Below, piece after piece: positions 1-64,000 of a DNA stretch of 64,000 nt. The notes under the pieces were generated by a model. That model ran no database searches, was not told where the DNA came from, and worked only from the letters and a program-made list of their open reading frames with translations. Every line of letters begins with the position of its first letter. Position 1 is the stretch's first letter. The translations under genes were made by a program, and so were the position numbers. Origin of the DNA: Natronococcus sp. AD-5 (lineage in GTDB: Archaea > Halobacteriota > Halobacteria > Halobacteriales > Natrialbaceae); NCBI RefSeq assembly GCF_030734285.1, contig NZ_CP132294.1, positions 1 to 64,000 on the forward strand. Direction: 5' to 3'.

Positions 1-70
1 ATTTCCGACGAGTGAGGCGTTTCGGACGGCGCTCCTCCCTGCGTGTTGCTGCTGTACCGGCTACGCGACG

Positions 71-1195
71 GTGTCCTCCGATGATAAACTATATAGTACG
101 ATACGAAACCGAGGAGGAATCGGAAATTTCGGAACTGACCTCCCGGAACTTAAGACGGATCAGGTGGAACAGAACGCCGTGATCGTCGACGGCCGCATCC
201 TGCGTGAGGATTTCGTTCCGAGCGAGGTCGTCCACCGCCACGACGAGGTGAACCTCCTCTCGGAGACGCTCGAGCCGCTGGTGTCCGGCGGCCGGCCCGA
301 TCCGTCGTTTCTCTTCGGTCCGACGGGGGTTGGCAAAACCTGCATCGCGCGGTACACGCTGGGACAGCTCCGCGAGCAGGTCCCGGAGGTTCGGGTCGCG
401 TACGTCAACTGCTGGCAGGAGTACACCCGGTTTCGGGTGCTCTACGGCGTGCTCGAGGCGATCGACCGGGCGATCGACGTGCACCGCACGACGCCGAAGG
501 ACGAGCTGTTCCGGCGGCTGGCCGGGTGCGACGAGCAGCCGATCGTCGTCATCTTGGACGAAGTCGACCAACTCGAGGAGACGGCGGCGCTCTACGATCT
601 GCACCGCTTGCCGCACGTCTCGCTCGTGTTGATCGCCAACCGCGAGGAGGAACTGTTCGCGAGCCTCGACGACCGCGTTCGATCGCGGCTGCGCGCCGGG
701 ACCCGGGTCCGGTTCGACCGCTACGGCACCGACGAACTCGTCGCGATCCTCCGGGAGCGAACGATCAAGGCGCTCGAGCCGGACGTCGTGACCGACGCGC
801 AGCTCCGCCGGATCGCCGACGCCGCGTCGGGAGACGCCCGCGTGGCGATCGGCGTCCTCCGCTCGGCCGCCCGGCGGGCGGAGCGCGACCGGCGTGCGGC
901 GATCACGGACGAGGTGCTCGAGGCGGCGATACCGAACGCCAGGACGGAGATCAGGCGAAAAACCGTGGAAGGGTTGATCGAGCACCAGCGCGTACTCTAC
1001 GACGTGATCGCCGAAACCGGCGAGATCGAGCCGGGCGCCCTCTACGAGGAGTACGAACGGCGAGTCGACGCGCCGAAAAGCAACCGAACGCTGCGAAACT
1101 ACCTGACGAAGATGGTCCACTACGACCTCGTCGTCGCCGTCGGCGAACGGGGAGGGCGGACCTATCGGCTCGTCGACGGCGGTGAGTGCGAGTAA
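71..1195 (+). CDS. cdc6: Orc1/Cdc6-type AAA+ replication initiator
   Basis: This 374-residue protein matches archaeal Orc1/Cdc6 proteins, which bind origin repeats and load the MCM helicase. Walker A is GPTGVGKT (residues 83-90) and Walker B is VVILDEVD (159-166). A sensor-1 Asn lies near 190, a sensor-2 GDAR motif near 254, and a winged-helix C-terminus begins near residue 300. The start is a GTG, and no in-frame ATG precedes the ATPase core. Haloarchaea carry several paralogues, many not beside an origin. Only 70 bp of upstream sequence is visible, with no origin-recognition repeats in it, so origin linkage cannot be judged. Confidence 0.93.
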   Translation: MSSDDKLYSTIRNRGGIGNFGTDLPELKTDQVEQNAVIVDGRILREDFVPSEVVHRHDEVNLLSETLEPLVSGGRPDPSFLFGPTGVGKTCIARYTLGQLREQVPEVRVAYVNCWQEYTRFRVLYGVLEAIDRAIDVHRTTPKDELFRRLAGCDEQPIVVILDEVDQLEETAALYDLHRLPHVSLVLIANREEELFASLDDRVRSRLRAGTRVRFDRYGTDELVAILRERTIKALEPDVVTDAQLRRIADAASGDARVAIGVLRSAARRAERDRRAAITDEVLEAAIPNARTEIRRKTVEGLIEHQRVLYDVIAETGEIEPGALYEEYERRVDAPKSNRTLRNYLTKMVHYDLVVAVGERGGRTYRLVDGGECE

Positions 1196-1279
1196 CGTCG
1201 ACCGTCGTTCCCCTCCCCTGGCAGGTAGACCGTACGTATATCCGTCTTCGCTGAGAAAGGAACACGTGAACGACTCATC

Positions 1280-1489
1280 TTGCCCCGTAAGCTTCCTACC
1301 CCCAACGATACGGACATCGAAGCGGACACCGAGATCATCCCCCACTGGCAGTCCGTAGCGCGCTTCGACGAGCGACGCTGTATCGACGCCGCACCCCACG
1401 GTGACGCGATCGATCTCGTCGTCTCTTCCCCACCTTCCGAAACCGAAGCAGAAACGAGCGTGGAGCTCAAATTGAAGATCAATGAGTAA
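1280..1489 (+). CDS. small acidic protein leading a signalling operon
   Basis: This is a 69-residue acidic protein that I do not recognise. It begins at a TTG codon; no ATG or GTG gives a longer in-frame product. Its last codons overlap the next gene by 8 bp (AATGAGTAA contains the following ATG), which argues for translational coupling to the response regulator. The C-terminal half looks like two beta strands (IDLVVSS and VELKLKI), which fits a short output or partner domain. Haloarchaeal HalOD1 proteins occupy similar positions, but the typical ELxPLY motif is absent, so no family is assigned. Confidence 0.6.
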
Positions 1490-1946
1490 GTCTGGACAAC
1501 ACCCTCCCGAACCAGCACAACTTCTGCTGGTCGAGGATAATCCGGGCGACGTTCGCCTAACTCGAGAGGCGTTCAAGCAAGGTCGAATCGAGAACGACCT
1601 GCACACCGTCTCGGACGGCAGCGAAGCGCTGGATTTCCTCCACCAGCGGGACGAGTACGCGGACGTTCCGCGTCCCGATCTCGTCCTCCTCGATCTCAAC
1701 TTGCCCCGCAAAGACGGCGAGGAGGTTCTCGAGGAACTCAAAGACGACTCCGAACTCCGCTCGATCCCCGTGATCGTGTTGACGAGTTCGCGAGCCGAAG
1801 AGGACGTCGTCAGATCGTACGAACTGCACGCGAACGCCTATCTCACGAAACCGGTCGATCCCGACGAGTTCATCGAAACCGTTCGCGCCTTCGAGAAGTT
1901 CTGGTTCTCCGTGGTTCGGCTCCCGCCCGAAGGTGAACAGTCATGA
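1482..1946 (+). CDS. single-domain response regulator (Rcp1-like)
   Basis: This 154-residue protein is a complete receiver domain with no output domain. The acidic pocket is at E18/D19, the phospho-acceptor is Asp71 (LLDLNLP), the switch Thr is 101 (VLTSS) and the conserved Lys is 123 (LTKP). Proteins of this kind relay phosphate from cytosolic histidine kinases, including phytochrome-like ones. It overlaps both neighbours (8 bp upstream, ATGA downstream), so it sits inside an operon. No histidine kinase is adjacent. It is a close paralogue of the regulator at 13368-13826, sharing the [10 protein letters not shown] and PRPDLV blocks. Confidence 0.92.
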
Positions 1947-3643
1947 GCGACACCGAAACGCAGCCGGAGATCGACGATACCGGCCCCGACGAAGCCGCCG
2001 AGGGGACGCTCGAGCTGCTGTTGATCGAAGACAATCCCGGCGACGCGCGACTGATCCAGGAGATGCTCCGGGACGCGACGGAACTCACGGAGCGCGTCAA
2101 CCCGGAGGAATCGTCGAGCCAGGCGCCGACGGTCGTCCACGAGAATCGACTCGAGGAAGGGCTCGAAACGCTCGAATCGACGGCTACGGACCTCGTCCTG
2201 CTCGACCTGAACCTGCCCGACAGCCGGGGCATCGAGACCCTCGAGATGGTTAGCGAGGCGAGCGACGACACGCCGATCGTCGTGTTCACCGGCGTCAGCG
2301 ACCAGGAAGTCGGCGTACAGGCGATTCAAAGCGGCGCCCAGGACTTCCTCGTCAAGGACGAGGTCACCAGCGAACTGCTGGTCCGGACGATCCACCACGC
2401 GATCGAGCGAGCGCGCCAGGAGCGCGAGCGCCAGCGCCAGCGCGAACAGCTCGAGGCGCTCAACCGGCTCAACCGAATCGGCCACGACATCACTCACGCG
2501 GTGATCACGACCGAGACGCGCGCGGAGTTAGAACAGCAGGTCTGTGATCGCCTCGTCGAGGCGGACGGGTACCGGTTCGCGTGGATCGGCGGCGTCAATC
2601 CGGGGAGCGACCGCATCGAACCGAAGGCGGCGGCCGGCGCCGAGGAGGGCTATCTCGACGAGGTGGAGATCACCACCGACGAGAACGAAGAGAGCGGCCG
2701 GGGGCCGTCCGGAACGGCGATTCGAACCGGCGAGGTCCAGATCGCACACGACATCCAGACCGACGCGACGTTCGAACCCTGGCGGGAGGCGGCCCGCGAA
2801 CGCGGCTTCCGCTCGTCGGCGTCGATCCCGATCGTCCACGAGGACCTCGTTTACGGCGTGTTGAACGTCTACTCGGGCTCGACGGAGTCGTTTACGAACG
2901 CCGAGGCGACGATCCTCGCGCGGATCGGCGACGTCATCGCCCACGCGATCACCGCGATCGAACGGAAGGACGCGCTGGTGAGCGACGCCGTCATCGAACT
3001 CGAGTTCCGGATCGAGGAGATGGCCGAGGAGTTGATCGCCCTCTCGGCGACCGAGTCGTGTACGATCGAGTTCAACCAGATGATCCACGGCGACGAGACG
3101 CTGCTGGTCTACGGCGCCGCACGCGACGTCTCACAGGAGACCTTCCAGGAAACGGTCGCGGAGACCGACGGGATCAGCGACCTCCGCATCCTCTCGGCCA
3201 GGCGGGACTACTTCGAGTTCGAACTCGTCGCACCCACCGCCGTCTCGCTGTTCGAGACGATCGCGACCCACGGCGGACGGGTCGACTCGGCGACGATCGC
3301 CGACGGGGAGTTCCGGTTCGTCGTCGAACTCCCGCGCGGTCGAGACACCCGCCAGATGATCGAACTGCTCAAGGAACACCGGTCGGACCTCACCTACCTC
3401 GCACAGCGAACGACGGAACGCGGCGACCGTTCCAACTCCGGGTCGGCGTCGGTCCTCGAGAGCGACCTCACGGAGAAACAGCGGGCCGCCCTCGAGACGG
3501 CGTACTTCGCGGGCTACTTCGACTGGCCTCGCGAGAGTACGGGCGAGGAGATTGCCGAACGGCTCGGCATCTCGCCGGCGACGTTCAACCAGCACCTCCG
3601 GACCTCCGAGCGGAAGTTCTTCGACTCGGTGCTCGGCGAGTAA
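1943..3643 (+). CDS. receiver-GAF-Bat transcriptional regulator
   Basis: This 566-residue multidomain regulator has, in order, a receiver domain (about 22-150, acceptor Asp88, Lys138), a charged coiled-coil linker rich in R/E/Q (about 152-168), a GAF sensor domain (about 185-330), a bacterio-opsin-activator (Bat) domain (about 350-490) and a C-terminal Bat-type helix-turn-helix (about 505-560; [18 protein letters not shown] region). Bat-type proteins control haloarchaeal genes in response to light or redox, but the target here is unknown. The start overlaps the upstream receiver stop as ATGA. The operon has two receivers and no kinase, so the phosphodonor must be encoded elsewhere. Confidence 0.92.
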
Positions 3644-3795
3644 CCGAACCGACGCCGTCGGATTTCGGTAGCGTTGATAGATCTCTCTCGAGCGCGTCGC
3701 GTACGGACGATACAGACATCGCTTGCTCTCACGCTACTTGGATGGCTGAGCGGTACCCACCCGAACCGACTCACCCTCCCGGAGTCGTTCAGTAA

Positions 3796-4824
3796 TTAGC
3801 GTCCCTCGAGCCCGACGGCCTCGGCGAGCAGTTCGTGCGAGCGGAGCACGTCGTCGTGGTCGGCGACGAGGTTCTGGACGATCACGTCGTCGACGCCGAC
3901 GCGGTCGGTGAGTCCCTCGAGCAGGTCCCGCATCGTCTCCGGACTCCCCGAGATCGACCGCGGCCACTCGCCGTCCGGAAGCGAACTCGGCGTCGGTTCG
4001 GGAACGCCGCCGAGTTCGTCGATCGCCTCCCCGACGGGCGGCAGCGAGCCGACGACCCCGCGCTGCATGCGTTTGTACGAGGCTTCGGCCGTCGAACGAA
4101 GCCGGGCCGCCTCCCGATCGGTCTCGGCGCAGACCGCGTTCACCGCGAGCATCCCCTGCGGTTCGTCGGGGCCGGCGCCGAACTCGGAGGGGGCGAAGTG
4201 CTCCCGGTAGGTCTCGAAGGCGCGCTCGGCGAGCCGCGGCCGGATGAACGCGGCGAAGCAATAGCGAAGCCCGAGCTCGCCGGCAATCTCGGCGCTCGAG
4301 GGGCTCGATCCCAGCACCCACACTTCGGGAACGTCGTCGGCCGAACGGGCCAGCTGGATCTCGGCGTACGGGTGACCGTCGTCGAACCCGTCGTAGAGGT
4401 GACTCACGGCCGCCTCGATCTTCTCGGCGTGGTCCCGATCGGGGTTGCGCTTTCGCCGCTCGGTTCCGAGCGCGCGGTCAACGGCGGGCATCCCCGTCGC
4501 GCGACCGAGGCCGAGGTCGACCCGGCCGGGTGCCAGCGCGTCGAGGGAGCTGAACGTCTCGGCGACCTTGAACGGGCTGTAGTGGTTGAGCAGGACGGTG
4601 CCGGAGCCCACACGAATGTCCTCGGTCTTCGCGGCGAGGTGGGCGATCAGCACCTCCGGCGTGGTGCTCGCGATGGAGTCGGCCAGTCCGTGGTGTTCGG
4701 CCACCCAGTACCGCGAGTAGCCCAGCCCCTCGGCGACTCGAGCGAGTTCGACGCTGTTCTCGTAGGCCTCGGTCGCGCTTCCGTCGTCCGGAACGGGCGC
4801 GAGGTCGACGATCGAGAGGTTCAC
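3796..4824 (-). CDS. LLM-class flavin-dependent oxidoreductase (MsnO8-like)
   Basis: The protein (342 residues) is a bacterial-luciferase-like TIM-barrel monooxygenase that would use FMN or F420. Recognisable segments include RYWVAEHHG near the N-terminus, the GSGTVLLNHYSP segment and DLGLGRATGMP, which match the MsnO8 subfamily of uncharacterised LLM oxidoreductases. The start is a GTG at 4824 (VNLSIVDLAPV); the longer upstream reading frame is arginine-rich and unlike a haloarchaeal protein. It stands alone between convergent and divergent neighbours. The substrate is unknown. Confidence 0.9.
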   Translation of the reverse strand: MNLSIVDLAPVPDDGSATEAYENSVELARVAEGLGYSRYWVAEHHGLADSIASTTPEVLIAHLAAKTEDIRVGSGTVLLNHYSPFKVAETFSSLDALAPGRVDLGLGRATGMPAVDRALGTERRKRNPDRDHAEKIEAAVSHLYDGFDDGHPYAEIQLARSADDVPEVWVLGSSPSSAEIAGELGLRYCFAAFIRPRLAERAFETYREHFAPSEFGAGPDEPQGMLAVNAVCAETDREAARLRSTAEASYKRMQRGVVGSLPPVGEAIDELGGVPEPTPSSLPDGEWPRSISGSPETMRDLLEGLTDRVGVDDVIVQNLVADHDDVLRSHELLAEAVGLEGR

Positions 4825-4951
4825 GGGAATTCGTCGGGGACGGGAGGTGAATAACCGTTCGACTCGGTCGTCGTCCCTCGAGTCTGCCGGTGCCCGCAGC
4901 TCGGCACGGCCGGGCACAATCGGTAAGACCGCGCGCGCCGCACGACGAACC

Positions 4952-5059
4952 GTGTCCGACCGACCCGACGTCGAGACGCTCGAGTGCGAGTACTGCGGCT
5001 CGCGGGTTCCCGGGCCGATTTACCGCGAGCACCTGTTGAAGGAGTGTCCGGGACGCTGA
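4952..5059 (+). CDS. 35-residue zinc-finger microprotein
   Basis: A GTG-started 35-residue protein contains CEYCG followed by a basic helix and HLLKEC near its end, which is a CCHC-type single zinc-finger arrangement. The preceding in-frame sequence is arginine/serine-rich and unlikely to be translated. It lies divergently upstream of the LLM oxidoreductase and ends 21 bp before the convergent arcS stop. Small one-domain zinc fingers are abundant in haloarchaea and some affect biofilm or swarming; the role of this one is unknown. The function is inferred only from the metal-ligand pattern. Confidence 0.72.
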   Translation: MSDRPDVETLECEYCGSRVPGPIYREHLLKECPGR

Positions 5060-5080
5060 CGAGCCGCGAAAGAAGGAAGA

Positions 5081-6832
5081 CTACTTCTCTTCGACGTGAC
5101 GGATCTCGCAGGCGATCCCGCGCGTGCTCTCGGCCATCTCGCGGCCGAACATCTCGGCGCGGCCGACGCCGAACGCCTTCGGCCCCTCGACGACGACCTC
5201 GTCGCCGACGCGGATCTCCTCGTCGGCGTCGACGACGCCCGGCGCGAGCACGCTGCCGTGCGGGACGAAGCCGTCGATTTCGACGCGCTTCGTCGGCGCG
5301 TCGCTCTCGATCCAGCGCTTCGCGCCCTCGAGCGTGAAGGAGAGCGTTCCGTACTGGGGGACCATCGTCGCGAGCTGGGTATCCTCGCGGTCGCGAACCT
5401 GGATCTTCGGGTAGCGGCTCGTCGTCTGGATGTCCTCGAAGAGGTCGTCGCCGGCCCCGTCGCCGAGCAGGTAGTCCGCGATCGCGCGGACGGTGTTGTG
5501 CTCGCGCTCGCGCTTGGAGTACTTGAGCTCGCCCGACAGCGCCCGCTGGAGGTTCGCGAGCGACTCGGTATCGGTCGGGTGTTCCTCGACGGTGTAGGTG
5601 ACGTCGATCTCGAGTCGCTTCTCGACGCGCTCGACGATGTCGCGGTAGCCCTCGTCGGGGACGTGCGCGATGATCTTCGGGTAGTCGTTGCGCTCGAGGT
5701 AGCGCCGGAGCACCTCGCTCACAAACCGCTTCTCGTCTTCGGACCACCGGCCCGTGACGACGGTGTCGTAGTGCTGAGCCGGGTAGGTCGTCTCGAGTTC
5801 CTGGGGGACGACGCCGATGGGGCTCGTCATCGAGACGAGGTGGGCGCGCCACTGGATGGCGTCGTGGAACTGGCGGTGGCTCTGGGACTCGCTGTAGGGT
5901 TTCGCGGCCGAGCAGGGTACCAGCACGAGGGGGTTCGAAAAGCGGTTGCGGTACCGCGTCGTGACGCGATCCGCGTAGCGCTGGATCTCGACCCGCCGCA
6001 AGGTGTCCTCGGTCGCGGCGTCGATCTGCGAATCGCGCAGGATGGGCGTCCGTTCCTCGAGGTAGCCCCACTGCGCGTCGAGTTCGCGCACGGCGGCGGT
6101 GAGCCACTGGTCGTGGCGAGCCTGTCCTTCGACGTAGTCCCGAAGCCGGCCGTCCCGGATCCGCCGGCGGACGATCCCCAACTCGGCCTCGAGGGCGTTG
6201 ACGTTGTGCTCGGCGCAGTTCTCGCGGGTGAACTCCTCGCGCGGTTTCTGGCAGGCGGGACAGGAGCAGGGGAGTTCCTCCAGGTCCTCGAGGAAGTACG
6301 CCTCGTCGGTCGTGAGGTAGCGACCCTCGGTGCCCTTCACGACGGCGGCCGTCTCGTCGAAGCAGTCGACGCCGGCGTACGCGAGTAAGGCGACGTTTCG
6401 CGGCGTGGCGACCCCGGAGAACAGCAGGGCGGTGTCGGTCGGGATGGCCTCGCGGGCGTTCACGACGGCCTCGACCAGCGCCGCGCCGTGGCCCACGACG
6501 GACTGGACGTCCGAGAGCGCGTAGGCATCCGTGCCGTGATCGTCGGCGTGCTCGCTCGAGACGACGGCGACGCTAGGGTAGTCCACGTCGGGGTAGTCGA
6601 CGGCGAACGACTCCTGGACTTCCTCGGCGGTGCCGCCGGGAAACGCCCGGTGGGGGAGGACGGTGAGCCGCGAGTCGTCGCCCTCGGGCACCTCGCGGTC
6701 GGCGCTCCAGAGCGAACCCGCGTCCTCGAGCACGCCGCCGACGAGCGCGGGGGTCGTCAGGGGCGACTCGAGGCGAAGTTCGCCCACGCGCGCGGCCCCG
6801 TCGCGTGCGTGTACTTCGAAGTGGTCGGTCAT
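5081..6832 (-). CDS. arcS: archaeosine synthase subunit alpha ArcS (TgtA2)
   Basis: This 583-residue protein converts preQ0 at tRNA position 15 toward archaeosine. The N-terminal TGT-like barrel lacks the TgtA catalytic DSGSFQ motif. A zinc-site cluster CSCPACQ (189-195) with later Cys/His follows. The ArcS hallmark PCSAAKPYSESQSHR is at 306-320. A PUA RNA-binding domain forms the C-terminus (about 500-583). The ATG at 6832 was chosen because the long upstream extension is arginine-rich out-of-context sequence. Its partner enzyme TgtA is encoded about 1.8 kb away on the same strand, so the two archaeosine steps are near neighbours. Confidence 0.95.
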   Translation of the reverse strand: MTDHFEVHARDGAARVGELRLESPLTTPALVGGVLEDAGSLWSADREVPEGDDSRLTVLPHRAFPGGTAEEVQESFAVDYPDVDYPSVAVVSSEHADDHGTDAYALSDVQSVVGHGAALVEAVVNAREAIPTDTALLFSGVATPRNVALLAYAGVDCFDETAAVVKGTEGRYLTTDEAYFLEDLEELPCSCPACQKPREEFTRENCAEHNVNALEAELGIVRRRIRDGRLRDYVEGQARHDQWLTAAVRELDAQWGYLEERTPILRDSQIDAATEDTLRRVEIQRYADRVTTRYRNRFSNPLVLVPCSAAKPYSESQSHRQFHDAIQWRAHLVSMTSPIGVVPQELETTYPAQHYDTVVTGRWSEDEKRFVSEVLRRYLERNDYPKIIAHVPDEGYRDIVERVEKRLEIDVTYTVEEHPTDTESLANLQRALSGELKYSKREREHNTVRAIADYLLGDGAGDDLFEDIQTTSRYPKIQVRDREDTQLATMVPQYGTLSFTLEGAKRWIESDAPTKRVEIDGFVPHGSVLAPGVVDADEEIRVGDEVVVEGPKAFGVGRAEMFGREMAESTRGIACEIRHVEEK

Positions 6833-6882
6833 ACCGGATATCGCGGCGGCGCGCGAAAGAGGTTGTCGATACCACCCGGCTG

Positions 6883-7287
6883 CTACGGTCCGGATCGGGC
6901 GTCGGGCTCCGATTCGCGAGGCCACAGCGCGACGAGCAGATAGCAGGCGCCGAGCGCTCGAGTGGCGGGAACGACCCACGACTGCAGCTCGATCTCGTCC
7001 GGATTTTCGTAGGCCGTAGTCAGCGCGACCCGGAGGAACCGCCGGGTCGTCAACAGTGCCGGGAGACCGACCGTGCCGAACAGGGGCTTGACGCCGAGCC
7101 AGGCGGCTTCCCGGTTCCACGCGAGCCAGAGGGTAGCGAGGCCCTCGAGTCGCGCCGTCGGAAGCGTCCACGTTCGAAGTCGCCCGGCATCCGGGTTTTC
7201 GAACGCGCGGCGTTCTCCCCACGCGACGATTCTGTCGGGGACGGCGATCTCGACGGTAGCGACCAGGACGAGCAGTACGAGGCGCAT
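6883..7287 (-). CDS. small membrane protein
   Basis: A 134-residue protein begins with a hydrophobic segment (MRLVLLVLVATVEIAV) and has further hydrophobic stretches around TLWLAW, GTVGLPALL and LGACYLLVALW, suggesting three or four membrane spans. I do not recognise a named family; haloarchaea carry similar small proteins of unknown function. It ends 50 bp upstream of arcS on the same strand, so the two could be cotranscribed. It is divergent from the gene at 7390. Confidence 0.78.
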   Translation of the reverse strand: MRLVLLVLVATVEIAVPDRIVAWGERRAFENPDAGRLRTWTLPTARLEGLATLWLAWNREAAWLGVKPLFGTVGLPALLTTRRFLRVALTTAYENPDEIELQSWVVPATRALGACYLLVALWPRESEPDARSGP

Positions 7288-7389
7288 GTTCGGTATACAC
7301 CGGTGGAGCAGAAAACCCTGACACCGATCGAGCGGAACGAAAGGCGGTCTCCCCGTAGCGTTCAACTCCGCGGGAGCCGTATCGTCCGT

Positions 7390-7662
7390 ATGCCACCGTC
7401 TCCCGGCTCCGACGCGGGACGTGGGTCCGATTCCGAGGCGTCCATCGACGACGAGATCGTCGAAGCCATCCGCGCCGCGCCACAGCCGGTCGTGAACACC
7501 CGATATCTCGCCCTCGAGTTCGACGCCCCGTTCGAGGAGTTGTTCGACCGGCTCCAGGCGATGGTCGAGGAGGGGCGTCTCGAACACCTCGAGGTTCGTA
7601 ACCGAGGACACCTCTGGTTCCTGTCGCTCGAGGAAGAACTCGGGACGTACAGCAGCCACTGA
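7390..7662 (+). CDS. small winged-helix-like protein
   Basis: This 90-residue protein has an acidic low-complexity N-terminus (about 20 residues) followed by a compact helical domain. The sequence runs EIVEAIRAAPQPVVNTRYLA, then a helix ending in RLQAMVEEGRLEHLEVRNRG and a final FLSLEEEL strand. The pattern (helices, recognition-type helix, then a hairpin with RNRGHLWFLS) resembles winged-helix proteins that distinguish target DNA, as in haloarchaeal small regulators. It is a single gene transcribed away from the membrane protein at 6883. Regulatory function is inferred from fold appearance only. Confidence 0.75.
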   Translation: MPPSPGSDAGRGSDSEASIDDEIVEAIRAAPQPVVNTRYLALEFDAPFEELFDRLQAMVEEGRLEHLEVRNRGHLWFLSLEEELGTYSSH

Positions 7663-7735
7663 CCGCCAAGTGAACGCCCTATCGCGCGACAGCCGTCCGA
7701 TCGGCGTGTAAACCGTCTCGGTCGGTACTACGGGA

Positions 7736-8092
7736 TCAGGCGCGCTCGAGGAAGGTCGCGGTCGCGGACGTGCGTCCCCGGTTGAACGAGAGGATCTTGA
7801 TCCGGATCGCGTCGGTCTCCTCGAGGTCGCCGGGGAGATCCTGGACGAAGACGACGAACCCTTCGACCTTGCAGACGGCGCGGCGTTCGCCGGTGTGATG
7901 CGTCGTAAACTCCTCGACGGCGGCCGTTCTGGTCTCCCCGACCTCGACCGGCGGCTCGCGCCGCTGGGCTTCCCTGTGGCGCCGGTAGGATTCCCGCTGC
8001 TCGCTCCCACCGTCGCGAATTCGGCCGATCAACCACGACACGAAGAGGAGTCCGACGATACCCCCGAGTACGAGCGATGCAACCCCGAGCAT
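7736..8092 (-). CDS. membrane-anchored TRAM-domain protein
   Basis: This 118-residue protein has one N-terminal transmembrane helix (about residues 3-23, ending SWLIGRIRD), a charged linker, and a C-terminal TRAM domain (about 58-118) with the signature KVEGFVVFVQDLPGD and a last strand near TATFLERA. TRAM is a small beta-barrel RNA-binding domain found in tRNA-modifying enzymes and as a stand-alone RNA chaperone in archaea. The ATG at 8092 was chosen because the upstream extension is basic and precedes the hydrophobic start. It lies between arcS and tgtA. A membrane anchor on TRAM is notable. Confidence 0.85.
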   Translation of the reverse strand: MLGVASLVLGGIVGLLFVSWLIGRIRDGGSEQRESYRRHREAQRREPPVEVGETRTAAVEEFTTHHTGERRAVCKVEGFVVFVQDLPGDLEETDAIRIKILSFNRGRTSATATFLERA

Positions 8093-8275
8093 ACCGCTAC
8101 TGGGTGTCGCCCACCCCTTTGGTGTTCTGATCCCGGCCTCGAGAACGCACCGTCGACGCCTCCGGCGCGCGTCTCTCCCCCGTCGTTCCGAACGTTCCAA
8201 ATCGTATAGAAAAACTTCTTCCAATTTTGGCGGGGTTCCACCGGACTTTTACCATCCGGTGTGGAGGGGGCTGGT

Positions 8276-8599
8276 GTGACTGATTCGATCGGCAGTTCGG
8301 GGGGCGGCCGGTCCGGACCGAGCGTCGACGTCGCGATCGTCCGGGCAGTCGCCGATCGTCAGGGAATCGAGCCGACCGAACTACCGCCGCTGTACGAGTG
8401 GGTCGATCCGGAGGCGCTCCAGCGTCTCTTCGATGCACCTGCGTACGGCTCCGCGAGCGAGCGGCGATTCGTCTTCGACTACGCGGGACACACCGTTACC
8501 GTCGAGCACGACGACGAGCTCTCGATCACCGTCGACGAGTCGGCAACCGGACCGACGGCGACGAGCGACTCCTCCGACGAATCTCGTTCCGACGCGTAA
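8276..8599 (+). CDS. HalOD1 output-domain protein
   Basis: This 107-residue acidic protein carries the haloarchaeal output domain HalOD1. A helical part, VAIVRAVADRQGIEPTELPP, leads to LYEWVDPEALQRLF, followed by a strand pair FVFDYAGHTVTVEHDDEL. HalOD1 domains are thought to be outputs of haloarchaeal signalling proteins, mostly uncharacterised. GTG codons at 8261 and 8276 are both possible starts; 8276 (VTDSIGSSG) gives the usual short unstructured N-terminus. The serine-rich tail is disordered. It is a monocistronic gene, convergent with tgtA. Confidence 0.85.
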   Translation: MTDSIGSSGGGRSGPSVDVAIVRAVADRQGIEPTELPPLYEWVDPEALQRLFDAPAYGSASERRFVFDYAGHTVTVEHDDELSITVDESATGPTATSDSSDESRSDA

Positions 8600-8632
8600 G
8601 CCGCGTTCGAAGCTGCTTCGTGAACGATATCG

Positions 8633-10114
8633 TTAGTCGCGACTCCCGGTCAGGTCGACCAGTTTTACCGTCTCCGGAACTCGCTCGAGCACCTCGGCGG
8701 GCCACCCCCGGTGACCGAGCGCGAACTCGGTGTCGGGATTCGTCTCGACTAACCGGGTCACGCCGTCGGCCGCGGCTTCGAGCGCGGCGCGATCCGTCCG
8801 GATCGGAACCTCCGCGGTGAGCGGATAGCTCTTCGAGAGCGCTCGCGGGAACGGTCCGAACGGGGGTTCGACGCGCCAGGAATCGTCGTAAGCGTCCCCG
8901 CTCGCCGAACCGCCCTCCGTGAGAAAGAGCGAGTCGGGAACCTCGAGTCGCTCGAGGCGCTTGTGGTGACGAAGCACTTCGGGTCGGCGGGCGCTCTCGT
9001 GGGACGCGTAGAAGAACGCGCCCTTCGAGACGGGATCGGATCGCTCGAGCTGGTCGGCGTGGTCGAGCAGCGTGCGGTAGCCGTCGAGCATCGTCGGGTG
9101 GGCGCGGGCGCGCTGCTCGACCAGCTCGAGGAGGTTCCCCGCGCGGATGGCCTGCTTGATGCGGCGGATCTCCTCGAAGGTCACGTGGAGGTTGTGGGCG
9201 GCGAGCTCCTTCTCGCGTCGCTCGTCCGGGAGGGCGCGGAGGTCGTCGGGACCGTGGGCGGTGCAGACCGGACACGAACACGGCGCGTAGTCCAGGTCGT
9301 CCAGGTGGCGCGTGCCCCGAACGGTCAGGTAGCGGTCGTCGCGGGCGTAGAGCGCGTAGGCGGCCGAGTCGAAGAGGTCACAGCCCATCGCGACCGCGAG
9401 CGCGAACATCATCGGGTGGCCGGCCCCGAAGAGGTGGACGGGCGCGTCCGCACCGAGGCCGCGCTTGGCGCCGGCGACGGCGTCGATCATGTCGGCGTAG
9501 CGGTAGTCGTTCATCAGCGGAACGACCGCGCCGACCGGGAAGACGTCGAGGTCCGTCCCCCGGGCGTGGCGGCCGGCCTCCTCGCGGAGGTCGGGGTAGG
9601 TCGATCCCTGGACGGGGCCGCTGACGAGCATCTCCCCCGTCTCGACGGTTTCGGCGATCTCGAGGCGCTCCTGGGTGGTCTCGAGTTCGCCTTCGGCCCG
9701 CTCGCGGGAGACGTCCGGCGGCGTCGGGATGTCGACCGGCGTCCCGATGTCGGAGCCGATCGCGTGCTGGAACTCGAGGATTTCCTCGGTGGTGACGTCG
9801 ATTTCCCCGTACTCCGCGAGCTGGAAGGAGCCGGAGTCGGTCATGATCGCGCCGGGGAACTCGAGCAGCTCGTGGAGTCCGTCCTCCAGGGCGGCCTCGC
9901 GGACGTCCTCGGTGCCGTAGATGATATACGAGTTCGTGATGAGAATCTCGGCGCCGAACTCCTCGGCGAGCCGACGGGGGCTGATCGTGTCCAGGTTCGG
10001 GTTGATCACCGGCAGCAGCGCCGGCGTCTCGACGGTCACGTCGGCGCGCGGTACGGTGAGCTCACCGATTCGGCCGCCGGCGTCGGTATCCCGGAGTTCG
10101 AAGCACTCGCGCAT
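8633..10114 (-). CDS. tgtA: archaeal tRNA-guanine(15) transglycosylase TgtA
   Basis: This 493-residue enzyme exchanges G15 of tRNA for preQ0, the first committed step to archaeosine on tRNA. Catalytic Asp93 lies in MTDSGSFQ and the nucleophile region Asp249 in [15 protein letters not shown] zinc site is formed by C279, C281, C284 (CSCPVC) and a later His (AAHNLH). Unlike longer archaeal homologues it ends without an evident PUA domain; the PUA domain is found on ArcS instead. The ATG at 10114 begins MRECFELRD, the usual haloarchaeal start. Confidence 0.95.
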
Positions 10115-10297
10115 CGACCGTGTGTTGGCGAGGACGCCGGTAAACGTTCCGTTCTCCCGTGATTACGGACCGCGGCAAGACCGCGAGCACACCGACGATA
10201 TCGTTCGCTCGAGTTCCGCGTCAGCGCCTGCACCCGTCGGCGGATGCGAGACGGTGAAGGCGTGATTACGTCCGTCGTACGGGTTCCCACCGCGATT

Positions 10298-10852
10298 TTA
10301 CTCGTCCGGGCCGAACAGCCGGTAGTACGAGAGCGCCAGCACCGTCCGTCCGTCGCGGATCTCGCCCGCTCGGACCGCCTCCGTGAGCTCCTCGAGCGTC
10401 GCGTCGGTCACGCGAATGCTCTCGTTGTGGTCGAGCCGCTGCTCCGCGGTGGGACGGCAGCCGCGGGCGACGAAGAAGTGGAGGACGGCGTCGGCGATCC
10501 CGTTCGCCGGCTCGACGGTCACCAGCGGCTCGAGTCGCTCGGCCTCGTGGCCCGTCTCCTCGGCGAGTTCGCGTCGGGCGGCGGCCTCGAGGTCGTCGTC
10601 GCCGGGTTCGGTGCCGCCGACGGGGAGGCCGCGGTTGACCCGGGAGACCGCCTGGCGCCACTCTTCGATACAGACGACGTCGCCGTCGGGGGTAAACGGC
10701 AGGATGCAGACGCTCGCGGGCTCCGAGAGGTAGTCGAACTCGGTCTCGGTCCCGTCGGGAAGCTGCACGGTCTCGTTAACCACGTCGAAGCCGGGACAGG
10801 CGTACGCTACCCGTCGATCGAGCGTCTCCCAGGCGAGTGGATCCGTAGGCAT
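10298..10852 (-). CDS. Nudix hydrolase, ADP-ribose pyrophosphatase-like
   Basis: The protein (184 residues from the start used) contains a Nudix box around GTEPGDDDLEAAARRELAEE continuing TGHE, the Mg-binding REx2EE element that cleaves nucleoside-diphosphate-X bonds. The N-terminus (WETLDRRVAYACPGFDVV) and C-terminal helix resemble ADP-sugar pyrophosphatases. Two starts are possible, 10879 (MTATVI) and 10852 (MPTDPLAW); the second matches the common haloarchaeal N-terminus. The substrate cannot be fixed from sequence. It is transcribed opposite to padR at 11029. Confidence 0.9.
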   Translation of the reverse strand: MPTDPLAWETLDRRVAYACPGFDVVNETVQLPDGTETEFDYLSEPASVCILPFTPDGDVVCIEEWRQAVSRVNRGLPVGGTEPGDDDLEAAARRELAEETGHEAERLEPLVTVEPANGIADAVLHFFVARGCRPTAEQRLDHNESIRVTDATLEELTEAVRAGEIRDGRTVLALSYYRLFGPDE

Positions 10853-11028
10853 ATCGGCTGTTATGACCGTCGCCGTCAAAAGCGCCGCGTCACGATCCCG
10901 GTCGGAGTTCGGCCGGGTAGCGAGCGGATCGAGGGGACGTACGCGGCGCGTTCTCCGGAATTACGCGCGCGTACCGGCTCTATAACAAAACCACAGATCG
11001 GTGAAGGTCGGTATTCAGAGGGTGATCC

Positions 11029-11304
11029 ATGGATCAACTAACTGGCTTCCAGCGTGACTTGCTGTACGTCATCGCGGGCAAGGAACGACCGTCCGGACAG
11101 GAGATTCTCGACGATATTAACCGATACATCGACCAACCGGTCACGCACGGCCGACTGTATCCCAATCTCGATACGCTCGTCGAGAAGGAACTCGTCGAGA
11201 AGGGGCAACTCGACCGCCGGACGAACTACTACGCACTGACGCCGAAGGGGAATCGCGAACTTCAACAACGCCAGGAGTGGGTCGACCGGTACGTCGACGT
11301 CTGA
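11029..11304 (+). CDS. PadR-family transcriptional regulator
   Basis: This 91-residue protein is a compact winged helix of the PadR type: FQRDLLYVIAGKERPSGQ (helix 1), EILDDINRYID (helix 2), HGRLYPNLDTLVEKELVEK (recognition helix) and the wing RRTNYYALTPKG. PadR proteins are usually repressors of nearby stress or efflux genes. This one has only the DNA-binding domain and no long dimerisation tail. No obvious target gene is adjacent; the neighbour 3' is a gene-poor stretch. Confidence 0.93.
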   Translation: MDQLTGFQRDLLYVIAGKERPSGQEILDDINRYIDQPVTHGRLYPNLDTLVEKELVEKGQLDRRTNYYALTPKGNRELQQRQEWVDRYVDV

Positions 11305-11680
11305 CTCCAGCCAATCCTTTCATCAGAGAGCGCTCCGGTAGTGGCGTCTCTCGAGCGCGGTGACACGTCGGACGACGCTCCGGAAACTCGGCTGGAGGGC
11401 CGTCGCTCGTGACGTCTCCAGTGAACGGGCGCCATCCGCGACGTCTCCGATCGACGATCGCTACCGGATGGTCCGCCGTCGGAGGCGAAGGCGTCCCGCT
11501 GCGAAAACGACTTTCGGATGGCGGCGAGCTCCCCGACTCTCGCGAATGCCATAGCGTCGCGCTCGCTCGTGATCCGAAGCGAGCGATTACTCCGGGCAGG
11601 CTCGCGGTAGGCTCGGCATGAGGGCGGAACGCGAACCGTACGTCTCGCGACGGGACGAGCGCTCGACCCGTACGGCTCCG
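11305..11680. other. gene-poor spacer
   Basis: This 376-bp stretch lies between padR and the convergent gene at 11681. Reading frames in it are short, arginine/serine-rich and start-poor, which is typical of non-coding high-GC sequence. No tRNA-like fold, repeat or family motif was seen. Confidence 0.5.
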
Positions 11681-12412
11681 TTACCGCTCGTCGTCGAAGG
11701 AGACTTGCGAGAGGTCCGCCTCGAGCTCCGCGACGTACTCGTTGAACGCCGCGACGAAGTCGTCGACGTCGGCCACGAGTCGGCGAACTTCCGGGGCCGA
11801 GGCGGGGCCGTACTGCGACAGGAGGTAGGTGCCGTCCGAGCCGCCGACCCGAAGGTACGAGGCGACGTCGCCGTCCCACTTCAGCTCCCAGCGGGTCCCC
11901 GAAACCGTCGTCGAGTAGGTGCCGTACTCGCCGTCGTACCGGTGGAGCTCCTGGGCCATGGCGTCCGCGACGTCCCGGATCCGCTCGACGATCCGGTCGC
12001 GCTCGGCGACCAGCTCCGCCGTGCTCGCGACCGCCGGGAACTCGTCGGGTGCGTCCTCGAGCAGGCCGTCGAACGACTCGATGTGCTCGTTGAACGCCGC
12101 GACGAACGCGTCGTAGTCCTCCATCGCCGTCCCGAGCGGCCCGGGTTCGGGCGGCTGCTTGCTCGAGACGACGTAGGTCTCCGACCCCGATTTCGGATCG
12201 AACCGGAGGTACTGGACGTCGCCCGCCTCGTACTTGAGCGTCCAGCTGCCGCCGTCGGTGTCGAACGTCTCCTGCCCGTAGTCGCCGCCCTGGAGGACGG
12301 CGAGTTCGCGCGCCATCTCGCCGGCGTGGGTCCGAACGCGGCCCGCCAGCTCGTCGCGTCGCGCCGCGACGTCGGCCGCCTCCGCCACGTCGGTCTCGAG
12401 TCCATCGGTCAT
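11681..12412 (-). CDS. acidic protein made of two tandem repeats
   Basis: The 243 residues split into two homologous halves, about 18-118 and 137-237. Each half has a helix (RRDELAGRVRTHAGEMAREL versus ERDRIVERIRDVADAMAQEL), then a strand region (GSWTLKYEAGDVQYLRF versus TRWELKWDGDVASYLRV), then a helix (YDAFVAAFNEHIE versus VDDFVAAFNEYVA). No signal peptide or membrane span is present, so it is a soluble cytoplasmic protein. I do not recognise the family. It is transcribed alone, convergent with padR and divergent from the gene at 12558. Confidence 0.85.
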   Translation of the reverse strand: MTDGLETDVAEAADVAARRDELAGRVRTHAGEMARELAVLQGGDYGQETFDTDGGSWTLKYEAGDVQYLRFDPKSGSETYVVSSKQPPEPGPLGTAMEDYDAFVAAFNEHIESFDGLLEDAPDEFPAVASTAELVAERDRIVERIRDVADAMAQELHRYDGEYGTYSTTVSGTRWELKWDGDVASYLRVGGSDGTYLLSQYGPASAPEVRRLVADVDDFVAAFNEYVAELEADLSQVSFDDER

Positions 12413-12557
12413 CGTCAGTTGCAGGGGACGCGGAACGGTAACGGTTTGGATATCGACGGACGAGCGAGCCGCAGTACGTCCGGTCTCGGTCCTCCGCCTC
12501 GAGGGTCCTCAGTCGTTAGGAGGTACCTCCAAGCCCCTGGCTCGTATCCGTTCGTGC

Positions 12558-12947
12558 ATGACGTCCGTTCCAGACGAGTACCGCGACCTGTTCGAGAAGC
12601 CGACGTTCGCCCACGTCGCGACGATGACCGCCGACGGCTTCCCGCACGTGACGCCGGTCTGGATCGACTACGATCCCGAGGCCGACCGCCTGCTGGTCAA
12701 CACCGAGCGCGGCCGCCAGAAGGAGCGCAACGCGCGCGAGAATCCCGCGGTCGGGGTCAGCATGACCGATCCGGACGAACCGTACCGATTCCTGTCCGTG
12801 ATCGGCGAGGTCGAGGAGTTGACGACGGAGGGGGCTCGAGAACACATCGACGAGCTCGCGAAGCGGTACGTGGACGTCGACGAGTATCCGAACCCGATCG
12901 AGACAGAGCGAATTGTGATGCGGATTCGGCCTGAACGGGTTTTCTAG
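12558..12947 (+). CDS. PPOX-class F420/flavin-dependent oxidoreductase
   Basis: This 129-residue protein is a small split beta-barrel oxidoreductase of the pyridoxamine-oxidase-like superfamily. The signature pattern is FAHVATMTADGFPHVTPVW, then DRLLVNTERGRQKERNARENP, then the C-terminal strand ERIVMRIRPERVF. Haloarchaea and actinobacteria have many such proteins that bind coenzyme F420 or FMN. The substrate is unknown. It is the last typical high-GC gene before the lower-GC island that starts just downstream. Confidence 0.92.
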   Translation: MTSVPDEYRDLFEKPTFAHVATMTADGFPHVTPVWIDYDPEADRLLVNTERGRQKERNARENPAVGVSMTDPDEPYRFLSVIGEVEELTTEGAREHIDELAKRYVDVDEYPNPIETERIVMRIRPERVF

Positions 12948-13025
12948 GGCCTAAGTGGGTTTTGATACATTAATCGGGTTACGATTGAGTGGGAAGGTGG
13001 GATCCACAAAGTCAAAGTCGTAGAT

Positions 13026-13121
13026 GTGAGCGCCGAGAAATGCGTTATCGAACAGATTCTTACCGGGTTAGAGCACTACGGATCTCGGAGTTTACGTTCT
13101 ATGATGCGGGATCTCGTCTGA
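13026..13121 (+). CDS. coding-like fragment, 31 codons
   Basis: A GTG-started frame gives a 31-residue product (VSAEKCVIEQILTGLEHYG and on), and the same open frame extends upstream without a start codon through EGGIHKVKVVDV. The amphipathic helical pattern looks protein-like, but the piece is too short to assign and probably is the remnant of a larger gene at the edge of the island. Confidence 0.25.
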   Translation: MSAEKCVIEQILTGLEHYGSRSLRSMMRDLV

Positions 13122-13149
13122 GTCAGCGTCTATCCTTCTTGATATTCGA

Positions 13150-13296
13150 TCATCGCTCTTCCGATGGTGTCGAAACCATTATCCAAGTCCACGTCTCAAG
13201 ACCTTCCAGTTCAATCCCCTCAGCGGGTAGCTCAGCTTTGATCTTTTCGCGTTTAGCTTCACTATATTCATCCTTGAATTCCGGGTTTTCGGTCAT
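13150..13296 (-). CDS. 48-residue acidic microprotein
   Basis: An ATG-started frame encodes 48 residues beginning MTENPEFKDEYSEAKREKIK and ending TWTWIMVSTPSEER. The composition (many E/K, one Trp pair) and AT-rich codons are coherent with the island genes. A second in-frame ATG lies 9 bp upstream at 13305, and a TTTATC element about 35 bp further upstream could be a TATA box. No family is recognised. It is transcribed in the same direction as the two-component pair but lies downstream of it. Confidence 0.4.
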   Translation of the reverse strand: MTENPEFKDEYSEAKREKIKAELPAEGIELEGLETWTWIMVSTPSEER

Positions 13297-13367
13297 TCCG
13301 ATCATTTAGGTGGCAAGGAAACGTGCTTCCCCGGATAAAGTGTACCGAATCGGTATATACAGCACGC

Positions 13368-13826
13368 TCACTCCTCGTCAGACGGTAGCCGAAGGAGTGT
13401 GAACCATAGCTCGACAACCCTCCCAATCGTCTCGATGAACTCGGTCGCATGGTCGGGCTTCGTGAGACAGGCATTCGCGTGATAGTTGTACGATGTGATC
13501 ACGTCGTCTTCCGCCTGCGAGCTCGTGAACACAATGACGGGAATGCGGCGGTGATTGAGGTCCTCCTTGAGTTCGGCGAGAACGTCGTCGCCACTTGTAC
13601 GCGGCAAGTTGAGATCGAGAATCACGAGATCCGGTCGAGGCGCGTCAACATAGTCACCACGCTGAAAGAGAAACTCAAGGGCATCGTCACCGTCAGTGAC
13701 AGTGTGGACGGTGGGATCGAGTGGACTGGCATCGAATCCCTCTTTCATGAGGCGGACATCGCCAGGATTGTCCTCAACGAGGAGGATATCAGCGCTATCC
13801 GGAAGGTCGGCGTCCGCCTCAGTCAT
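13368..13826 (-). CDS. single-domain response regulator (Rcp1-like)
   Basis: This 152-residue receiver-only protein has acidic residues E18/D19, phospho-acceptor Asp71 (ILDLNLP), a switch Thr in VFTSS and Lys in LTKP. It has no DNA-binding domain, so it probably signals by protein contact or returns phosphate to the kinase. Its start overlaps the kinase stop by 8 bp, a clear translationally coupled pair. It is paralogous to the regulator at 1482-1946, with the same [10 protein letters not shown] motif and C-terminal aromatic/Leu-rich tail, but its codon use is more AT-rich. Confidence 0.93.
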   Translation of the reverse strand: MTEADADLPDSADILLVEDNPGDVRLMKEGFDASPLDPTVHTVTDGDDALEFLFQRGDYVDAPRPDLVILDLNLPRTSGDDVLAELKEDLNHRRIPVIVFTSSQAEDDVITSYNYHANACLTKPDHATEFIETIGRVVELWFTLLRLPSDEE

Positions 13827-15810
13827 TTGCTATGTCTTTAATGGGCAGCGTAAAGAAGAATATCGATTCCTCACCCGGCTCAGATTCTACCCAAATCCTT
13901 CCGTTGTGACGCTCGATGATACGCTGACAGAGCGCGAGGCCGATTCCAGTACCCTCATGTTCGTCGCGACTGTGGAGTCGCTGGAAAACATCAAATATCT
14001 GGTCTGTGTTCTCGGGGTCGATTCCAATCCCATTATCGCTGACGGCGAACACCCACTCGTGGTTGCGTTGCTCGACATCGACGGTGATTCGCGGGGGTTC
14101 GTCGCCGCTATACTTGATCGCGTTGCTCAACAGATTTTGGAACACCTGGGTCAGCTGGCTCTCGTCTGCATACACGGTCGGGAGCGAATCGATGGCGATC
14201 TCGGCGTCTTCATCGCCGATTTGGAATCGCAAGTCGTCGCAAACGCTTTCCAGTACCGCGTTACAGTCGGTCGGCTCGAATTCGCCCCCATCTGTATCAA
14301 TACGCGAGTATTCAAGCAAGGCATCGATCATCTCGCGCATCCGATCCGCACCGTTGATAGCGAATTCCAAATACTCTCTGGCGTCCTCATCCAGCTCGTT
14401 CCCATAGCGGGCTTCAATCAGTTCGTTGTAACTTGATACCATCCGCAGCGGCTCCTGCAGATCATGGGATGCGGCGTATGCGAACTGTTCGAGGCGTTTG
14501 TTCGACTCTTCGAGTTGCGAGACTGTCTGTTCGAGTTCATTCCGGTACTCGTGGCGCTCGATCGCTGCGGCGAGCAAATTGGCTACACTCTGGACGAAGT
14601 TCACGTCGTACTCAGTAAACTCCCGCCTATCGGTTGTATGGGTTCCCAGCACTCCCCACGGCTCCTCAACGGTCCCAATGATGACGCTGATGCCGCTGAC
14701 GACGTCATGGCTGGTGAGAAGTTCCGGCCCGCTAAACCGCTCTTCCGTCCGCAGATCCTCAACGATGATCGGCTCTTCGGAGAGGAGCGTGTAGCCAGCT
14801 TGCGAATCCAAGTCGGTCGGGACCGTCGCATTGCCGACAACCCCATCTCGCCAGCCGACACCCTGCCTGAGGAAGACTTCGTCCCCGCCCGGTAGCAATT
14901 CGAGCACTTTGCAGTACTCATTGTCCAATGTTTCGGCGACAACCACGGAGGCGTCGTGCATCAACTGGTCGAGATCACGGTCTTCAAGCGCTTGTTGGCC
15001 AATTTCAGTGACAATCTTCTGTTGATGAAGCCGCGACTGAAGTTCCTGTTCCCTCTCTTGGAGGGCATCTCTCGTACGAGAACGACTGACGAGCTCTTCC
15101 ACTGCCCGGTTAATATCGAGAGCCGGACTGTCGGTGTCGAAGAACTTGTCTGGCGGGTGGTAGTAGAAGTTTTGACAGACCCTACCGTCATATACTACCA
15201 GCGGATGAGTTCGGATAACATCTGAGATGACTTCCGCTGGGAAACGCTCGCGGTTGTACTGACAGAGCACGACGTAGTCATCACCGGAATAAATGGTGTT
15301 GAGCATCGCCTCGTACTGGACTAGCCGATCAAGGTCCTTCTCCTCGTTGAGGGCCCACGTCATCTCGGCGGCGGCTCTGACGCCCTCGTAACCCTCCTCA
15401 TCGCGCGCCTCGGCGAGCATCTCCTGCCAGAACTCCAGCATCGCCTCTTGGTCGAATTCGCCTGTTCGCAGGTACGTATCAGATTTCGTGACGATCGACA
15501 GGTCTCTGGACTCGCGAGCCGTCTCGACGTCAATGCCGCCCTCGCGAAACGCATCTAGAATCTTCTCTGTCGTATTGTCATCCGCGACATACAGACACCG
15601 CTCGCCCCGCTCGAGGCCTTCCTTGATGAAGGGAACAACCGTCTCGAATTGCTCTTCTTGACTTTCATAGATGGAGGCGAGGTGGTCGTTCCCTTCGTCC
15701 TCCTCGTGGAGGCTGTGGATCTGGCTCACTACCCGACGTTTTTGCACTGCATCCAATGTGGCCTCAAGCCCGAATCTCTCGTGTGGGTCAGTTTGGTGTT
15801 GTTTACTCAT
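13819..15810 (-). CDS. MEDS-GAF sensor histidine kinase
   Basis: This 663-residue soluble kinase has no transmembrane segment. An N-terminal MEDS/DcmR-like sensory domain (about 30-225; HLASIYESQEEQFETVVPFI onwards) is followed by a coiled coil, a GAF domain (about 265-420), a dimerisation domain with phospho-His449 (FAYAASHDLQEPLRMV) and an ATPase domain with N box QNLLSNAIKYS (558-568), G1 DNGIGID and G2 GTGIGLAL. MEDS domains are linked to sensing of small organic ligands such as methanogenesis-type or C1 compounds. The cognate partner is the downstream receiver at 13368. The codons are lower in G+C than in flanking housekeeping genes. Confidence 0.94.
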   Translation of the reverse strand: MSKQHQTDPHERFGLEATLDAVQKRRVVSQIHSLHEEDEGNDHLASIYESQEEQFETVVPFIKEGLERGERCLYVADDNTTEKILDAFREGGIDVETARESRDLSIVTKSDTYLRTGEFDQEAMLEFWQEMLAEARDEEGYEGVRAAAEMTWALNEEKDLDRLVQYEAMLNTIYSGDDYVVLCQYNRERFPAEVISDVIRTHPLVVYDGRVCQNFYYHPPDKFFDTDSPALDINRAVEELVSRSRTRDALQEREQELQSRLHQQKIVTEIGQQALEDRDLDQLMHDASVVVAETLDNEYCKVLELLPGGDEVFLRQGVGWRDGVVGNATVPTDLDSQAGYTLLSEEPIIVEDLRTEERFSGPELLTSHDVVSGISVIIGTVEEPWGVLGTHTTDRREFTEYDVNFVQSVANLLAAAIERHEYRNELEQTVSQLEESNKRLEQFAYAASHDLQEPLRMVSSYNELIEARYGNELDEDAREYLEFAINGADRMREMIDALLEYSRIDTDGGEFEPTDCNAVLESVCDDLRFQIGDEDAEIAIDSLPTVYADESQLTQVFQNLLSNAIKYSGDEPPRITVDVEQRNHEWVFAVSDNGIGIDPENTDQIFDVFQRLHSRDEHEGTGIGLALCQRIIERHNGRIWVESEPGEESIFFFTLPIKDIAND

Positions 15811-16592
15811 ACTTTCGGTTTGGGATAATTAGGGGATCGTCGGCCATAAGTGGCTCTCAGAGGTTGGTAGTCGCGTGATGGATTTGTTGTTCCTCCTTGA
15901 AATTCGTGATCAAGTGTGACTTCGTTAAAAACCCCGACTGCATAAATGCTGGCATTGGAGTGTATCTCACGGCCCCTTCAGAACTGTGAATAGAAACGTG
16001 GAAAGCGATTAAACTCTGCAGTCGATCTGCGCAACCGTGCGTCGGAGAACGCATTATCCATGATGCGGGTAGCGGGTCGAGCAGCACGATCGGTGAATAC
16101 ACCGTTCCCTGAACGGGAATCTTCTTCTTTGGGACCGCGGACGTGGCGGCTAGCAGACTACTTTCAGTTTTCGGTCTTATCATTCTAGGCCTCGATCCTC
16201 GTACTGTGACGCAGCTACGCTCTCGTGAGGAAATCACGGAACGGATTGAGGAACACGACGTGGAACTCCGTCCAGACGAATTGATTGATCTTCCGTTCGC
16301 TCCTCCAGGCGAGGATCGAACCGAGTCCTGCCCGGATCGCTGAGACGCCTTTTGCGCCCGATCTGTCGGATATTCGATCTGATATTTTGCGGCGCGTGCG
16401 AGAAAGTCCGATGGTGCGAAGTTTTATCCAGCAGCGCGTGCGACAGCGGATCGGCTCCACGCGAAACACATGACTGCTCGGACCACCCACTGCAATGCAG
16501 TTGGGATCATCCACACTACGTGCGCGATTGTCAGTCGAAACCCGTCGCTGTGTAGCGATTACGTCCGACACCAAAACGGGGGTAGGCTAAAG
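15811..16592. other. decayed intergenic sequence
   Basis: About 780 bp of AT-richer DNA upstream of the kinase. Short frames occur on both strands but none is complete and family-like. The best is on the plus strand at 16143-16343 (RSREEITERIEEHDVEL), followed in another frame by 16285-16473 (SDILRRVRESPMVRSFIQQR). These may be two halves of a frameshifted gene. Confidence 0.4.
16143..16473 (+). pseudogene. possible frameshifted gene remnant
   Basis: Two overlapping plus-strand frames look protein-like. The first (GTG start at 16143, 66 codons) has a hydrophobic start and then a charged helix TQLRSREEITERIEEHDVEL. The second, in the next frame (to 16473), has DLSDIRSDILRRVRESPMV and QQRVRQRIGST. 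A single frameshift near 16290-16340 would join them. No family is recognised, so this is a weak call resting on composition alone. Confidence 0.25.
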
Positions 16593-16613
16593 TGGGCCGG
16601 CGCAGATTCGAAC
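16593..16613. repeat. direct copy of tRNA-Pro 3' end (att-like)
   Basis: These 21 bases (TGGGCCGGCGCAGATTCGAA plus C) are identical, in the same orientation, to 16751-16771, the last 21 nucleotides of the tRNA-Pro gene. Duplicated tRNA 3' ends are the usual footprint of integrase-mediated insertion. Only 137 bp separate the two copies. Confidence 0.7.
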
Positions 16614-16669
16614 ATAGCAAGACGGTCGCGCTCACTTCGTTCGCGCGCTGCGACTTGCTGGCTCGAATC
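16605..16669. repeat. imperfect inverted repeat
   Basis: The sequence GATTCGAACATAGCAAG at the left end is nearly the reverse complement of CTTGCTGGCTCGAATC at the right end. It has a GC-rich middle containing CGCGCTCACTTCGTTCGCGCG, which itself can pair. The arms resemble the T-arm segment of the nearby tRNA. The repeat overlaps the att-like copy. Confidence 0.6.
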
Positions 16670-16750
16670 TTTGCGGCGGCATCGACTCCCTCACTCGAGT
16701 TACCTCGCGACGATACGCGCCGCTCGGCGGTGTAGAGTGCGGGAGTAGAA

Positions 16751-16823
16751 TGGGCCGGCGCAGATTCGAACTGCGGTTACGGCCACCCGAAGGCCGAAGG
16801 ATACCAAGCTACCCCACCGGCCC
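16751..16823 (-). tRNA. tRNA-Pro (anticodon CGG)
   Basis: The minus strand folds as a tRNA. The acceptor stem is GGGCCGG/CCGGCCC with discriminator A73. The D-arm contains AGCTTGGTA. The anticodon stem CGGCC/GGCCG closes the loop TTCGGGT with anticodon CGG. The variable loop is TAAC, and the T-arm is CGCAG TTCGAAT CTGCG. No intron is present and CCA is not encoded, both usual in haloarchaea. The codon read is CCG, common in this high-GC genome. The T-loop TTC supplies U54/U55, the target of the Pus10 and TrmY enzymes encoded nearby. Confidence 0.95.
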
Positions 16824-16924
16824 GCAACTGGAACATGAGCACCCGTTCGTTTAACCCTTCCGAAAGCTGGCGTCGGGTCGCCTGCTAGCAGTTCCCGACC
16901 TCGAGCCACCCCACTACCAACCCC

Positions 16925-17521
16925 CTAAAACTTCTCGTAGCCGCCGGTATCCAGGTAGTGGTGCGCGACGGTGATCGCCTGATCGGCGTGCAACAGCGCC
17001 GGTCCCAGTCGGATTCGCCGGTCGGCCGCCTCTGACAACAACTCGGCTTCCGCCGCCGTGAAATCCCGGTGATCCGAGAGCACGAAGATCGGATCCTCGA
17101 GCCCCTCCACCTCGGTCACCGGGTCGCCGTCCTCGTGCAACTGGACGACGGTTCCCTCGTCGGCGATCTCCTCGAGCGTCGCCTCGAAGCCCCGTCGATA
17201 CACCTCGACGCCGGGGCTGGGCTCGGCCGGCAGCGCGCCGATGGCCTCGTCGCGGTGCTCGAGGGCCTTGCGGACCAGCGCGGCGGTCGATCGCTCGTCG
17301 GGGTTCAGCCGCCGGAGCTCGCCCCCGTCGAAGCTGATGGTGAGTTCGTCCTGGGCGACGAGGTGGACCCGAACGTCTTCGCGGATGCCGTGGGAGGTGA
17401 CGAACGCCGACGTGATCGACCGGCAGAGCGCGTCGAGGCGACCGGCGCCGCCCGCGAGGTCGTCGAGCGAGAACTCCGGGTCGGTCGGGACGTCGTGACC
17501 GATGAGTACGAACTGGCGCAT
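16925..17521 (-). CDS. trmY: tRNA pseudouridine(54) N1-methyltransferase TrmY
   Basis: This 198-residue protein matches the SPOUT-class archaeal TrmY, which methylates pseudouridine 54 of tRNA to N1-methylpseudouridine using SAM. It begins MRQFVLIGHDVPTDPEFSLD, typical for the family, and has the trefoil-knot region near the C-terminus with FVLSDHRDF and RRIRLGPALLHADQAI. The ATG at 17521 is used because the upstream extension is arginine/proline-rich. It lies about 2.4 kb from pus10, whose product makes its pseudouridine substrate. Confidence 0.94.
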   Translation of the reverse strand: MRQFVLIGHDVPTDPEFSLDDLAGGAGRLDALCRSITSAFVTSHGIREDVRVHLVAQDELTISFDGGELRRLNPDERSTAALVRKALEHRDEAIGALPAEPSPGVEVYRRGFEATLEEIADEGTVVQLHEDGDPVTEVEGLEDPIFVLSDHRDFTAAEAELLSEAADRRIRLGPALLHADQAITVAHHYLDTGGYEKF

Positions 17522-17704
17522 AGCGGGACAACGCCGACCGGGGGGATAGGGACCACGATTCGCGCCCGCCGCCGGCCGGGAACCGCGAGCCGACTCGAGC
17601 GCGGAACCGGTAATCGGTGCGAGTAATAGTTCATTTCGGGGTGAATGGCGTTGCATACCCAGGCCGAACCGTTTCCAGTGCGTCGGCCGCCAGTGGGATA
17701 TAGG

Positions 17705-17884
17705 ATGTCGAAACCACAGTCGTCTGCCGATCATCAGCGGCAGTTACTCGTCCTTCTCGAGGGGCGGTCGTGTCCGTCCTGTTCGGACGGGAAACTGGAA
17801 CGCGGCGAGTACAAGGACAACGCTGCGGCGATCTGCGACAGCTGCGGGACGCCGCAGGTACAGATGTGGCAGCCGTCAGGGTAA
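17705..17884 (+). CDS. HVO_A0556-type zinc-finger protein
   Basis: This 59-residue protein contains two CxxC pairs, CPSC (after LLEGR) and CDSC (ICDSCGTP), forming one zinc ribbon. The pattern LLEGRSCPSCSDGKLERGEY and the final VQMWQPSG match the haloarchaeal HVO_A0556 zinc-finger family, as far as I recall it. The ATG at 17705 is preferred over the upstream ATG at 17645, which adds an atypical basic segment. It is divergent from trmY. Confidence 0.87.
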   Translation: MSKPQSSADHQRQLLVLLEGRSCPSCSDGKLERGEYKDNAAAICDSCGTPQVQMWQPSG

Positions 17885-18058
17885 CGTCGACGGAACGGTG
17901 ACGATGCCGGCCCCGAAGCGCGATGTCGTCGCGGACGCGATGTGACGACGGACCGTCGCCGAACAACACGGGGCCGGCAACGCGCGGGTCTGACGCCCGA
18001 GGACCGGTTTCCCTCGAGACGCGAACGCGAAGCGTCGAGTGGGGGTCCGACGGAGCGA

Positions 18059-18247
18059 TCACTGGGATCGCGAGCCGTCGTACTCGTGACCGACGACGAG
18101 GGCGAGCGCGTGGACGACGAGGAGGGCGAGCAACAGCGACAGCGCCTGCACCGAGTCGATTCCGGTGATAAACACCGGCAGGTAGAAGACCGGGAGGATG
18201 GTCCCGAGCCAGAAGCCGACCGCGGTGACGATACTCCACAGGTGCAT
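18059..18247 (-). CDS. small two-helix membrane protein
   Basis: This 62-residue protein has two predicted membrane helices, IVTAVGFWLGTILPVFYLPVF and ALSLLLALLVVHALALVV, and a short polar tail. It starts 4 bp after the stop of the upstream gene at 18252 and is almost certainly cotranscribed with it. Haloarchaeal genomes often pair such a membrane protein with a DUF7511 protein (DUF7534-like; from memory). The function is unknown. Confidence 0.82.
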   Translation of the reverse strand: MHLWSIVTAVGFWLGTILPVFYLPVFITGIDSVQALSLLLALLVVHALALVVGHEYDGSRSQ

Positions 18248-18251
18248 GGCT

Positions 18252-18458
18252 CTAGCGCATCGACTCGAGATCGACGAAGGCGTCGTCGTGGGCCTCGATC
18301 CAGGCCGTCATCAACTCTTTCTCGGTCGCGTTTCGCGGGAAGATGGCGCACTCGTTCGGCGCGTCCTCGTTCTCGATGGTGACGTGATCGAGTTCGAACG
18401 CTGCGTTCTCGGTGTCCGTCCGTCGGGCGTCCGCGTCGTTTACGTTAGCGTTGGTCAT
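18252..18458 (-). CDS. DUF7511 protein
   Basis: This 68-residue acidic protein has a disordered N-terminus and a conserved core LDHVTIENEDAPNECAIFPR followed by TEKELMTAWIEAHDDAFVDL, which I recognise as the haloarchaeal DUF7511 pattern. It is the first gene of a two-gene unit with the membrane protein at 18059. No biochemical function is known; pairing with a membrane protein suggests a membrane-associated role. Confidence 0.87.
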   Translation of the reverse strand: MTNANVNDADARRTDTENAAFELDHVTIENEDAPNECAIFPRNATEKELMTAWIEAHDDAFVDLESMR

Positions 18459-18729
18459 GGTGGACAGGCGGCCATCGCGCCGAGTAGTTCTACAGGAGAG
18501 ACTACCATTGTTATCGACAATTTAAACTTCCAGAGCGAAACGGTAGCGGCGGGTTCGCTCCGATTTCGGACGGTTTAATCGGTTGTGAAGAATGTGTCCT
18601 TCACCAACATGTACGGGGTCGCTACGATCCGTTTTCGGCGGTTACAACCGAAATCAGTCCCGGTAGGGACTGCGTTCGAACCGTTCACCGCCGGTCCGCC
18701 ACCCCGAACTCGGCGTCGGCGAGACGGGG

Positions 18730-19830
18730 TTACCGCGCACCGAGCGTGAACTCGACGGTTTCCTCCCGCCGACCCCGGCGAATCTCGACGGCGATGGTGT
18801 CGCCGGGGCTGGTCTCGAGCGCGAGGTGCGTCGAGAGCGCGTGGCGATCCGGGATCGGTTCGCCGTCGATCGCGAGGATGACGTCGCCGCCGACGGGGAC
18901 CTCCTCGCCCCGTCGCCGGACGGATCGGTCGGCGCCCTCGAACACGCCGTCGGCCGCCTCGCCGGGGATCGTCTCGGTGACGATGACCCCGGTCGCTTCG
19001 TCGAGGTCGTTCTCCTCGGCGACGAGTCGATCGACGGATCTGAGCAGGATCCCCATGAAGGCGTGTTCGTACTCGCCGTCCTCGATGAGCGCCGGAACGA
19101 CGCGGCGAGCCAGGGCCGCCGAGATCGCAAAGCCGATGTTGTTTCCCCCGCCGGCGTTGACGATGCCGACCACGTTCCCCGAAAGATCGACCAGCGGCCC
19201 GCCGCTGTTACCCGGGTTGACCGCCGCGTCGGTCTGGACGACGTTCGAGAAGGAAAACCCGCCGTGGGGTGCGGGAACCGTCCGATCGACGCCGCTGACG
19301 ATCCCTTCCGACATCGATCCCTCGAGTCCGAGCGGATTCCCGATCGCGAGCACCTCCTGCCCGACGACCGGGCGCTCGTCGGCCAGTCCGAGCGGCGTCG
19401 CCTCCTCGGGGACGTGGTCGGCCTCGAGGACGGCGAGGTCGCTGTGAACGTCGGTCCCGAGGAGGCGGGTGGTCGTCCAGTCGCCGTTGATGTACTGGAG
19501 GTCGACCTCCTCGCCGCCGGCGACGACGTGCTCGTTCGTGACGATGTACTCGCCGTCGACGACGAACCCCGATCCCTGCCCCCGGCCCTCTTCTTCAGTT
19601 ACCGGGTCCTCGATGCCGAAGACCCGAACCTGCGTCACCGAATCGATGATCGCGTCGTACACGTCGGTGTAGGTCGATCCGTCAGCGCGGTTCTCGCGGT
19701 CGATGCCGTGGGAGGAACTGCCCTCGATCGAACTGTCCGTTCGGGGCGTGGCACAGCCGGCGACGAGGCCGGTTACGGCGGTCCCCGCCGTCGCGAGCAA
19801 CTCGCGACGGCCCGGTCGGTACTGGTCCAT
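18730..19830 (-). CDS. HtrA/DegP-like serine protease, Tat lipoprotein
   Basis: This 366-residue extracytoplasmic protease has a Tat-like signal (GRRELLATAG) and lipobox LVAGC with Cys26 for lipid anchoring. The trypsin-like domain has the triad His101 (VTNEHV), Asp131 (HSDLAVL) and Ser209 (GNSGGP). A PDZ domain follows (about 255-360, ending RRGREETVEFTLG). Such proteins degrade or refold misfolded secreted proteins. The triad is complete, so the enzyme should be active. It is transcribed alone and is divergent from pus10. Confidence 0.94.
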   Translation of the reverse strand: MDQYRPGRRELLATAGTAVTGLVAGCATPRTDSSIEGSSSHGIDRENRADGSTYTDVYDAIIDSVTQVRVFGIEDPVTEEEGRGQGSGFVVDGEYIVTNEHVVAGGEEVDLQYINGDWTTTRLLGTDVHSDLAVLEADHVPEEATPLGLADERPVVGQEVLAIGNPLGLEGSMSEGIVSGVDRTVPAPHGGFSFSNVVQTDAAVNPGNSGGPLVDLSGNVVGIVNAGGGNNIGFAISAALARRVVPALIEDGEYEHAFMGILLRSVDRLVAEENDLDEATGVIVTETIPGEAADGVFEGADRSVRRRGEEVPVGGDVILAIDGEPIPDRHALSTHLALETSPGDTIAVEIRRGRREETVEFTLGAR

Positions 19831-19950
19831 GTGGACGGGTAGGAGCCGACGTATTTCAACCTCCGGGGAGAGTCCGCTCCGCCGAACCGAGACGACGCCT
19901 CGCTACCCGAAGGGAAAACGTGTTACCCGCGGGTACCCGAGTGCCGTGAT

Positions 19951-21327
19951 ATGATCACGGAAGACGCCCGCGCGCTGTGCTCGACGGGGGCGGTCTGCGA
20001 CTCCTGTCTCGGCCGTCCGTTCGCCGAGCGGAGTTTCGGACTGACCAACGCCGAACGCGGCCGGGCGCTGCGAACGACGGTCGCGCTCGAGGACGACGAG
20101 GACTTCGACCCCGTCGACCCCGACGCGTGCTGGGTCTGCGAAGGGTACTGCGGCGCGTTCGACGCGATCGCCGAGACGGTCGTCGACGAACTCGAGGGGA
20201 TCGAATTTTCCACCTATCAGGTCGGGACGCGCGTCCCGCCGCTGGTCGAGGAGAACGAACGCCTCTTCCGGGAGGACGCCGACCTCGAACCCGACGTCGG
20301 CGAGTCGCTCAAACGCGAGACGAACCGCGAGGTCGGCCGCCGCGTCGGCGCGAAAACCGGCGCCGAGGTCGGCTTCGAGCGCCCGGACGTGCTCGCCGTC
20401 GTCGATCTCGAGGCGTTCGATCCCTTCGACACCCTCGAAGACGACGGCGTCACGAGCCACGCGGTCGACCTGCAGGTCAACCCGGCGTTCGTCTACGGCC
20501 GGTACCGCAAGCTCGAGCGCGACATTCCACAGACGGAGTGGCCCTGCCGGGAGTGCGGCGGCAGCGGCGTCCAGCTGGGCGACGACGGCGAGGAGCCCTG
20601 CGACTACTGCGGCGGCTCGGGCTACATGTACGACACCAGCGTCGAGCAGGTCGTCCGCCCGCACGTCGTCGAGGCGATGGACGGCGACGAGGGTACCTTC
20701 CACGGCGCGGGCCGCGAGGACGTCGACGCCCGAATGCTCGAGGGCGGCCGCCCGTTCGTCCTCGAGGTCAAACGACCGAAGCGACGCGACCCCGACCCCG
20801 CGGAACTCGAGCGCGAGATCAACGCGGCCGCCGACGGCGCGGTCGAGGTCGAGGGGCTGCGGCTGGCGACCTACGAGATGGTCGAGCGCGTGAAGGAACA
20901 CGACGCGAGCAAGCGCTACCGCGCGGACGTGGAGTTCGCCGAACCGGTCGACGAGGACGACTTCGAGGCGGCCCTCGAGGAGCTCTCCGGAACTACGGTC
21001 GAGCAGTACACGCCGCAGCGGGTCGACCACCGCCGCGCGGGGCTCACCCGCGAGCGGACGGTGTACGAGATCGACGGCGACCTCCGGAAGCCGACACGGG
21101 CGGAGGTCCGACTCCACGGCGCGGGCGGGCTCTACGTGAAGGAGCTCATCAGCAGCGACGAGGGCCGAACGGAGCCGAGCCTCGCCGGACTGCTCGAGAC
21201 CGACGCCGAGGTGAGGGCCCTGGACGTGACCGGCGTCCAGGGCGAAGCGGAGCCGTTCGAACTCGAGGCGTACTTCCGCGACGAGCCGAACGGCGAGTGC
21301 GACGAACTGACAGAGACGTCCGACTGA
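19951..21327 (+). CDS. pus10: tRNA pseudouridine synthase Pus10
   Basis: This 458-residue protein matches archaeal Pus10, which makes pseudouridine at tRNA positions 54 and 55. The N-terminal THUMP-like region carries zinc ligands C16/C19 (CDSC) and C60/C63 (CWVC). The catalytic domain has the Asp-containing GREDVDAR motif (254-261). A middle insert has CRECGGSG and CDYCGGSG (199-224), a DnaJ-type zinc pattern. Pseudouridine 54 is then methylated by TrmY, encoded 2.4 kb upstream. Confidence 0.95.
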   Translation: MITEDARALCSTGAVCDSCLGRPFAERSFGLTNAERGRALRTTVALEDDEDFDPVDPDACWVCEGYCGAFDAIAETVVDELEGIEFSTYQVGTRVPPLVEENERLFREDADLEPDVGESLKRETNREVGRRVGAKTGAEVGFERPDVLAVVDLEAFDPFDTLEDDGVTSHAVDLQVNPAFVYGRYRKLERDIPQTEWPCRECGGSGVQLGDDGEEPCDYCGGSGYMYDTSVEQVVRPHVVEAMDGDEGTFHGAGREDVDARMLEGGRPFVLEVKRPKRRDPDPAELEREINAAADGAVEVEGLRLATYEMVERVKEHDASKRYRADVEFAEPVDEDDFEAALEELSGTTVEQYTPQRVDHRRAGLTRERTVYEIDGDLRKPTRAEVRLHGAGGLYVKELISSDEGRTEPSLAGLLETDAEVRALDVTGVQGEAEPFELEAYFRDEPNGECDELTETSD

Positions 21328-21341
21328 GGACCGAACGACCG

Positions 21342-21854
21342 TCAGCCGTTCTCGAGCTGTGAGCGCGCTCGCTGGACGTAGCTGTTCCCGTCCCAGCTCC
21401 GCGCGTCGGCGATCGTATCCAGGATGGCGTCAGCCGTCGACAGCGTGAATAGTTCTCGTTTCGTAAAGACCGAGAGAAGCGTCGGCGTCGTCACGAGGCG
21501 CGTGTCCGCGAGGGAGGCGTAAATCAGTCCGAGACTATTGAACTCGTCGCACAGCAGAATTTCGGACGCGCGCTCGTTCGCCAGATACACCGCTGCGTTC
21601 TCGCCATTGTCGAGCGGGAACTCCCTATCGAGTTCGACGGGGAGAACGCAGTCGTCGGTGAGCCCGCTTCGGACCGTTTGCGCTGCTCGTCCGTGTTCGT
21701 CGTCGTACGACGCGACGTCGGTCAGTTCCCTGTCCACTTCGTTCGGTACGAGCAGATCGTACTCTCGCTCGAGAAGCGCAAGCGGCGACGGATCGCGATC
21801 GTCGACGATGCCGAGACTGACCAGTGCCGACGTATCTGCGACGAGTTCCGTCAT
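21342..21854 (-). CDS. PIN-domain toxin-like protein
   Basis: This 170-residue protein has a PIN nuclease fold: an N-terminal acidic site in VADTSALVSLG, conserved acids in NGENAAVYLANE, and CDEFNSLGLIYA. PIN toxins of VapC or DUF3368 type cut tRNA or other RNA. It begins directly after the stop of the regulator at 21855, with no spacer, as expected for an antitoxin-toxin operon. Its codon use matches the host reasonably well, so transfer is not obvious. Toxicity is inferred from context only. Confidence 0.88.
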   Translation of the reverse strand: MTELVADTSALVSLGIVDDRDPSPLALLEREYDLLVPNEVDRELTDVASYDDEHGRAAQTVRSGLTDDCVLPVELDREFPLDNGENAAVYLANERASEILLCDEFNSLGLIYASLADTRLVTTPTLLSVFTKRELFTLSTADAILDTIADARSWDGNSYVQRARSQLENG

Positions 21855-22157
21855 CTATAGATCGGCAAGCTCGGCGGCGTACTCGTCCTCGAGTTGCTGC
21901 TTCAGAACGCGGAAGTTCGACGCCTCCTCGCGACCGACCAGATCCGAGAGCTGACCGAACGTGATCTCGTCGTCGTAGTACGCGGCTGCGATTTCTTGTT
22001 TGAGTACGTCGTCGTGAGTCGCTTCCTGCAGGTACTCGCGAAGCGCCGTGACGAGCACGTCGGTTCGATCGGAGCCGAACACCGTCGCGAGCGCGTCCGC
22101 TCGATCGACGAGTCGGTGGGGAGCACGAAACTGCACGCGCTTCTTCTCGGAGCTCAC
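21855..22157 (-). CDS. ribbon-helix-helix/UPF0175-like antitoxin
   Basis: This 100-residue partner of the PIN protein has an N-terminal ribbon-helix-helix-like segment (SSEKKRVQFRAPHRLVDRAD) and a C-terminal UPF0175-like part (AAYYDDEITFGQLSDLVGRE). UPF0175 proteins pair with PIN toxins. A GTG at 22157 fits the family start; an ATG at 22175 adds MYNVHI. With the GTG start the palindrome TGTACATTGTACA sits just upstream and is a likely autoregulatory operator. Antitoxin then toxin, with no spacer between them, is typical. Confidence 0.85.
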   Translation of the reverse strand: MSSEKKRVQFRAPHRLVDRADALATVFGSDRTDVLVTALREYLQEATHDDVLKQEIAAAYYDDEITFGQLSDLVGREEASNFRVLKQQLEDEYAAELADL

Positions 22158-22161
22158 GATG

Positions 22162-22174
22162 TGTACATTGTACA
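22162..22174. promoter_or_regulatory. palindromic operator of the PIN module
   Basis: TGTACATTGTACA is an almost perfect inverted repeat (arms TGTACA, one central T). It lies immediately upstream of the GTG start of the antitoxin gene. Ribbon-helix-helix antitoxins bind such palindromes to repress their own operon; binding here is inferred. Confidence 0.6.
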
Positions 22175-22243
22175 TCGATGAGTAAAGGTGTTTGGCCGGG
22201 CCGAGTCAGAACGGCTTTTGTTCCGCCCGCCGATCTTCGACCC

Positions 22244-22900
22244 ATGCAATTCGGCGTCGACGAGGCGGGAAAGGGGCCGGCGCTCGGATCGATGTTCGCC
22301 GCGGCCGTCCATTGCGAGGAACCCGACGCACTTCCCGAGGGTATCGCGGACTCGAAGCGGCTCGCGCCCGAGCGACGCGAGGAGCTGGCGGCGACGCTGC
22401 GGAACGACGATCGAATCGCCGTCGGCGTCGCCGAGATCTCGCCCGCCTTGATCGACGATCCCGAGACGGACATGAACTCGCTGGCCGTCAGAGCCCACGC
22501 CGAGGCGATCGAGGCGGTCCTCGAGGACGGAGCTGCCGCGAGTCCCGCTTCCGGGCTCTGTGACGCCTGCGACACCGACGCCGACCGCTTCGCTCGTCGG
22601 GTCGCCGACGCCTGCGCGCTCGAGGTCGACGTCGCGGCCGAACACGGGGCGGACGACGACTCGACCGTCGTCGGCGCGGCGAGCATCGTCGCCAAGGTCG
22701 CACGCGACGCTCACATGAGCGCGCTGGCCGACGAGTACGGGCCGGTCGGCAGCGGCTACCCGAGCGATCCGAACACGCGGGAGTTTCTCGAGAACTACGT
22801 CGCCCACGCCGGCGAACTGCCGCCGTTCGCCCGCGAGTCGTGGTCGACCTGCGCGGACGTCCTCGCCGCCGCCCAGCAGACGGGCCTCGAGCAGTTTTGA
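22244..22900 (+). CDS. rnhB: ribonuclease HII
   Basis: This 218-residue enzyme cuts RNA of RNA-DNA hybrids and single ribonucleotides in DNA. The N-terminus MQFGVDEAGKGPALGSMF carries the catalytic Asp-Glu pair (GVDEAGKG). DSKRLAPERREEL and the SIVAKVARDAHM segment (Asp in the core) are family motifs. The ATG at 22244 is the natural start; the upstream frame is basic and out of character. It is divergent from the antitoxin gene. Confidence 0.95.
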   Translation: MQFGVDEAGKGPALGSMFAAAVHCEEPDALPEGIADSKRLAPERREELAATLRNDDRIAVGVAEISPALIDDPETDMNSLAVRAHAEAIEAVLEDGAAASPASGLCDACDTDADRFARRVADACALEVDVAAEHGADDDSTVVGAASIVAKVARDAHMSALADEYGPVGSGYPSDPNTREFLENYVAHAGELPPFARESWSTCADVLAAAQQTGLEQF

Positions 22901-22972
22901 CGCGCCGTCCGTCCCCGGGATCAGGTCGCCGTTTTATGCGCGTTCTCGTGCGAACGTACGAACGAGTAACTC

Positions 22973-23983
22973 GTGCTCGACATCGTCTGGTTTCTCGCGC
23001 TCGCCACCGCCGCGACGGCCGTCGTCTGGAAGGGAAGCACGTGGCTCGAGTCGGCCGCGGACCGGCTCGCGGTGGGCTACGGCGTGCCGCCGGTCGTCCA
23101 GGGTGCGGTCATCGCCGCCGTCGGCTCGAGCATGCCCGAACTGATGAGCGTGCTGCTCGCGACGCTGCTCCACGGCGAGTTCGAACTCGGCGTCGGCGCG
23201 ATCGTCGGCTCGGCCGTGTTCAACCTCCTCGTGATCCCGGGGCTCTCCGTCCTGGTCGGAACCGGCGGCGTCTCGACGAGCCGGGAGCTGGTGTACAAGG
23301 AGTCGCTGTTCTACATGCTCGCGGTCGCGGTGCTCCTGTTGACGTTCTCGCTGGCGGTGATCTACAACCCGCTCGAGGGCGCGGGACTGCAGGGAGAGGT
23401 CACGCGGCCGCTCGCGCTGTTCCCGATCGTCCTGTACGCCCTCTACGTCTTCACCCAGTTCCTCGACGCGACCGAGGACGAGATCGAGCCCGATCCGAGC
23501 GTCGATCGCCTTCGAACCTGGCTCCGGTTCGGCCTCGGGCTGATCGTCATCGTCGTCGGCGTCGAGGGCCTCGTGCGGGCCGCGATCGGCCTCGGCGACG
23601 CCTTCAACACGCCCTCGTTCCTCTGGGGAATGATCGTCGTCGCCGCCGGCTCGAGCGTCCCGGACGCCTTCGTCAGCATCGTCGCGGCCAGGGCGGACCG
23701 TCCGTCGGTCAGCCTCGCGAACGTGCTGGGGAGCAACATCTTCGACCTGCTCGTCGCCGTCCCGATCGGCGTCCTCGTCGCGGGCTCGCTGGCGATCACG
23801 TTCGCCCACATCGTGCCGATGATGGGGTTTCTGATCCTCGCGACGACCGTCTTCTTCGCCATCGCGCGGACGGACATGCTGCTGTCCGAGCGGGAGGCCT
23901 GGCTCCTGATCGGTGCGTACGGACTGTTCGTCGGCTGGCTGCTCCTCGAGAGCGTCGGCGTGTCGAACGCCGTTCCCACGTAG
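22973..23983 (+). CDS. sodium/calcium antiporter family protein
   Basis: This 336-residue membrane protein has about ten hydrophobic spans and the two inverted repeats of the CaCA family. Signature motifs are AAVGSSMPELMSVLLATL in repeat 1 and AAGSSVPDAFVSIVAAR in repeat 2, each with the acidic ion-coordinating residue. FELGVGAIVGSAVFNLLVIP and SLANVLGSNIFDLLVAVPIG are the matching second motifs. Such exchangers export Ca2+ or other cations using Na+ or H+. The start is a GTG. It is a single gene. Confidence 0.93.
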   Translation: MLDIVWFLALATAATAVVWKGSTWLESAADRLAVGYGVPPVVQGAVIAAVGSSMPELMSVLLATLLHGEFELGVGAIVGSAVFNLLVIPGLSVLVGTGGVSTSRELVYKESLFYMLAVAVLLLTFSLAVIYNPLEGAGLQGEVTRPLALFPIVLYALYVFTQFLDATEDEIEPDPSVDRLRTWLRFGLGLIVIVVGVEGLVRAAIGLGDAFNTPSFLWGMIVVAAGSSVPDAFVSIVAARADRPSVSLANVLGSNIFDLLVAVPIGVLVAGSLAITFAHIVPMMGFLILATTVFFAIARTDMLLSEREAWLLIGAYGLFVGWLLLESVGVSNAVPT

Positions 23984-24079
23984 ACGGACGACGGCGCGGC
24001 CTCGAGTCCGCCGGGCTGCAGTGGCAGGGACGCGGCTCTTGCCCATCACGGCGATTCGTTCCCGAGGAGGACGATACCG

Positions 24080-24187
24080 ATGCCAACCTGCACACGATGT
24101 GATAGCCCCGTTTCGCTCGACTTCGCACGCGCCTACGGCGACGGTACCGATACCGTCGACTGGTGTCCGCGGTGTCGCGACGGGTGA
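24080..24187 (+). CDS. 35-residue zinc-ribbon microprotein
   Basis: The frame begins at an ATG (MPTCTRCDSPVSLDF) and has two CxxC pairs, CTRC (4-7) and CPRC (29-32), spaced as a zinc ribbon with an acidic loop between them. It is one of several single-domain zinc fingers in this window. Its stop is 27 bp from the convergent secD stop. The function is unknown. Confidence 0.75.
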   Translation: MPTCTRCDSPVSLDFARAYGDGTDTVDWCPRCRDG

Positions 24188-24214
24188 GCGAAGCGGGAGC
24201 GGAATCGAACGCCG

Positions 24215-25834
24215 CTACTTGTCGGTCAGCAGCCGCTGGAGGATGTCTCCGTAGGCGGGGCGGGTGATGAGCACGCCGATGAGCACGCCGAGGATCGTGA
24301 TGATGGCGAACCCGCGCAGGTCGCCGAGGCTCAGCACGGCCAGCGGCGAGAGGGCGATGATCGTCGTCGCCGCCGCGGCGCCGATGACCCAGAACGCCTT
24401 GCGGAAGCGCGACTCGAACACCCGCCGGGAGCTGACGTCGCCCTCGTCCATCACCTCGTCGGCGATGATGATGAGGTCGTCCACCCCCGTCCCCACGACG
24501 GCGATGAACCCGGCGACGTGGGAGAGATCCAGCGGCATGCGTATCAGCGCGACGAAGCCGAGCAGGATGACGACCTCCGCGAGCGCCGTGAGGATCATCG
24601 GCGCGGCGACGCGCGGATCGCTGTACCGCAGGTAGACCGTCCCGCTGACGGTCAGCACCGACAGCACGCCGATAAGCAGCGAGTAGAGTTTGAACTGGTC
24701 GGCGAGCGCGGGCTCGAGTGAGTACGTCTGTTCGCTGTCGAAGTCGAGCGGCGCGGTCAGCGCGCCGGACTGGAGGTTGACCGAGAGGTGGTGGGCGTCC
24801 TCCTGAGTGGGGACGATCATCTGGAATGCCGGATCGTTCTCCCAGGTGCCGGAGGCCATGTCTCCCCCGAGATTGGGGCTCATACTGTGAGCGTCGACGA
24901 CCTCGTCGTCGACCACGGTGAGCAGACACCACTGCGGATTGTCCGGATCGAAGTCGAACTCGCCGGCTTCGCGGTCGTGGATGTTGCACTGGCCCATTCC
25001 CTCGTCGGTGAAGCCGTACTCGTTCATCGCTTCCTGGTACTCCGACGCGGGACTGTCTCCGTCCTCGTCCTCGGTGTCGTCGACGGTGACGGGGACGTAG
25101 TGGTACCCCTGCCGATCGTTGTACGACGCCGCCCCGACGGTGTCGAACTCCTCGCCCTCGAGGACGGTCTCGTTGGTCTGCGTGCCGTTCTCGTCGGGAT
25201 AGTAGGCGACGATCTGGACGTCGCCGCGCTCGGTCAGCAGCTCCCGGAGTTCCGCGGGGTTCATCCCGGGAACCTCTGTGACGATGTAGTAGCCGTCGTC
25301 GACGGTCGCCTCCTGGTAGGCGTTGCCGCCGGAGAGACCCGCCTCGTTGATCCGCAACTCGATCGTGTTGATCATCTCGTCGCGGGTCTGCTGGGTGACG
25401 CCGTCCTCGACGTCGTCCTCGTCGACGTCGGCGCCGGCTTCCTGCAGTGCGGCGGCGAACTCTTCGCGGGTGACGTCCTCGTCGAACACTTCGGCCGTGA
25501 ACCGGTCGTCGTCTTCGTGGTAGCGGACGATCGCGTCCGAGGAGTCGACGCCGAGTTCCTCGTACAGCGTCGACTCGACCTCCCGTTCCTGTCCGGGTTC
25601 GATATCGATGTCGGCGGTCATCCCGGTCGGCGGAGCGCTGATCCGGGTTCCGCCGTCGAGACCGAGACCGTACTCGAGGTTGGTCGGGTTGTCGTCGACG
25701 GTCTCGTTCTCCTCGACGATCGAGTCGTCGTCCATGACGCCGCCGGGGACGAACAGCGCGACGAGCGCGAGGGTCACGAAGAACGAAAGCAGGAGGATCC
25801 GCCAGTACTCCTTGACGAAGGCGACCGGGTTCAT
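24215..25834 (-). CDS. secD: protein-export protein SecD
   Basis: This 539-residue protein is the larger subunit of the SecDF membrane complex that uses proton flux to assist Sec-dependent export. It has one N-terminal span (about 9-32), a large extracytoplasmic domain (about 45-370), and five spans at the C-terminus with GFIAVVGTGVDDLIIIADEV, the SecD signature. The ATG at 25834 was used because the upstream extension overlaps secF in a different register. It overlaps the secF stop as ATGA, so secF-secD is an operon. Confidence 0.95.
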   Translation of the reverse strand: MNPVAFVKEYWRILLLSFFVTLALVALFVPGGVMDDDSIVEENETVDDNPTNLEYGLGLDGGTRISAPPTGMTADIDIEPGQEREVESTLYEELGVDSSDAIVRYHEDDDRFTAEVFDEDVTREEFAAALQEAGADVDEDDVEDGVTQQTRDEMINTIELRINEAGLSGGNAYQEATVDDGYYIVTEVPGMNPAELRELLTERGDVQIVAYYPDENGTQTNETVLEGEEFDTVGAASYNDRQGYHYVPVTVDDTEDEDGDSPASEYQEAMNEYGFTDEGMGQCNIHDREAGEFDFDPDNPQWCLLTVVDDEVVDAHSMSPNLGGDMASGTWENDPAFQMIVPTQEDAHHLSVNLQSGALTAPLDFDSEQTYSLEPALADQFKLYSLLIGVLSVLTVSGTVYLRYSDPRVAAPMILTALAEVVILLGFVALIRMPLDLSHVAGFIAVVGTGVDDLIIIADEVMDEGDVSSRRVFESRFRKAFWVIGAAAATTIIALSPLAVLSLGDLRGFAIITILGVLIGVLITRPAYGDILQRLLTDK

Positions 25835-26709
25835 GATCGCACCCCGTGGAACTTGTACCAGCGAAGCAGGCTCAGGTTCAGCATGTACGTGTTCATCAGG
25901 TCGGCCGTGAGGCCGACGAAGAGGATGATGCCGATCGACGCCAGCAGTTCGACGCCGAAGAGCCACGCGGCGATCCCCATCACGAGCATCGCCGTCATCG
26001 ACGTGACCGTCATCGTGATGCCGGTCTGCATCGCGCGGTTGGTGCTCTCGTAGAAGTCACCGCTGCGGCGCAGGATGTGGTTGTTCAACAGGATGTCGGA
26101 GTCGACCGAGTATCCGATCAGCATCAGGAGCGCGGCGACCGTCCCGAGCGAGAGCGGAATGCCGGCGATGGCCATGAACGCGAGCGGAATCACGATGTCG
26201 GAAAACGCCGAGACGACGATCGCGATCGACGGAACGAACGTCCGAAAGAGCAAGAACGCGAGCGTGCTCATCCCGAGGAACGCGACGGCGATCCCCAGCA
26301 GGGCGGTCTGCTGGGTCTGCTGGCCGAAGCTCGCCGACGTCGAGGACGTCTGCTGGACGACCGAGGCGTCGCCGTCTTGCGCTAAGTTGGCCCGGGCCTG
26401 TTCGCTCAGCGCCTCCTGGTCGGTCGAGGTGAACTGGACGATGTACTGGTTTTCCTCCGTGGCGATGGCTTGGACGGACTCGGGCTCCTCGTCGAACGCG
26501 TCCGGAACGTCTTCCTCCGGCGTCGTCGTCTGTACGGTGAGTTCCGTTCCGCCGGCGAAGTCCATGCCGAGCTGAACCGGCGAGCCGAACAGCAAAAACG
26601 AACCGGCGAGGACGAGCAGTGCGACCCCGAGAACCGCGAGCGGCACCGCCGCGAGCTGGCGGTCGGTGTACCGGGTGTACTCGATCTCCGGTACGTCGAA
26701 ATACCCCAT
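25831..26709 (-). CDS. secF: protein-export protein SecF
   Basis: This 292-residue protein is the smaller subunit of SecDF. It has one N-terminal span (LAVLGVALLVLAGSFLLF), an extracytoplasmic domain with GMDFAGGTELTV, and five further spans containing LIGYSVDSDILLNNHIL, the SecF signature. The start MGYFDVPEIEYTRYT at 26709 is the conserved haloarchaeal form; an ATG 12 bp earlier (26721) is also possible. The gene order secF-secD is the archaeal one. Confidence 0.95.
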   Translation of the reverse strand: MGYFDVPEIEYTRYTDRQLAAVPLAVLGVALLVLAGSFLLFGSPVQLGMDFAGGTELTVQTTTPEEDVPDAFDEEPESVQAIATEENQYIVQFTSTDQEALSEQARANLAQDGDASVVQQTSSTSASFGQQTQQTALLGIAVAFLGMSTLAFLLFRTFVPSIAIVVSAFSDIVIPLAFMAIAGIPLSLGTVAALLMLIGYSVDSDILLNNHILRRSGDFYESTNRAMQTGITMTVTSMTAMLVMGIAAWLFGVELLASIGIILFVGLTADLMNTYMLNLSLLRWYKFHGVRS

Positions 26710-26827
26710 ATACCGGACCACTCGCAGTCAGCGGGTGTAAGCCTTCTCAATTTCTGCGGAGTTTTCCGGTGAGAATAATTTCGAATTCGACGACGCGCTG
26801 AAACCCCTCGAGTCCGTAGACGGAAAT

Positions 26828-27202
26828 ATGGCGCCAGAATCAACGCGATCGTCCGCGGAGCTCGAGGAACCCGCCGAGGCGACGCGGGACGCGTTCGCCG
26901 AGCGCGTCGTCGTCTCGTACCCGTCCGACCTCTCGGACTGGGGGCGGTTCCAGGTCGAGAAGCCCTCGTTCCGGGCGTTCCTCCGGAAGACGCGCGACAC
27001 GGTCGAGGAAGGGGACGTCTGGGAGGAGTTCGTCGGCGTCGGCTGCTGTGGCAACACGCTCGACGTTCCGCTGCGAGTCGAAGCGGTCGAGGGTGGTCCC
27101 CGGATCGTCGACGACACCGATATCGAGTACGAGGTCCGGGAGGCCTGCGGTATCCAGGGTAGCTGGCGCGTCCAGAGTAAGGGCGGCCCGAACCAGGGCT
27201 AA
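26828..27202 (+). CDS. conserved haloarchaeal protein, cysteine pair
   Basis: This 124-residue soluble acidic protein has a disordered N-terminus and a conserved core containing VSYPSDLSDWGRFQVEKPSF, GVGCCGNTLDVPL and EACGIQGSWRVQSKGG. The CC pair and a later Cys could bind metal or form disulfides. I do not recognise a named family with certainty. It lies 118 bp from secF and is divergent from it, with a TATA-like AATAATTT element between. Confidence 0.83.
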   Translation: MAPESTRSSAELEEPAEATRDAFAERVVVSYPSDLSDWGRFQVEKPSFRAFLRKTRDTVEEGDVWEEFVGVGCCGNTLDVPLRVEAVEGGPRIVDDTDIEYEVREACGIQGSWRVQSKGGPNQG

Positions 27203-27208
27203 ATGCTC

Positions 27209-27679
27209 TCAGTCGGGCAGGTACCGGACGCTCAACACGCCGGCGGCGGCCGACCGGCGCACTTCGACGCGGACCGCCTCGAGTCTGGCCGCCCGCGCGA
27301 TCGTCTCCTCGTCCTCGAGGACGTCCCGCGCGGCGGCTTCGACGTCCGACTCGAGGTGAAAGACGTGGATCTCGCCGGTGCCCGCCCGCTCCTCCTGGAT
27401 CAGTTCGCCGACTTCGGCGTCGGCGGCGAGCTCCTTCGAGTGCTGAGTCGGCTCGAGGTCGCTGTCGACCAGTTCGATCGAGCGCCGATCCGCGACCTCG
27501 ACGACATCCCAGGCGACCTCGAGGGGCGGCTCCGGCGCGACGGTGCCCTCGAGGACGTCGTGAACCTCGAGGCCGGGATTCGAAGAGAGGGTGTGGACCT
27601 GTGCGGTCTCGACGTCGCGGACGACGGCCGACTCGTCCTCGGCGTGCGTGACGACGAACGTGCCCGTCTTTTCGGTCAT
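27209..27679 (-). CDS. DUF5812 family protein
   Basis: This 156-residue acidic protein begins MTEKTGTFVVTHAEDESAVV, has the core VHTLSSNPGLEVHDVLEGTV, and ends VRRSAAAGVLSVRYLPD. I recognise this as the haloarchaeal DUF5812 pattern. It has no signal peptide or span. The end overlaps no neighbour but is only 6 bp from the convergent gene at 26828. The beta-rich N-terminus resembles OB-like folds, but no role is known. Confidence 0.87.
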   Translation of the reverse strand: MTEKTGTFVVTHAEDESAVVRDVETAQVHTLSSNPGLEVHDVLEGTVAPEPPLEVAWDVVEVADRRSIELVDSDLEPTQHSKELAADAEVGELIQEERAGTGEIHVFHLESDVEAAARDVLEDEETIARAARLEAVRVEVRRSAAAGVLSVRYLPD

Positions 27680-27887
27680 GGCCGCGCGTAGGAGCGTGGC
27701 GGGTTTCGGGGTTTCGAATCGCGGCGAGTTGCCTGCACCCGCGATACGGCTTCGCCGTTCGGTACAGCGGTCGGTTTTGATGGCCGATTCGTTGCGTACG
27801 AACCGATCGCGAAAATCCGCCGGATATCGACGATACTGGTACGCTCGTATAGACGGTGAAACCCTTTTACCGAAACGGTAGAGCGAG

Positions 27888-28322
27888 TCAACCGGGAGGC
27901 GACTCTACCGCACCGATCTGCTGCATGAGACCGAACATGTCGGGTAAAACCCACCGTTCGGCGATCTTTCCGTCGCTCACGCGGGTGAACACCGAATTTG
28001 CGACCTCGAATTCCCGTCCGGTCGGCTCGACGCCCATGAACTCGCCCGCGTGGGTTCCTCGCAGAGTCACCCGCATAGCGACGGTATCTCCTTCGGCGAC
28101 CGTCTCCTCGACGGTCGCCGAGAAATCTCCGAACGCCGTGCGAACGGCTTCGATCTGCTCTTTGAATTCTTCTCGGCCGCGCGTCTCTCCGAGCGGGCTA
28201 CGGTCGATCACGTCCTCGGCGCAGATGTCGTCGATGACGTCGACGTTTCCCTCGGTCGCGACGTCTTCCGGCACGCGACGTACCAGCCGCTTGTTTTCCG
28301 CCGTAATTTCTTCTACTGACAC
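27888..28322 (-). CDS. SnoaL-like/ester cyclase-type protein
   Basis: This 144-residue protein has the SnoaL/NTF2-like fold pattern: an N-terminal helix (EEITAENKRLVRRV), CAEDVIDRSP, a beta sheet with EETVAEGDTVAMRVTLRGTH, and the end FTRVSDGKIAERWVLPDMFG. Such small cone-fold proteins act as cyclases, isomerases or hydrolases, or have unknown function. The GTG at 28322 (VSVEEITAEN) is preferred to the ATG at 28385, which adds an atypical segment. The reaction cannot be predicted. Confidence 0.88.
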   Translation of the reverse strand: MSVEEITAENKRLVRRVPEDVATEGNVDVIDDICAEDVIDRSPLGETRGREEFKEQIEAVRTAFGDFSATVEETVAEGDTVAMRVTLRGTHAGEFMGVEPTGREFEVANSVFTRVSDGKIAERWVLPDMFGLMQQIGAVESPPG

Positions 28323-28409
28323 GGTCCTCCACCGTTCGTACTGTAGGCGTCGCGAGAAGATAATGCTGTAGGTGGTACCGAGCACCCTACCTCGATCGTA
28401 CCGAGCCTT

Positions 28410-28517
28410 TCACTGACGACGTACGTACGGGCCGTCGAGACAGCCGGCGAGGGCGGTTACGCCGAGCGCACCGGTGGCGGCGAGCAGCGGACGTCGGGGC
28501 GACTCGGCGCTCTCGAG
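28410..28517 (-). pseudogene. orphan Tat/lipobox signal fragment
   Basis: The minus strand reads SPRRPLLAATGALGVTALAG followed by C, a twin-arginine signal with lipobox LAGC, then nine more codons and a stop. There is no in-frame ATG, GTG or TTG before an upstream TAA. It looks like the leftover N-terminus of a lipoprotein gene whose body has been deleted. Confidence 0.5.
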
Positions 28518-28619
28518 TATACGTGTTTTATTTTACACTTTTCAGAGAACCGCCTTCTCGGCCCAGGCGAATCACCGCGTGACGGAACGACTTTACCGGA
28601 GGCGGTCGCCCTCTCGAGC

Positions 28620-29921
28620 ATGGACGTCGACATCGGCAACGCGCTGTCGTCGGTCGCTTCGCCGGGGGTCTCGAGGGAGTCCCTCGAGCGGCTGGACGAG
28701 CAGGTCGCCGACGCGCACGAGCGCATCGAGGCGGGGATGGACGAGGCCGAGCACGGCTACGCCGCGTTGAACCTGCCCGAGCGAACCGACCCGGACGAGA
28801 TCCGGACCGCCGTCGAGCCGGTCGCCGACGCGGAGGCGCTGATCACGGTCGGCATCGGCGGCAGCGCGCTCGGTGCGGCGACGATTACGAACGCGCTCGC
28901 GGACGAGAGCGACACCGAAGCCGTCTACCTGGACAACGTCGACCCCGAGTGGATCTCGGGCCACCTCGAGCGGCTCCCGCTCGAGAACGCCGCGATCAAC
29001 GTGGTCTCGCGCTCGGGAACGACCGCGGAGACGCTGGCGAATTTCCTCGTGGTTCGCGACGCCTTCGAGGACGCCGGCGTCGACTGGACCGAGCGGACGA
29101 TCGTCACCACGGGCGAGTCCGGCCCCCTGCGTGACCTCTCGAACCGCCACGACCTGCCGTCGCTGAAGGTCCCCGACGGCGTTCCGGGTCGCTTTTCGGC
29201 GCTCTCGGCGGTCGGCATGGTCGCCGCCGCGGTCTGTGGGCACGACCTCGAGGCGCTGCTCGCCGGCGCCGCCGCCGAAGCCGAGACGCTGTCCGGGTCG
29301 CTGTTCGACTGTCCGGCCTACGCCTACGGTGCGACGAGTTACGCGCTCGACGCCCGCGGCGCCGGGATGAACGCGATGGTGCCCTACGCGGAGTCGCTCG
29401 AGACCTACTCCGAGTGGTTCGCCCAGCTGTGGGCCGAGAGCCTCGGAAAGGACGACCTCGGCCAGACGCCGCTGCGCGCGCTCGGCGCGACCGACCAGCA
29501 CTCCCAACTGCAACTCTATCGCGCGGGCCCGCGCGACAAGGTGATCACGTTCGTCACGCCGCGAGCGGGCGAGGACCGCGCGATCCCCGAGACGGACGTC
29601 GAGGAGCTGGCGTATCTCGGCGATTCGACCCTCGGAGCGCTACTCGAGGCCGAGTTCGAGGCGACCGAAGCCAGCCTCGCCGCGGCCGGCCGGCCGAACG
29701 TCCGGGTCGAACTCGAGCGCGTCGACGAGTACGAACTCGGCGGCCTGCTGTACGGGATGGAAGCCGCGTGCGTGCTCGCGGGCGAACTCTACGGCGTCGA
29801 CACCTTCGAACAGCCGGCGGTCGAGTGGGCCAAGAGGGCGACCCGCGGCCTGCTCGGCGGCGGCGAGTTCGAGGAGGCCGGAGCCGTCGCGGAGAAGACG
29901 GAGCTTCGCGTCGAACGATAA
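28620..29921 (+). CDS. pgi: glucose-6-phosphate isomerase
   Basis: This 433-residue enzyme interconverts glucose-6-phosphate and fructose-6-phosphate. SIS-domain motifs VGIGGSALGAATI and NVVSRSGTTAETLANFLVV bind the sugar phosphate. LGATDQHSQLQLYRAGPRD contains the active-site HSQ segment, and the C-terminal Lys lies in VEWAKRATRG. The length fits archaeal/bacterial-type short Pgi. In haloarchaea this enzyme serves gluconeogenesis and supply of sugars for glycosylation. It stands as a single gene. Confidence 0.95.
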   Translation: MDVDIGNALSSVASPGVSRESLERLDEQVADAHERIEAGMDEAEHGYAALNLPERTDPDEIRTAVEPVADAEALITVGIGGSALGAATITNALADESDTEAVYLDNVDPEWISGHLERLPLENAAINVVSRSGTTAETLANFLVVRDAFEDAGVDWTERTIVTTGESGPLRDLSNRHDLPSLKVPDGVPGRFSALSAVGMVAAAVCGHDLEALLAGAAAEAETLSGSLFDCPAYAYGATSYALDARGAGMNAMVPYAESLETYSEWFAQLWAESLGKDDLGQTPLRALGATDQHSQLQLYRAGPRDKVITFVTPRAGEDRAIPETDVEELAYLGDSTLGALLEAEFEATEASLAAAGRPNVRVELERVDEYELGGLLYGMEAACVLAGELYGVDTFEQPAVEWAKRATRGLLGGGEFEEAGAVAEKTELRVER

Positions 29922-30007
29922 GCCGTTCTGCGCCCGGCGATCGATTCCGGCCGGTCGCCGCCGACTGATTGCGGAGCCCCTATGAGCGTTCGCTCGAATA
30001 TCCAGCT

Positions 30008-31120
30008 ATGAGCGAGACAGCGCGACCCGGCGACGAGGATCCGGCCGACGATTCGTTCGTCCCGTCGCTCGGCGTCGTCCCCGCAACCGTCGCCATGGCC
30101 GCCGTCCTCGTCCCCGTTCGAGACGGCGTCGGCGATCCGTTCGTCGGGTCGGCGGCGGCGTTCGCAGTCGTCGCCGTCGTCGCGTTTCTCGCCCGCCGCC
30201 ACGGCGCGCTCGGACCGGTTCCCGGCGGTCTGGCCGCGGCGGGCTCGAGCCTGCTCGTCGTGCTCCTGTCGGGCTACGCCCTCAACCAGGGGACGAGCGC
30301 TTCGACGGCCGTTCCCGGGTTCGGATGGACGATTCCGTCGCTCTTTCTCGCGTTCGCGGCGGCGGGCGTCTCGATCGGGATCGCCGCCGCAGACTACGCC
30401 GGCGTCTCCGGTCGCGGGCTGCTCCGTCGCACGCAACGGTTCTCGACGATGGCGGGGCTCGGATTCGTCGGACTGCTCTCGATGGCGTTCGCCGCCGTCT
30501 TCCTCTCCGATCTGGTGACGGTACTGGGGAGCGGCGACTCGGAACTCGACCGGCAACTCGTTCAGTACCTCTCGACCGCCGTCGGACTCGGCTCGATCGC
30601 AGTTGCGTACCTCCTGTGGCGCGACTACGGCCTCTCGTACATCGACCTCGAGGTGCCCGACGTGCGATCGGTCCTCTGGATCGGCGGCGGCCTGGCGCTG
30701 ATCTTCGGCGCGCTCATCGGTATTTTCGCGCTCATGACCGTGATAGGCGTCGATACCGCCGAGCACGGGACCACGCAGCAGGTCGAGCAGAATCCCGATC
30801 TCCTGATCGTCATCGTCCCGGCGATGCTCCTGATCGTCGGCCCGTTCGAGGAACTGCTCTATCGCAACGTCATCCAGAAGTCCCTCTACGAGACGTTCTC
30901 GCGATACGGAGCCGTCGTCGTCACGAGCGTGATCTTCGCCAGCGTCCACGTCGCCGCGTACGCGACCGCCGGCGCCGGCGAGGTACTGGCGAGTCTCGGG
31001 GTGCTGTTCGGACTCTCGCTGGTGCTCGGATTCGTCTACGAACGGACGGATAACCTGGTCGTTCCGGCCGTCGTTCACGGCTGCTACAACGCGATCCAGA
31101 TGCTGTTGCTCTTCGTCTGA
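30008..31120 (+). CDS. CPBP-family intramembrane metalloprotease
   Basis: This 370-residue membrane protein has about eight hydrophobic spans. The CPBP/Abi glutamic-protease motifs are FEELLYRNVIQ (EExxxR), FASVHVAAYA (His in a membrane helix) and VVHGCYNAIQM (HxxxN) at the C-terminus. Eukaryotic members cut CAAX proteins; archaeal substrates are unknown. The ATG at 30008 (MSETARPGDEDPADD) is preferred to the upstream GTG-type extension. It is convergent with nob1. Confidence 0.9.
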   Translation: MSETARPGDEDPADDSFVPSLGVVPATVAMAAVLVPVRDGVGDPFVGSAAAFAVVAVVAFLARRHGALGPVPGGLAAAGSSLLVVLLSGYALNQGTSASTAVPGFGWTIPSLFLAFAAAGVSIGIAAADYAGVSGRGLLRRTQRFSTMAGLGFVGLLSMAFAAVFLSDLVTVLGSGDSELDRQLVQYLSTAVGLGSIAVAYLLWRDYGLSYIDLEVPDVRSVLWIGGGLALIFGALIGIFALMTVIGVDTAEHGTTQQVEQNPDLLIVIVPAMLLIVGPFEELLYRNVIQKSLYETFSRYGAVVVTSVIFASVHVAAYATAGAGEVLASLGVLFGLSLVLGFVYERTDNLVVPAVVHGCYNAIQMLLLFV

Positions 31121-31579
31121 TTACGAGGGATTCTTGCGGGCCAGCCCGGAGCCACAGATCGGACACCGGTCCTTTTCCTCGTCGAACTCCCGCCCGCAGC
31201 CCTGACACTGGAACAGCCAGTGGCGCTGCTCCTCGATGCCGTCCCGGGCGATCACTTCGACGTCGACGTGAAGCTTCTCGGCGACGTTTTGCATCGCGTA
31301 ATCGTCCGTGACGAGCGTCCCGTCGAGTTCGAAACTCGCGGCGACCAGCCGAACGTCGGTGTCCGAGAGGACCTCGAGATCGCCGGATTCCTTGGCCGCC
31401 CGACGGACCTTCTCCGTGGTGTCCTCGTTCGGGATGTGGATGTGCATCCCCGATCCCTCCATCGCGTCGTAGCGATAGGCGCTCTCGTCCTCGAGTTCGT
31501 CGCGGACGAGGGGGATCGTTGCAGTCTGTTCTGTGGTGTGAAAGTCGTGGATAAAAGCCGAGGAGTCGAGAACGTACAT
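31121..31579 (-). CDS. nob1: rRNA-processing endonuclease Nob1
   Basis: This 152-residue protein has an N-terminal PIN nuclease domain (MYVLDSSAFIHDFH, acidic residues in SDTDVRLVAASFEL and GTLVTDDYAMQNVA) and a C-terminal zinc ribbon with CQGCG and CPICG. Archaeal Nob1 cuts the 3' end of 16S rRNA during small-subunit maturation. The gene follows the PRC-barrel gene at 31584 with a 4-bp gap, forming a likely two-gene unit concerned with ribosome maturation. Confidence 0.93.
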   Translation of the reverse strand: MYVLDSSAFIHDFHTTEQTATIPLVRDELEDESAYRYDAMEGSGMHIHIPNEDTTEKVRRAAKESGDLEVLSDTDVRLVAASFELDGTLVTDDYAMQNVAEKLHVDVEVIARDGIEEQRHWLFQCQGCGREFDEEKDRCPICGSGLARKNPS

Positions 31580-31583
31580 ACCG

Positions 31584-31829
31584 TTAGCGCTGGACGACGA
31601 TGTAGTCTTTCACCGCACGAACGCGGTTGACGGGAACGAGGAATCGGCCGACGTCGTCGGTTTCAAAATCGACCGCCCGGTCCGGTAGCTCTTCGTCGGG
31701 TTCGATGATGAGATCGTGCAGTCGCCCCGAGTTGATGTCCATCGTGATGTTGTATAGCATCCCCAGTTCGGTCCCGTCCGAACCCATGACGGACTTCCCC
31801 GAGAGATTTTCAGCGAGTATCTCGCTCAT
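31584..31829 (-). CDS. PRC-barrel domain protein
   Basis: This 81-residue protein is a single PRC barrel: AENLSGKSVMGSDGTELG, a middle strand NITMDINSGRLHDLIIEPDE, and VPVNRVRAVKDYIVVQR at the end. PRC barrels occur in RimM (ribosome maturation) and in archaeal CdvA. Located just upstream of nob1, a ribosome-maturation role is a reasonable inference. The N-terminus MSEILAENLSG is the standard archaeal form. Confidence 0.9.
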   Translation of the reverse strand: MSEILAENLSGKSVMGSDGTELGMLYNITMDINSGRLHDLIIEPDEELPDRAVDFETDDVGRFLVPVNRVRAVKDYIVVQR

Positions 31830-32056
31830 GCTACCCCGTACTTACTAGTTGCTATTAAAGTCCACGGGGCCGCTCGCCCGTCGAACGCGGCCGAACTGCG
31901 CGCGATACGCGGTTCGATCCGCACTATCGCCGGGCGGGCCGCGGGAGATCGCGCCGCTCGTCCGAGGGGTGTGACCGGAGGCACCCGAGCGCCGTGACGA
32001 TGGGTTTAACTACCGCCCTACGGACGATTTACCAAAGACCTTCTCGGGTGGTCACC

Positions 32057-33856
32057 ATGTCTGATTCAGATACGCGCGACCCTACATCTCTCCGAACGCC
32101 GATCGTCGCCGTCCTCGGACACGTCGATCACGGCAAGACCAGCCTCCTCGACAAGATCCGCGGCTCCGCGGTCATCGAGGGCGAAGCAGGGGCGATTACC
32201 CAGCACATCGGGGCGACGGCCGTTCCGCTGGACGTCATCTCCTCGATCGCGGGCGAACTCGTCGATCCCGACGACTTCGACCTCCCCGGCCTGTTGTTCA
32301 TCGACACGCCGGGCCACCACTCCTTCACGACGCTTCGCTCCCGCGGCGGGGCGCTCGCGGACATCGCCATCCTCGTCGTCGACGTCAACGACGGCTTCCA
32401 GCCCCAAACGCTCGAGGCGCTCGACATCCTCAAGCGCTCGGAGACGCCGTTCATCGTCGCGGCGAACAAGATCGACACGGTCCCCGGCTGGAACGCCAAC
32501 GAGGACTCGCCGATCAACGCGACGTACGACGCCCAGTCCGACCGCGTGCGCTCGCGCCTGGACGAGAGCCTCTACGAGATCATCGGACAACTCTCGGACG
32601 AGGGCTTCTCCGCGGACCTCTACTGGCGGGTCCAGAACTTCCAGCGCAACGTCGGCGTCGTCCCCGTCTCGGCGATGACCGGCGAGGGAGTCCCCGACCT
32701 GCTCGCGGTCATGATGGGGCTCTCCCAGCGGTACATGAAAGAGGAGATGGAGATCGACGTCGCCGGCCCCGGCGTCGGCACCGTCCTCGAGGTCAAAGAG
32801 GAGAAAGGGTTCGGGAAGACGATCGACATCGTCCTCTACGACGGGACGATCCGGGCCGACGACACGATCGTCGTCGGCGGGACGAACGAACCCATCGTCA
32901 CCGACGTCCGCGCCCTGCTCCAGCCCCGCCCGCTCGCGGAGATCCGCACCGAGAGCCGCTTCGAGAAGGTCGACGAAGTGTCGGCCGCGGCCGGGATCAA
33001 GGTCGCCGCGCCCGACCTCGGGGACGCGATCGCCGGCGCTCCGGTTCGGATCGTTCGCGACCGCGATCTCGACGAGGTCGTCGACGAGGTCGAAGCCGAA
33101 CTCGCGAGCATCGCCGTCGACACCGAGGAGGAAGGCGTCGTCGTCAAGGCCGACACGCTCGGCAGCCTCGAGGCGATGGCCGACGCCTTAGCGGAGGCGG
33201 AGGTCCCCATCGTTCGCGCGGAGGTCGGCGACGTCGCGCCGCGGGACGTTTCGGTCGCCTCGACCGCCGACGACGTGAAACAGCAGGCGATCCTCGGTTT
33301 CAACGTCGACGTCCTCGACGACGCCGAACACCGCGCCGAAATCGAGGACGTGCGGGTGTTCACCGACGAGGTCATCTACCAGCTGATCGAGGAGTACGAG
33401 GAGTTCGTCGACGAACTCGAGCGCGCCCAGCAGGACACGATCCTCGAGAACATCGTCCGACCCGCCCGGTTCCGGATCCTGCCCGATCACACCTTCCGGC
33501 AGAACGATCCCGCGGTCGTCGGCGTCGAGGTCAATTCCGGCACCGTCCAGAACAACACGAACGTCGTGAAGTTCGAGGGTAACGAACCCGAACGCGTCGG
33601 CCAGATCAAGGGGATCCAGGAACAGGGCGAGGACGTCGACGAGGCCCGCGCGGGCAACCGCGTCTCGGTCGCCATCGACGGCCCCACCGTCGGCCGCCAG
33701 ATCGAGGAGGACGACGAGCTCTGGACCGAGATACCCGAAAAACACGGCAAGATCTTGGAGCAGGAGCTCGCGAGCGAGATCCCCGGCGACGAACTCGAGG
33801 CGCTGAACATGTACCTCGACAAGCAGCGCAGTCGAGACCCCTTCTGGGGCAAGTGA
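32057..33856 (+). CDS. infB: translation initiation factor IF-2 (aIF5B)
   Basis: This 599-residue GTPase promotes ribosomal subunit joining and initiator-tRNA placement. The G-domain has G1 GHVDHGKTS (21-29), G2 in the GAITQHIGA region, G3 DTPGHHSF and G4 NKID. Domains II-IV follow, ending in the archaeal/eukaryal aIF5B C-terminus (KQRSRDPFWGK). The ATG at 32057 follows a possible TATA element (TTTAACTA near 32005). The upstream in-frame ATG at 31994 gives an odd N-terminal extension and is less likely. Confidence 0.95.
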   Translation: MSDSDTRDPTSLRTPIVAVLGHVDHGKTSLLDKIRGSAVIEGEAGAITQHIGATAVPLDVISSIAGELVDPDDFDLPGLLFIDTPGHHSFTTLRSRGGALADIAILVVDVNDGFQPQTLEALDILKRSETPFIVAANKIDTVPGWNANEDSPINATYDAQSDRVRSRLDESLYEIIGQLSDEGFSADLYWRVQNFQRNVGVVPVSAMTGEGVPDLLAVMMGLSQRYMKEEMEIDVAGPGVGTVLEVKEEKGFGKTIDIVLYDGTIRADDTIVVGGTNEPIVTDVRALLQPRPLAEIRTESRFEKVDEVSAAAGIKVAAPDLGDAIAGAPVRIVRDRDLDEVVDEVEAELASIAVDTEEEGVVVKADTLGSLEAMADALAEAEVPIVRAEVGDVAPRDVSVASTADDVKQQAILGFNVDVLDDAEHRAEIEDVRVFTDEVIYQLIEEYEEFVDELERAQQDTILENIVRPARFRILPDHTFRQNDPAVVGVEVNSGTVQNNTNVVKFEGNEPERVGQIKGIQEQGEDVDEARAGNRVSVAIDGPTVGRQIEEDDELWTEIPEKHGKILEQELASEIPGDELEALNMYLDKQRSRDPFWGK

Positions 33857-33987
33857 CCGACGAATCACGCCGAAACGCCGCTGCGCGTCGCCGTGCCGTC
33901 GGCGCGCCCGCGTCGCCCCGAGACGATGGCGGGCTTGGATGTGATCGGAACACGGGTTTACGTGAGCCCGTGGTTAGCCCCTCGCGT

Positions 33988-34155
33988 ATGACGATCGAAG
34001 CCGACGTCGAGTGCCCGAACTGCGGCGAGAATTACACGTTCGACGTCCCGGAGTCGAACTACGACACCGAAGAGACGTACTGTACCGTCTGCGACGAGGA
34101 GGTCGCGTGGCGGTTCAGAGACGGAGAACTGGACGAGGCCACGGTCAAGCCGTAG
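33988..34155 (+). CDS. 55-residue zinc-ribbon protein
   Basis: This short protein has CPNCG (9-13) and CTVCDEE (about 32-38), a two-knuckle zinc ribbon, and an acidic end (GELDEATVKP). The ATG at 33988 (MTIEADVECPNCGENY) is used; the in-frame sequence before it is arginine/glycine-rich and not protein-like. It follows infB by 131 bp on the same strand. The function is unknown; this is a typical haloarchaeal small zinc finger. Confidence 0.82.
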   Translation: MTIEADVECPNCGENYTFDVPESNYDTEETYCTVCDEEVAWRFRDGELDEATVKP

Positions 34156-34212
34156 CGGTCGTCGTTCCGAGAGGAGCGTCCGCACGGACGCGTTTCGGAT
34201 CGCGTCCTCGAT

Positions 34213-35112
34213 TCACGAACCCGACCGGACCGTTTCGATCGCCTCGAGCACCGCTTCGGGATCGTCGATCGCCGACTGATCGCAGCGGATGGTCCGGAAC
34301 CGGCGCTCGAGGACGAGTTCCTCGTCGGTGAGTTCGATACCGGAAATCTTCTCCCAGGGGACGAGCTTTCTTGAGCGACCCTGATCGTAGCGGATCTCGC
34401 GCTCGTGGGCGTGCAGTTCGCCCCGCTGGGCTTCGGAATCGACGTCGAACGAGAACCGCGTTCCGTAGTACTTCTTGCCGTTCGCGTCGCCCTTGCCGAG
34501 GACCCAGGTCCAGGCGGCCACGACGACGCCGAAGGCGATCCAGAACAGCCCGAACGCGTCCCCGGTGGCGACGCTCGCGCCGCCGCCCGCGACGACGAAG
34601 AACAGCAGCACGACCCAGATACCGGCGTTGGCGAACGCGCTCGCCGGTCGATAGCTCCACGTGACGGCCGGCTCGTCGGCGGTGATCGCCTCCACGAACC
34701 GGTTTCGACACAGTTGCTCGAGGCCGAACGCGGCGAGGCCGAGCACCAGTCCGAAGCCGATCGTCACCGCGAGGTATCGGCCGGTCGACTCGAGCGGCGT
34801 ACCGCGGGGAGCGAGAGCCGCCGCGGCGAAGCCCGCGGCCGGCAAGTAGCAGGCGAGGCGCCACCGCCGGGCTCGGCCGATCCGCTCGGGCAGGCCGCGG
34901 GCTCGTTTCGCGAGGACGTGCCCGACGAGCGTCACGGCGGTGACGACCGTCGGGAAGGTTCCGAGCAGCGTCGCCGTCGTGACGTCGGCGAGCAGGCCGA
35001 CGAACGCGACGAGTCCGCCGACGACGAGGCCGAGGTAGAAGCCGAACGCCGCCTGAAATCCGATGCCGGGGGCGTCAGCGTCGGCGATCAGTCGACGCTG
35101 CTCGAGCGACAT
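34213..35112 (-). CDS. six-span membrane protein with PH-like tail
   Basis: This 299-residue protein has about six hydrophobic helices (GFYLGLVVGGLVAFVGLLAD, LGTFPTVVTAVTLVGHVLA, YLAVTIGFGLVLGLAAF, AGIWVVLLFFVVAGG and others). These are followed by a cytoplasmic C-terminal part with beta strands (FSFDVDSEAQRGELHAHERE, KLVPWEKISGIELTDEELVL) that resembles a bacterial PH domain. I do not recognise a specific family. The ATG at 35112 begins MSLEQRRLIADADAPG. It is convergent with the zinc-ribbon gene. Confidence 0.82.
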   Translation of the reverse strand: MSLEQRRLIADADAPGIGFQAAFGFYLGLVVGGLVAFVGLLADVTTATLLGTFPTVVTAVTLVGHVLAKRARGLPERIGRARRWRLACYLPAAGFAAAALAPRGTPLESTGRYLAVTIGFGLVLGLAAFGLEQLCRNRFVEAITADEPAVTWSYRPASAFANAGIWVVLLFFVVAGGGASVATGDAFGLFWIAFGVVVAAWTWVLGKGDANGKKYYGTRFSFDVDSEAQRGELHAHEREIRYDQGRSRKLVPWEKISGIELTDEELVLERRFRTIRCDQSAIDDPEAVLEAIETVRSGS

Positions 35113-35316
35113 GCGTGGCGGTACGCCGCACCGTTTCAAAAAGATACGTATTTGACGTATCCGGCACCGCCGTTCGCCCGTTCGCTCGAGTCGCACCGCC
35201 GCGTCGCCCTCGAGCGTCGTGAGCGGCTGCGTCGTTTCGATCGGCGCAACGGTAGCGGCGGGAACCATTCTATTTCCCAGCCAAACGTTAACACGCTCCC
35301 CGTGGTGACGTGTGGT

Positions 35317-35742
35317 ATGCTCGTACACTTCCACCAGTACAAACACGAGGAGGTCCAGTTCGACGACAACCGGACGACGGGCGAATCCCAGACCGAAGAT
35401 TCGGTCGACAAGGAGCCGGAAGAGTACTTCGGGGAGAGCATCGACGATTTCGACGTCGCGACGTGGGAAACCGTCGAGCACGAGGGCGACCCGATCCAGC
35501 GCCGCGACGTCACGATCAACGGGGTCACCGCCGTCTCCGTTCCGGAGCAACCGACCGACGAGGACGATCCGGACCTCCCCGGGCGGACGATCCAGCTGCG
35601 CATGGGCGGGGGCATCGAGTACTTCGACCAGGCCGCGATCGTCGAAGTCCAGGACGAAGAGCCGCAGGCGCCGGAGGCCGAAGGGAAAGTCTCGAAGGAG
35701 GACGAGCCCCAGGGCAAGGCGCCGATGGACGACGAGCCCTGA
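35317..35742 (+). CDS. highly acidic conserved haloarchaeal protein
   Basis: This 141-residue protein starts MLVHFHQYKHEEVQF and has a central conserved part (ESIDDFDVATWETVEHEGDP, RRDVTINGVTAVSVPEQ) and a low-complexity acidic C-terminus ending PMDDEP. No membrane span or signal is present. It lies 150 bp upstream of pyrG on the same strand. The family is unknown to me; the core has the look of a small beta-sandwich. Confidence 0.8.
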   Translation: MLVHFHQYKHEEVQFDDNRTTGESQTEDSVDKEPEEYFGESIDDFDVATWETVEHEGDPIQRRDVTINGVTAVSVPEQPTDEDDPDLPGRTIQLRMGGGIEYFDQAAIVEVQDEEPQAPEAEGKVSKEDEPQGKAPMDDEP

Positions 35743-35891
35743 CCGCGGTAGCCGGCCGTTCTCCGACCGGCTACGCCGGCTCGAATTCGAGGGACGGCGA
35801 GCCCGGAACGTGTCACGAGCGCTAATGATAGGTTCTCCCGGTGACGACCCGGTCCCGAAATCGTTTTCAACTGCTCGCGCGCACACTCGGT

Positions 35892-37547
35892 ATGCCGACG
35901 GAATCGGACACTCATTATGATCCCTCGCTGGGGAACAAGTTCATCTTCGTTACCGGCGGGGTTATGTCGGGACTCGGAAAAGGCATCACGGCCGCGAGCA
36001 CCGGCCGACTGCTGAAGAACGCCGGATTCGACGTCACCGCGGTCAAGGTTGACCCCTACCTGAACGTCGACGCGGGGACGATGAATCCCTACCAGCACGG
36101 GGAGGTGTACGTTCTGGAGGACGGCGGCGAGGTCGACCTCGACCTGGGGAACTACGAGCGGTTCCTCGACGTCGACATGACCTCGGACCACAACATCACC
36201 ACCGGGAAGACCTACCAGCACGTCATCGAGAAGGAACGCGCCGGCGACTACCTCGGGAAGACGGTCCAGATCATCCCGCACATCACGGACGACATCAAGC
36301 GCCGCATTCGCGAGGCCGCCGAAGGAACCGACGTCTGTATCGTCGAGGTCGGCGGCACCGTGGGCGACATCGAGGGAATGCCCTACCTCGAGGCGCTGCG
36401 CCAGTTCGCCCACGAGGAACCCGAAGAGAACGTCCTTTTCGTCCACGTCACCCTGGTCCCGTACTCGAAGAACGGCGAGCAGAAGACCAAACCCACGCAA
36501 CACAGCGTCAAGGAGGTCCGATCGATCGGCCTCCAGCCCGACGTGATCGTCGGCCGCAGCGAGGATCGACTCGAGCCCGAAACGAAGGAGAAGATCGCGC
36601 TGTTCTGCGACATTCCCACCGAGGCGGTCTTCTCGAATCCGGACGTCGAGGACGTCTACCACGTCCCGCTGATGGTCGAAGACGAGGGCCTCGACCAGTA
36701 CGTCCTGGAGCACTTCGGCCTCGCCGAGCGGGCGCTCCCCGAGGGCGAACGGGTCAAGGAGTGGCGCGAGATCGTCACGACCGAGAAGGAAGGGACGGTC
36801 GACGTCGCGCTGGTCGGCAAGTACGACCTCGAGGACGCGTACATGTCGATCCACGAGTCGCTGAAACACGCCGGCTTCGAGCTCGGCGTCGACGTCGACG
36901 TCCACTGGGTGTCCGCCGGCGAGATGGCCGACGGCCACGACGGACAGCTCGACGACGTCGACGGCGTCATCGTCCCCGGCGGGTTCGGAATGCGCGGCTC
37001 GGAGGGGAAAATCGAGGCCGTCCGGTACGCCCGCGACAACGACGTCCCGTTCCTGGGACTGTGTCTGGGCTTCCAGATGGCCGTCGTCGAGTACGCCCGG
37101 AACGTGCTCGGTCTCGAGGGCGCCCACTCCGCGGAGATGGAAGAAGAGCCGCCCCACCCGGTCATCGACATCCTGCCCGAGCAGTACGAAGTCGAGGACA
37201 TGGGCGGGACGATGCGACTCGGCGAGCACACGACCGTGATCGAACCGGAGACGCTCGCCTACGAACTGTACGGCGACACGTCCTGCTCCGAGCGCCACCG
37301 CCACCGCTACGAGGTCAATCCCGAGTACTTCGACCAGTTCGAGGACGAGCCGCTGGTCTTCTCCGGCACGGCGGGCAACCGCATGGAGATCCTCGAGCTC
37401 GAGTCCCACCCCTACTTCGTGGGCACGCAGTTCCACCCCGAGTACAAGTCCCGACCCGGCCAGCCGAGCCCGCCGTTCCTCGGCCTGATCGAGGCCGTGG
37501 TCGAGCGAGCCGCGCCGACAGAAAACGAAACCGAGGTAACCCACTGA
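35892..37547 (+). CDS. pyrG: CTP synthase
   Basis: This 551-residue enzyme aminates UTP to CTP with glutamine as nitrogen donor. The N-terminal synthetase begins [20 protein letters not shown] (ATP loop). The C-terminal class-I glutaminase has the nucleophile Cys in [11 protein letters not shown], and His-Glu in [10 protein letters not shown]. Its stop overlaps the guaA start by one base (TGATG), so pyrG-guaA-DUF7126 form an operon that links pyrimidine and purine nucleotide synthesis. Confidence 0.96.
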
Positions 37548-38464
37548 TGGTCGATACGCACGCGTTCGTACCCGAGGCAGTCGAAGAGATCGAGAACGAA
37601 ATCGGCGACGCAAACGCCGTCATCGCCCTCTCCGGCGGGGTCGACTCCTCCGTCGCGGCCGCCCTGGCCTACGAGGCGATCGGCGACCAGCTGACGCCCG
37701 TTTACGTCGACACCGGGCTGATGCGCAAGGGAGAGACCGACCAGATCCGCGAGACGTTCGACTACATGGAGTCGCTGCGAATCGTCGACGCCACGGAACG
37801 ATTCCTCGACGAGCTTTCGGGCGTCACCGACCCCGAAGAAAAGCGCGCGATCATCGGCGAGCAGTTCATCCGCGAGTTCGAGCGGGAAGCGAAAGACGCC
37901 GGCGCGGACTACCTCGTCCAGGGGACGATCTATCCCGACCGGATCGAGAGCGAGGGCGGGATCAAGTCCCACCACAACGTCGGCGGTCTTCCCGACGTCG
38001 TCGACTTCGAGGGGATCGTCGAACCCGTCCGCGACCTCTACAAGGACGAAGTTCGCGAGGTCGCCCGCCACCTCGGCCTCGACGACCTCGTCGCCGAGCG
38101 AATGCCGTTCCCCGGCCCCGGGCTCGCAGTTCGAGTGATCGGGGAAGTCACCGAGGAGAAACTCGAGGTCGCCCGCCACGCCTCGCACGTCGTCGAGGAC
38201 GAACTCGAGGAGTACGATCCCTGGCAGGCCCTCGCGGCGGTCATCGGCAAGGCGACGGGCGTGAAAGGTGACAACCGCGTCCACGGCTGGGTCGTTTCGG
38301 TTCGGTCCGTCGAGTCGCGCGACGGGATGACCGCACGCGCCCAGGAGATCGACTGGGAGACGCTCCAGCGCATCCAGTCGCGGATCACCGGCCAGAACGA
38401 GAACGTCGCGCGGGTCGTCTACGACGTGACGCACAAACCGCCCGCGACCATCGAGTACGAATGA
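37547..38464 (+). CDS. guaA: GMP synthase, ATP-pyrophosphatase subunit
   Basis: This 305-residue subunit activates XMP with ATP for conversion to GMP. The PP-loop is SGGVDSS (29-35), and the C-terminal dimerisation domain ends [16 protein letters not shown], as in bacterial GuaA. Archaea encode the glutaminase as a separate protein, and it is not adjacent here. The start overlaps pyrG by one base, and the stop overlaps the next gene as ATGA. The subunit is complete. Confidence 0.95.
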
Positions 38465-38793
38465 GCACGAGCACGACGGCTATCGTCGCCGGCCCCGACG
38501 AGGGCGGAATCGGCGACGCGCTCGAGGCCGAAGGCGTCGACGTCGTCCGGATCAACGGCGTCGTCTCGCGACCCGCGCTCGAGGAGGCGGGAATCGTCGA
38601 CGCCGATCTGTACGTCCTGACCGACGTCGGCCAGGCGACGACGATCCCGATCGTCTGCGACCTGAACGACGAGATCCGGACCGTTACGTACGCGCGCGAC
38701 ACGGTCCCGGAGTTCGTTCGCGGCCAGCTCGATCTCGCGATCGATCCGCAACTGATGGACGTAGCGATCGTCGCCGAGGAACTGGTCGGCTGA
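38461..38793 (+). CDS. DUF7126 family protein
   Basis: This 110-residue acidic protein starts [20 protein letters not shown] and continues [20 protein letters not shown] and [20 protein letters not shown], a Rossmann-like alternation of strands and helices. It belongs to the haloarchaeal DUF7126 family, as I recall, commonly found downstream of guaA. The start overlaps the guaA stop (ATGA), so it is co-translated. The function is unknown; the position suggests a link to nucleotide metabolism. Confidence 0.88.
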
Positions 38794-39236
38794 CCGCACG
38801 GCCGATCGAAGGCGTCGGGTAGCGTACAAACACGATTTTCGTCCAGTCCATCTATACGCCCAGTATGAACTTTCTCGGCCCGGAATTCGGGTAGATAAAC
38901 TCGGGTTAAATCTGGGAGAATTCGACACAAGACTCCTATACCGTCTCCCCCGTTCAAGTAGTTCCCGGCGGTAGGAACGGGCGGAGGTCGACGGGCAGAC
39001 CCCACCAAGATGGCACCCATCTGCCACCCCGTGACTTCCAGCAACCCCACCACAGCACCCTTCCCCCCACCATTGCCATATCGTTATCCGCTTGATCGGT
39101 GACGCGGGCTTCTGCACCGGCCCGCGTTACCCTCTGGCGATTCCGAACTGGGACACGGGGTCGTGTCCCAGTATGGCTTCACTACTCCTCGCGAGTGACG
39201 ACCGGGTCGGCGACGGTTCCGACGTTCGACGAGCAG
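38794..39236. ncRNA. structured intergenic region, candidate RNA
   Basis: No convincing protein frame is present in these 443 bp. Several strong hairpins occur. The first is 38946-38985 (arms TCC-CCCGTTC and GAACGGG-C-GGA). The second is 38994-39025 (GGCAGA/TCTGCC). The third is 39103-39126 (CGCGGGC/GCCCGCG). The fourth is 39148-39171 (CTGGGACAC/GTGTCCCAG). The stretch between hairpins two and three is pyrimidine-rich (CCACCCC, CCTTCCCCCC). Known tRNA, SRP or RNase P signatures were not found. A non-coding RNA, a long 3' leader or a processing site are possible; strand is undecided. Confidence 0.35.
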
Positions 39237-39968
39237 CTATCGGTCTCGAATCCGCTCCAGAACCGATATCTCCTCGAGTCGCTCGTCCGCGAGCAGGTCC
39301 CAGTCGATCCCCGACGGCTGCTCCCGGTCCGGCGGCCGACGAACGCGCTCGGGCGTCGCGATCAGGTTCATCGAGACGTCGTGGTCGCCGGTCGCGACGT
39401 CGTCGTCGATCACCTGCCGCTCGTGGACCGTCGTGGCGACCGGCGTCGTCCCGTCGACGAGGCCGAGTTCCCGGAGCACGGCGTACTCGAGATCGCTGTA
39501 CCCCTCGCCTTTCCCGATCCGATCGCCCCCGTCAGTCACGGCGACGCTGCCGGAGACGATGAGATCGATCGCCTCGACCGCTTCTGGTCCCACTTGTTCG
39601 CCGCGTTCCGACGAGCCCGACACCGTCGTGGCGGCGTCGTAGTCCTCGAGTACGTCGGGATCGAGTTTCAGAAAGCACCGCTCGTCGCGGAGCCGCGGGA
39701 CGGCCATGTAAACGGTCTTCCCGTCGCGGAGCGCTCGACGACGAACCGGAAGCTGCGGCGCGTCGGGATTCGCCTTGATCGCCGTCGCCGCCTCCCACTC
39801 TGGCCGGTCGGCGAGCCGATCGGCGGCGTCCTCGGCGCCGGCGAAGTTGGGAATCCGCCCGCGAGGCGGGAACGGGAACCGGGCGACCCCGCTGTCCTCG
39901 AGGTCGTTCCAGACGCGTTCGCGAATCGCTTCCTTCTCGTCCGAGCCGTCCTCGTCACTCGTCGACAT
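39237..39968 (-). CDS. 5-formyltetrahydrofolate cyclo-ligase
   Basis: This 243-residue protein converts 5-formyl-THF to 5,10-methenyl-THF with ATP. The N-terminal helix (KEAIRERVWNDLEDSGVARF) and the core RIGKGEGYSDLEYAVLRELG, the ATP/folate-binding GxGxGxxD-like segment, are family features. LPVRRRALRDGKTVYMAVPR precedes it. It overlaps the moaB stop (39955-39968), so moaB and this gene are a two-gene unit. The C-terminus RPPDREQPSGIDWDLL is haloarchaea-specific. Confidence 0.93.
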   Translation of the reverse strand: MSTSDEDGSDEKEAIRERVWNDLEDSGVARFPFPPRGRIPNFAGAEDAADRLADRPEWEAATAIKANPDAPQLPVRRRALRDGKTVYMAVPRLRDERCFLKLDPDVLEDYDAATTVSGSSERGEQVGPEAVEAIDLIVSGSVAVTDGGDRIGKGEGYSDLEYAVLRELGLVDGTTPVATTVHERQVIDDDVATGDHDVSMNLIATPERVRRPPDREQPSGIDWDLLADERLEEISVLERIRDR

Positions 39969-40533
39969 CGTTCTCTTCGCTCTCGGCGACGCTGATTTCC
40001 ATCCCCGACGACTCCTCGAGCGCGTCGCTGTGAGCGAGGGTCACGAGGTGGCGCGCTTCCGGCAGGATGATCTCCTCGAGGCCGAGGCGAACCGCGTCGC
40101 GATTCCCGGGGAGGCAGAACACCGGAACCTCCTCGACGATACCCGCGCGCGCCCGGGAGGCGACGGTCCGGCTTCCGAACTCCTCGTAGGCGATGGCCGT
40201 GAACAGTTCGCTGAAGGCGGTGAGATCCTTCTCGACCAGCGGATCGACGGCCTCGAGGGTGACGTCGTTGGGTTCGATACTGGTTCCGCCGCTGGTGACG
40301 ATCAGGTCGACGTCGTCCCGGTCGACCAGCCGGGAGATGACCGACTGGACCGTGTCGTAGTCGTTGTCGATATGTTCCCGCATGGCGATCTCGCACCCGT
40401 GCTCCTCGAGGAGCGCGACGATCTCGTCGCCGGCAGCGCCGGTGTCGACGGAGCGATTCGTGGCGACGGTGACGAGACCGGTACCGATCGGCGACCCGAT
40501 CGGTCCGTCGTCCCTTCCGTCCGATTCGGTCAT
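39955..40533 (-). CDS. moaB: molybdopterin biosynthesis protein MoaB/Mog-like
   Basis: This 192-residue protein adenylates or binds molybdopterin. The MPT-binding fold has LIVTSGGTSIEPNDVTLEAV (TSGGT motif), FSELFTAIAYEEFGSRTVAS and VPVFCLPGNRDAVRLGL, all MoaB/Mog features. The N-terminus begins MTESDGRDDGPIGSPIG. The 14-bp overlap with the folate gene indicates translational coupling; the functional link between cofactor pathways is only inferred. Confidence 0.92.
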   Translation of the reverse strand: MTESDGRDDGPIGSPIGTGLVTVATNRSVDTGAAGDEIVALLEEHGCEIAMREHIDNDYDTVQSVISRLVDRDDVDLIVTSGGTSIEPNDVTLEAVDPLVEKDLTAFSELFTAIAYEEFGSRTVASRARAGIVEEVPVFCLPGNRDAVRLGLEEIILPEARHLVTLAHSDALEESSGMEISVAESEENDVDE

Positions 40534-40637
40534 ATCCTCCGTAGGAGGGGCAGCGAGTAAAACGCTGGCAAACCGATCTCACCGATGACACTCCGCCGAC
40601 CTAACTGTTATGCTCGTGCTTTCCGTCAGACGGCGAT

Positions 40638-41678
40638 ATGCAAGCGGTCAAAGTCACCGAACACGGCGACACCGACGTCATCGAGTACGGCGAGTATCCC
40701 GATCCCGAGGTGGATCGCGACGAGGTGCTGGTCGACGTGAAAGCGGGAGCGCTCAACCACCTCGACGTGTGGGTGCGCCGCGGGCTGCCGACGCTCGACC
40801 TCGAGATGCCCCACGTGCCGGGCAGCGACGCCGCCGGCGTCGTCGAGGACGTCGGCGAGGACGTCGCGCGCTTCGAACCCGGCGATCGCGTCGCGGTCAC
40901 GGCGGGGGTCAACTGCGGGGACTGCGAGTTCTGTCGCGACGGCGATCCGACGCTCTGCGTCAACTTCCACCTGATCGGCGAGCACGTCACCGGCGTCCAC
41001 TCCGAGTACGCCGCCGTCCCCGAGGACAACCTCATCCCCGTTCCGGAAGGGGTCGACTGGGTCACCGCCGGCTCGACCTCGCTCGTGTTCCAGACCGCCT
41101 GGCGGATGCTGATCGACCGCGCCGATATCGAACCCGGGGAAACGGTGCTGGTGCTCGGCGCCAGCGGGGGCGTCGGCCACGCGGCCGTCCAGATCGCAGA
41201 CTACGCGGGTGCGGAGGTGTACGCCACCGGGAGCACGGAGGCGAAACTCGAGCACGCCCGCGAACTCGGGGCGGATCGCGTCGTCAACTACGAGCAGCAA
41301 AACTTCGCGGAGTGGGTCCGCGGCGAGACCGGCGGCCGCGGCGTCGACGTCGTCGTCGATTACATCGGCGCCGGCACCTGGCGCGACTCGATCAAGAGCC
41401 TCGCGAAGAACGGTCGCCTCGTCACGTGCGGGGGAACGGCCGGCGGAAACCCCGAAACGGACATCCCGCGGATCTTCTGGAACCAGCTGCAGATCATCGG
41501 CTCCACCATGGGGACGCCGGGCCAGGTCGACGACGTGATGGAGCTCGTCTGGGACGGCACCTTCGAACCGGCGATACGCGAGGTGCTGCCGATGAGCGAG
41601 ACCGCGCGCGCCCACGAGATCATCGAGTCCCGCGAGGGGATCGGCAAGGTCGTCGTCCGCCCCGACAGCGAACTGTAA
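40638..41678 (+). CDS. MDR-family zinc-type alcohol/quinone oxidoreductase
   Basis: This 346-residue protein is a medium-chain reductase. The structural zinc ligands are Cys93, Cys96, Cys99 and Cys107 (NCGDCEFCRDGDPTLC). The NAD(P)-binding motif is GASGGVGHAAVQIA near residue 175. The usual first catalytic-zinc Cys is replaced by Asn40 (GALNHLD), as in many quinone-oxidoreductase-like members, so catalytic zinc may be missing. The substrate cannot be set. The gene is divergent from the moaB unit. Confidence 0.9.
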   Translation: MQAVKVTEHGDTDVIEYGEYPDPEVDRDEVLVDVKAGALNHLDVWVRRGLPTLDLEMPHVPGSDAAGVVEDVGEDVARFEPGDRVAVTAGVNCGDCEFCRDGDPTLCVNFHLIGEHVTGVHSEYAAVPEDNLIPVPEGVDWVTAGSTSLVFQTAWRMLIDRADIEPGETVLVLGASGGVGHAAVQIADYAGAEVYATGSTEAKLEHARELGADRVVNYEQQNFAEWVRGETGGRGVDVVVDYIGAGTWRDSIKSLAKNGRLVTCGGTAGGNPETDIPRIFWNQLQIIGSTMGTPGQVDDVMELVWDGTFEPAIREVLPMSETARAHEIIESREGIGKVVVRPDSEL

Positions 41679-41715
41679 CGCCTCGCTATTTTCTTTCGGC
41701 GTCGGTCCCGGAACC

Positions 41716-42057
41716 GTGAGTGCTTTGGCTGCGGACTTGCAAGTCACGCGCGTGACCTCGAGCGACGACGGCGGCTACGTTCACGACCCCGCGGCCTTCG
41801 ACGACGGCGAGGCCCGGGAGTCGGGCGACGACGCGGACGACTGGGACGAGCCCGTGCACCCGGCGGCGGCCGACCGCGAGTTCGACTGGCGCGGGTGGAT
41901 CCTCGTCGGCGTCGTCGTCTTCGCGTTCGTTATTTCGCCCCTTACGATCCTGTTGTGGCCGCCGGCGACGGACTACCTGTTCGCGCTGATCATCCTGCCG
42001 CTCGCGCCCGCCGTCTTGCTCGCGCTGACGGCCGTCTGGGCGACGACGCGGCCCTGA
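41716..42057 (+). CDS. small two-span membrane protein
   Basis: This 113-residue protein has an acidic cytoplasmic N-terminus (about 55 residues, DDADDWDEPVHPAAADREFD) and two membrane helices (ILVGVVVFAFVISPLTILLW and LFALIILPLAPAVLLALTAV). The GTG start at 41716 sits 37 bp after the stop of the dehydrogenase gene. The family is not recognised, but proteins of this layout are common in haloarchaea. Confidence 0.8.
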   Translation: MSALAADLQVTRVTSSDDGGYVHDPAAFDDGEARESGDDADDWDEPVHPAAADREFDWRGWILVGVVVFAFVISPLTILLWPPATDYLFALIILPLAPAVLLALTAVWATTRP

Positions 42058-42206
42058 AACGCCGACGGACCGCGAGGCGATCACGCGCGATCCGGAGCCG
42101 TCCTGCCGGGTGCTTCCGCCTGGCGCTGTTCGAAGAGCGAACGAGTAGAGGAGCGCGCGAGCTCAGCGTTCGATATCGAGATGGTGCGTGATGCGGCTAC
42201 GGAGCG

Positions 42207-42440
42207 CTACTTTTTGTGCGTGAAGAGAACCGCCTGACCGTCCGCCGACCCCGCGCACAAATCCAGTTGTTTCGAAAGATTGAGGCTCGTCGGATTTTCT
42301 TTGCACACGACGAGGTCGTCGAACCGGGCGTCACAGGCCGGACAGGCGACCGCCACCGTGTTCTGATAGCTCCTGATTGACCGGTTTTCCTCACGAAGCG
42401 TCAACGACGCCACGAGTTCGTCCAGATCGATGTCGTCCAT
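42207..42440 (-). CDS. DUF7385-like 'flagella cluster' protein
   Basis: This 77-residue protein begins MDDIDLDELVASLTLREENR and has one CPAC pair and a VVCKENPTSLNLSKQLDLCAG region, giving three or four possible metal ligands. I recall near-identical proteins annotated as flagella (archaellum) cluster or DUF7385 proteins in haloarchaea. No archaellum genes lie nearby here. The ATG at 42440 is the natural start. Confidence 0.82.
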   Translation of the reverse strand: MDDIDLDELVASLTLREENRSIRSYQNTVAVACPACDARFDDLVVCKENPTSLNLSKQLDLCAGSADGQAVLFTHKK

Positions 42441-42706
42441 ACGTCCCCTTCCGGTTCCGCACTCATAAAAACGGGCGACGGTAGCGGTCCGATTTGCAGC
42501 ACGAATCAGCGGCTGATCGTCGTGGAGCGGCGGGTGCTCGATACGGGTAGCGAACACGTCAGTATCGTACCTACGTACTCTAACGCTCTATTCAGCACGC
42601 TATTCGTAACAGAGTTAAGAAGATCACGTTCCCCGGCGTTCCATCGGTCACCGGTACGCACCAGCTATTTTGCGACTGATCCCGAACACCGAAATCGCGT
42701 TCCTAG

Positions 42707-43273
42707 CTACTCCGACTGGACGTCGCGGCGCATCGCGATCTCGAACCACGGACACAGTCGAAGCTGTCGGTACCACTCGGGGTTCGAGTGCAGCCGCTCG
42801 TAAGGCACCCACATCAGGCCGGCGACCTCTTCCTCGTCGGGATCCAGGGTGCGGTCCGACAGCGTCAGCTTCAGGACGGCACAGACCTCGTGCTCGACGC
42901 CCGCGTTCTCGAAGTAGCGCTTGTACTCGAAGCGGTCGGTCAGCCGCAGGTCGTCGTACTGGTCGGGCGTGACCCCGAGTTCCTCCTCGAGTCGCCGCCG
43001 GGTGGCCTCCTCCTGGCTCTGTCCCTGGACGGGATGGGAGGCGACGGTGCCGTCCCAGTAGGTGCCCCAGAGGCGCTTGCCCGGCGCCCGCTGGGCCAGC
43101 AGCACGTTGTCGTCCTGGTCGAAGACGAGCGAGGTGAACGCCCGGTGGCGGATCCCGTCGCCGGTGTGGGCCTCGAGTCGGTTGACGAGTTCGAGTGCGG
43201 TGTCGCCCTCGTCGACGGCGATCACGTCCTGCTTCGCGTTTTCGTGCGGGTGGTCGTCCTGTGGCGTACTCAT
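42707..43273 (-). CDS. idi: isopentenyl-diphosphate isomerase-like Nudix protein
   Basis: This 188-residue protein matches type-I Idi, which interconverts IPP and DMAPP for archaeal lipids. The Nudix-like helix reads QEEATRRRLEEELGV, and the catalytic Glu region is GVEHEVCAVLKL. The motif that normally carries catalytic Cys (SVCGHP in Escherichia coli) reads DGTVASHP here, so Cys is replaced by Ala. It could be inactive as an isomerase or use a different mechanism; other haloarchaea also carry a second, type-II enzyme. The gene is transcribed alone. Confidence 0.85.
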   Translation of the reverse strand: MSTPQDDHPHENAKQDVIAVDEGDTALELVNRLEAHTGDGIRHRAFTSLVFDQDDNVLLAQRAPGKRLWGTYWDGTVASHPVQGQSQEEATRRRLEEELGVTPDQYDDLRLTDRFEYKRYFENAGVEHEVCAVLKLTLSDRTLDPDEEEVAGLMWVPYERLHSNPEWYRQLRLCPWFEIAMRRDVQSE

Positions 43274-43348
43274 ACCCTCACAATTGCAGAGGGTCTTGAA
43301 ACCAGTATCGTCTTTCCGACCGGCGAACCGGACCGGCGCGACGACCGA

Positions 43349-44302
43349 TCACCGCTGCGCGTTGAACGGCCATCGATCGTCCTCGTCGGGGTTCGGGCGA
43401 TAGCTGTCTCCGACGAGGACGTCGAGCCCCCTCGCGTTCGTCTCGAGGTGCAGCGTCTCGGTCGACAGCATCTCGCCGTCGAGACTGTACTGGACCGAAT
43501 CGCGGAGGCTCTCGACCGTGAGCGACGGCGCGCGTCGTCGGACGATGTGCGTGCTGTCGCGACCGAACAACCCCTCGAGGGCCGCCTCCCCGAGCAGGTC
43601 GACGGTCCCCGCCTCTTCGACGATCGTGACCTCGAAGAGCCCGTCCTCGACGTTCGCCTGTGCGGTCCGCGCCCCGGTGAACCGCCGACAGTTCCCGACG
43701 AGGACGAACACCGCTTTCCCTTCCCACGCCTTCGCCGCCTCCCCGTCCGGGCCTTCGACCGTCGTCACGCGCAGCGGGAGCGAGTCGAACGACCTGACCG
43801 TCTCGAGGGTGTTCATCACGTACGCGAGCACGCCGAACTCGCGTTTCCCGTCCGAGGACGTTTCGCTGCTCGCCTCGGCGGTGACGCCGCCGACGCAGGA
43901 ATTGACGAACCACCGGTCGTTCGCGAGTCCAAGGTCGATCGTTCGCCGTCGCCCGTCTTCGATCACCGCGAAACTGTGCTCGATGCTCTCGACGCCGATG
44001 TTCGATGCGAGGTTGTTTCCCGTCCCGGCGGGGACGACGGCGAGTGCTGTCGTGTCGAGCGCCTCGGCGGTCGCGATGCCGTTGACGACCTCGTTCACGG
44101 TCCCGTCGCCGCCCGCTGCGGCGACGAGGTCGGCATCGGGTGCGGCCTCGCGCGCCAATCGGCGGGCGTCGCCGGCCTCCTCGGTCTTTCGAATCTCGAA
44201 GTCGTGATCGGCCGCCAGCTCGATGGTATCGTCGACGTGATCCTCGCTTCCGCTTACGGGATTGAGGACGAGAACGCGTCGACCCGCACCGTCCGATTCC
44301 AT
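43349..44302 (-). CDS. diacylglycerol/lipid kinase family protein
   Basis: This 317-residue protein has the YegS/DGK-type catalytic domain: VLVLNPVSGSEDHVDDTIE, then AAGGDGTVNEVVNGIA (GGDGT nucleotide loop) and VVPAGTGNNLASNIGV. These enzymes phosphorylate lipids, and in archaea may act on archaeol or related molecules. The ATG at 44302 (MESDGAGRRVLVLNP) is used in place of the ORF extension. It is divergent from the PHP gene at 44358. Confidence 0.93.
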   Translation of the reverse strand: MESDGAGRRVLVLNPVSGSEDHVDDTIELAADHDFEIRKTEEAGDARRLAREAAPDADLVAAAGGDGTVNEVVNGIATAEALDTTALAVVPAGTGNNLASNIGVESIEHSFAVIEDGRRRTIDLGLANDRWFVNSCVGGVTAEASSETSSDGKREFGVLAYVMNTLETVRSFDSLPLRVTTVEGPDGEAAKAWEGKAVFVLVGNCRRFTGARTAQANVEDGLFEVTIVEEAGTVDLLGEAALEGLFGRDSTHIVRRRAPSLTVESLRDSVQYSLDGEMLSTETLHLETNARGLDVLVGDSYRPNPDEDDRWPFNAQR

Positions 44303-44357
44303 AGCCGCAGTATATGCCGGGCGTGCGCAAAAGGAACTCCCCGGCGTATGCTCCGCT

Positions 44358-45071
44358 ATGTACGCCGTCGACCTGCACACGCACACGCGGTTCTTCCACG
44401 GTCACCGGGCGCTCGGCGACCGATTCGATCCGCTCGGCGTCCGGATGCTCGCGGAGATGGCCGACCGACGCGGCCTCGAAGGGTTCGCGACGACGAACCA
44501 CGACTACTTTACGCCGTTCGCGCCGACCGCGAGCGTGACCACGCTCCCCGGAATCGAGATCACGACCAGCCGCGGACACGTCCTCGTGATCGGCCCCGAC
44601 CCCCCCGCCGAGACGGAACCAGGGGCGCTCACCCCGGGCGAAGTCGTCGACCTGGCCCACGAGCGCGACTGCGCCGCGATCGTCGCGCACCCGTTTCGCA
44701 ACAGCACCGTTCGCGAACTCGAGGACGTCCCGTTCGACGCGATCGAGGTCAACGGAAAACACCCGCGATCGCGGCCGCTGGTGAAAGAACTGGCGGAGAA
44801 CCGGGACCTCCCGCTGGTCGGCGGCAGCGACGCCCACTACCCGTTCGAGGTGGGGCGGGCGTACACGGTCGTCGACGCCGACCGGCTGACGCCCGGGGCG
44901 CTCGTCGAGGCGATCCGCGACGGACGAGTCGACGCTCGCGTCTCCCACTCGAGATTCGACCGGCTGGTGCGCCGGGGATACCGGGCGATTCACCGCCAAA
45001 AACGAGTGATCGACGCGATCGAGCGGCCGACGCCGGGCGTGGGGACGCCGCCCGGCGAGGACTCGTCCTGA
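44358..45071 (+). CDS. PHP-domain metal-dependent phosphoesterase
   Basis: This 237-residue protein has the PHP fold: DLHTHTRFFHG (first metal ligands), then GLEGFATTNHDYFTPF, PGIEITTSRGHVLVIG, AAIVAHPFRNS and LVGGSDAHYPFEVG. It would be a trinuclear-metal phosphoesterase; PHP domains occur in polymerases, histidinol phosphatase and small nucleotide phosphatases. The ATG at 44358 is the natural start, only 56 bp from the divergent kinase start. The substrate is unknown. Confidence 0.93.
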   Translation: MYAVDLHTHTRFFHGHRALGDRFDPLGVRMLAEMADRRGLEGFATTNHDYFTPFAPTASVTTLPGIEITTSRGHVLVIGPDPPAETEPGALTPGEVVDLAHERDCAAIVAHPFRNSTVRELEDVPFDAIEVNGKHPRSRPLVKELAENRDLPLVGGSDAHYPFEVGRAYTVVDADRLTPGALVEAIRDGRVDARVSHSRFDRLVRRGYRAIHRQKRVIDAIERPTPGVGTPPGEDSS

Positions 45072-45172
45072 GTCGCTCGGGCTCCGTCTAACTCCCCGGA
45101 ATCGGTGGGCTCACCGTCCGCAATGGGAGAAACCGGCGCATTTCCGCACCCGTTGCGGATCGGCCCCGTCGG

Positions 45173-45394
45173 CTACTGCTGCGCGGATCGCCGGCCGAGG
45201 AGGTAGCCGGCCGCGAAGCTAACGCCGAGCAAAACCGCGGCGACCGGGGAGCGTCGCGACTCCGTCACCGGCGTCCCTTTCGCTCTTTCGACGCCCTCGA
45301 GTATCGGTTCGCGGAACGGGGTGTCCATTCCGACTGCAACCGCCTCTCTGACGGCGACCTCCGCCAGGGCCCGTTTGTCGATTTGTGCGGCCAT
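45173..45394 (-). CDS. small protein with C-terminal membrane helix
   Basis: This 73-residue protein has a helical N-terminal part (RALAEVAVREAVAVGMD) and one C-terminal span (AAVLLGVSFAAGYLLGRR) ending RRSAQQ. Tail-anchored layout suggests the N-terminus faces the cytoplasm. I do not recognise a family. An ATG at 45394 (MAAQIDKRAL) is preferred to the one 15 bp upstream. Confidence 0.78.
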   Translation of the reverse strand: MAAQIDKRALAEVAVREAVAVGMDTPFREPILEGVERAKGTPVTESRRSPVAAVLLGVSFAAGYLLGRRSAQQ

Positions 45395-45508
45395 ACCGGA
45401 ACCTATCACTCGAATCGATGTAGTCCTTGGGACGGGGTCTCCGCCGAGGCCAGAGCCGCGGACTCGAGCGCGGGACCTCCTGCCGAGGCGGTACCGTCGG
45501 CGGTCGCG

Positions 45509-45922
45509 TTACCCGAGCTGTTCGTCGAGTATCAGGCGCGTTTTCGTGCTCACGACCTCATCCTGGTCTCGAGCCTGCGTGATGAGATCGTTCACGCCGC
45601 GGGTGTCGGCGGCGTCGACGACGAGCACGACGTCCTGTTCGCCCGAGACCATCCAGACGAAATCGACCTCCTCCCACTCGGCCATCCGCTCCGAGACGGC
45701 CTTGGTGTCGACGTCGACCGCTACGCTGACTTCGATCATCGCCTTCACGTTTCCCGTGCGAGTCGAGATCGTGAACCGCTCGATCACGTCGTCGCCCATC
45801 ATCCGCTCGACGCGGTTCCGGACGGTCCCCTCGCTCGTTCCGACTTCGTCGGCGATCTCCGTGTACGGCGTTCGGGCGTCGCGCCGGAGCATATCGAGGA
45901 TCCGTCGATCCAGGTCGTCCAT
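45509..45922 (-). CDS. Lrp/AsnC-family transcriptional regulator
   Basis: This 137-residue regulator has an N-terminal helix-turn-helix (DDLDRRILDMLRRDARTPYTE, GTSEGTVRNRVERM) and a C-terminal ligand-binding RAM domain (FTISTRTGNVKAMIEVSVAV, EEVDFVWMVSGEQDVVLVV). Lrp-type proteins respond to amino acids. The gene is divergent from carA, with a 102-bp spacer containing two matched TACG-N5-CGTA palindromes, so it probably controls carA and itself. Confidence 0.94.
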   Translation of the reverse strand: MDDLDRRILDMLRRDARTPYTEIADEVGTSEGTVRNRVERMMGDDVIERFTISTRTGNVKAMIEVSVAVDVDTKAVSERMAEWEEVDFVWMVSGEQDVVLVVDAADTRGVNDLITQARDQDEVVSTKTRLILDEQLG

Positions 45923-45958
45923 AGAGATGCGTGACTACGGCCGACCCGCACTTACCGA

Positions 45959-45973
45959 TTACGAATTTCGTAA
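45959..45973. promoter_or_regulatory. upstream Lrp-type operator
   Basis: TTACGAATTTCGTAA is a perfect palindrome (arms TTACGAA/TTCGTAA). It contains the core TACG-N5-CGTA, which is repeated at 46012-46024. The site lies between lrp and carA, 36 bp from the lrp start codon (45922). Confidence 0.6.
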
Positions 45974-46010
45974 CTCAGCTTCGAAGGCAACACTTATCAC
46001 CGGCTATCCA

Positions 46011-46026
46011 ATACGTAGTTCGTAAT
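46011..46026. promoter_or_regulatory. start-proximal Lrp-type operator
   Basis: ATACGTAGTTCGTAAT contains the same TACG-N5-CGTA core as the site at 45959-45973 and touches the carA ATG at 46025. The core centres are 52 bp apart, about five helical turns. A TTATC box near 45994 could be the carA TATA element, between the two sites. Occupancy would block initiation. Confidence 0.55.
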
Positions 46027-47101
46027 GACAGCTGCCTACGTTGCGCTGGAGGGCGGCCACGTGATCGAGGGACGTGGTTGCGCTCCGGGGACAGCTCGTG
46101 GCGAACTCGTTTTCACGACAGCCTACACCGGCTACGAGGAGAGCCTGACCGACCCGTCCTACGAGGAACAGGTCCTGACCTTCTCGTACCCGCTGATCGG
46201 GAACTACGGCGTCCGCGAGGAGCGATTCGAGGACGACCGCGTCCACCCGCGCGCCGTGCTCGCTCGAGAACTCACCGACGACGTCGCGGCGTGGCTCGAG
46301 AGCGAGGGCGTCCCCGCCATCGACCACCTCGACACCCGCGAGGTCGTCACCGACATCCGAGACGGCGGGGCGATGAAGTGCGGGATCGCCGTCGGCGAGG
46401 GCGTCACCGAGGAGGACGCGCTGGCCGAACTCGAGGCCTGCAAGGGAATGAGCGAACACACCGAAATCGGCGCCCAGGTCAGCGTCGACGACCCCGTCGT
46501 CCGCGGCGCCGACAACGACGGCGCGACGGTCGCGCTGATCGACTGCGGCGCGAAGGGCTCGATCGTCGACTCGCTGCTCGCCCGCGACGCGACGGTTCAC
46601 GTCCTGCCGCACGACGCGAGCGCCGAGGACGTCGAGGCGGTCGATCCCGACGTCCTGTTCATCTCGAACGGCCCCGGCGACCCGGCCAACTACGAGCAGG
46701 CGGTCGCGCTCGTCGAGGAATTCGTCGACGACACGCCCGTCGCCGGCATCTGTCTCGGTCAGCAGATCGTCGCCCGCGCGCTCGGCGGCACCACCGAGAA
46801 GATGGCGTTCGGCCACCGCGGCGTCAACCAGCCGGTGCTCGACCTCGAGTCCGGCCGGGTCGTCATGACGACCCAGAACCACGGTTACACGGTCGGCGAA
46901 CCCGGCGAGCACCTCGAGGTCTCCCAGATCAACGTCAACGACGACACGCCGGAGGGCCTCGACGGGACCGAGTACGACGTTATCACCCGACAGTACCACC
47001 CCGAAGCCAACCCCGGTCCGGAGGACACCCTCGACTTCTTCGACGACGTCCTCGCAATGGCCGGCGACCGAAGTCAGCGAGCCGTTCCCGCCGACGACTG
47101 A
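46025..47101 (+). CDS. carA: carbamoyl-phosphate synthase small subunit
   Basis: This 358-residue glutaminase subunit supplies ammonia to CarB for carbamoyl phosphate (arginine and pyrimidine synthesis). The N-terminal domain begins AAYVALEGGHVIEGRGCAPG. The class-I glutaminase has the nucleophile Cys in AGICLGQQIVARALGG and His-Glu in YHPEANPGPED. carB is not the next gene. The ATG directly follows an operator-like palindrome, which supports leaderless translation and repression by the divergent Lrp regulator. Confidence 0.95.
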   Translation: MTAAYVALEGGHVIEGRGCAPGTARGELVFTTAYTGYEESLTDPSYEEQVLTFSYPLIGNYGVREERFEDDRVHPRAVLARELTDDVAAWLESEGVPAIDHLDTREVVTDIRDGGAMKCGIAVGEGVTEEDALAELEACKGMSEHTEIGAQVSVDDPVVRGADNDGATVALIDCGAKGSIVDSLLARDATVHVLPHDASAEDVEAVDPDVLFISNGPGDPANYEQAVALVEEFVDDTPVAGICLGQQIVARALGGTTEKMAFGHRGVNQPVLDLESGRVVMTTQNHGYTVGEPGEHLEVSQINVNDDTPEGLDGTEYDVITRQYHPEANPGPEDTLDFFDDVLAMAGDRSQRAVPADD

Positions 47102-47174
47102 TCGCCGGCGCCGTTCTCGACGTTCCGTGTTGCCGTGCTCGTATCGCGAGCCGTGCCGCTCCGTCGACGATCGA

Positions 47175-47924
47175 TCACTCGAATCCGTAGGTGACGGTCA
47201 CCGACGCGGTGACGCTCACGGGATCGGCGTCGATCTCCGTCGGCGGCCCGTCGGCGGCGTCGTCCTCGGCGACCTCGCGGGCGTCGAGGTAGACCGTATC
47301 CAGCCGAACGTCGCCGGTTTCGACCGACTTCGTCCCGGCGATCGTGACGCCGCGGTTGTCGGCGATGTGTCGGGCCTCGTCGTCCGCGTTCGCCAGCGCG
47401 TCGTCGAGCGCTTCGTCGCGGATCTCGTCGCGCGTCTCCTCCTGCAGGCTGAAGGTCACCCGACCGACGTCGTCGGCTCCGGCGGCGGTCAGTTCGTCGA
47501 TGATTTCGCCGATACGGCCGACGTCGTCGATCGTGAGCTGGAACGAGTGCCGGCCTTCGTATCCCTCCGGGTCGCCGTCCCTTCCGCGCCGAGGGTGGAC
47601 GCGGTACCGTCCCTCCTCGACGTTCTCCTCGGGGATCTCGAGGTCGTCGAACGCCTCGCGAAGCGCGTCGGCCTGTGCGGCTAACTCGTCGGTGACCTCC
47701 TCGGCGGTGTCGCCGCTCGCTTCGACGCCGACGCTGAGGCTCGCCGCGTCGGGGTCGGCCGTGGCCTCGCCGGTGGCGCTGACGACGATTTCGTTGTCGT
47801 TGCTGTCGTGGGTGGTCTGCGTCATCGATCCCGGGTCGTCGCTTCCGATCGCGCTCGTCACGCAGCCGGCCGTCGTCGCCGCGGCGGCGACGCCCGATCC
47901 CGCGAGGAACTGTCGTCGGTTCAT
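47175..47924 (-). CDS. SIMPL-domain (DUF541) lipoprotein
   Basis: This 249-residue secreted protein has an N-terminal Tat-type signal (MNRRQFLAGSGVAAAATTAG) with lipobox ending in C, then a SIMPL domain (about 50-245): EIVVSATGEATADPDAASLS, SFQLTIDDVGRIGEIIDELT and VSVTASVTVTYGFE. SIMPL domains occur in outer-membrane or periplasmic proteins of unknown function. The ATG at 47924 is used because MRSY 12 bp earlier precedes no better signal. Confidence 0.92.
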   Translation of the reverse strand: MNRRQFLAGSGVAAAATTAGCVTSAIGSDDPGSMTQTTHDSNDNEIVVSATGEATADPDAASLSVGVEASGDTAEEVTDELAAQADALREAFDDLEIPEENVEEGRYRVHPRRGRDGDPEGYEGRHSFQLTIDDVGRIGEIIDELTAAGADDVGRVTFSLQEETRDEIRDEALDDALANADDEARHIADNRGVTIAGTKSVETGDVRLDTVYLDAREVAEDDAADGPPTEIDADPVSVTASVTVTYGFE

Positions 47925-48043
47925 GTAAGAGCGCACACGTGGCAGGGGAATAACACTACCTTTAGCTCAAACGGCTCTTTGAGCTTCGTGCGGTCGGGAG
48001 AGACTTCTTGTCCGTTCGCGTAGACCGTTCCCTCACGCTACGC

Positions 48044-48904
48044 ATGCCGGGCGATCGTCTGCTCGTCCCCGTCGCGAACCCGGAAACCGCGGATCGGCTA
48101 CTCGACACCGCGGTCGATATCGCCGCCGACCGCGACCCCGAGATCCTCGTGCTCACCGTCGTCACCGTACCGATGCAACTGTCGCTCGAGCAGGCTCGCA
48201 GGGAGTTCGATATCGACGAGCGGGAGGCGCTGGTCGACGACGCGGTCGAACGCGTTCGCGGCTACGGCACCTCGGCGACCGGCCGGATCCGGTTCGGACG
48301 CAGCGTCGCGGGCGGCATCTGCGGCGTCGCATCGGCGGAAGGCGTCGAGACGATCCTGCTCGGCTGGCACGGCCGTCCCCGCCGCCGGGACATCGTCCTC
48401 GGGAGTCACATCGACGACGTGCTGGCCGACGCGCCGTGTGACGTCCTCGTCAAGCGGATCGATCGCGACCGGCTGGCCGTCTCGTCCGTGCTCGTCCCCG
48501 TCGCCGGCGGCCCCAACACCGAGTTCGCCGCGGAAACCGCCGGCGCGATCGCTCGCGCGCACGGCGCGCGAATCGAACTCGTGACCGTCGTTCCCGACCG
48601 CGAGGAGGCGACCGTCGCCGAAGCGCGGGACCTCCTCAACCGGACGACGCCCGCGCTGGGGGCCGTCGAATCGGTCGAACAGACCGTCCTCGAGGGAGCG
48701 GTCGTCGAAACGATCGTCGACCGCTCGGCCGCACACGACGTGACCGTCGTCGGCGCGGCCGAGGGCGGGCACCTCCGGCGCGCACTCGTCGGCGACGTAT
48801 CCGAAGCGATCGCTCGCGAAGCCGAAGGTGCCGTTCTCATGACCAAGCGAAAGCAGGGCGTTTCGGACGCGCTGTGGCGACGGATTCGGAATCGACTGCG
48901 GTGA
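48044..48904 (+). CDS. two-domain universal stress protein
   Basis: This 286-residue protein contains two UspA-like domains. The first is about 4-140 (RLLVPVANPETADRLLDTAV, ILLGWHGRPRR); the second is about 148-275 (SSVLVPVAGGPNTEFAAETA, VTVVGAAEGG). The second domain looks more degenerate. UspA domains bind ATP or other nucleotides under stress. The ATG at 48044 (MPGDRLLVPVANPE) is used because the upstream GTG-type extension is unlike the family. It is convergent with the GDPD gene at 48977. Confidence 0.91.
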   Translation: MPGDRLLVPVANPETADRLLDTAVDIAADRDPEILVLTVVTVPMQLSLEQARREFDIDEREALVDDAVERVRGYGTSATGRIRFGRSVAGGICGVASAEGVETILLGWHGRPRRRDIVLGSHIDDVLADAPCDVLVKRIDRDRLAVSSVLVPVAGGPNTEFAAETAGAIARAHGARIELVTVVPDREEATVAEARDLLNRTTPALGAVESVEQTVLEGAVVETIVDRSAAHDVTVVGAAEGGHLRRALVGDVSEAIAREAEGAVLMTKRKQGVSDALWRRIRNRLR

Positions 48905-48976
48905 CGACCCGAACGAACCGCTCGAACCGTCCCGCGACGGGGCCGTGCCGGCGAACGGTGCCCGCTCGGACGGTCG

Positions 48977-49792
48977 TTACGACTCGCCGCGCAGAACCTC
49001 GTACGCGTAATCGGGACGGTTCGTGACGAGAACGTCGAAATCGATCTCGAGAACGTCGCGGATGGTCTGTCTCGTATCGACGAGCTTCCAGACCCCTGCG
49101 GTGATCGATTCGTCCCGGGCCGCGCTGACGAAGTTCGAGACGCCGCGCGGGGCGTAATGGCTGAACACCAGATCCGCGCCACACGCTGTAGCCTCGTCCA
49201 CCAACCCTGGCGTCGGAAGGGAGCCGATCAGCCCCGTCGTAACGCCGGCGTCCCGAGCCGGCTCGAGCGCCGACTCGTCGAAGGCGATGACCGCCGACTG
49301 ATCGAGCAACCCGTGATCGGCGACGGTCTCGATTACCGAGTCGGTGTACCCGGGTGCTTTCAGCTCGAGGTAGACCGTCACGTCGGTGCTCGCGAGTTCC
49401 GCGAGCCCCTGCGACAGCGTGAGCAGCGGCTCGCCGTCGATCGTCGCCCCGTCGATCTCGTCCCACGTGGTGTTCTGGATCCATCCTCGACCCGTCGAAT
49501 CCCAGTCCAGGATCGGATCGTGAAACAACACGAGTTCGCCGTCGAGGGTCCGTCGCACGTCGAGCTCGACGCCGTCGACGCCGACCGCGAGCGCCTCGCG
49601 GATGGCCGCTCTCGTATTCGGCGGTGCCAGCCCTTCCGCGCCGCGGTGGCCGACGACCCGCGGCGACTCGCTCGTCACTGACCCGGTGGCGATCAGCGGT
49701 GCGAGCCCCCAGATCGACGCCGTCGAGAGCCCGGTGCCGAGTCCGGCCAGTACGCGTCGGCGAGAGAGCGATACGCGCGAACGGCTGGACAT
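48977..49792 (-). CDS. glycerophosphodiester phosphodiesterase, Tat-exported
   Basis: This 271-residue protein has a Tat signal (LSRRRVLAGLGTGLSTA) and a GDPD TIM barrel. VVGHRGAEGLAPPNTRAAI has the catalytic His, GVELDVRRTLDGELVLFHD has the acid pair and second His, and VTVYLELKAPG a further Glu. It would hydrolyse glycerophosphodiesters outside the cell or degrade phospholipid headgroups. No lipobox is visible, so it may be soluble after export. It is convergent with the USP gene. Confidence 0.92.
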   Translation of the reverse strand: MSSRSRVSLSRRRVLAGLGTGLSTASIWGLAPLIATGSVTSESPRVVGHRGAEGLAPPNTRAAIREALAVGVDGVELDVRRTLDGELVLFHDPILDWDSTGRGWIQNTTWDEIDGATIDGEPLLTLSQGLAELASTDVTVYLELKAPGYTDSVIETVADHGLLDQSAVIAFDESALEPARDAGVTTGLIGSLPTPGLVDEATACGADLVFSHYAPRGVSNFVSAARDESITAGVWKLVDTRQTIRDVLEIDFDVLVTNRPDYAYEVLRGES

Positions 49793-49900
49793 TCCGTTTG
49801 GGACAGAGTAAGTACATCTACATGAACGTTCGTTTCTCGCGATACCGTCACCGATTTGAGAGGCGGAACTTCTTTGCTGTATCCTGACGTCTTCGCACCC

Positions 49901-50260
49901 GTGAATCGGCTCGAACGCATCTCGAACGGATTCCGTCGCCGTCCCGTTCTCACCCTCTTCGCGCTCTTCGGGTCCCTCCCGATCGGCCTCGCGGCGTTTT
50001 CATTTCGACAGCCGATCGCCGTTCCGTCCCCGCTGCTCGGCTTCCTCGAGGTGCTGTTCCGATTGCTCGTCTACGCGCCGGTCGCTGCGGTCAAGTCGTT
50101 TCTGTTCGAGCCCCTCGGACTCGACGTGCTTTTCGCGATTCCCGGCTTCGAGCAAGCGATGGTGTTCACCGTCCTGGTCGGGTTTTACTACGGTCTCAGT
50201 CTCGGCATCGTTCGCGTCGGATCCCGCGTTCGCGCTCGCGTCGAGACGGGCCGCGCGTGA
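49901..50260 (+). CDS. small hydrophobic membrane protein
   Basis: A GTG start at 49901 (VNRLERISNGFRRRPVL) gives 119 residues with three to four hydrophobic stretches (LTLFALFGSLPIGLAAF, LLGFLEVLFRLLVYAPVAAV, AMVFTVLVGFYYGLSLGIV). An earlier TTG at 49856 adds 15 residues but has no clear advantage. No family is recognised. It is divergent from the GDPD gene. Confidence 0.72.
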   Translation: MNRLERISNGFRRRPVLTLFALFGSLPIGLAAFSFRQPIAVPSPLLGFLEVLFRLLVYAPVAAVKSFLFEPLGLDVLFAIPGFEQAMVFTVLVGFYYGLSLGIVRVGSRVRARVETGRA

Positions 50261-50367
50261 GGTTCGCAAATCGGTTCTGGCGTTCTCCTTCGGTTCGAGC
50301 ACCCTCGCCGAGGCAGAGACCACCTTCGCTACGCGGATCCTCGATTTTTGTTCTCGCTTGGCTCGAG

Positions 50368-50595
50368 TTATTCGGCGGCGTACGAGTCGTACTCCCCCTG
50401 GTACACGACCAGACCCGTCTCCGTACGGATGTTGAGGCGAGCAAACCTCGTTTCGAGCGGCGAACTGGGCTCCGGCTCGCCGTTTACCGAGACGCCGAGT
50501 TCCCCTCCGTCGTCGTACAGGTAGAGCGTATCGTCTCCCGTGATCTCCTGATCGAGTCGTCCCTCGAGATACTTTCCGTCGACGGAAAGCCCGAT
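50368..50595 (-). pseudogene. detached C-terminus of the lipoprotein at 50596
   Basis: Directly after the TGA that ends the gene at 50596-51519, the same reading frame stays open for 75 codons and reads as a protein: IGLSVDGKYLEGRLDQEITG, LYLYDDGGELGVSVNGEPEP and RLNIRTETGLVVYQGEYDS, then a TAA. This looks like the true C-terminal domain of the lipoprotein, cut off by one in-frame stop. Strain-specific mutation, readthrough or sequencing error are possible. Confidence 0.6.
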
Positions 50596-51495
50596 TCATG
50601 CTCCCGCCGGAATCGGTTCCCCCTGATCTACCGTCACGGTGAACGATTCGCCGTCCGCGGCCGGTTCGATCGACAGCTCGAGGGCGCGCTCCTCGGCCTC
50701 GTCGACCCAGTCGGGTTCGTCGAGGGTCGTTTCTCCGACGTCGTCGAACGTCGCCGATTCGGTTACCACCGCCGGTCCGTCGAACCCCTCGCCTTCCAGT
50801 TCGTACCGATAGCCGACGACCCCCGCCTCCGAAACGACGATGGACGCCTCGAGTTCGTCGTATCGGGCCATGTGACTGTTCGACCGAGCGCCCTCGAGTG
50901 CGGTTACGTCGATCACGTCGACTGCCTCGAAGACGACGACCGATGTGCCGTCGCGCTCGACCAGTTCCGACGCCTTGAACATCGCGGCATCGATCAGCGC
51001 ACCGAGCGTATCGGAGCCGTCGACGTCCTCGGCCATCTGGGATCGGTTTCCTATCAGATATCGTTCGTCGACGCCGTTCGAATTCCGGACGAGAACGTCG
51101 GTCCCATCGTTCGCGGAATCTGTCCACGCGGTCGTGGTCAAGTGCTCGTCGCCGGTCTCCAAGAGCAGATCATCACCGTCGCCGGTGATCGTTATCTCCT
51201 CTTCGGTCGTAAACGTCTCCGACCTCTCGAACGTTTTGACTACCTGAAACGACCCCGCCGCTGCCAGACGATCCTCGTGGACGGACGCCAGATTGCGACG
51301 AAATCCATCCTGATCGACGCTCTCGGGATACTCGAACGTCTCGAGCGTCAACTCCTGTTCGTCACCGCTTTCACTCTCGGGTTCGCCATCATCCGTTCCA
51401 TCGGGATCGGACGACTGCGTGTCTCCGTCACTGGTGCATCCGGCAGCTATCGTTAGCAGCGAAACGCCCGCGGTGAGTGCCGTTCTTCTGTGCAT
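50596..51495 (-). CDS. DUF7537-like haloarchaeal lipoprotein, shortened
   Basis: This 299-residue protein starts MHRRTALTAGVSLLTIAAG followed by the lipobox Cys, so it is exported and lipid-anchored. The mature part is acidic with a long beta-rich domain (FQVVKTFERSETFTTEEEIT, RYLIGNRSQMAEDVDG, SIVVSEAGVVGYRYELEG) that resembles haloarchaeal DUF7537 lipoproteins, as I recall them. It ends VDQGEPIPAGA at a TGA, and the frame continues as sensible protein to 50368. The intact gene would therefore be about 374 codons. The function is unknown. Confidence 0.8.
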   Translation of the reverse strand: MHRRTALTAGVSLLTIAAGCTSDGDTQSSDPDGTDDGEPESESGDEQELTLETFEYPESVDQDGFRRNLASVHEDRLAAAGSFQVVKTFERSETFTTEEEITITGDGDDLLLETGDEHLTTTAWTDSANDGTDVLVRNSNGVDERYLIGNRSQMAEDVDGSDTLGALIDAAMFKASELVERDGTSVVVFEAVDVIDVTALEGARSNSHMARYDELEASIVVSEAGVVGYRYELEGEGFDGPAVVTESATFDDVGETTLDEPDWVDEAEERALELSIEPAADGESFTVTVDQGEPIPAGA

Positions 51496-51860
51496 ACACC
51501 TTTCTGCTAACCTACACATTATATCCTTACTGAAAATCTTCTATATTGACATACTCACCGAAACCACATCCGTTAATAATCTGTATCGTGCATACGGTGT
51601 ACTCTGACCATAACGTTCTTATCATAAGATACTTTATGTAAGTGGTGAGGGCCGTAAGAGAACGGCAAAGAATCAGACGGGAGTTCCTTTGCGTTTCGGT
51701 TCCGTCCCGCTCAATAAGTCTTTCCGTAATCCAAACTCGAGCGGGAAACCGTTCGCTCCTCATAGCGAGAATCCGCTTTACGCCGTTTCGTCCTCTCTCG
51801 TGCCTAAAACATCGAGAGACGCCTCCCGTCTTCCGAACGTCACGGGTACCTACGCTTCGT
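51496..51860. other. AT-rich intergenic region
   Basis: A 365-bp low-GC spacer upstream of the lipoprotein gene and downstream of purH. It contains CTTATCATAAG (51618-51628), a perfect palindrome around a central C, and several TATA-like stretches (ATTATATCC near 51526, ACTTTATG near 51631). No protein frame is convincing. It probably holds the lipoprotein promoter. Confidence 0.5.
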
Positions 51861-53483
51861 TCAGTCGTGTCTGAACGACCGCTGACCCGTAAACGCCATC
51901 GCTATGCCGTGTTCGTCGGCGGCTTCGATCACGTCGTCGTCGTTGACCGACCCGCCGGGCTGGACGACCGCCTCGACGCCCGCCTCGGCGGCCGCCTCGA
52001 TCCCGTCGGGGAACGGGAAGAAGGCGTCGGAGGCCATCACGGCACCCTCGGCGTCCTTGCCCTCGGCGTGCTCGTCGGCTTTCATCGCCGCGAGGCGAAC
52101 CGCGTCGACGCGGGAGACCTGGCCCATGCCGACGCCGACCGTCTCGGTCCCCTTCGCGAAGAGGATGCCGTTGGACTTGACGTGCTTCAAGGTCTGCCAG
52201 GCGAAGACCATCGACTCGAGTTCCGCCTCGGTCGGCTCGCGCTCGGTGACGACCTCGAGGTCGTCGACCGAGATCGACTGCAGATCGCGCTCCTGGACGA
52301 GGCGGCCGCCGACGAGGGGCTTCTCCGTGAAGCGATCCGTCCGGTCCCCGAGTTCGCCCACGTCGAGCACGCGAAGGTTCTCTTTCTCGCGGAGGGCCTC
52401 GAGCGCGTCATCGGTGTACCCCGGCGCGACGACGACCTCCTTGAACGAGTCGATCACCTGCTCGGCGGTGTCGGCGTCGCACTCCCGGTTGAGCGCGACG
52501 ATGCCGCCGAAGGCGCTCATGGGATCGGTCGAGAGCGCCTTCTCGTACGCTTCGGAGAGGGTGTCCGCGGTCGCACACCCCGCCGGGTTGGTGTGTTTGA
52601 TCACCGCCGCCGCGGGCTCGTCGAACTCCTTGATCAGGTTCAGGGCGCCGTCGGCGTCGTTGTAGTTGTTGTACGACAGCGCCTTCGCGCCCTCGTTCAA
52701 CTGGTCGGCGTGGACCACGCTGGCCTCGTCGCAGGTGTAGTCGGCGTACACCGCGGCGTCCTGGTGCGGGTTCTCGCCGTAGCGGAGCGCGTCGACGCGG
52801 TCGCTCGAGACGAGGCGTCGTGCGGAGAGTCCGTCTTCGCCCGTTCGATCGGCCTCCACGTCGACCTCGCCGGCGGCGAGGTCCACGTCCACCGCACCCT
52901 CGGCGAACCACTTCACCGCCCGCGGGTACGCGCGGAACTCGCCCTCGTAGAGGACGCGCTCCTTCAGCGTCTCCTCGTCGTCGCCCTCGTAGACCGGGAT
53001 CGGTTCCTGGGTGACGATCGGGCCGGCGTCGACCTCGCTCTCGAGGACCGCGCCGTCCTCGTCGGTCGCGTCGGTGACGACGTGGACCGTACAGCCCGTC
53101 ACCGAGACGCCGGCCTCGAGCGCGTCGCCCCAGGCGCCCGTGCCGGGGAACGAGGGCAGCAGCGAGGGGTGGACGTTCAGCGTCGTCGGCTGTTCGTCGA
53201 GGAACGTGTCCGACAGCACGCGCATGTAGCCGTCGAGGCAGACGAGATCGAACTCGTAGTCGGCGAGCGCCTCGTTGACGGCTCGTTCGTGCTCGCGGCG
53301 GCTCATCCCGTCCTCGAGCGGGACGACCTCGGTCGGAACGCCGCGCTCGGCCGCGGCCTCGAGCACCGGCGCGTCCTCGCCGTTCGTGAGCACGACGGCG
53401 AGTTCGGCCCCGCCCGGCCGTCGGTCGGCGACGTTCAACAGGTTGCGCCCTCGGTTGCCGGCCATCCCGGCGATTCGCGTCAT
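51861..53483 (-). CDS. purH: PurN-PurH fusion (formyltransferases of purine synthesis)
   Basis: This 540-residue protein fuses a PurN-like formyltransferase (about 1-185; NVHPSLLPSFPGTGAWGDAL, CTVHVVTDATDEDGA) to a PurH AICAR formyltransferase (about 215-540; LRYGENPHQDAAVY, SYNNYNDADGALNLI, IKHTNPAGCATA, SAFGGIVAL). It thus adds formyl groups at two steps of the purine path. The MGS-like IMP cyclohydrolase domain is absent; haloarchaea use a separate cyclohydrolase (PurO). The ATG at 53483 begins MTRIAGMAGNRGRN. It is divergent from purB. Confidence 0.92.
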   Translation of the reverse strand: MTRIAGMAGNRGRNLLNVADRRPGGAELAVVLTNGEDAPVLEAAAERGVPTEVVPLEDGMSRREHERAVNEALADYEFDLVCLDGYMRVLSDTFLDEQPTTLNVHPSLLPSFPGTGAWGDALEAGVSVTGCTVHVVTDATDEDGAVLESEVDAGPIVTQEPIPVYEGDDEETLKERVLYEGEFRAYPRAVKWFAEGAVDVDLAAGEVDVEADRTGEDGLSARRLVSSDRVDALRYGENPHQDAAVYADYTCDEASVVHADQLNEGAKALSYNNYNDADGALNLIKEFDEPAAAVIKHTNPAGCATADTLSEAYEKALSTDPMSAFGGIVALNRECDADTAEQVIDSFKEVVVAPGYTDDALEALREKENLRVLDVGELGDRTDRFTEKPLVGGRLVQERDLQSISVDDLEVVTEREPTEAELESMVFAWQTLKHVKSNGILFAKGTETVGVGMGQVSRVDAVRLAAMKADEHAEGKDAEGAVMASDAFFPFPDGIEAAAEAGVEAVVQPGGSVNDDDVIEAADEHGIAMAFTGQRSFRHD

Positions 53484-53651
53484 ACTCGAACCCGCGCCCG
53501 CGACAGGGAAAGTGGTTGCGGTCTCGACCGGCCAGATATACACAATCGAGCATTACTACGGTAGTATTTCGGCTCGACTCCGTCGAGATATGCACACTCG
53601 TGGCTCCCCGTTTCGATACGTTTTTGCACCGCGCTGGAAAGACTCCGGACG

Positions 53652-55034
53652 ATGACCGACACCAACGCGCTGTACGCCGTCTCGCCGCTCGACGGCCGGT
53701 ACGCGACCCGGACCGAACGGCTCTCGCCGTACGCGAGCGAGGCCGCGCTCATGCGCGCCCGCGTCCGCGTCGAAGTCGAGTACCTGATCGCGCTGGCCGA
53801 CCTCGAGGCGACGCCGCTCGAACTCGACTTAGACGAGCGCGAACGTCTGCGCGGGCTGTACAAGCACTTCGCCGAGGAGGACGCGCGGCTGATCAAGACC
53901 CTCGAGACGGAGGGCTACGGGGAGTTCGACGCGACCAACCACGACGTCAAGGCCGTCGAGTACTTCGTCCGCCACCGGCTGCCCGACGGCAGCGATGCCT
54001 CGGCCTGGATCCACTTCGGGCTGACCAGCGAGGACGTGAACAACCTCGCCCACCGGCTGCTCGTCCGGGACGCCGTCGACGAGGTGCTGCTGCCGGCGCT
54101 GTACGAGGTGCAGGACGCGCTCGCGGAGATGGCCCGCGAGCACCGCGACCTGCCGATGCTCGCTCGCACCCACGGCCAGCCCGCGACGCCGACGACGTTC
54201 GGCAAGGAGATGGCAGTTTACGCGGCCCGGCTGGGTCGAGCGACGGGTCGGGTTCGGGAGGCGGTCGACGGTCTCGGCGGAAAGCTCGGCGGCGCGTCGG
54301 GGACCTACGCCGCCCACGTCGCCGCCTATCCCGACGTCGACTGGCCGGCGTTCGCCGAGAACTTCGTTCGGGGACTGGGCCTCGAGTTCGTCCCGCTCAC
54401 GACGCAGGTCAATCCCTGCGACGACCTCGCGGCGCTGTTCGACGCCTTCCGGGGGGTAAACGACGTCCTCCTCGATCTCGACCTCGACGTGTGGCTCTAC
54501 GTCTCGGATCGCTACCTCGGACAGGAGGCCGTCGAGGGCGAGACCGGCTCCTCGACGATGCCCCACAAGGTCAACCCGATCGACTTCGAGAACAGCGAGG
54601 GCAACCTCTCGAAGGCGAACGCGGATCTCGCCTTCCTCGCCGACTACGTCACGACCTCGCGGCTCCAGCGCGACCTCTCGGACTCGACGGTCAAGCGAAA
54701 TATGGGTGCCGCCCTCGCACACTGCCTGATCGGGTACGACAAAACGGCCGCGGGGCTCGAGAAGGTCGTCCCTAACGAACGCGTGATGCGCGAAGAACTC
54801 GAGGACACCCCCGAGATCATCGGCGAGGCGGTCCAGACGATCCTCCGACGCGAGGGGCAGGCAGACGCCTACGAGCGGGTCAAGGAGCTCACCCGCGGTC
54901 GGGAGGTCGCGCTCGAGGACTTCCACGAGCTGTTCGACGACCTCGAGGTCGACGAGAGCGTTCGCGAGGAGCTTCGGGAACTCACGCCCGCGTCCTACAC
55001 GGGCGTCGCGAGCGACCTGGTCGACCGGCAGTAG
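53652..55034 (+). CDS. purB: adenylosuccinate lyase
   Basis: This 460-residue enzyme splits SAICAR and adenylosuccinate in purine synthesis. The family signature GSSTMPHKVNPIDFEN lies in the C-terminal third, and the catalytic His and Ser regions (LARTHGQPATPTTFGKEM; LARTHG contains the His) are present. It begins MTDTNALYAVSPLDGRYATR. Together with the divergent purH fusion this makes a purine gene pair sharing a 168-bp spacer that may hold a bidirectional promoter. Confidence 0.95.
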   Translation: MTDTNALYAVSPLDGRYATRTERLSPYASEAALMRARVRVEVEYLIALADLEATPLELDLDERERLRGLYKHFAEEDARLIKTLETEGYGEFDATNHDVKAVEYFVRHRLPDGSDASAWIHFGLTSEDVNNLAHRLLVRDAVDEVLLPALYEVQDALAEMAREHRDLPMLARTHGQPATPTTFGKEMAVYAARLGRATGRVREAVDGLGGKLGGASGTYAAHVAAYPDVDWPAFAENFVRGLGLEFVPLTTQVNPCDDLAALFDAFRGVNDVLLDLDLDVWLYVSDRYLGQEAVEGETGSSTMPHKVNPIDFENSEGNLSKANADLAFLADYVTTSRLQRDLSDSTVKRNMGAALAHCLIGYDKTAAGLEKVVPNERVMREELEDTPEIIGEAVQTILRREGQADAYERVKELTRGREVALEDFHELFDDLEVDESVREELRELTPASYTGVASDLVDRQ

Positions 55035-55052
55035 CGGAGCGGTGCGGACCCC

Positions 55053-56786
55053 TCAGAAGTACAGCGCGCCGATCCGGTCGGCCGTCCGCAGCGCGAGCGC
55101 CTGCCCGCTGTTGGTCGGGTTCGGGCCGCCGACGCCGTTGGCCAGCGCCGAGTGGTCCGCGACGAACAGCCGATCGACGTTGTAGGCTTGCGCGTTCTCG
55201 TCGACGACTTTGCCCATCGCCATCGACGACTGCATGTGCAGGAGCAGCGGCGGCCAGTCGCAGCGGTGGACGTGTTCGGCGCCCGCTTCCCGGTGGATCC
55301 GCGCCGCGATGCGGGCGAGTTCGTCCCGCTTGGCGTCGTCGTCGGGGTGTGGTTCCCACCTGATCTCGGGGACCGCGCCGTGCTCGTCGGCGAACGTGTC
55401 GTCGAGCGAGACGCCGTTGTTCCGCCGCGGCAGGTCGTCGGTGAGTATCAGCAGCGCCTTCGTGTTCCGGTAGTTCGCCATCCGTCGCTTGAGTTCCTTG
55501 CCGACGACGTAGCCCCGACTGTCCCAGGGCTCGTCCGGATCGACCTCGGCGTCGAAGCTGTAGCCGGCCCGGCTGAACAGGTAGTTCCCGAAGGAGACGA
55601 GCCCGGGCGTCATCCCGATGTCCTCCATCCCGCCGACGCCGGGTTTGTCGAACCGGACCGCGGAGTTCTGCCCGACGAACGGATCCATGTTCGCTTCGCC
55701 GTTGATCTCCTCGATCGCGTCGTCGGGGTACGTGCCGACGATCCAGTCGAACCAGTGGGTCGTGAGTCCCTTCCCGACCCAGCCGTCGTCCGGCAGCCCC
55801 GAGTTGAGCCAGAGCCGCGGCGACTCGATACAGCCCGCCGCGAGGACGACGACGTCGGCCTCGACGGTCGCGGTGTTCCCGGACCAGGTGTCGCGGAACT
55901 CGACGCCCGTCGCCTCGAGCCCGCCTGCCCCCTCGTCCGTCGCGATGTCGGTCACGTATGCGTTCGGCCGGATCGCCACGGTTCCGAGTTCGGGGTCGGC
56001 GTTGGTGTCCAGTGCTCGCGGAACCCAGCTCACGTTGCTCGACTTGCGGGCCTTCTCGCGAACGGGGGCGTCTTCGGGCGTCGGTCCGCCCTGGAAGTGA
56101 TCGGCCGCGAGCGAGTCGCCGCGGAAGCCGTCGTCGTAGCTGAACGAGCCGTCGTATTTCGCGTCGAGATCGGCCGGCGGCGCTTCGATCGCGTTGGGCT
56201 GAGGTCGCCAGCCGGTTTCGGTGACGTTCAGCGTGTCGATGCGGTCGTAGCCGGCCCGCTCCGCGCCCGCGATGAAGACCTCCTCCTTGTTCGTCATCGG
56301 AGCCTGCTGGGTGCGCGTCACCGCCTCGTTGAGCTGGTAGTACGGGACGAGATCCTCGTAATCGATGGGCCAGTGGGGTTGCTCGTCGATCGCGTACGGG
56401 TAGGCCCGCGGGTGGTTTCCGAAGTAGTGGGCCGTGGTTCCGCCGACTGCGGACACCTGCCAGAGGAACAGGTTCTGCGGAACGTTTCGGAACCAGGGCG
56501 CTCGCGAGTGGTCCGCGGGGCCGACGCGGAGGTAGCCCCACGTCGGATCGTTCGCGTCGGCCTCCCTGACGGTGAACTGCTCGTCTAAGAGTTTGCCGTC
56601 CAGGTCGTCCGGATCGGTGCTGATCGTGCCGCCCGAATCGGCGTGCGGTTCGGGCCACTTCTCGTTGCCGTGCCAGGCGCCGCCCTCGAGCACGAGCACG
56701 TCGAGCCCGTGCGCTCGAGCGAGTCGGGAGGCGCAGGCCGGCCCGTCGCCGCCGGCGCCGATCACGACGACGTCGGGATCCCTCAT
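55053..56786 (-). CDS. GMC-family oxidoreductase, large subunit
   Basis: This 577-residue FAD enzyme has the Rossmann motif VVVIGAGGDGPACASRLAR at the N-terminus and the GMC C-terminal domain with HMQSSMAMGKVVDENA and VGGPNPTNSGQALALRTAD. The subunit resembles gluconate 2-dehydrogenase or choline-type flavin subunits. It has no signal peptide and overlaps the upstream Tat-bearing gene by 4 bp (ATGA), so it may be carried out of the cell with that partner. No cytochrome gene is adjacent. The substrate is unknown. Confidence 0.92.
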   Translation of the reverse strand: MRDPDVVVIGAGGDGPACASRLARAHGLDVLVLEGGAWHGNEKWPEPHADSGGTISTDPDDLDGKLLDEQFTVREADANDPTWGYLRVGPADHSRAPWFRNVPQNLFLWQVSAVGGTTAHYFGNHPRAYPYAIDEQPHWPIDYEDLVPYYQLNEAVTRTQQAPMTNKEEVFIAGAERAGYDRIDTLNVTETGWRPQPNAIEAPPADLDAKYDGSFSYDDGFRGDSLAADHFQGGPTPEDAPVREKARKSSNVSWVPRALDTNADPELGTVAIRPNAYVTDIATDEGAGGLEATGVEFRDTWSGNTATVEADVVVLAAGCIESPRLWLNSGLPDDGWVGKGLTTHWFDWIVGTYPDDAIEEINGEANMDPFVGQNSAVRFDKPGVGGMEDIGMTPGLVSFGNYLFSRAGYSFDAEVDPDEPWDSRGYVVGKELKRRMANYRNTKALLILTDDLPRRNNGVSLDDTFADEHGAVPEIRWEPHPDDDAKRDELARIAARIHREAGAEHVHRCDWPPLLLHMQSSMAMGKVVDENAQAYNVDRLFVADHSALANGVGGPNPTNSGQALALRTADRIGALYF

Positions 56787-57958
56787 CGGCTCTCACCCCC
56801 GGGATCGTCGATAACGTCGTCGCCGGTCAGATCGTCCGGGAGATCCAGGTCGTCGGCCTCGGGGTCGTCGAACCCGCCGGGAATCGCGTGGCGCCAGTCG
56901 GCCGCGTACCCCGGCTGCGGGCCGGGGTAACCGGTCTGTTCGCGGCTCTGGACCTCGCCCGGCGGGACGTTCAGGCGGCGGTCGTTCGGCATCTCCATCG
57001 TCGTCTCCTGGTAGCCCGCCCATTCCGTGTAGTAGCCGAAGCCGTGGAGTCCGTTCACGGCCATGACGACGAACTTCAGGATTCCGACGTCGGCGATCAG
57101 CGTCGAGAGGAGTTCGTCGAGTCGATCGATCGCGCCGCCGTCGACGATGCTCCAGAGACAGCGGAGCCGATCCTCGCGGGAGAGTTGGACGAACGTGCCG
57201 CCGCCCGGGAACTCCTCGTTCCCGCGCTCGACGGCGTCCTCGTTCTTCCCGAGGAGGATGAACTCGGTGGCGACGATATCGAACGCGATCGGGAACACCG
57301 CGCCGTAGGGATAGTTCCGCATCGCGGTCCGGGTGTCGCCGTCCGCCGTCTCGACGACGACGTCGAACGTCGCCGGGCCGCTCGAGCCCTCCTCGAGCGA
57401 ATCGGCGATGCTCACGTCGAACCGATCGACGGCGCCGAAATCCAGGCGCTCCCGCAGGTCGTCGACGTCGATCCCGTCGCCTCCGACACCGAGCGGGTCA
57501 TCAAGGAACCCGTCGAGTTCGTCGACCGTGTTCTCGATCGCGTCTTCGGTGATGCCGTCGACGTCGAGCAGCGCGTCCAGCGCGGAGTCGGCCGCCGCCG
57601 GAGCGAATCCGACCTCGAGTTGGTCCGCCGATAGCTGCCCGACCGTCGGGTCGGCGGTCTCTGCGAGGGTCTCGAGGCGAATCTCCTGGAAGTGGTTGAA
57701 ATCCCAGATGAGGAACTTCTCGAGTTCGACTTCAAGGCCGCCGGGGACGTGCTCGTCGCCGAGGCCCGGCGTCCGCGGTAGAATCGCGTCGACGACCGCT
57801 CGGTACGTGTCCCGAGTGTGCGGATCGGTCGACACCCCCGCCGCGAGGGCCGCCTCCGCCTGTCGTTCCGTCATACCCGACATCGAGACGGCTGCGAGAC
57901 CGCCGAGCCCGTGCATCATCGTTCGCCTGGATACCCCTCCGTCGTTATTTTCTACCAT
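56783..57958 (-). CDS. gluconate 2-dehydrogenase subunit 3-like Tat protein
   Basis: This 391-residue partner has a Tat signal (SRRTMMHGLGGLAAVSMSGM) and a subunit-3 region starting DPHTRDTYRAVVDAILPRTP. It is much longer than typical subunit 3 (about 200 residues), with an acidic insert (about 130-210) and a C-terminal extension (NDRRLNVPPGEVQSREQTGY and LDLPDDLTGDDVIDD). The stop overlaps the start of the GMC gene, so the two make a heterodimer-like operon. An AT-rich promoter lies just upstream. Confidence 0.88.
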   Translation of the reverse strand: MVENNDGGVSRRTMMHGLGGLAAVSMSGMTERQAEAALAAGVSTDPHTRDTYRAVVDAILPRTPGLGDEHVPGGLEVELEKFLIWDFNHFQEIRLETLAETADPTVGQLSADQLEVGFAPAAADSALDALLDVDGITEDAIENTVDELDGFLDDPLGVGGDGIDVDDLRERLDFGAVDRFDVSIADSLEEGSSGPATFDVVVETADGDTRTAMRNYPYGAVFPIAFDIVATEFILLGKNEDAVERGNEEFPGGGTFVQLSREDRLRCLWSIVDGGAIDRLDELLSTLIADVGILKFVVMAVNGLHGFGYYTEWAGYQETTMEMPNDRRLNVPPGEVQSREQTGYPGPQPGYAADWRHAIPGGFDDPEADDLDLPDDLTGDDVIDDPGGESR

Positions 57959-57974
57959 GGTTTGGTGTACCGTG

Positions 57975-58012
57975 TTGCTCGACGTATAATTAATAATGAA
58001 GTTAATATAATT
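57975..58012 (-). promoter_or_regulatory. AT-rich promoter region of GMC operon
   Basis: Between 57975 and 58012 the minus strand has AAATTATATTAACTTCATTA and then TTAATTATACG, the most AT-rich stretch nearby. TTAATTATA, 20-30 bp above the start at 57958, is a fair archaeal TATA element. Confidence 0.45.
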
Positions 58013-58176
58013 TGGGTTTCCGGAACGGTGGAAAAATGTCCGTGCGACGGTCGAACGAAACGAGTGAACCGGCCCGCTGCTCGACTCGAGGATCGCCCAA
58101 GCGAGCGATGAGAGGCGCCCCGCACGGTCCGGCGGTGACCAGTAGTGATTTCACTCCCGACTGCTAACCGGCGCTC

Positions 58177-58275
58177 ATGTTCGAGCAGCTCTTCCCCGAG
58201 ATCGCCACGATCCTGCTCTTTCTCGTCGTGATCATCTGTATGATCGCCCTGCTGTACATTTCGACGCAGTGGTAG
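58177..58275 (+). CDS. 32-residue single-span membrane microprotein
   Basis: A short frame from ATG to TAG encodes 32 residues: MFEQLFPEIATILLFLVVII and then CMIALLYISTQW. The core (about residues 10-28) is one clear membrane helix, flanked by a short acidic start and a Trp end. Two neighbours are transcribed away from it or toward it, so it is monocistronic. No homologue is recognised; coding is inferred from the ATG, the hydrophobic run and a stop just after an aromatic cap. Confidence 0.6.
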   Translation: MFEQLFPEIATILLFLVVIICMIALLYISTQW

Positions 58276-58322
58276 TCGCTCGCGTCTCGGCCGGGTAGAC
58301 CGTGGACGGAATCCGGAATCTG

Positions 58323-59399
58323 CTACGCGAACGACTCCTCGAGCGTCGCCTCGACCGCGCCCGCGGCAGCCTCGACCTCGGACAACCGGACGTACTCGCG
58401 CTCGGCGTGGGCGACCGGCCCTTCTTCGTCGGCGAGGACGCCCGGCCCGAAGACGACGGTCGGGGCGTCGACCGCGAAGAACGACGCCTCGGTCGCCGCC
58501 TCGAAGGGGCGAACCTCGCCGCCGCTCGCCTCCCGGAGGACCTGCACCAGTCGATCGTCCTCGTCGGTCACGAACGGGTCGGGAAACGGCGTGTCGGGGC
58601 GGATCAGATCGACCGAGACCGAGAGGTCGTCCGGCGCGCGCGACTCGAGGAACGCCTCGAGGTCCTCGCGGAACGAGTCGCTGGTCTCCGGCGGCACGTT
58701 TCGCCGGTCGAACGTCATCCGGCACGTCTCCGGCACGCGGTTCGGGGCCTCCCCGCCGGAGAGCACCGTCGGGGTCAACTTCGGGGACCCGAGCACCGGG
58801 TCTGCATCGGGGCCGGCCTCGTCGTCGTAGGCGCGCAGCGCCTCGAGCACGCCGGAGAGCCCGAAGACGGGATTTTTCGCGGCGGAGACGCTGGCCGCGT
58901 GGCCGCTCTCGCCCTCGAGGGTGATCGTCCCCTCGCACTGTCCCCTGGCGGCGATGCAGACGTCGAGGTCGGTCGGCTCGCCGACGACGTACCCGTCGGC
59001 GGACAGCGTTTCCTGCAGGCGTTCGGCACCGGTCATCAGCGTCTCCTCGTCGGGGGTCAGCGCCAGCGTGACCCGGCCCTCGGTCGGTTCGACTCGCAGG
59101 AACGCGGCGAGCAGCGCGGCGAGCGGTCCCTTCGCGTCGCAGGCACCCCGACCGTGGACCGCGTCGCAGTCGCGACGGTACGGAACGTGCGGCGCCACGG
59201 TATCGAGGTGGGTGTTCAGCACGATGTGCGGACCGTCATCCGACCCGCGGCTCGCGAGGACGCTTCCGCGCTCGTCCACGGTCGGGTCGAGACCGGCGTC
59301 TCGAAGCGTCTCGAGCACCAGTTCGCGCATCGCCGAGACGTCCTCGTGGGAGGGCGTCCCGACGGCATCGGCGTGAAAGGTGGTGATGTCGAAGCTCAT
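58323..59399 (-). CDS. dapE: M20 peptidase, probable succinyl-diaminopimelate desuccinylase
   Basis: This 358-residue metallo-hydrolase has NTHLDTVAPH (first zinc ligands), GRGACDAKGPLAALLA (bridging Asp), PDEETLMTGAE (general-base Glu pair) and the dimerisation domain GQCEGTITLEGESGHAAS. The M20 fold serves DapE and ArgE; DapE is preferred because lysA, the last enzyme of the same diaminopimelate route to lysine, lies 2.5 kb away on the same strand. The ATG at 59399 (MSFDITTFHADAVGTP) is used. ArgE or LysK-type activity is the alternative. Confidence 0.85.
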   Translation of the reverse strand: MSFDITTFHADAVGTPSHEDVSAMRELVLETLRDAGLDPTVDERGSVLASRGSDDGPHIVLNTHLDTVAPHVPYRRDCDAVHGRGACDAKGPLAALLAAFLRVEPTEGRVTLALTPDEETLMTGAERLQETLSADGYVVGEPTDLDVCIAARGQCEGTITLEGESGHAASVSAAKNPVFGLSGVLEALRAYDDEAGPDADPVLGSPKLTPTVLSGGEAPNRVPETCRMTFDRRNVPPETSDSFREDLEAFLESRAPDDLSVSVDLIRPDTPFPDPFVTDEDDRLVQVLREASGGEVRPFEAATEASFFAVDAPTVVFGPGVLADEEGPVAHAEREYVRLSEVEAAAGAVEATLEESFA

Positions 59400-59570
59400 G
59401 GGCGCTCCGCCGTCGCCGGAGCGACGGCCCGTCGATACCGCCCCTTCCGAACGGCGAGCCATAAGTCCGTGCTTTCGCCGTCGACCCGCGAGCCGCCGAA
59501 CCGGTCACTCACCCTTAAAGTTCGGATACGCAACTCATACTTACGGCTACCACCGTGGTGGAACGACGGG

Positions 59571-60287
59571 ATGGCGAGGAAGTCCGAACCAGATCGGGGA
59601 GCCGACGCACCCGCGCTCTCCCGGCGGCGAGCCCTCAGGATCGGGAGCGCGAGTGTAGCGGCGGCTGCGATCGGTGCAGCGGGATTCGAATTGATGGGCC
59701 GAGCGTCCGCTTCGGCCGACGTCGTGTTCACCGCGGATAACGCGGCTATCACGACCGCCGACGGCAGCATCGACGCGGTGACCGTCAAACCGTCCGGCAG
59801 CGTCGAGTGGAGCGACCTGAGCGAAGTCCCCCGCTCCGCGTTCTTCGAACTCCAGGTCGCGGACAACGAACAGTTCGCCGACGACGGCGATACCAGTGCG
59901 AGTACGATCGTCGAGGAACAGGATACCGACGGCGAAAACCGAAACCGGTCGGGCGAACAGCGTTTCGATCTAGCCGAGTACGATCTCTTAGACGACGATT
60001 CGTACGAAGGCGGGGGATTTCTCGGCGGCAGTTCTGCACCGTTCTCCGAGGACGATTTCAGCGAAGAATCGGAGTCCCAGACGGCGGAAACCACGGTCTG
60101 GCTGCGGCTGGTCGTCGGGCTGTACGAGGAAGACGGAATTTTGGGCCTCGAGGATCCGGACGTGATCATCGAAGACGAGGCGGAGACGGAGTTCACCGTC
60201 AGCGTCACCCACGCGGAGGGGGAATTGACGTTTACCGTCGACGCCAACACGGGCGTCGAGTCCGATACCGAGGTCGAGGACGAGTAA
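59571..60287 (+). CDS. Tat-exported acidic protein of unknown function
   Basis: This 238-residue protein has a Tat signal (LSRRRALRIGSASVAAAAIG) and, after ASASADVVFTADNAAITTAD, an all-beta-looking acidic mature part (SGSVEWSDLSEVPRSAFFEL and TTVWLRLVVGLYEEDGILGL). The pattern of long beta strands and a serine/aspartate-rich loop suits a surface protein. No known domain was identified. It lies divergent to dapE and inserted between dapE and lysA. Confidence 0.8.
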   Translation: MARKSEPDRGADAPALSRRRALRIGSASVAAAAIGAAGFELMGRASASADVVFTADNAAITTADGSIDAVTVKPSGSVEWSDLSEVPRSAFFELQVADNEQFADDGDTSASTIVEEQDTDGENRNRSGEQRFDLAEYDLLDDDSYEGGGFLGGSSAPFSEDDFSEESESQTAETTVWLRLVVGLYEEDGILGLEDPDVIIEDEAETEFTVSVTHAEGELTFTVDANTGVESDTEVEDE

Positions 60288-60368
60288 CGGCCGCGTTCGT
60301 CCCCCTCTCGACCGACGGCCCGGTCGGCGACCGCGTCCAGTTTAAGGGGCGCCGCGGTACTCCCTCCC

Positions 60369-60654
60369 GATACGGAGGTCCGTAACGCGGTCCCGTCCGA
60401 CGCCGAAGTGACTGGCCTCTATGTCGAGCCGTCGGTCGCCCGCCGAGACGTCGGCTCCGCGCTCTACGACGAGCCGGAACGACGAGCGCGACAGCGCGGG
60501 GTCGACGTCCCCGGACTGTCGGCGTCGCGCAACCGCCAGTTCGTTCTACGAGGGCCGGGAATACGAGCGCGTCCGCGAGTACGAACGCGAGCTCTCGAGT
60601 CGGGTATCGACGGGCGTCACCGGCACGGTCGGCGAGATGAAGCGGGAGCCGTGA
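60369..60654 (+). pseudogene. truncated, frameshifted GNAT acetyltransferase
   Basis: In the first frame the sequence reads DAEVTGLYVEPSVARRDVGS then ALYDEPERRARQRGVDVPGL, the GNAT acetyl-CoA binding region. After about 60530 the coding signal passes to the next frame: SSFYEGREYERVREYERELS then GTVGEMKREP and a stop. The N-terminal half of the domain and any start codon are missing. This is a dead GNAT gene with a deletion and one frameshift. Confidence 0.75.
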
Positions 60655-60684
60655 GCCGTCGTCTCCGATCGGACTGAACGGGCG

Positions 60685-61401
60685 CTACGACTCGGTCTCC
60701 CACGAGCAGGGGGCGACGTCCGCGCTCGCCTCGATCAGCGCCGGGTCGTCTCCGACCTCGAGAACATCGAACTGGAACAGCTCGCCGAGTCGCGACTCGA
60801 ACGCCTCCTCGAGCCCGCGGTCGTCGGTCGCTCGAACCTCGTAGGTACCGATCACGTCCGAGACGGGGACGGACTCCCGGTCCCCGGCCGCGAGCGCGAG
60901 CGTTTCGTCGACGACGGTCGCGCCGTCTCCCTCGCGTTCGATCTCGAGTTTCAGGGTTCGCTCCGCGTCGGTCACGTTCTCGACCCGCAACTCGTGAACC
61001 CGCCGCAGCGTCAGGTGGTCGGGTTCGACCATCTCGAGCAGTCGTTCGCCGCGGTCCGTTTCGGTCACGGTCGATTGGTACGCGACGTCGTTCTTGCGGA
61101 CGTAGGTGCGATCGGTGTCGATCGCCCGCTCGATGAGGAGGTCGTCTTCGGTACGGTACTGCCCGTTCTCGAGGGCGGCCTCGACCTCACACTGGACGGG
61201 AGCCGGCAGCGAGTCGAACGCGACGAACAGGCGGCCGCACCTGGTGTACGACGCGTCCGACGAACAGTCGTCTTCGGCCTCAAACGGATCGTCGTCGGCA
61301 CCCGTCGTGCGAGGGGCAGACCCGTCGTTCAGGCTGCCGTCGGTCAGGCAGCCGGCGAGCGCCGCGCTTCCGACGGCAGCGAGGAGCGTCCGACGGTTCA
61401 T
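60685..61401 (-). CDS. haloarchaeal lipoprotein with Tat-type signal
   Basis: This 238-residue protein starts MNRRTLLAAVGSAALAG then C, a Tat-type signal with lipobox. An acidic linker and two Cys residues (DDCSSDASYTRC) precede a beta-rich domain (TVTETDRGERLLEMVEPDHL, VENVTDAERTLKLEIEREG). It ends APCSWETES. Similar proteins with a domain like YVRKNDVAYQSTV exist in haloarchaea, but I do not know a function. The ATG at 61401 follows an extra ATG at 61422; the shorter one gives the cleaner signal. Confidence 0.83.
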   Translation of the reverse strand: MNRRTLLAAVGSAALAGCLTDGSLNDGSAPRTTGADDDPFEAEDDCSSDASYTRCGRLFVAFDSLPAPVQCEVEAALENGQYRTEDDLLIERAIDTDRTYVRKNDVAYQSTVTETDRGERLLEMVEPDHLTLRRVHELRVENVTDAERTLKLEIEREGDGATVVDETLALAAGDRESVPVSDVIGTYEVRATDDRGLEEAFESRLGELFQFDVLEVGDDPALIEASADVAPCSWETES

Positions 61402-61464
61402 GCCGTGCCCGTCGACCCTCACCGGAAAGTACTTTCGGGAAGGTGAAACGTCGGTTTCGCAGCC

Positions 61465-61860
61465 CTACGCTCGGGTCGCCGTCGCGGTTTCCAGCCGCCA
61501 GCTGCCGTAGACGCTGGCGGCGGCCAGGATCGTCACGAGCGCGCCCATGATCACGTTACTCCAGAACAGGATGTCCATCGGTATCCCGAAGACGAACGGC
61601 GCTACGACGGTCCACAGTCCCAGGGGAACGATCAGCAGCGGAGCGGCGAGCGGTGGAAGTCGCCCGCCGGACGGACGAGCCGCGGTGTACGCGGCGAGCA
61701 CGGCGATCGCGGCGCCGACCAGGACGTTGTTCAGGATGATAAAGCCGAATCCCGTGAAGAAGACGCCCGACCAGAATATCCAGGTGCCGAGTACGGCGGC
61801 GAGGCCGGCGAGGCGCGGGACCGGAACCGTCGTATCTCGAGTCGACCATCGGTTGCTCAT
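61465..61860 (-). CDS. SPW-repeat membrane protein
   Basis: This 131-residue protein has four membrane helices arranged as two SPW-type repeats: AAVLGTWIFWSGVFFTGFGF with NNVLVGAAIAVLAAYTA, and VPLGLWTVVAPFVFGI with FWSNVIMGALVTILAAAS. Each repeat carries the conserved W and N-V/G residues. SPW proteins are small integral membrane proteins of unknown function. The gene is upstream of the lipoprotein gene on the same strand, 63 bp away. Confidence 0.9.
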   Translation of the reverse strand: MSNRWSTRDTTVPVPRLAGLAAVLGTWIFWSGVFFTGFGFIILNNVLVGAAIAVLAAYTAARPSGGRLPPLAAPLLIVPLGLWTVVAPFVFGIPMDILFWSNVIMGALVTILAAASVYGSWRLETATATRA

Positions 61861-61943
61861 AGCCGTCGCTACGGGGCCCAGCCGTCTAAAGCTATCACGT
61901 AGTCGGACACGAGATCGTGACCGTCAACGATACTGGGACGTCG

Positions 61944-63179
61944 TTACTGCTCGACGCGAGTCACGTCCTCGAGCGTCTCGCGTCGCCGGACGATGCGAGC
62001 CTCGCCGTCCTCCACGGCGACCTCCGCCGGGCGGGGCTGGGAGTGGAACTGGCTGGCCAGTTCGTAGCCGTAGGAGCCGGCGTTGCCGATGGCGACGACG
62101 TCACCGCGCTCCGGGCGGGCGACGGGGCGGTCGTGGGCGAAGACGTCCGCGCTGGTACAGACGGGGCCGCCGACGGTGACCGGGTGCGGGTCGCGATCCG
62201 GCGCGCTGACGTTCAGCACGGGGTGGTAGGAGCCGAACATCGCGGGTCGAATGAGCGTCGCCAGGCTGGCGTCGACGCCGACGACCGTCGCGTCGGGGGC
62301 CTCCTTGACCGTGTTGACCTCGCTCAGAATGAGTCCCGCGTCGGCGACGACGTACCGGCCGGGCTCGAGTTTGAGCGTCGCGTCGAGGTCGCCCACCGCC
62401 TCGCGGACCAGCTCCGAGGTCTTCTCGAGGTCCAGCGGCTGTTCGTCCTCGCGGTACGGCACCCCGTAGCCGCCGCCGACGTCGACGAACTCGAGGCCCT
62501 CGTCGCCGACGCGGCGGGCCATCTCGCCGACCCGTTCGATCGCCCGACAGTGCTCTTCGAGCCCGTCGGTCAGCACGCCGCTGCCGGCGTGGGCGTGGAG
62601 CCCGACGAGATCGAATTCCTCGCGGACCCGCTCCGCGACCTCGGGCACCCGCTCGTAGGGGACGCCGAACTTCGCGTCCGCGCCGGTAGCGACCTTCTCG
62701 TGGTGACCCGTGCCGATGCCGGGGTTGATCCGGATCGCGATTCGGCCGTCGTAGCCCCGCTCGGCGAGGCGCTCTACGGTGTCGGTCGCGCCGATGGTGA
62801 TCGTCAGGCCCGGCGCGTCTTCGGCGAGGTCGACGGCGTAGTCCAGATCGTGATCCGGCGGGTTCACCGCCGTGTACTGCAGCGCGTTCGGGTCCGCGCC
62901 GGCGTCGATCGATCGCTGGAGTTCGCCCCAGGCCGCGCACTCGATGGCGCCGCCGGCCTCGAGCACCGCCTCGAGAACGGCCTTACCCGTGTGCGCTTTC
63001 GCGGCGTACATGACCTCGGCGTCCGGGAAGGCTTCGGCGAAGCGGGTGTAGTTCTCCTTGACGCGATCGAGGTCGATCACGTACAGCGGGGTGTCGTACT
63101 CGTCGGCGAGGGACTCGAGTCGCTCGTGGTCCCAGTCGGAAAGCCGGCGAACGGCCGGCGAGTCCGCGAGATCGGTCAT
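61944..63179 (-). CDS. lysA: diaminopimelate decarboxylase
   Basis: This 411-residue PLP enzyme makes lysine from meso-diaminopimelate. The Schiff-base Lys lies in MYAAKAHTGKAVLEA. Family motifs include GLHAHAGSGVLTDGLEEHCR, EFVDVGGGYGVPYREDE and EPGRYVVADAGLILSE, and the C-terminal GPVCTSADVFAHDRPV holds the active-site Cys/Asp. The ATG at 63179 starts MTDLADSPAVRRLSDW. It shares a pathway with dapE, but four unrelated genes or gene remnants separate the two. Confidence 0.95.
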   Translation of the reverse strand: MTDLADSPAVRRLSDWDHERLESLADEYDTPLYVIDLDRVKENYTRFAEAFPDAEVMYAAKAHTGKAVLEAVLEAGGAIECAAWGELQRSIDAGADPNALQYTAVNPPDHDLDYAVDLAEDAPGLTITIGATDTVERLAERGYDGRIAIRINPGIGTGHHEKVATGADAKFGVPYERVPEVAERVREEFDLVGLHAHAGSGVLTDGLEEHCRAIERVGEMARRVGDEGLEFVDVGGGYGVPYREDEQPLDLEKTSELVREAVGDLDATLKLEPGRYVVADAGLILSEVNTVKEAPDATVVGVDASLATLIRPAMFGSYHPVLNVSAPDRDPHPVTVGGPVCTSADVFAHDRPVARPERGDVVAIGNAGSYGYELASQFHSQPRPAEVAVEDGEARIVRRRETLEDVTRVEQ

Positions 63180-63253
63180 CGTCCGGCCAAAGTGACCGCG
63201 AGAAGTCAAGGGTTTGGGTTCGCCGCGTCGCTCCGGTTCGGATCGGTCGATCC

Positions 63254-64000
63254 CTACTCGGGAAACAGCTCCTCGGTTCGGTCGATGCCGTCGATCCGAT
63301 CGATCTCCGCCGGCTCGAGTTCGAGATCCCGGGCCTCGAGGTTCGCCTCCAGGTGCTCGCGGCTGCTGGCTTTCGGAATCGTCACGACGCCTTCCTTCGC
63401 GGCCAGCCACGCGAGACAAACCGCTTCGGGCGTCGCGTCGTGTCTCTCGGCGGCGGCGACGACCTCGTCGATCCCGCCGGCGCGACCGTTGGCGAGCGGC
63501 GAGTAGGCCACCAGCGGATAGCTATGTTCGCGCGCGTGCGAAAGTAGCCCTTCGGGCTGGAACAGCGGGTGGTACTCGACCTGGTGGGCCGCGATCGGCG
63601 CCTCGAGGACCGTCCGTGCGGTCTCGAGTTCCTCGACGGTGAAGTTACTCAGTCCGACGCCCCCGATGACGCCTCGGTCGTACAGTTCGTCGAACGCGGG
63701 GAGCGTCCGCTCGGGATCGTACGCCTCGATCGGGCGGTGAACGTACAGCAGGTCGACCGACTCGCGTCCCAGCCGCTCGAGGCTTTCCTCGGCCGTTCGG
63801 CGGACGTCTTCGGGTGCGAGGCTGTCGGCCCAGACCTTCGTCGCGACGATCGCGTCCTCGCGGGGGACGGTGCTTCGAGCCAGTCCCTCGCCGACGACGG
63901 CCTCGTTCTCGTAGATCTGTGCCGTGTCGAGGTGTCGATAGCCGCACTCGAGCGCCGTCGCGATCACGTCGGGATCGTCGATCCCCATCGTCCCGAGACC
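63254..64000 (-). CDS. aldo/keto reductase, N-terminus outside window
   Basis: The gene continues beyond the window end; about 248 residues are visible. The AKR catalytic residues are present: Asp and Tyr in HLDTAQIYENE, Lys in IVATKVWADSL, and His in LLYVHRPIEAY. The NADPH-binding C-terminus has IPKASSREHLEANLEA. It would reduce carbonyls with NADPH; the substrate is unknown. It lies directly upstream of lysA in the same direction with a 74-bp gap. Confidence 0.92.
   Translation of the reverse strand, partial: GLGTMGIDDPDVIATALECGYRHLDTAQIYENEAVVGEGLARSTVPREDAIVATKVWADSLAPEDVRRTAEESLERLGRESVDLLYVHRPIEAYDPERTLPAFDELYDRGVIGGVGLSNFTVEELETARTVLEAPIAAHQVEYHPLFQPEGLLSHAREHSYPLVAYSPLANGRAGGIDEVVAAAERHDATPEAVCLAWLAAKEGVVTIPKASSREHLEANLEARDLELEPAEIDRIDGIDRTEELFPE

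Follow-up and report, generated by a model that had tools for sequence, protein, structure and literature searches.

A probable operator array of an Lrp-family regulator at lrp, carA and carB in Halobacteria

Archaeal Lrp operators and the lrp-carA locus

Dimers of archaeal Lrp-family regulators recognize imperfect, AT-centred palindromes of 13-17 bp that lie two or three helical turns apart, and they can wrap around 100 bp of DNA; activators within the family sit at a constrained position, only a few bp ahead of the BRE (PMC2995911). In Halobacterium salinarum, one member of the family, Trh3 (VNG1816G; PMC4236453), is encoded divergently from carA. Ashworth et al. 2014 describe this trh3-carA pair, with two conserved signals in its shared promoter in 18 haloarchaeal species and another at carB; by ChIP, Trh3 was bound at the trh3, carA and carB promoters, and trh3 expression showed a weak positive correlation with that of carA and carB (PMC4177876). 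Elsewhere it was reported that deletion of trh3 caused no growth defect in the test used, that the H. salinarum family members have common targets, and that Arg, Gln and Lys are predicted effectors of Trh3 (PMC4236453). The core of our finding was therefore known, as the signals and the ChIP data had been given in the 2014 paper. What is added here is a third element, a rigid geometry, and evolutionary tests (separation and loss) that tie the sites to the regulator and to three genes.

The locus was analyzed in a stretch of 64,000 nucleotides of Natronococcus sp. AD-5 (the window). The lrp gene (45509-45922, minus strand) specifies an Lrp/AsnC (feast/famine) regulator of 137 amino acids with an AsnC-type HTH and a RAM ligand-binding domain (PF13404 and PF01037, both above the curated Pfam cut-offs). 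The carA gene (46025-47101, plus strand) specifies the small subunit of glutamine-hydrolysing carbamoyl-phosphate synthase (358 amino acids; 353.6 bits against TIGR01368, cut-off 307.35). The two genes diverge from a shared spacer of 102 bp (45923-46024). On basis of synteny and of a single close orthologue per genome, lrp is taken as the probable orthologue of trh3. The best NCBIfam model for the protein was LysM (NF040947), and membership was rejected because the score of 108.3 bits stays below the cut-off of 180. The genome contains 16 further Lrp-like matches. Beside lrp lies an ORF of 73 residues (MAAQIDKRALAEV...GYLLGRRSAQQ; window 45176-45394, minus strand) with a hydrophobic stretch near the C terminus.

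For haloarchaea, CGAAA has been proposed as BRE and TTWT as TATA box, and 72% of the protein-coding transcripts of H. volcanii are leaderless (PMC4983044). A putative carA TATA box of the TTWT type, CTTATC, is found in a conserved column at 45993-45998 (plus strand), and a putative lrp core promoter (the GGTAAGT region; 45946-45957, minus strand) is suggested by its conservation and by its position between the first palindrome and the lrp start. A scan for bacterial-type promoters and terminators, whose coverage does not extend to archaeal promoters, gave no match.

Geometry and conservation of the sites

The starting point was a sequence-only reading of the locus, which had claimed two matched Lrp-type operators with TACG-N5-CGTA cores, 52 bp apart, one abutting the carA ATG and the other upstream of a putative TATA box. 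These positions were recovered exactly. Site A (TTACGAATTTCGTAA, 45959-45973, no strand assigned) is a 15-bp palindrome with an AT-rich centre, at the promoter where the H. salinarum orthologue was located by ChIP; its core TACGAATTTCGTA (45960-45972, centre 45966) precedes the TATA-like CTTATC. Site C (ATACGTAGTTCGTAA, 46011-46025, no strand assigned) overlaps the carA start codon and the probable transcription start, and the last base of its core TACGTAGTTCGTA (46012-46024, centre 46018) directly precedes the ATG. The core occurs 42 times in the 5.17-Mb genome versus 14 times for the reversed pattern, and around 0.03 pairs within some 100 bp are expected, so that the pair represents more than chance. 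Another core, with a GC-rich centre (TACGTCCGTCGTA, window 10267-10279), probably does arise by chance.

Two operators was nevertheless an undercount, as there are three elements. Site B (TTCGAAGGCAACA, 45980-45992, plus strand) contains the half-site TTCGAA (45980-45985), starts 20 bp past site A, is conserved about as well as that site and overlaps the likely carA BRE. The consensus of this third element across the class is T[TA]CGAA, again beginning 20 bp past site A. To compare the spacer, 80 loci were fetched by protein similarity; lrp and carA were divergent with site A between them in all 80. A stricter pattern, TTACGANNNTCGTAA, was present in 58 of the 61 genomes of the family, nearly always once, and its reversed control gave one match in total. 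The sites are conserved across the class, in line with the conservation in relatives on which the initial reading had staked its claim. The qualification 'matched' stood for this locus and for the family, as site C has the full TACG-N5-CGTA in 52/52 Natrialbaceae loci, but it did not extend to the class as a whole, where the full core is found in 95/118 Halobacteria loci; the right half CGTA is preserved in 117 of these, and the left half is weakly conserved.

The spacing of the elements varies less than the distance of site A from the start of lrp. From A to B, 113 of 118 carA promoters have an offset of 20 bp and three have one of 19 bp; from A to C, the offset is 52 bp in 92 promoters and 51 bp in another 24. 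The apparent spacing of 59 bp in the remaining two was rejected on inspection, since the script had mis-scored site A; with the true sites (TGCGAAATTCGCA in L251 and TACGAAATTCGCA in L256) both promoters fit. At a helical repeat of 10.5 bp per turn, the steps of 20 and 31/32 bp correspond to around two turns from A to B and three from B to C, five in total. The elements are therefore multiple sites two or three helical turns apart, as in the Ss-LrpB-type operator, and the same-face geometry proposed in the initial reading is real and, given the fixed offsets and the detached arrays treated below, appears to be under selection.

The composite of A and B (TACG-N5-CGTA-N7-T[TA]CGAA) was found in 201 of 242 Halobacteria genomes, and its reversed control in none. 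Within Natronococcus sp. AD-5 there are only two copies, one at carA (45960) and an inverted one at carB (C1:2720380-2720405; carB ATG at 2720455). In genomes with several matches the fetched loci were lrp, carA or carB, and one-off matches with unlike centres (e.g. in G251, G126 and G133) look like chance. In most of the inspected genomes without an exact match, site A was present but one of its arms was altered by a substitution, for instance to TTCG or TGCG. More generally, carB promoters contain two TNCG-N5-CGNA palindromes 20 bp apart, which start 47 and 27 bp upstream of the TATA box. The suggested link to the supply of arginine and pyrimidine precursors holds, and carB bears the same element.

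Downstream of the carB TATA box, TTATTACGATGTNCGAACT is strikingly conserved in haloarchaea (L117 around 1440-1455, upstream of the start; L142-L170, L299-L308) and parts of it persist even in genomes without the regulator; its role may be that of initiator context or of a third site. A broad Lrp regulon was considered and set aside: one-mismatch matches to TTACGNNNNNCGTAA numbered 61 in the Natronococcus sp. AD-5 genome versus 38 for the reversed control, and in addition to carB 19 of these matches were fetched, so there may be a wider set of weak sites.

Possible action at the two promoters

Taken together, A, B and C probably constitute the operator array of an Lrp-family regulator that is autoregulated and dedicated to carbamoyl-phosphate synthase. 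The regulator would control its own gene and carA via the three sites and carB, elsewhere on the genome, via a two-site version. Dimers at A and B would sit two turns apart, and a dimer at C would follow on the same side of the helix after three more turns, so that mutual contacts and a bending or wrapping of the spacer are conceivable; by analogy with known systems, such wrapping may be cooperative. The octamer with wrapping or looping that the initial reading invoked goes beyond the sequence evidence. Site A adjoins the putative lrp core promoter; at carA, B would cover the BRE and C the start. Given these positions, both promoters should be shut off at full occupancy once an amino-acid effector (arginine, lysine or glutamine, according to the predictions in the literature) indicates sufficiency. 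Occupied by itself, site A may instead help carA from its place directly ahead of the BRE. We favour a repressor or dual switch: because B coincides with the likely BRE and C with the probable transcription start, repression at full occupancy is the sign towards which we lean.

The alternative that fares best, although we consider it unlikely, is that the regulator is mainly an activator, in which a dimer at A recruits TBP/TFB to carA and lrp and C only limits expression when the protein is abundant. Such recruitment has been proposed for Ptr2, LysM and Ss-LrpB, with activators placed as described above (PMC2995911), and the arrangement here is compatible: at carA, site A lies 7 bp ahead of B and the BRE, and at carB the nearer site is found a few bp ahead of TTTCG, at a constant distance from the TATA box. 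The weak positive correlation between trh3 expression and that of carA and carB (PMC4177876) has been counted in favour of activation as well; it is compatible with it but is also expected from shared repression, and leaves the sign undecided. Against activation, B on the BRE and C on the carA start are blocking positions, and genomes that lack the regulator retain the carA and carB core promoters, so that an activator is not indispensable. The preferred reading thus remains that of a repressor or dual switch.

Genomes in which lrp and carA are separated or lrp is lost

Since B and C coincide with core-promoter positions of carA, part of their conservation there could reflect promoter constraint. 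One may even suppose that only A is an operator and that B and C are the BRE and start-codon context of carA; the sequence CGAA does occur in B close to where the BRE is expected, and C, with its weakly conserved left half, runs up to the ATG. We regard this as improbable in view of nine genomes in which lrp and carA are apart, either on different contigs or with around 0.2-3 kb of additional DNA in between (L238 and L078 are one genome and were counted once). Where both genes were seen, each had an array of its own. All nine detached lrp promoters retained A, B at +20 and C, which was always at +51, with neither a TATA box nor carA near. Information content was 1.87 (A), 1.81 (B) and 1.86 (C) bits per base, versus 0.83 between B and C and 0.76 past C. 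Hence, B and C are not merely the BRE and start context of carA, and the detached arrays argue against promoter constraint as the whole cause of their conservation. At carB, moreover, the partner position at a distance of 20 bp holds a full palindrome, which lies 47 bp from the TATA box.

The nine cases are not nine independent tests, as eight are found in close relatives; the ninth (G232, from another genus), in which a penicillin amidase family gene (PF01804; L247 1461-3944, minus strand) lies between lrp and carA, is probably an independent event. An RNA hairpin or a covariation of A and C was considered and rejected: the centres are reverse-complementary in L078, L081 and L084, and this relation is broken in the six other detached loci.

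A close orthologue of the regulator is present in 389 of 391 genomes of the class. In the two that lack it, G033 and G251, A and B are gone at both carA and carB, and the core promoters with their TATA regions remain; in regulator-bearing relatives (G182 and G287; G113) the sites are present. An isopentenyl-diphosphate-isomerase-like gene adjoins carA in both regulator-less genomes (L285, L287). As a gene of this type lies near lrp in the window (42707-43273, minus strand), this suggests that the stretch between it and carA was deleted. A further genome, G025, had neither a match to the regulator nor carB sites, with the reservation that it is incomplete (78%). The regulator also occurs in lineages f9 and f11, where it is unlinked to carA and where carA and carB are without an array; the lrp promoter of genome G034 retains TTACGAACTTCGTAA, with TACGAA around 21 bp further.

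That the palindromes serve another regulator, be it a second Lrp paralogue or an arginine/pyrimidine regulator, could be argued from the 16 further Lrp-like matches and from the common targets within the H. salinarum family (PMC4236453), but is very improbable, as the sites vanish at carA and carB where the lrp orthologue is missing even though G033 has other Lrp-like genes, remain with lrp when it is parted from carA, and correspond to promoters (trh3, carA, carB) bound by Trh3 in the ChIP data of the 2014 paper (PMC4177876). Considering the sites, their spacing, their conservation and their loss with the regulator, together with ChIP in H. salinarum, the sites almost certainly belong to the adjacent Lrp-family protein, as the initial reading had proposed.

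Comparison with known systems

The array illustrates, in compact form and across the class, how carA and carB, which are unlinked, may be coordinated in archaea by a single local regulator, and the separations and losses turn the 2014 prediction into a precise geometry, with sites at 0, 20 and 51-52 bp. A more far-reaching proposal, on which we are close to evenly divided and lean slightly against, is that a single wrapped complex of three dimers acts as an effector- or dose-dependent switch of the two divergent promoters, with a geometry selected independently of the carA promoter and a regulator dedicated to lrp, carA and carB that replaces the operon-based control of bacteria. If true, the three-gene regulon would be a clean system for the study of DNA bending and wrapping by Lrp at archaeal promoters.

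The Trh3 circuit of H. salinarum shares the divergent pair, the two conserved promoter signals and carB as a target (PMC4177876). It concerns another species and is based on ChIP, whereas the present evidence comes from sequence; the parts of its description used here do not include the third element, the fixed geometry of 20 plus 31/32 bp, the detached arrays or the genomes that have lost the regulator. Ss-LrpB of Sulfolobus solfataricus likewise acts at three palindromes of the 15-bp class on one face of its own control region, where cooperative dimers wrap around 100 bp in a dose-dependent switch (PMC2995911); wrapping at the present locus is a presumption. By the tests made here Ss-LrpB is not an orthologue of lrp, and its targets are porDAB and permeases, with no divergent carA (PMC2995911). 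LysM of Sulfolobus (NF040947) is, like lrp, a member of the Lrp family, and regulates amino-acid biosynthesis, but its known target is the lysW operon.
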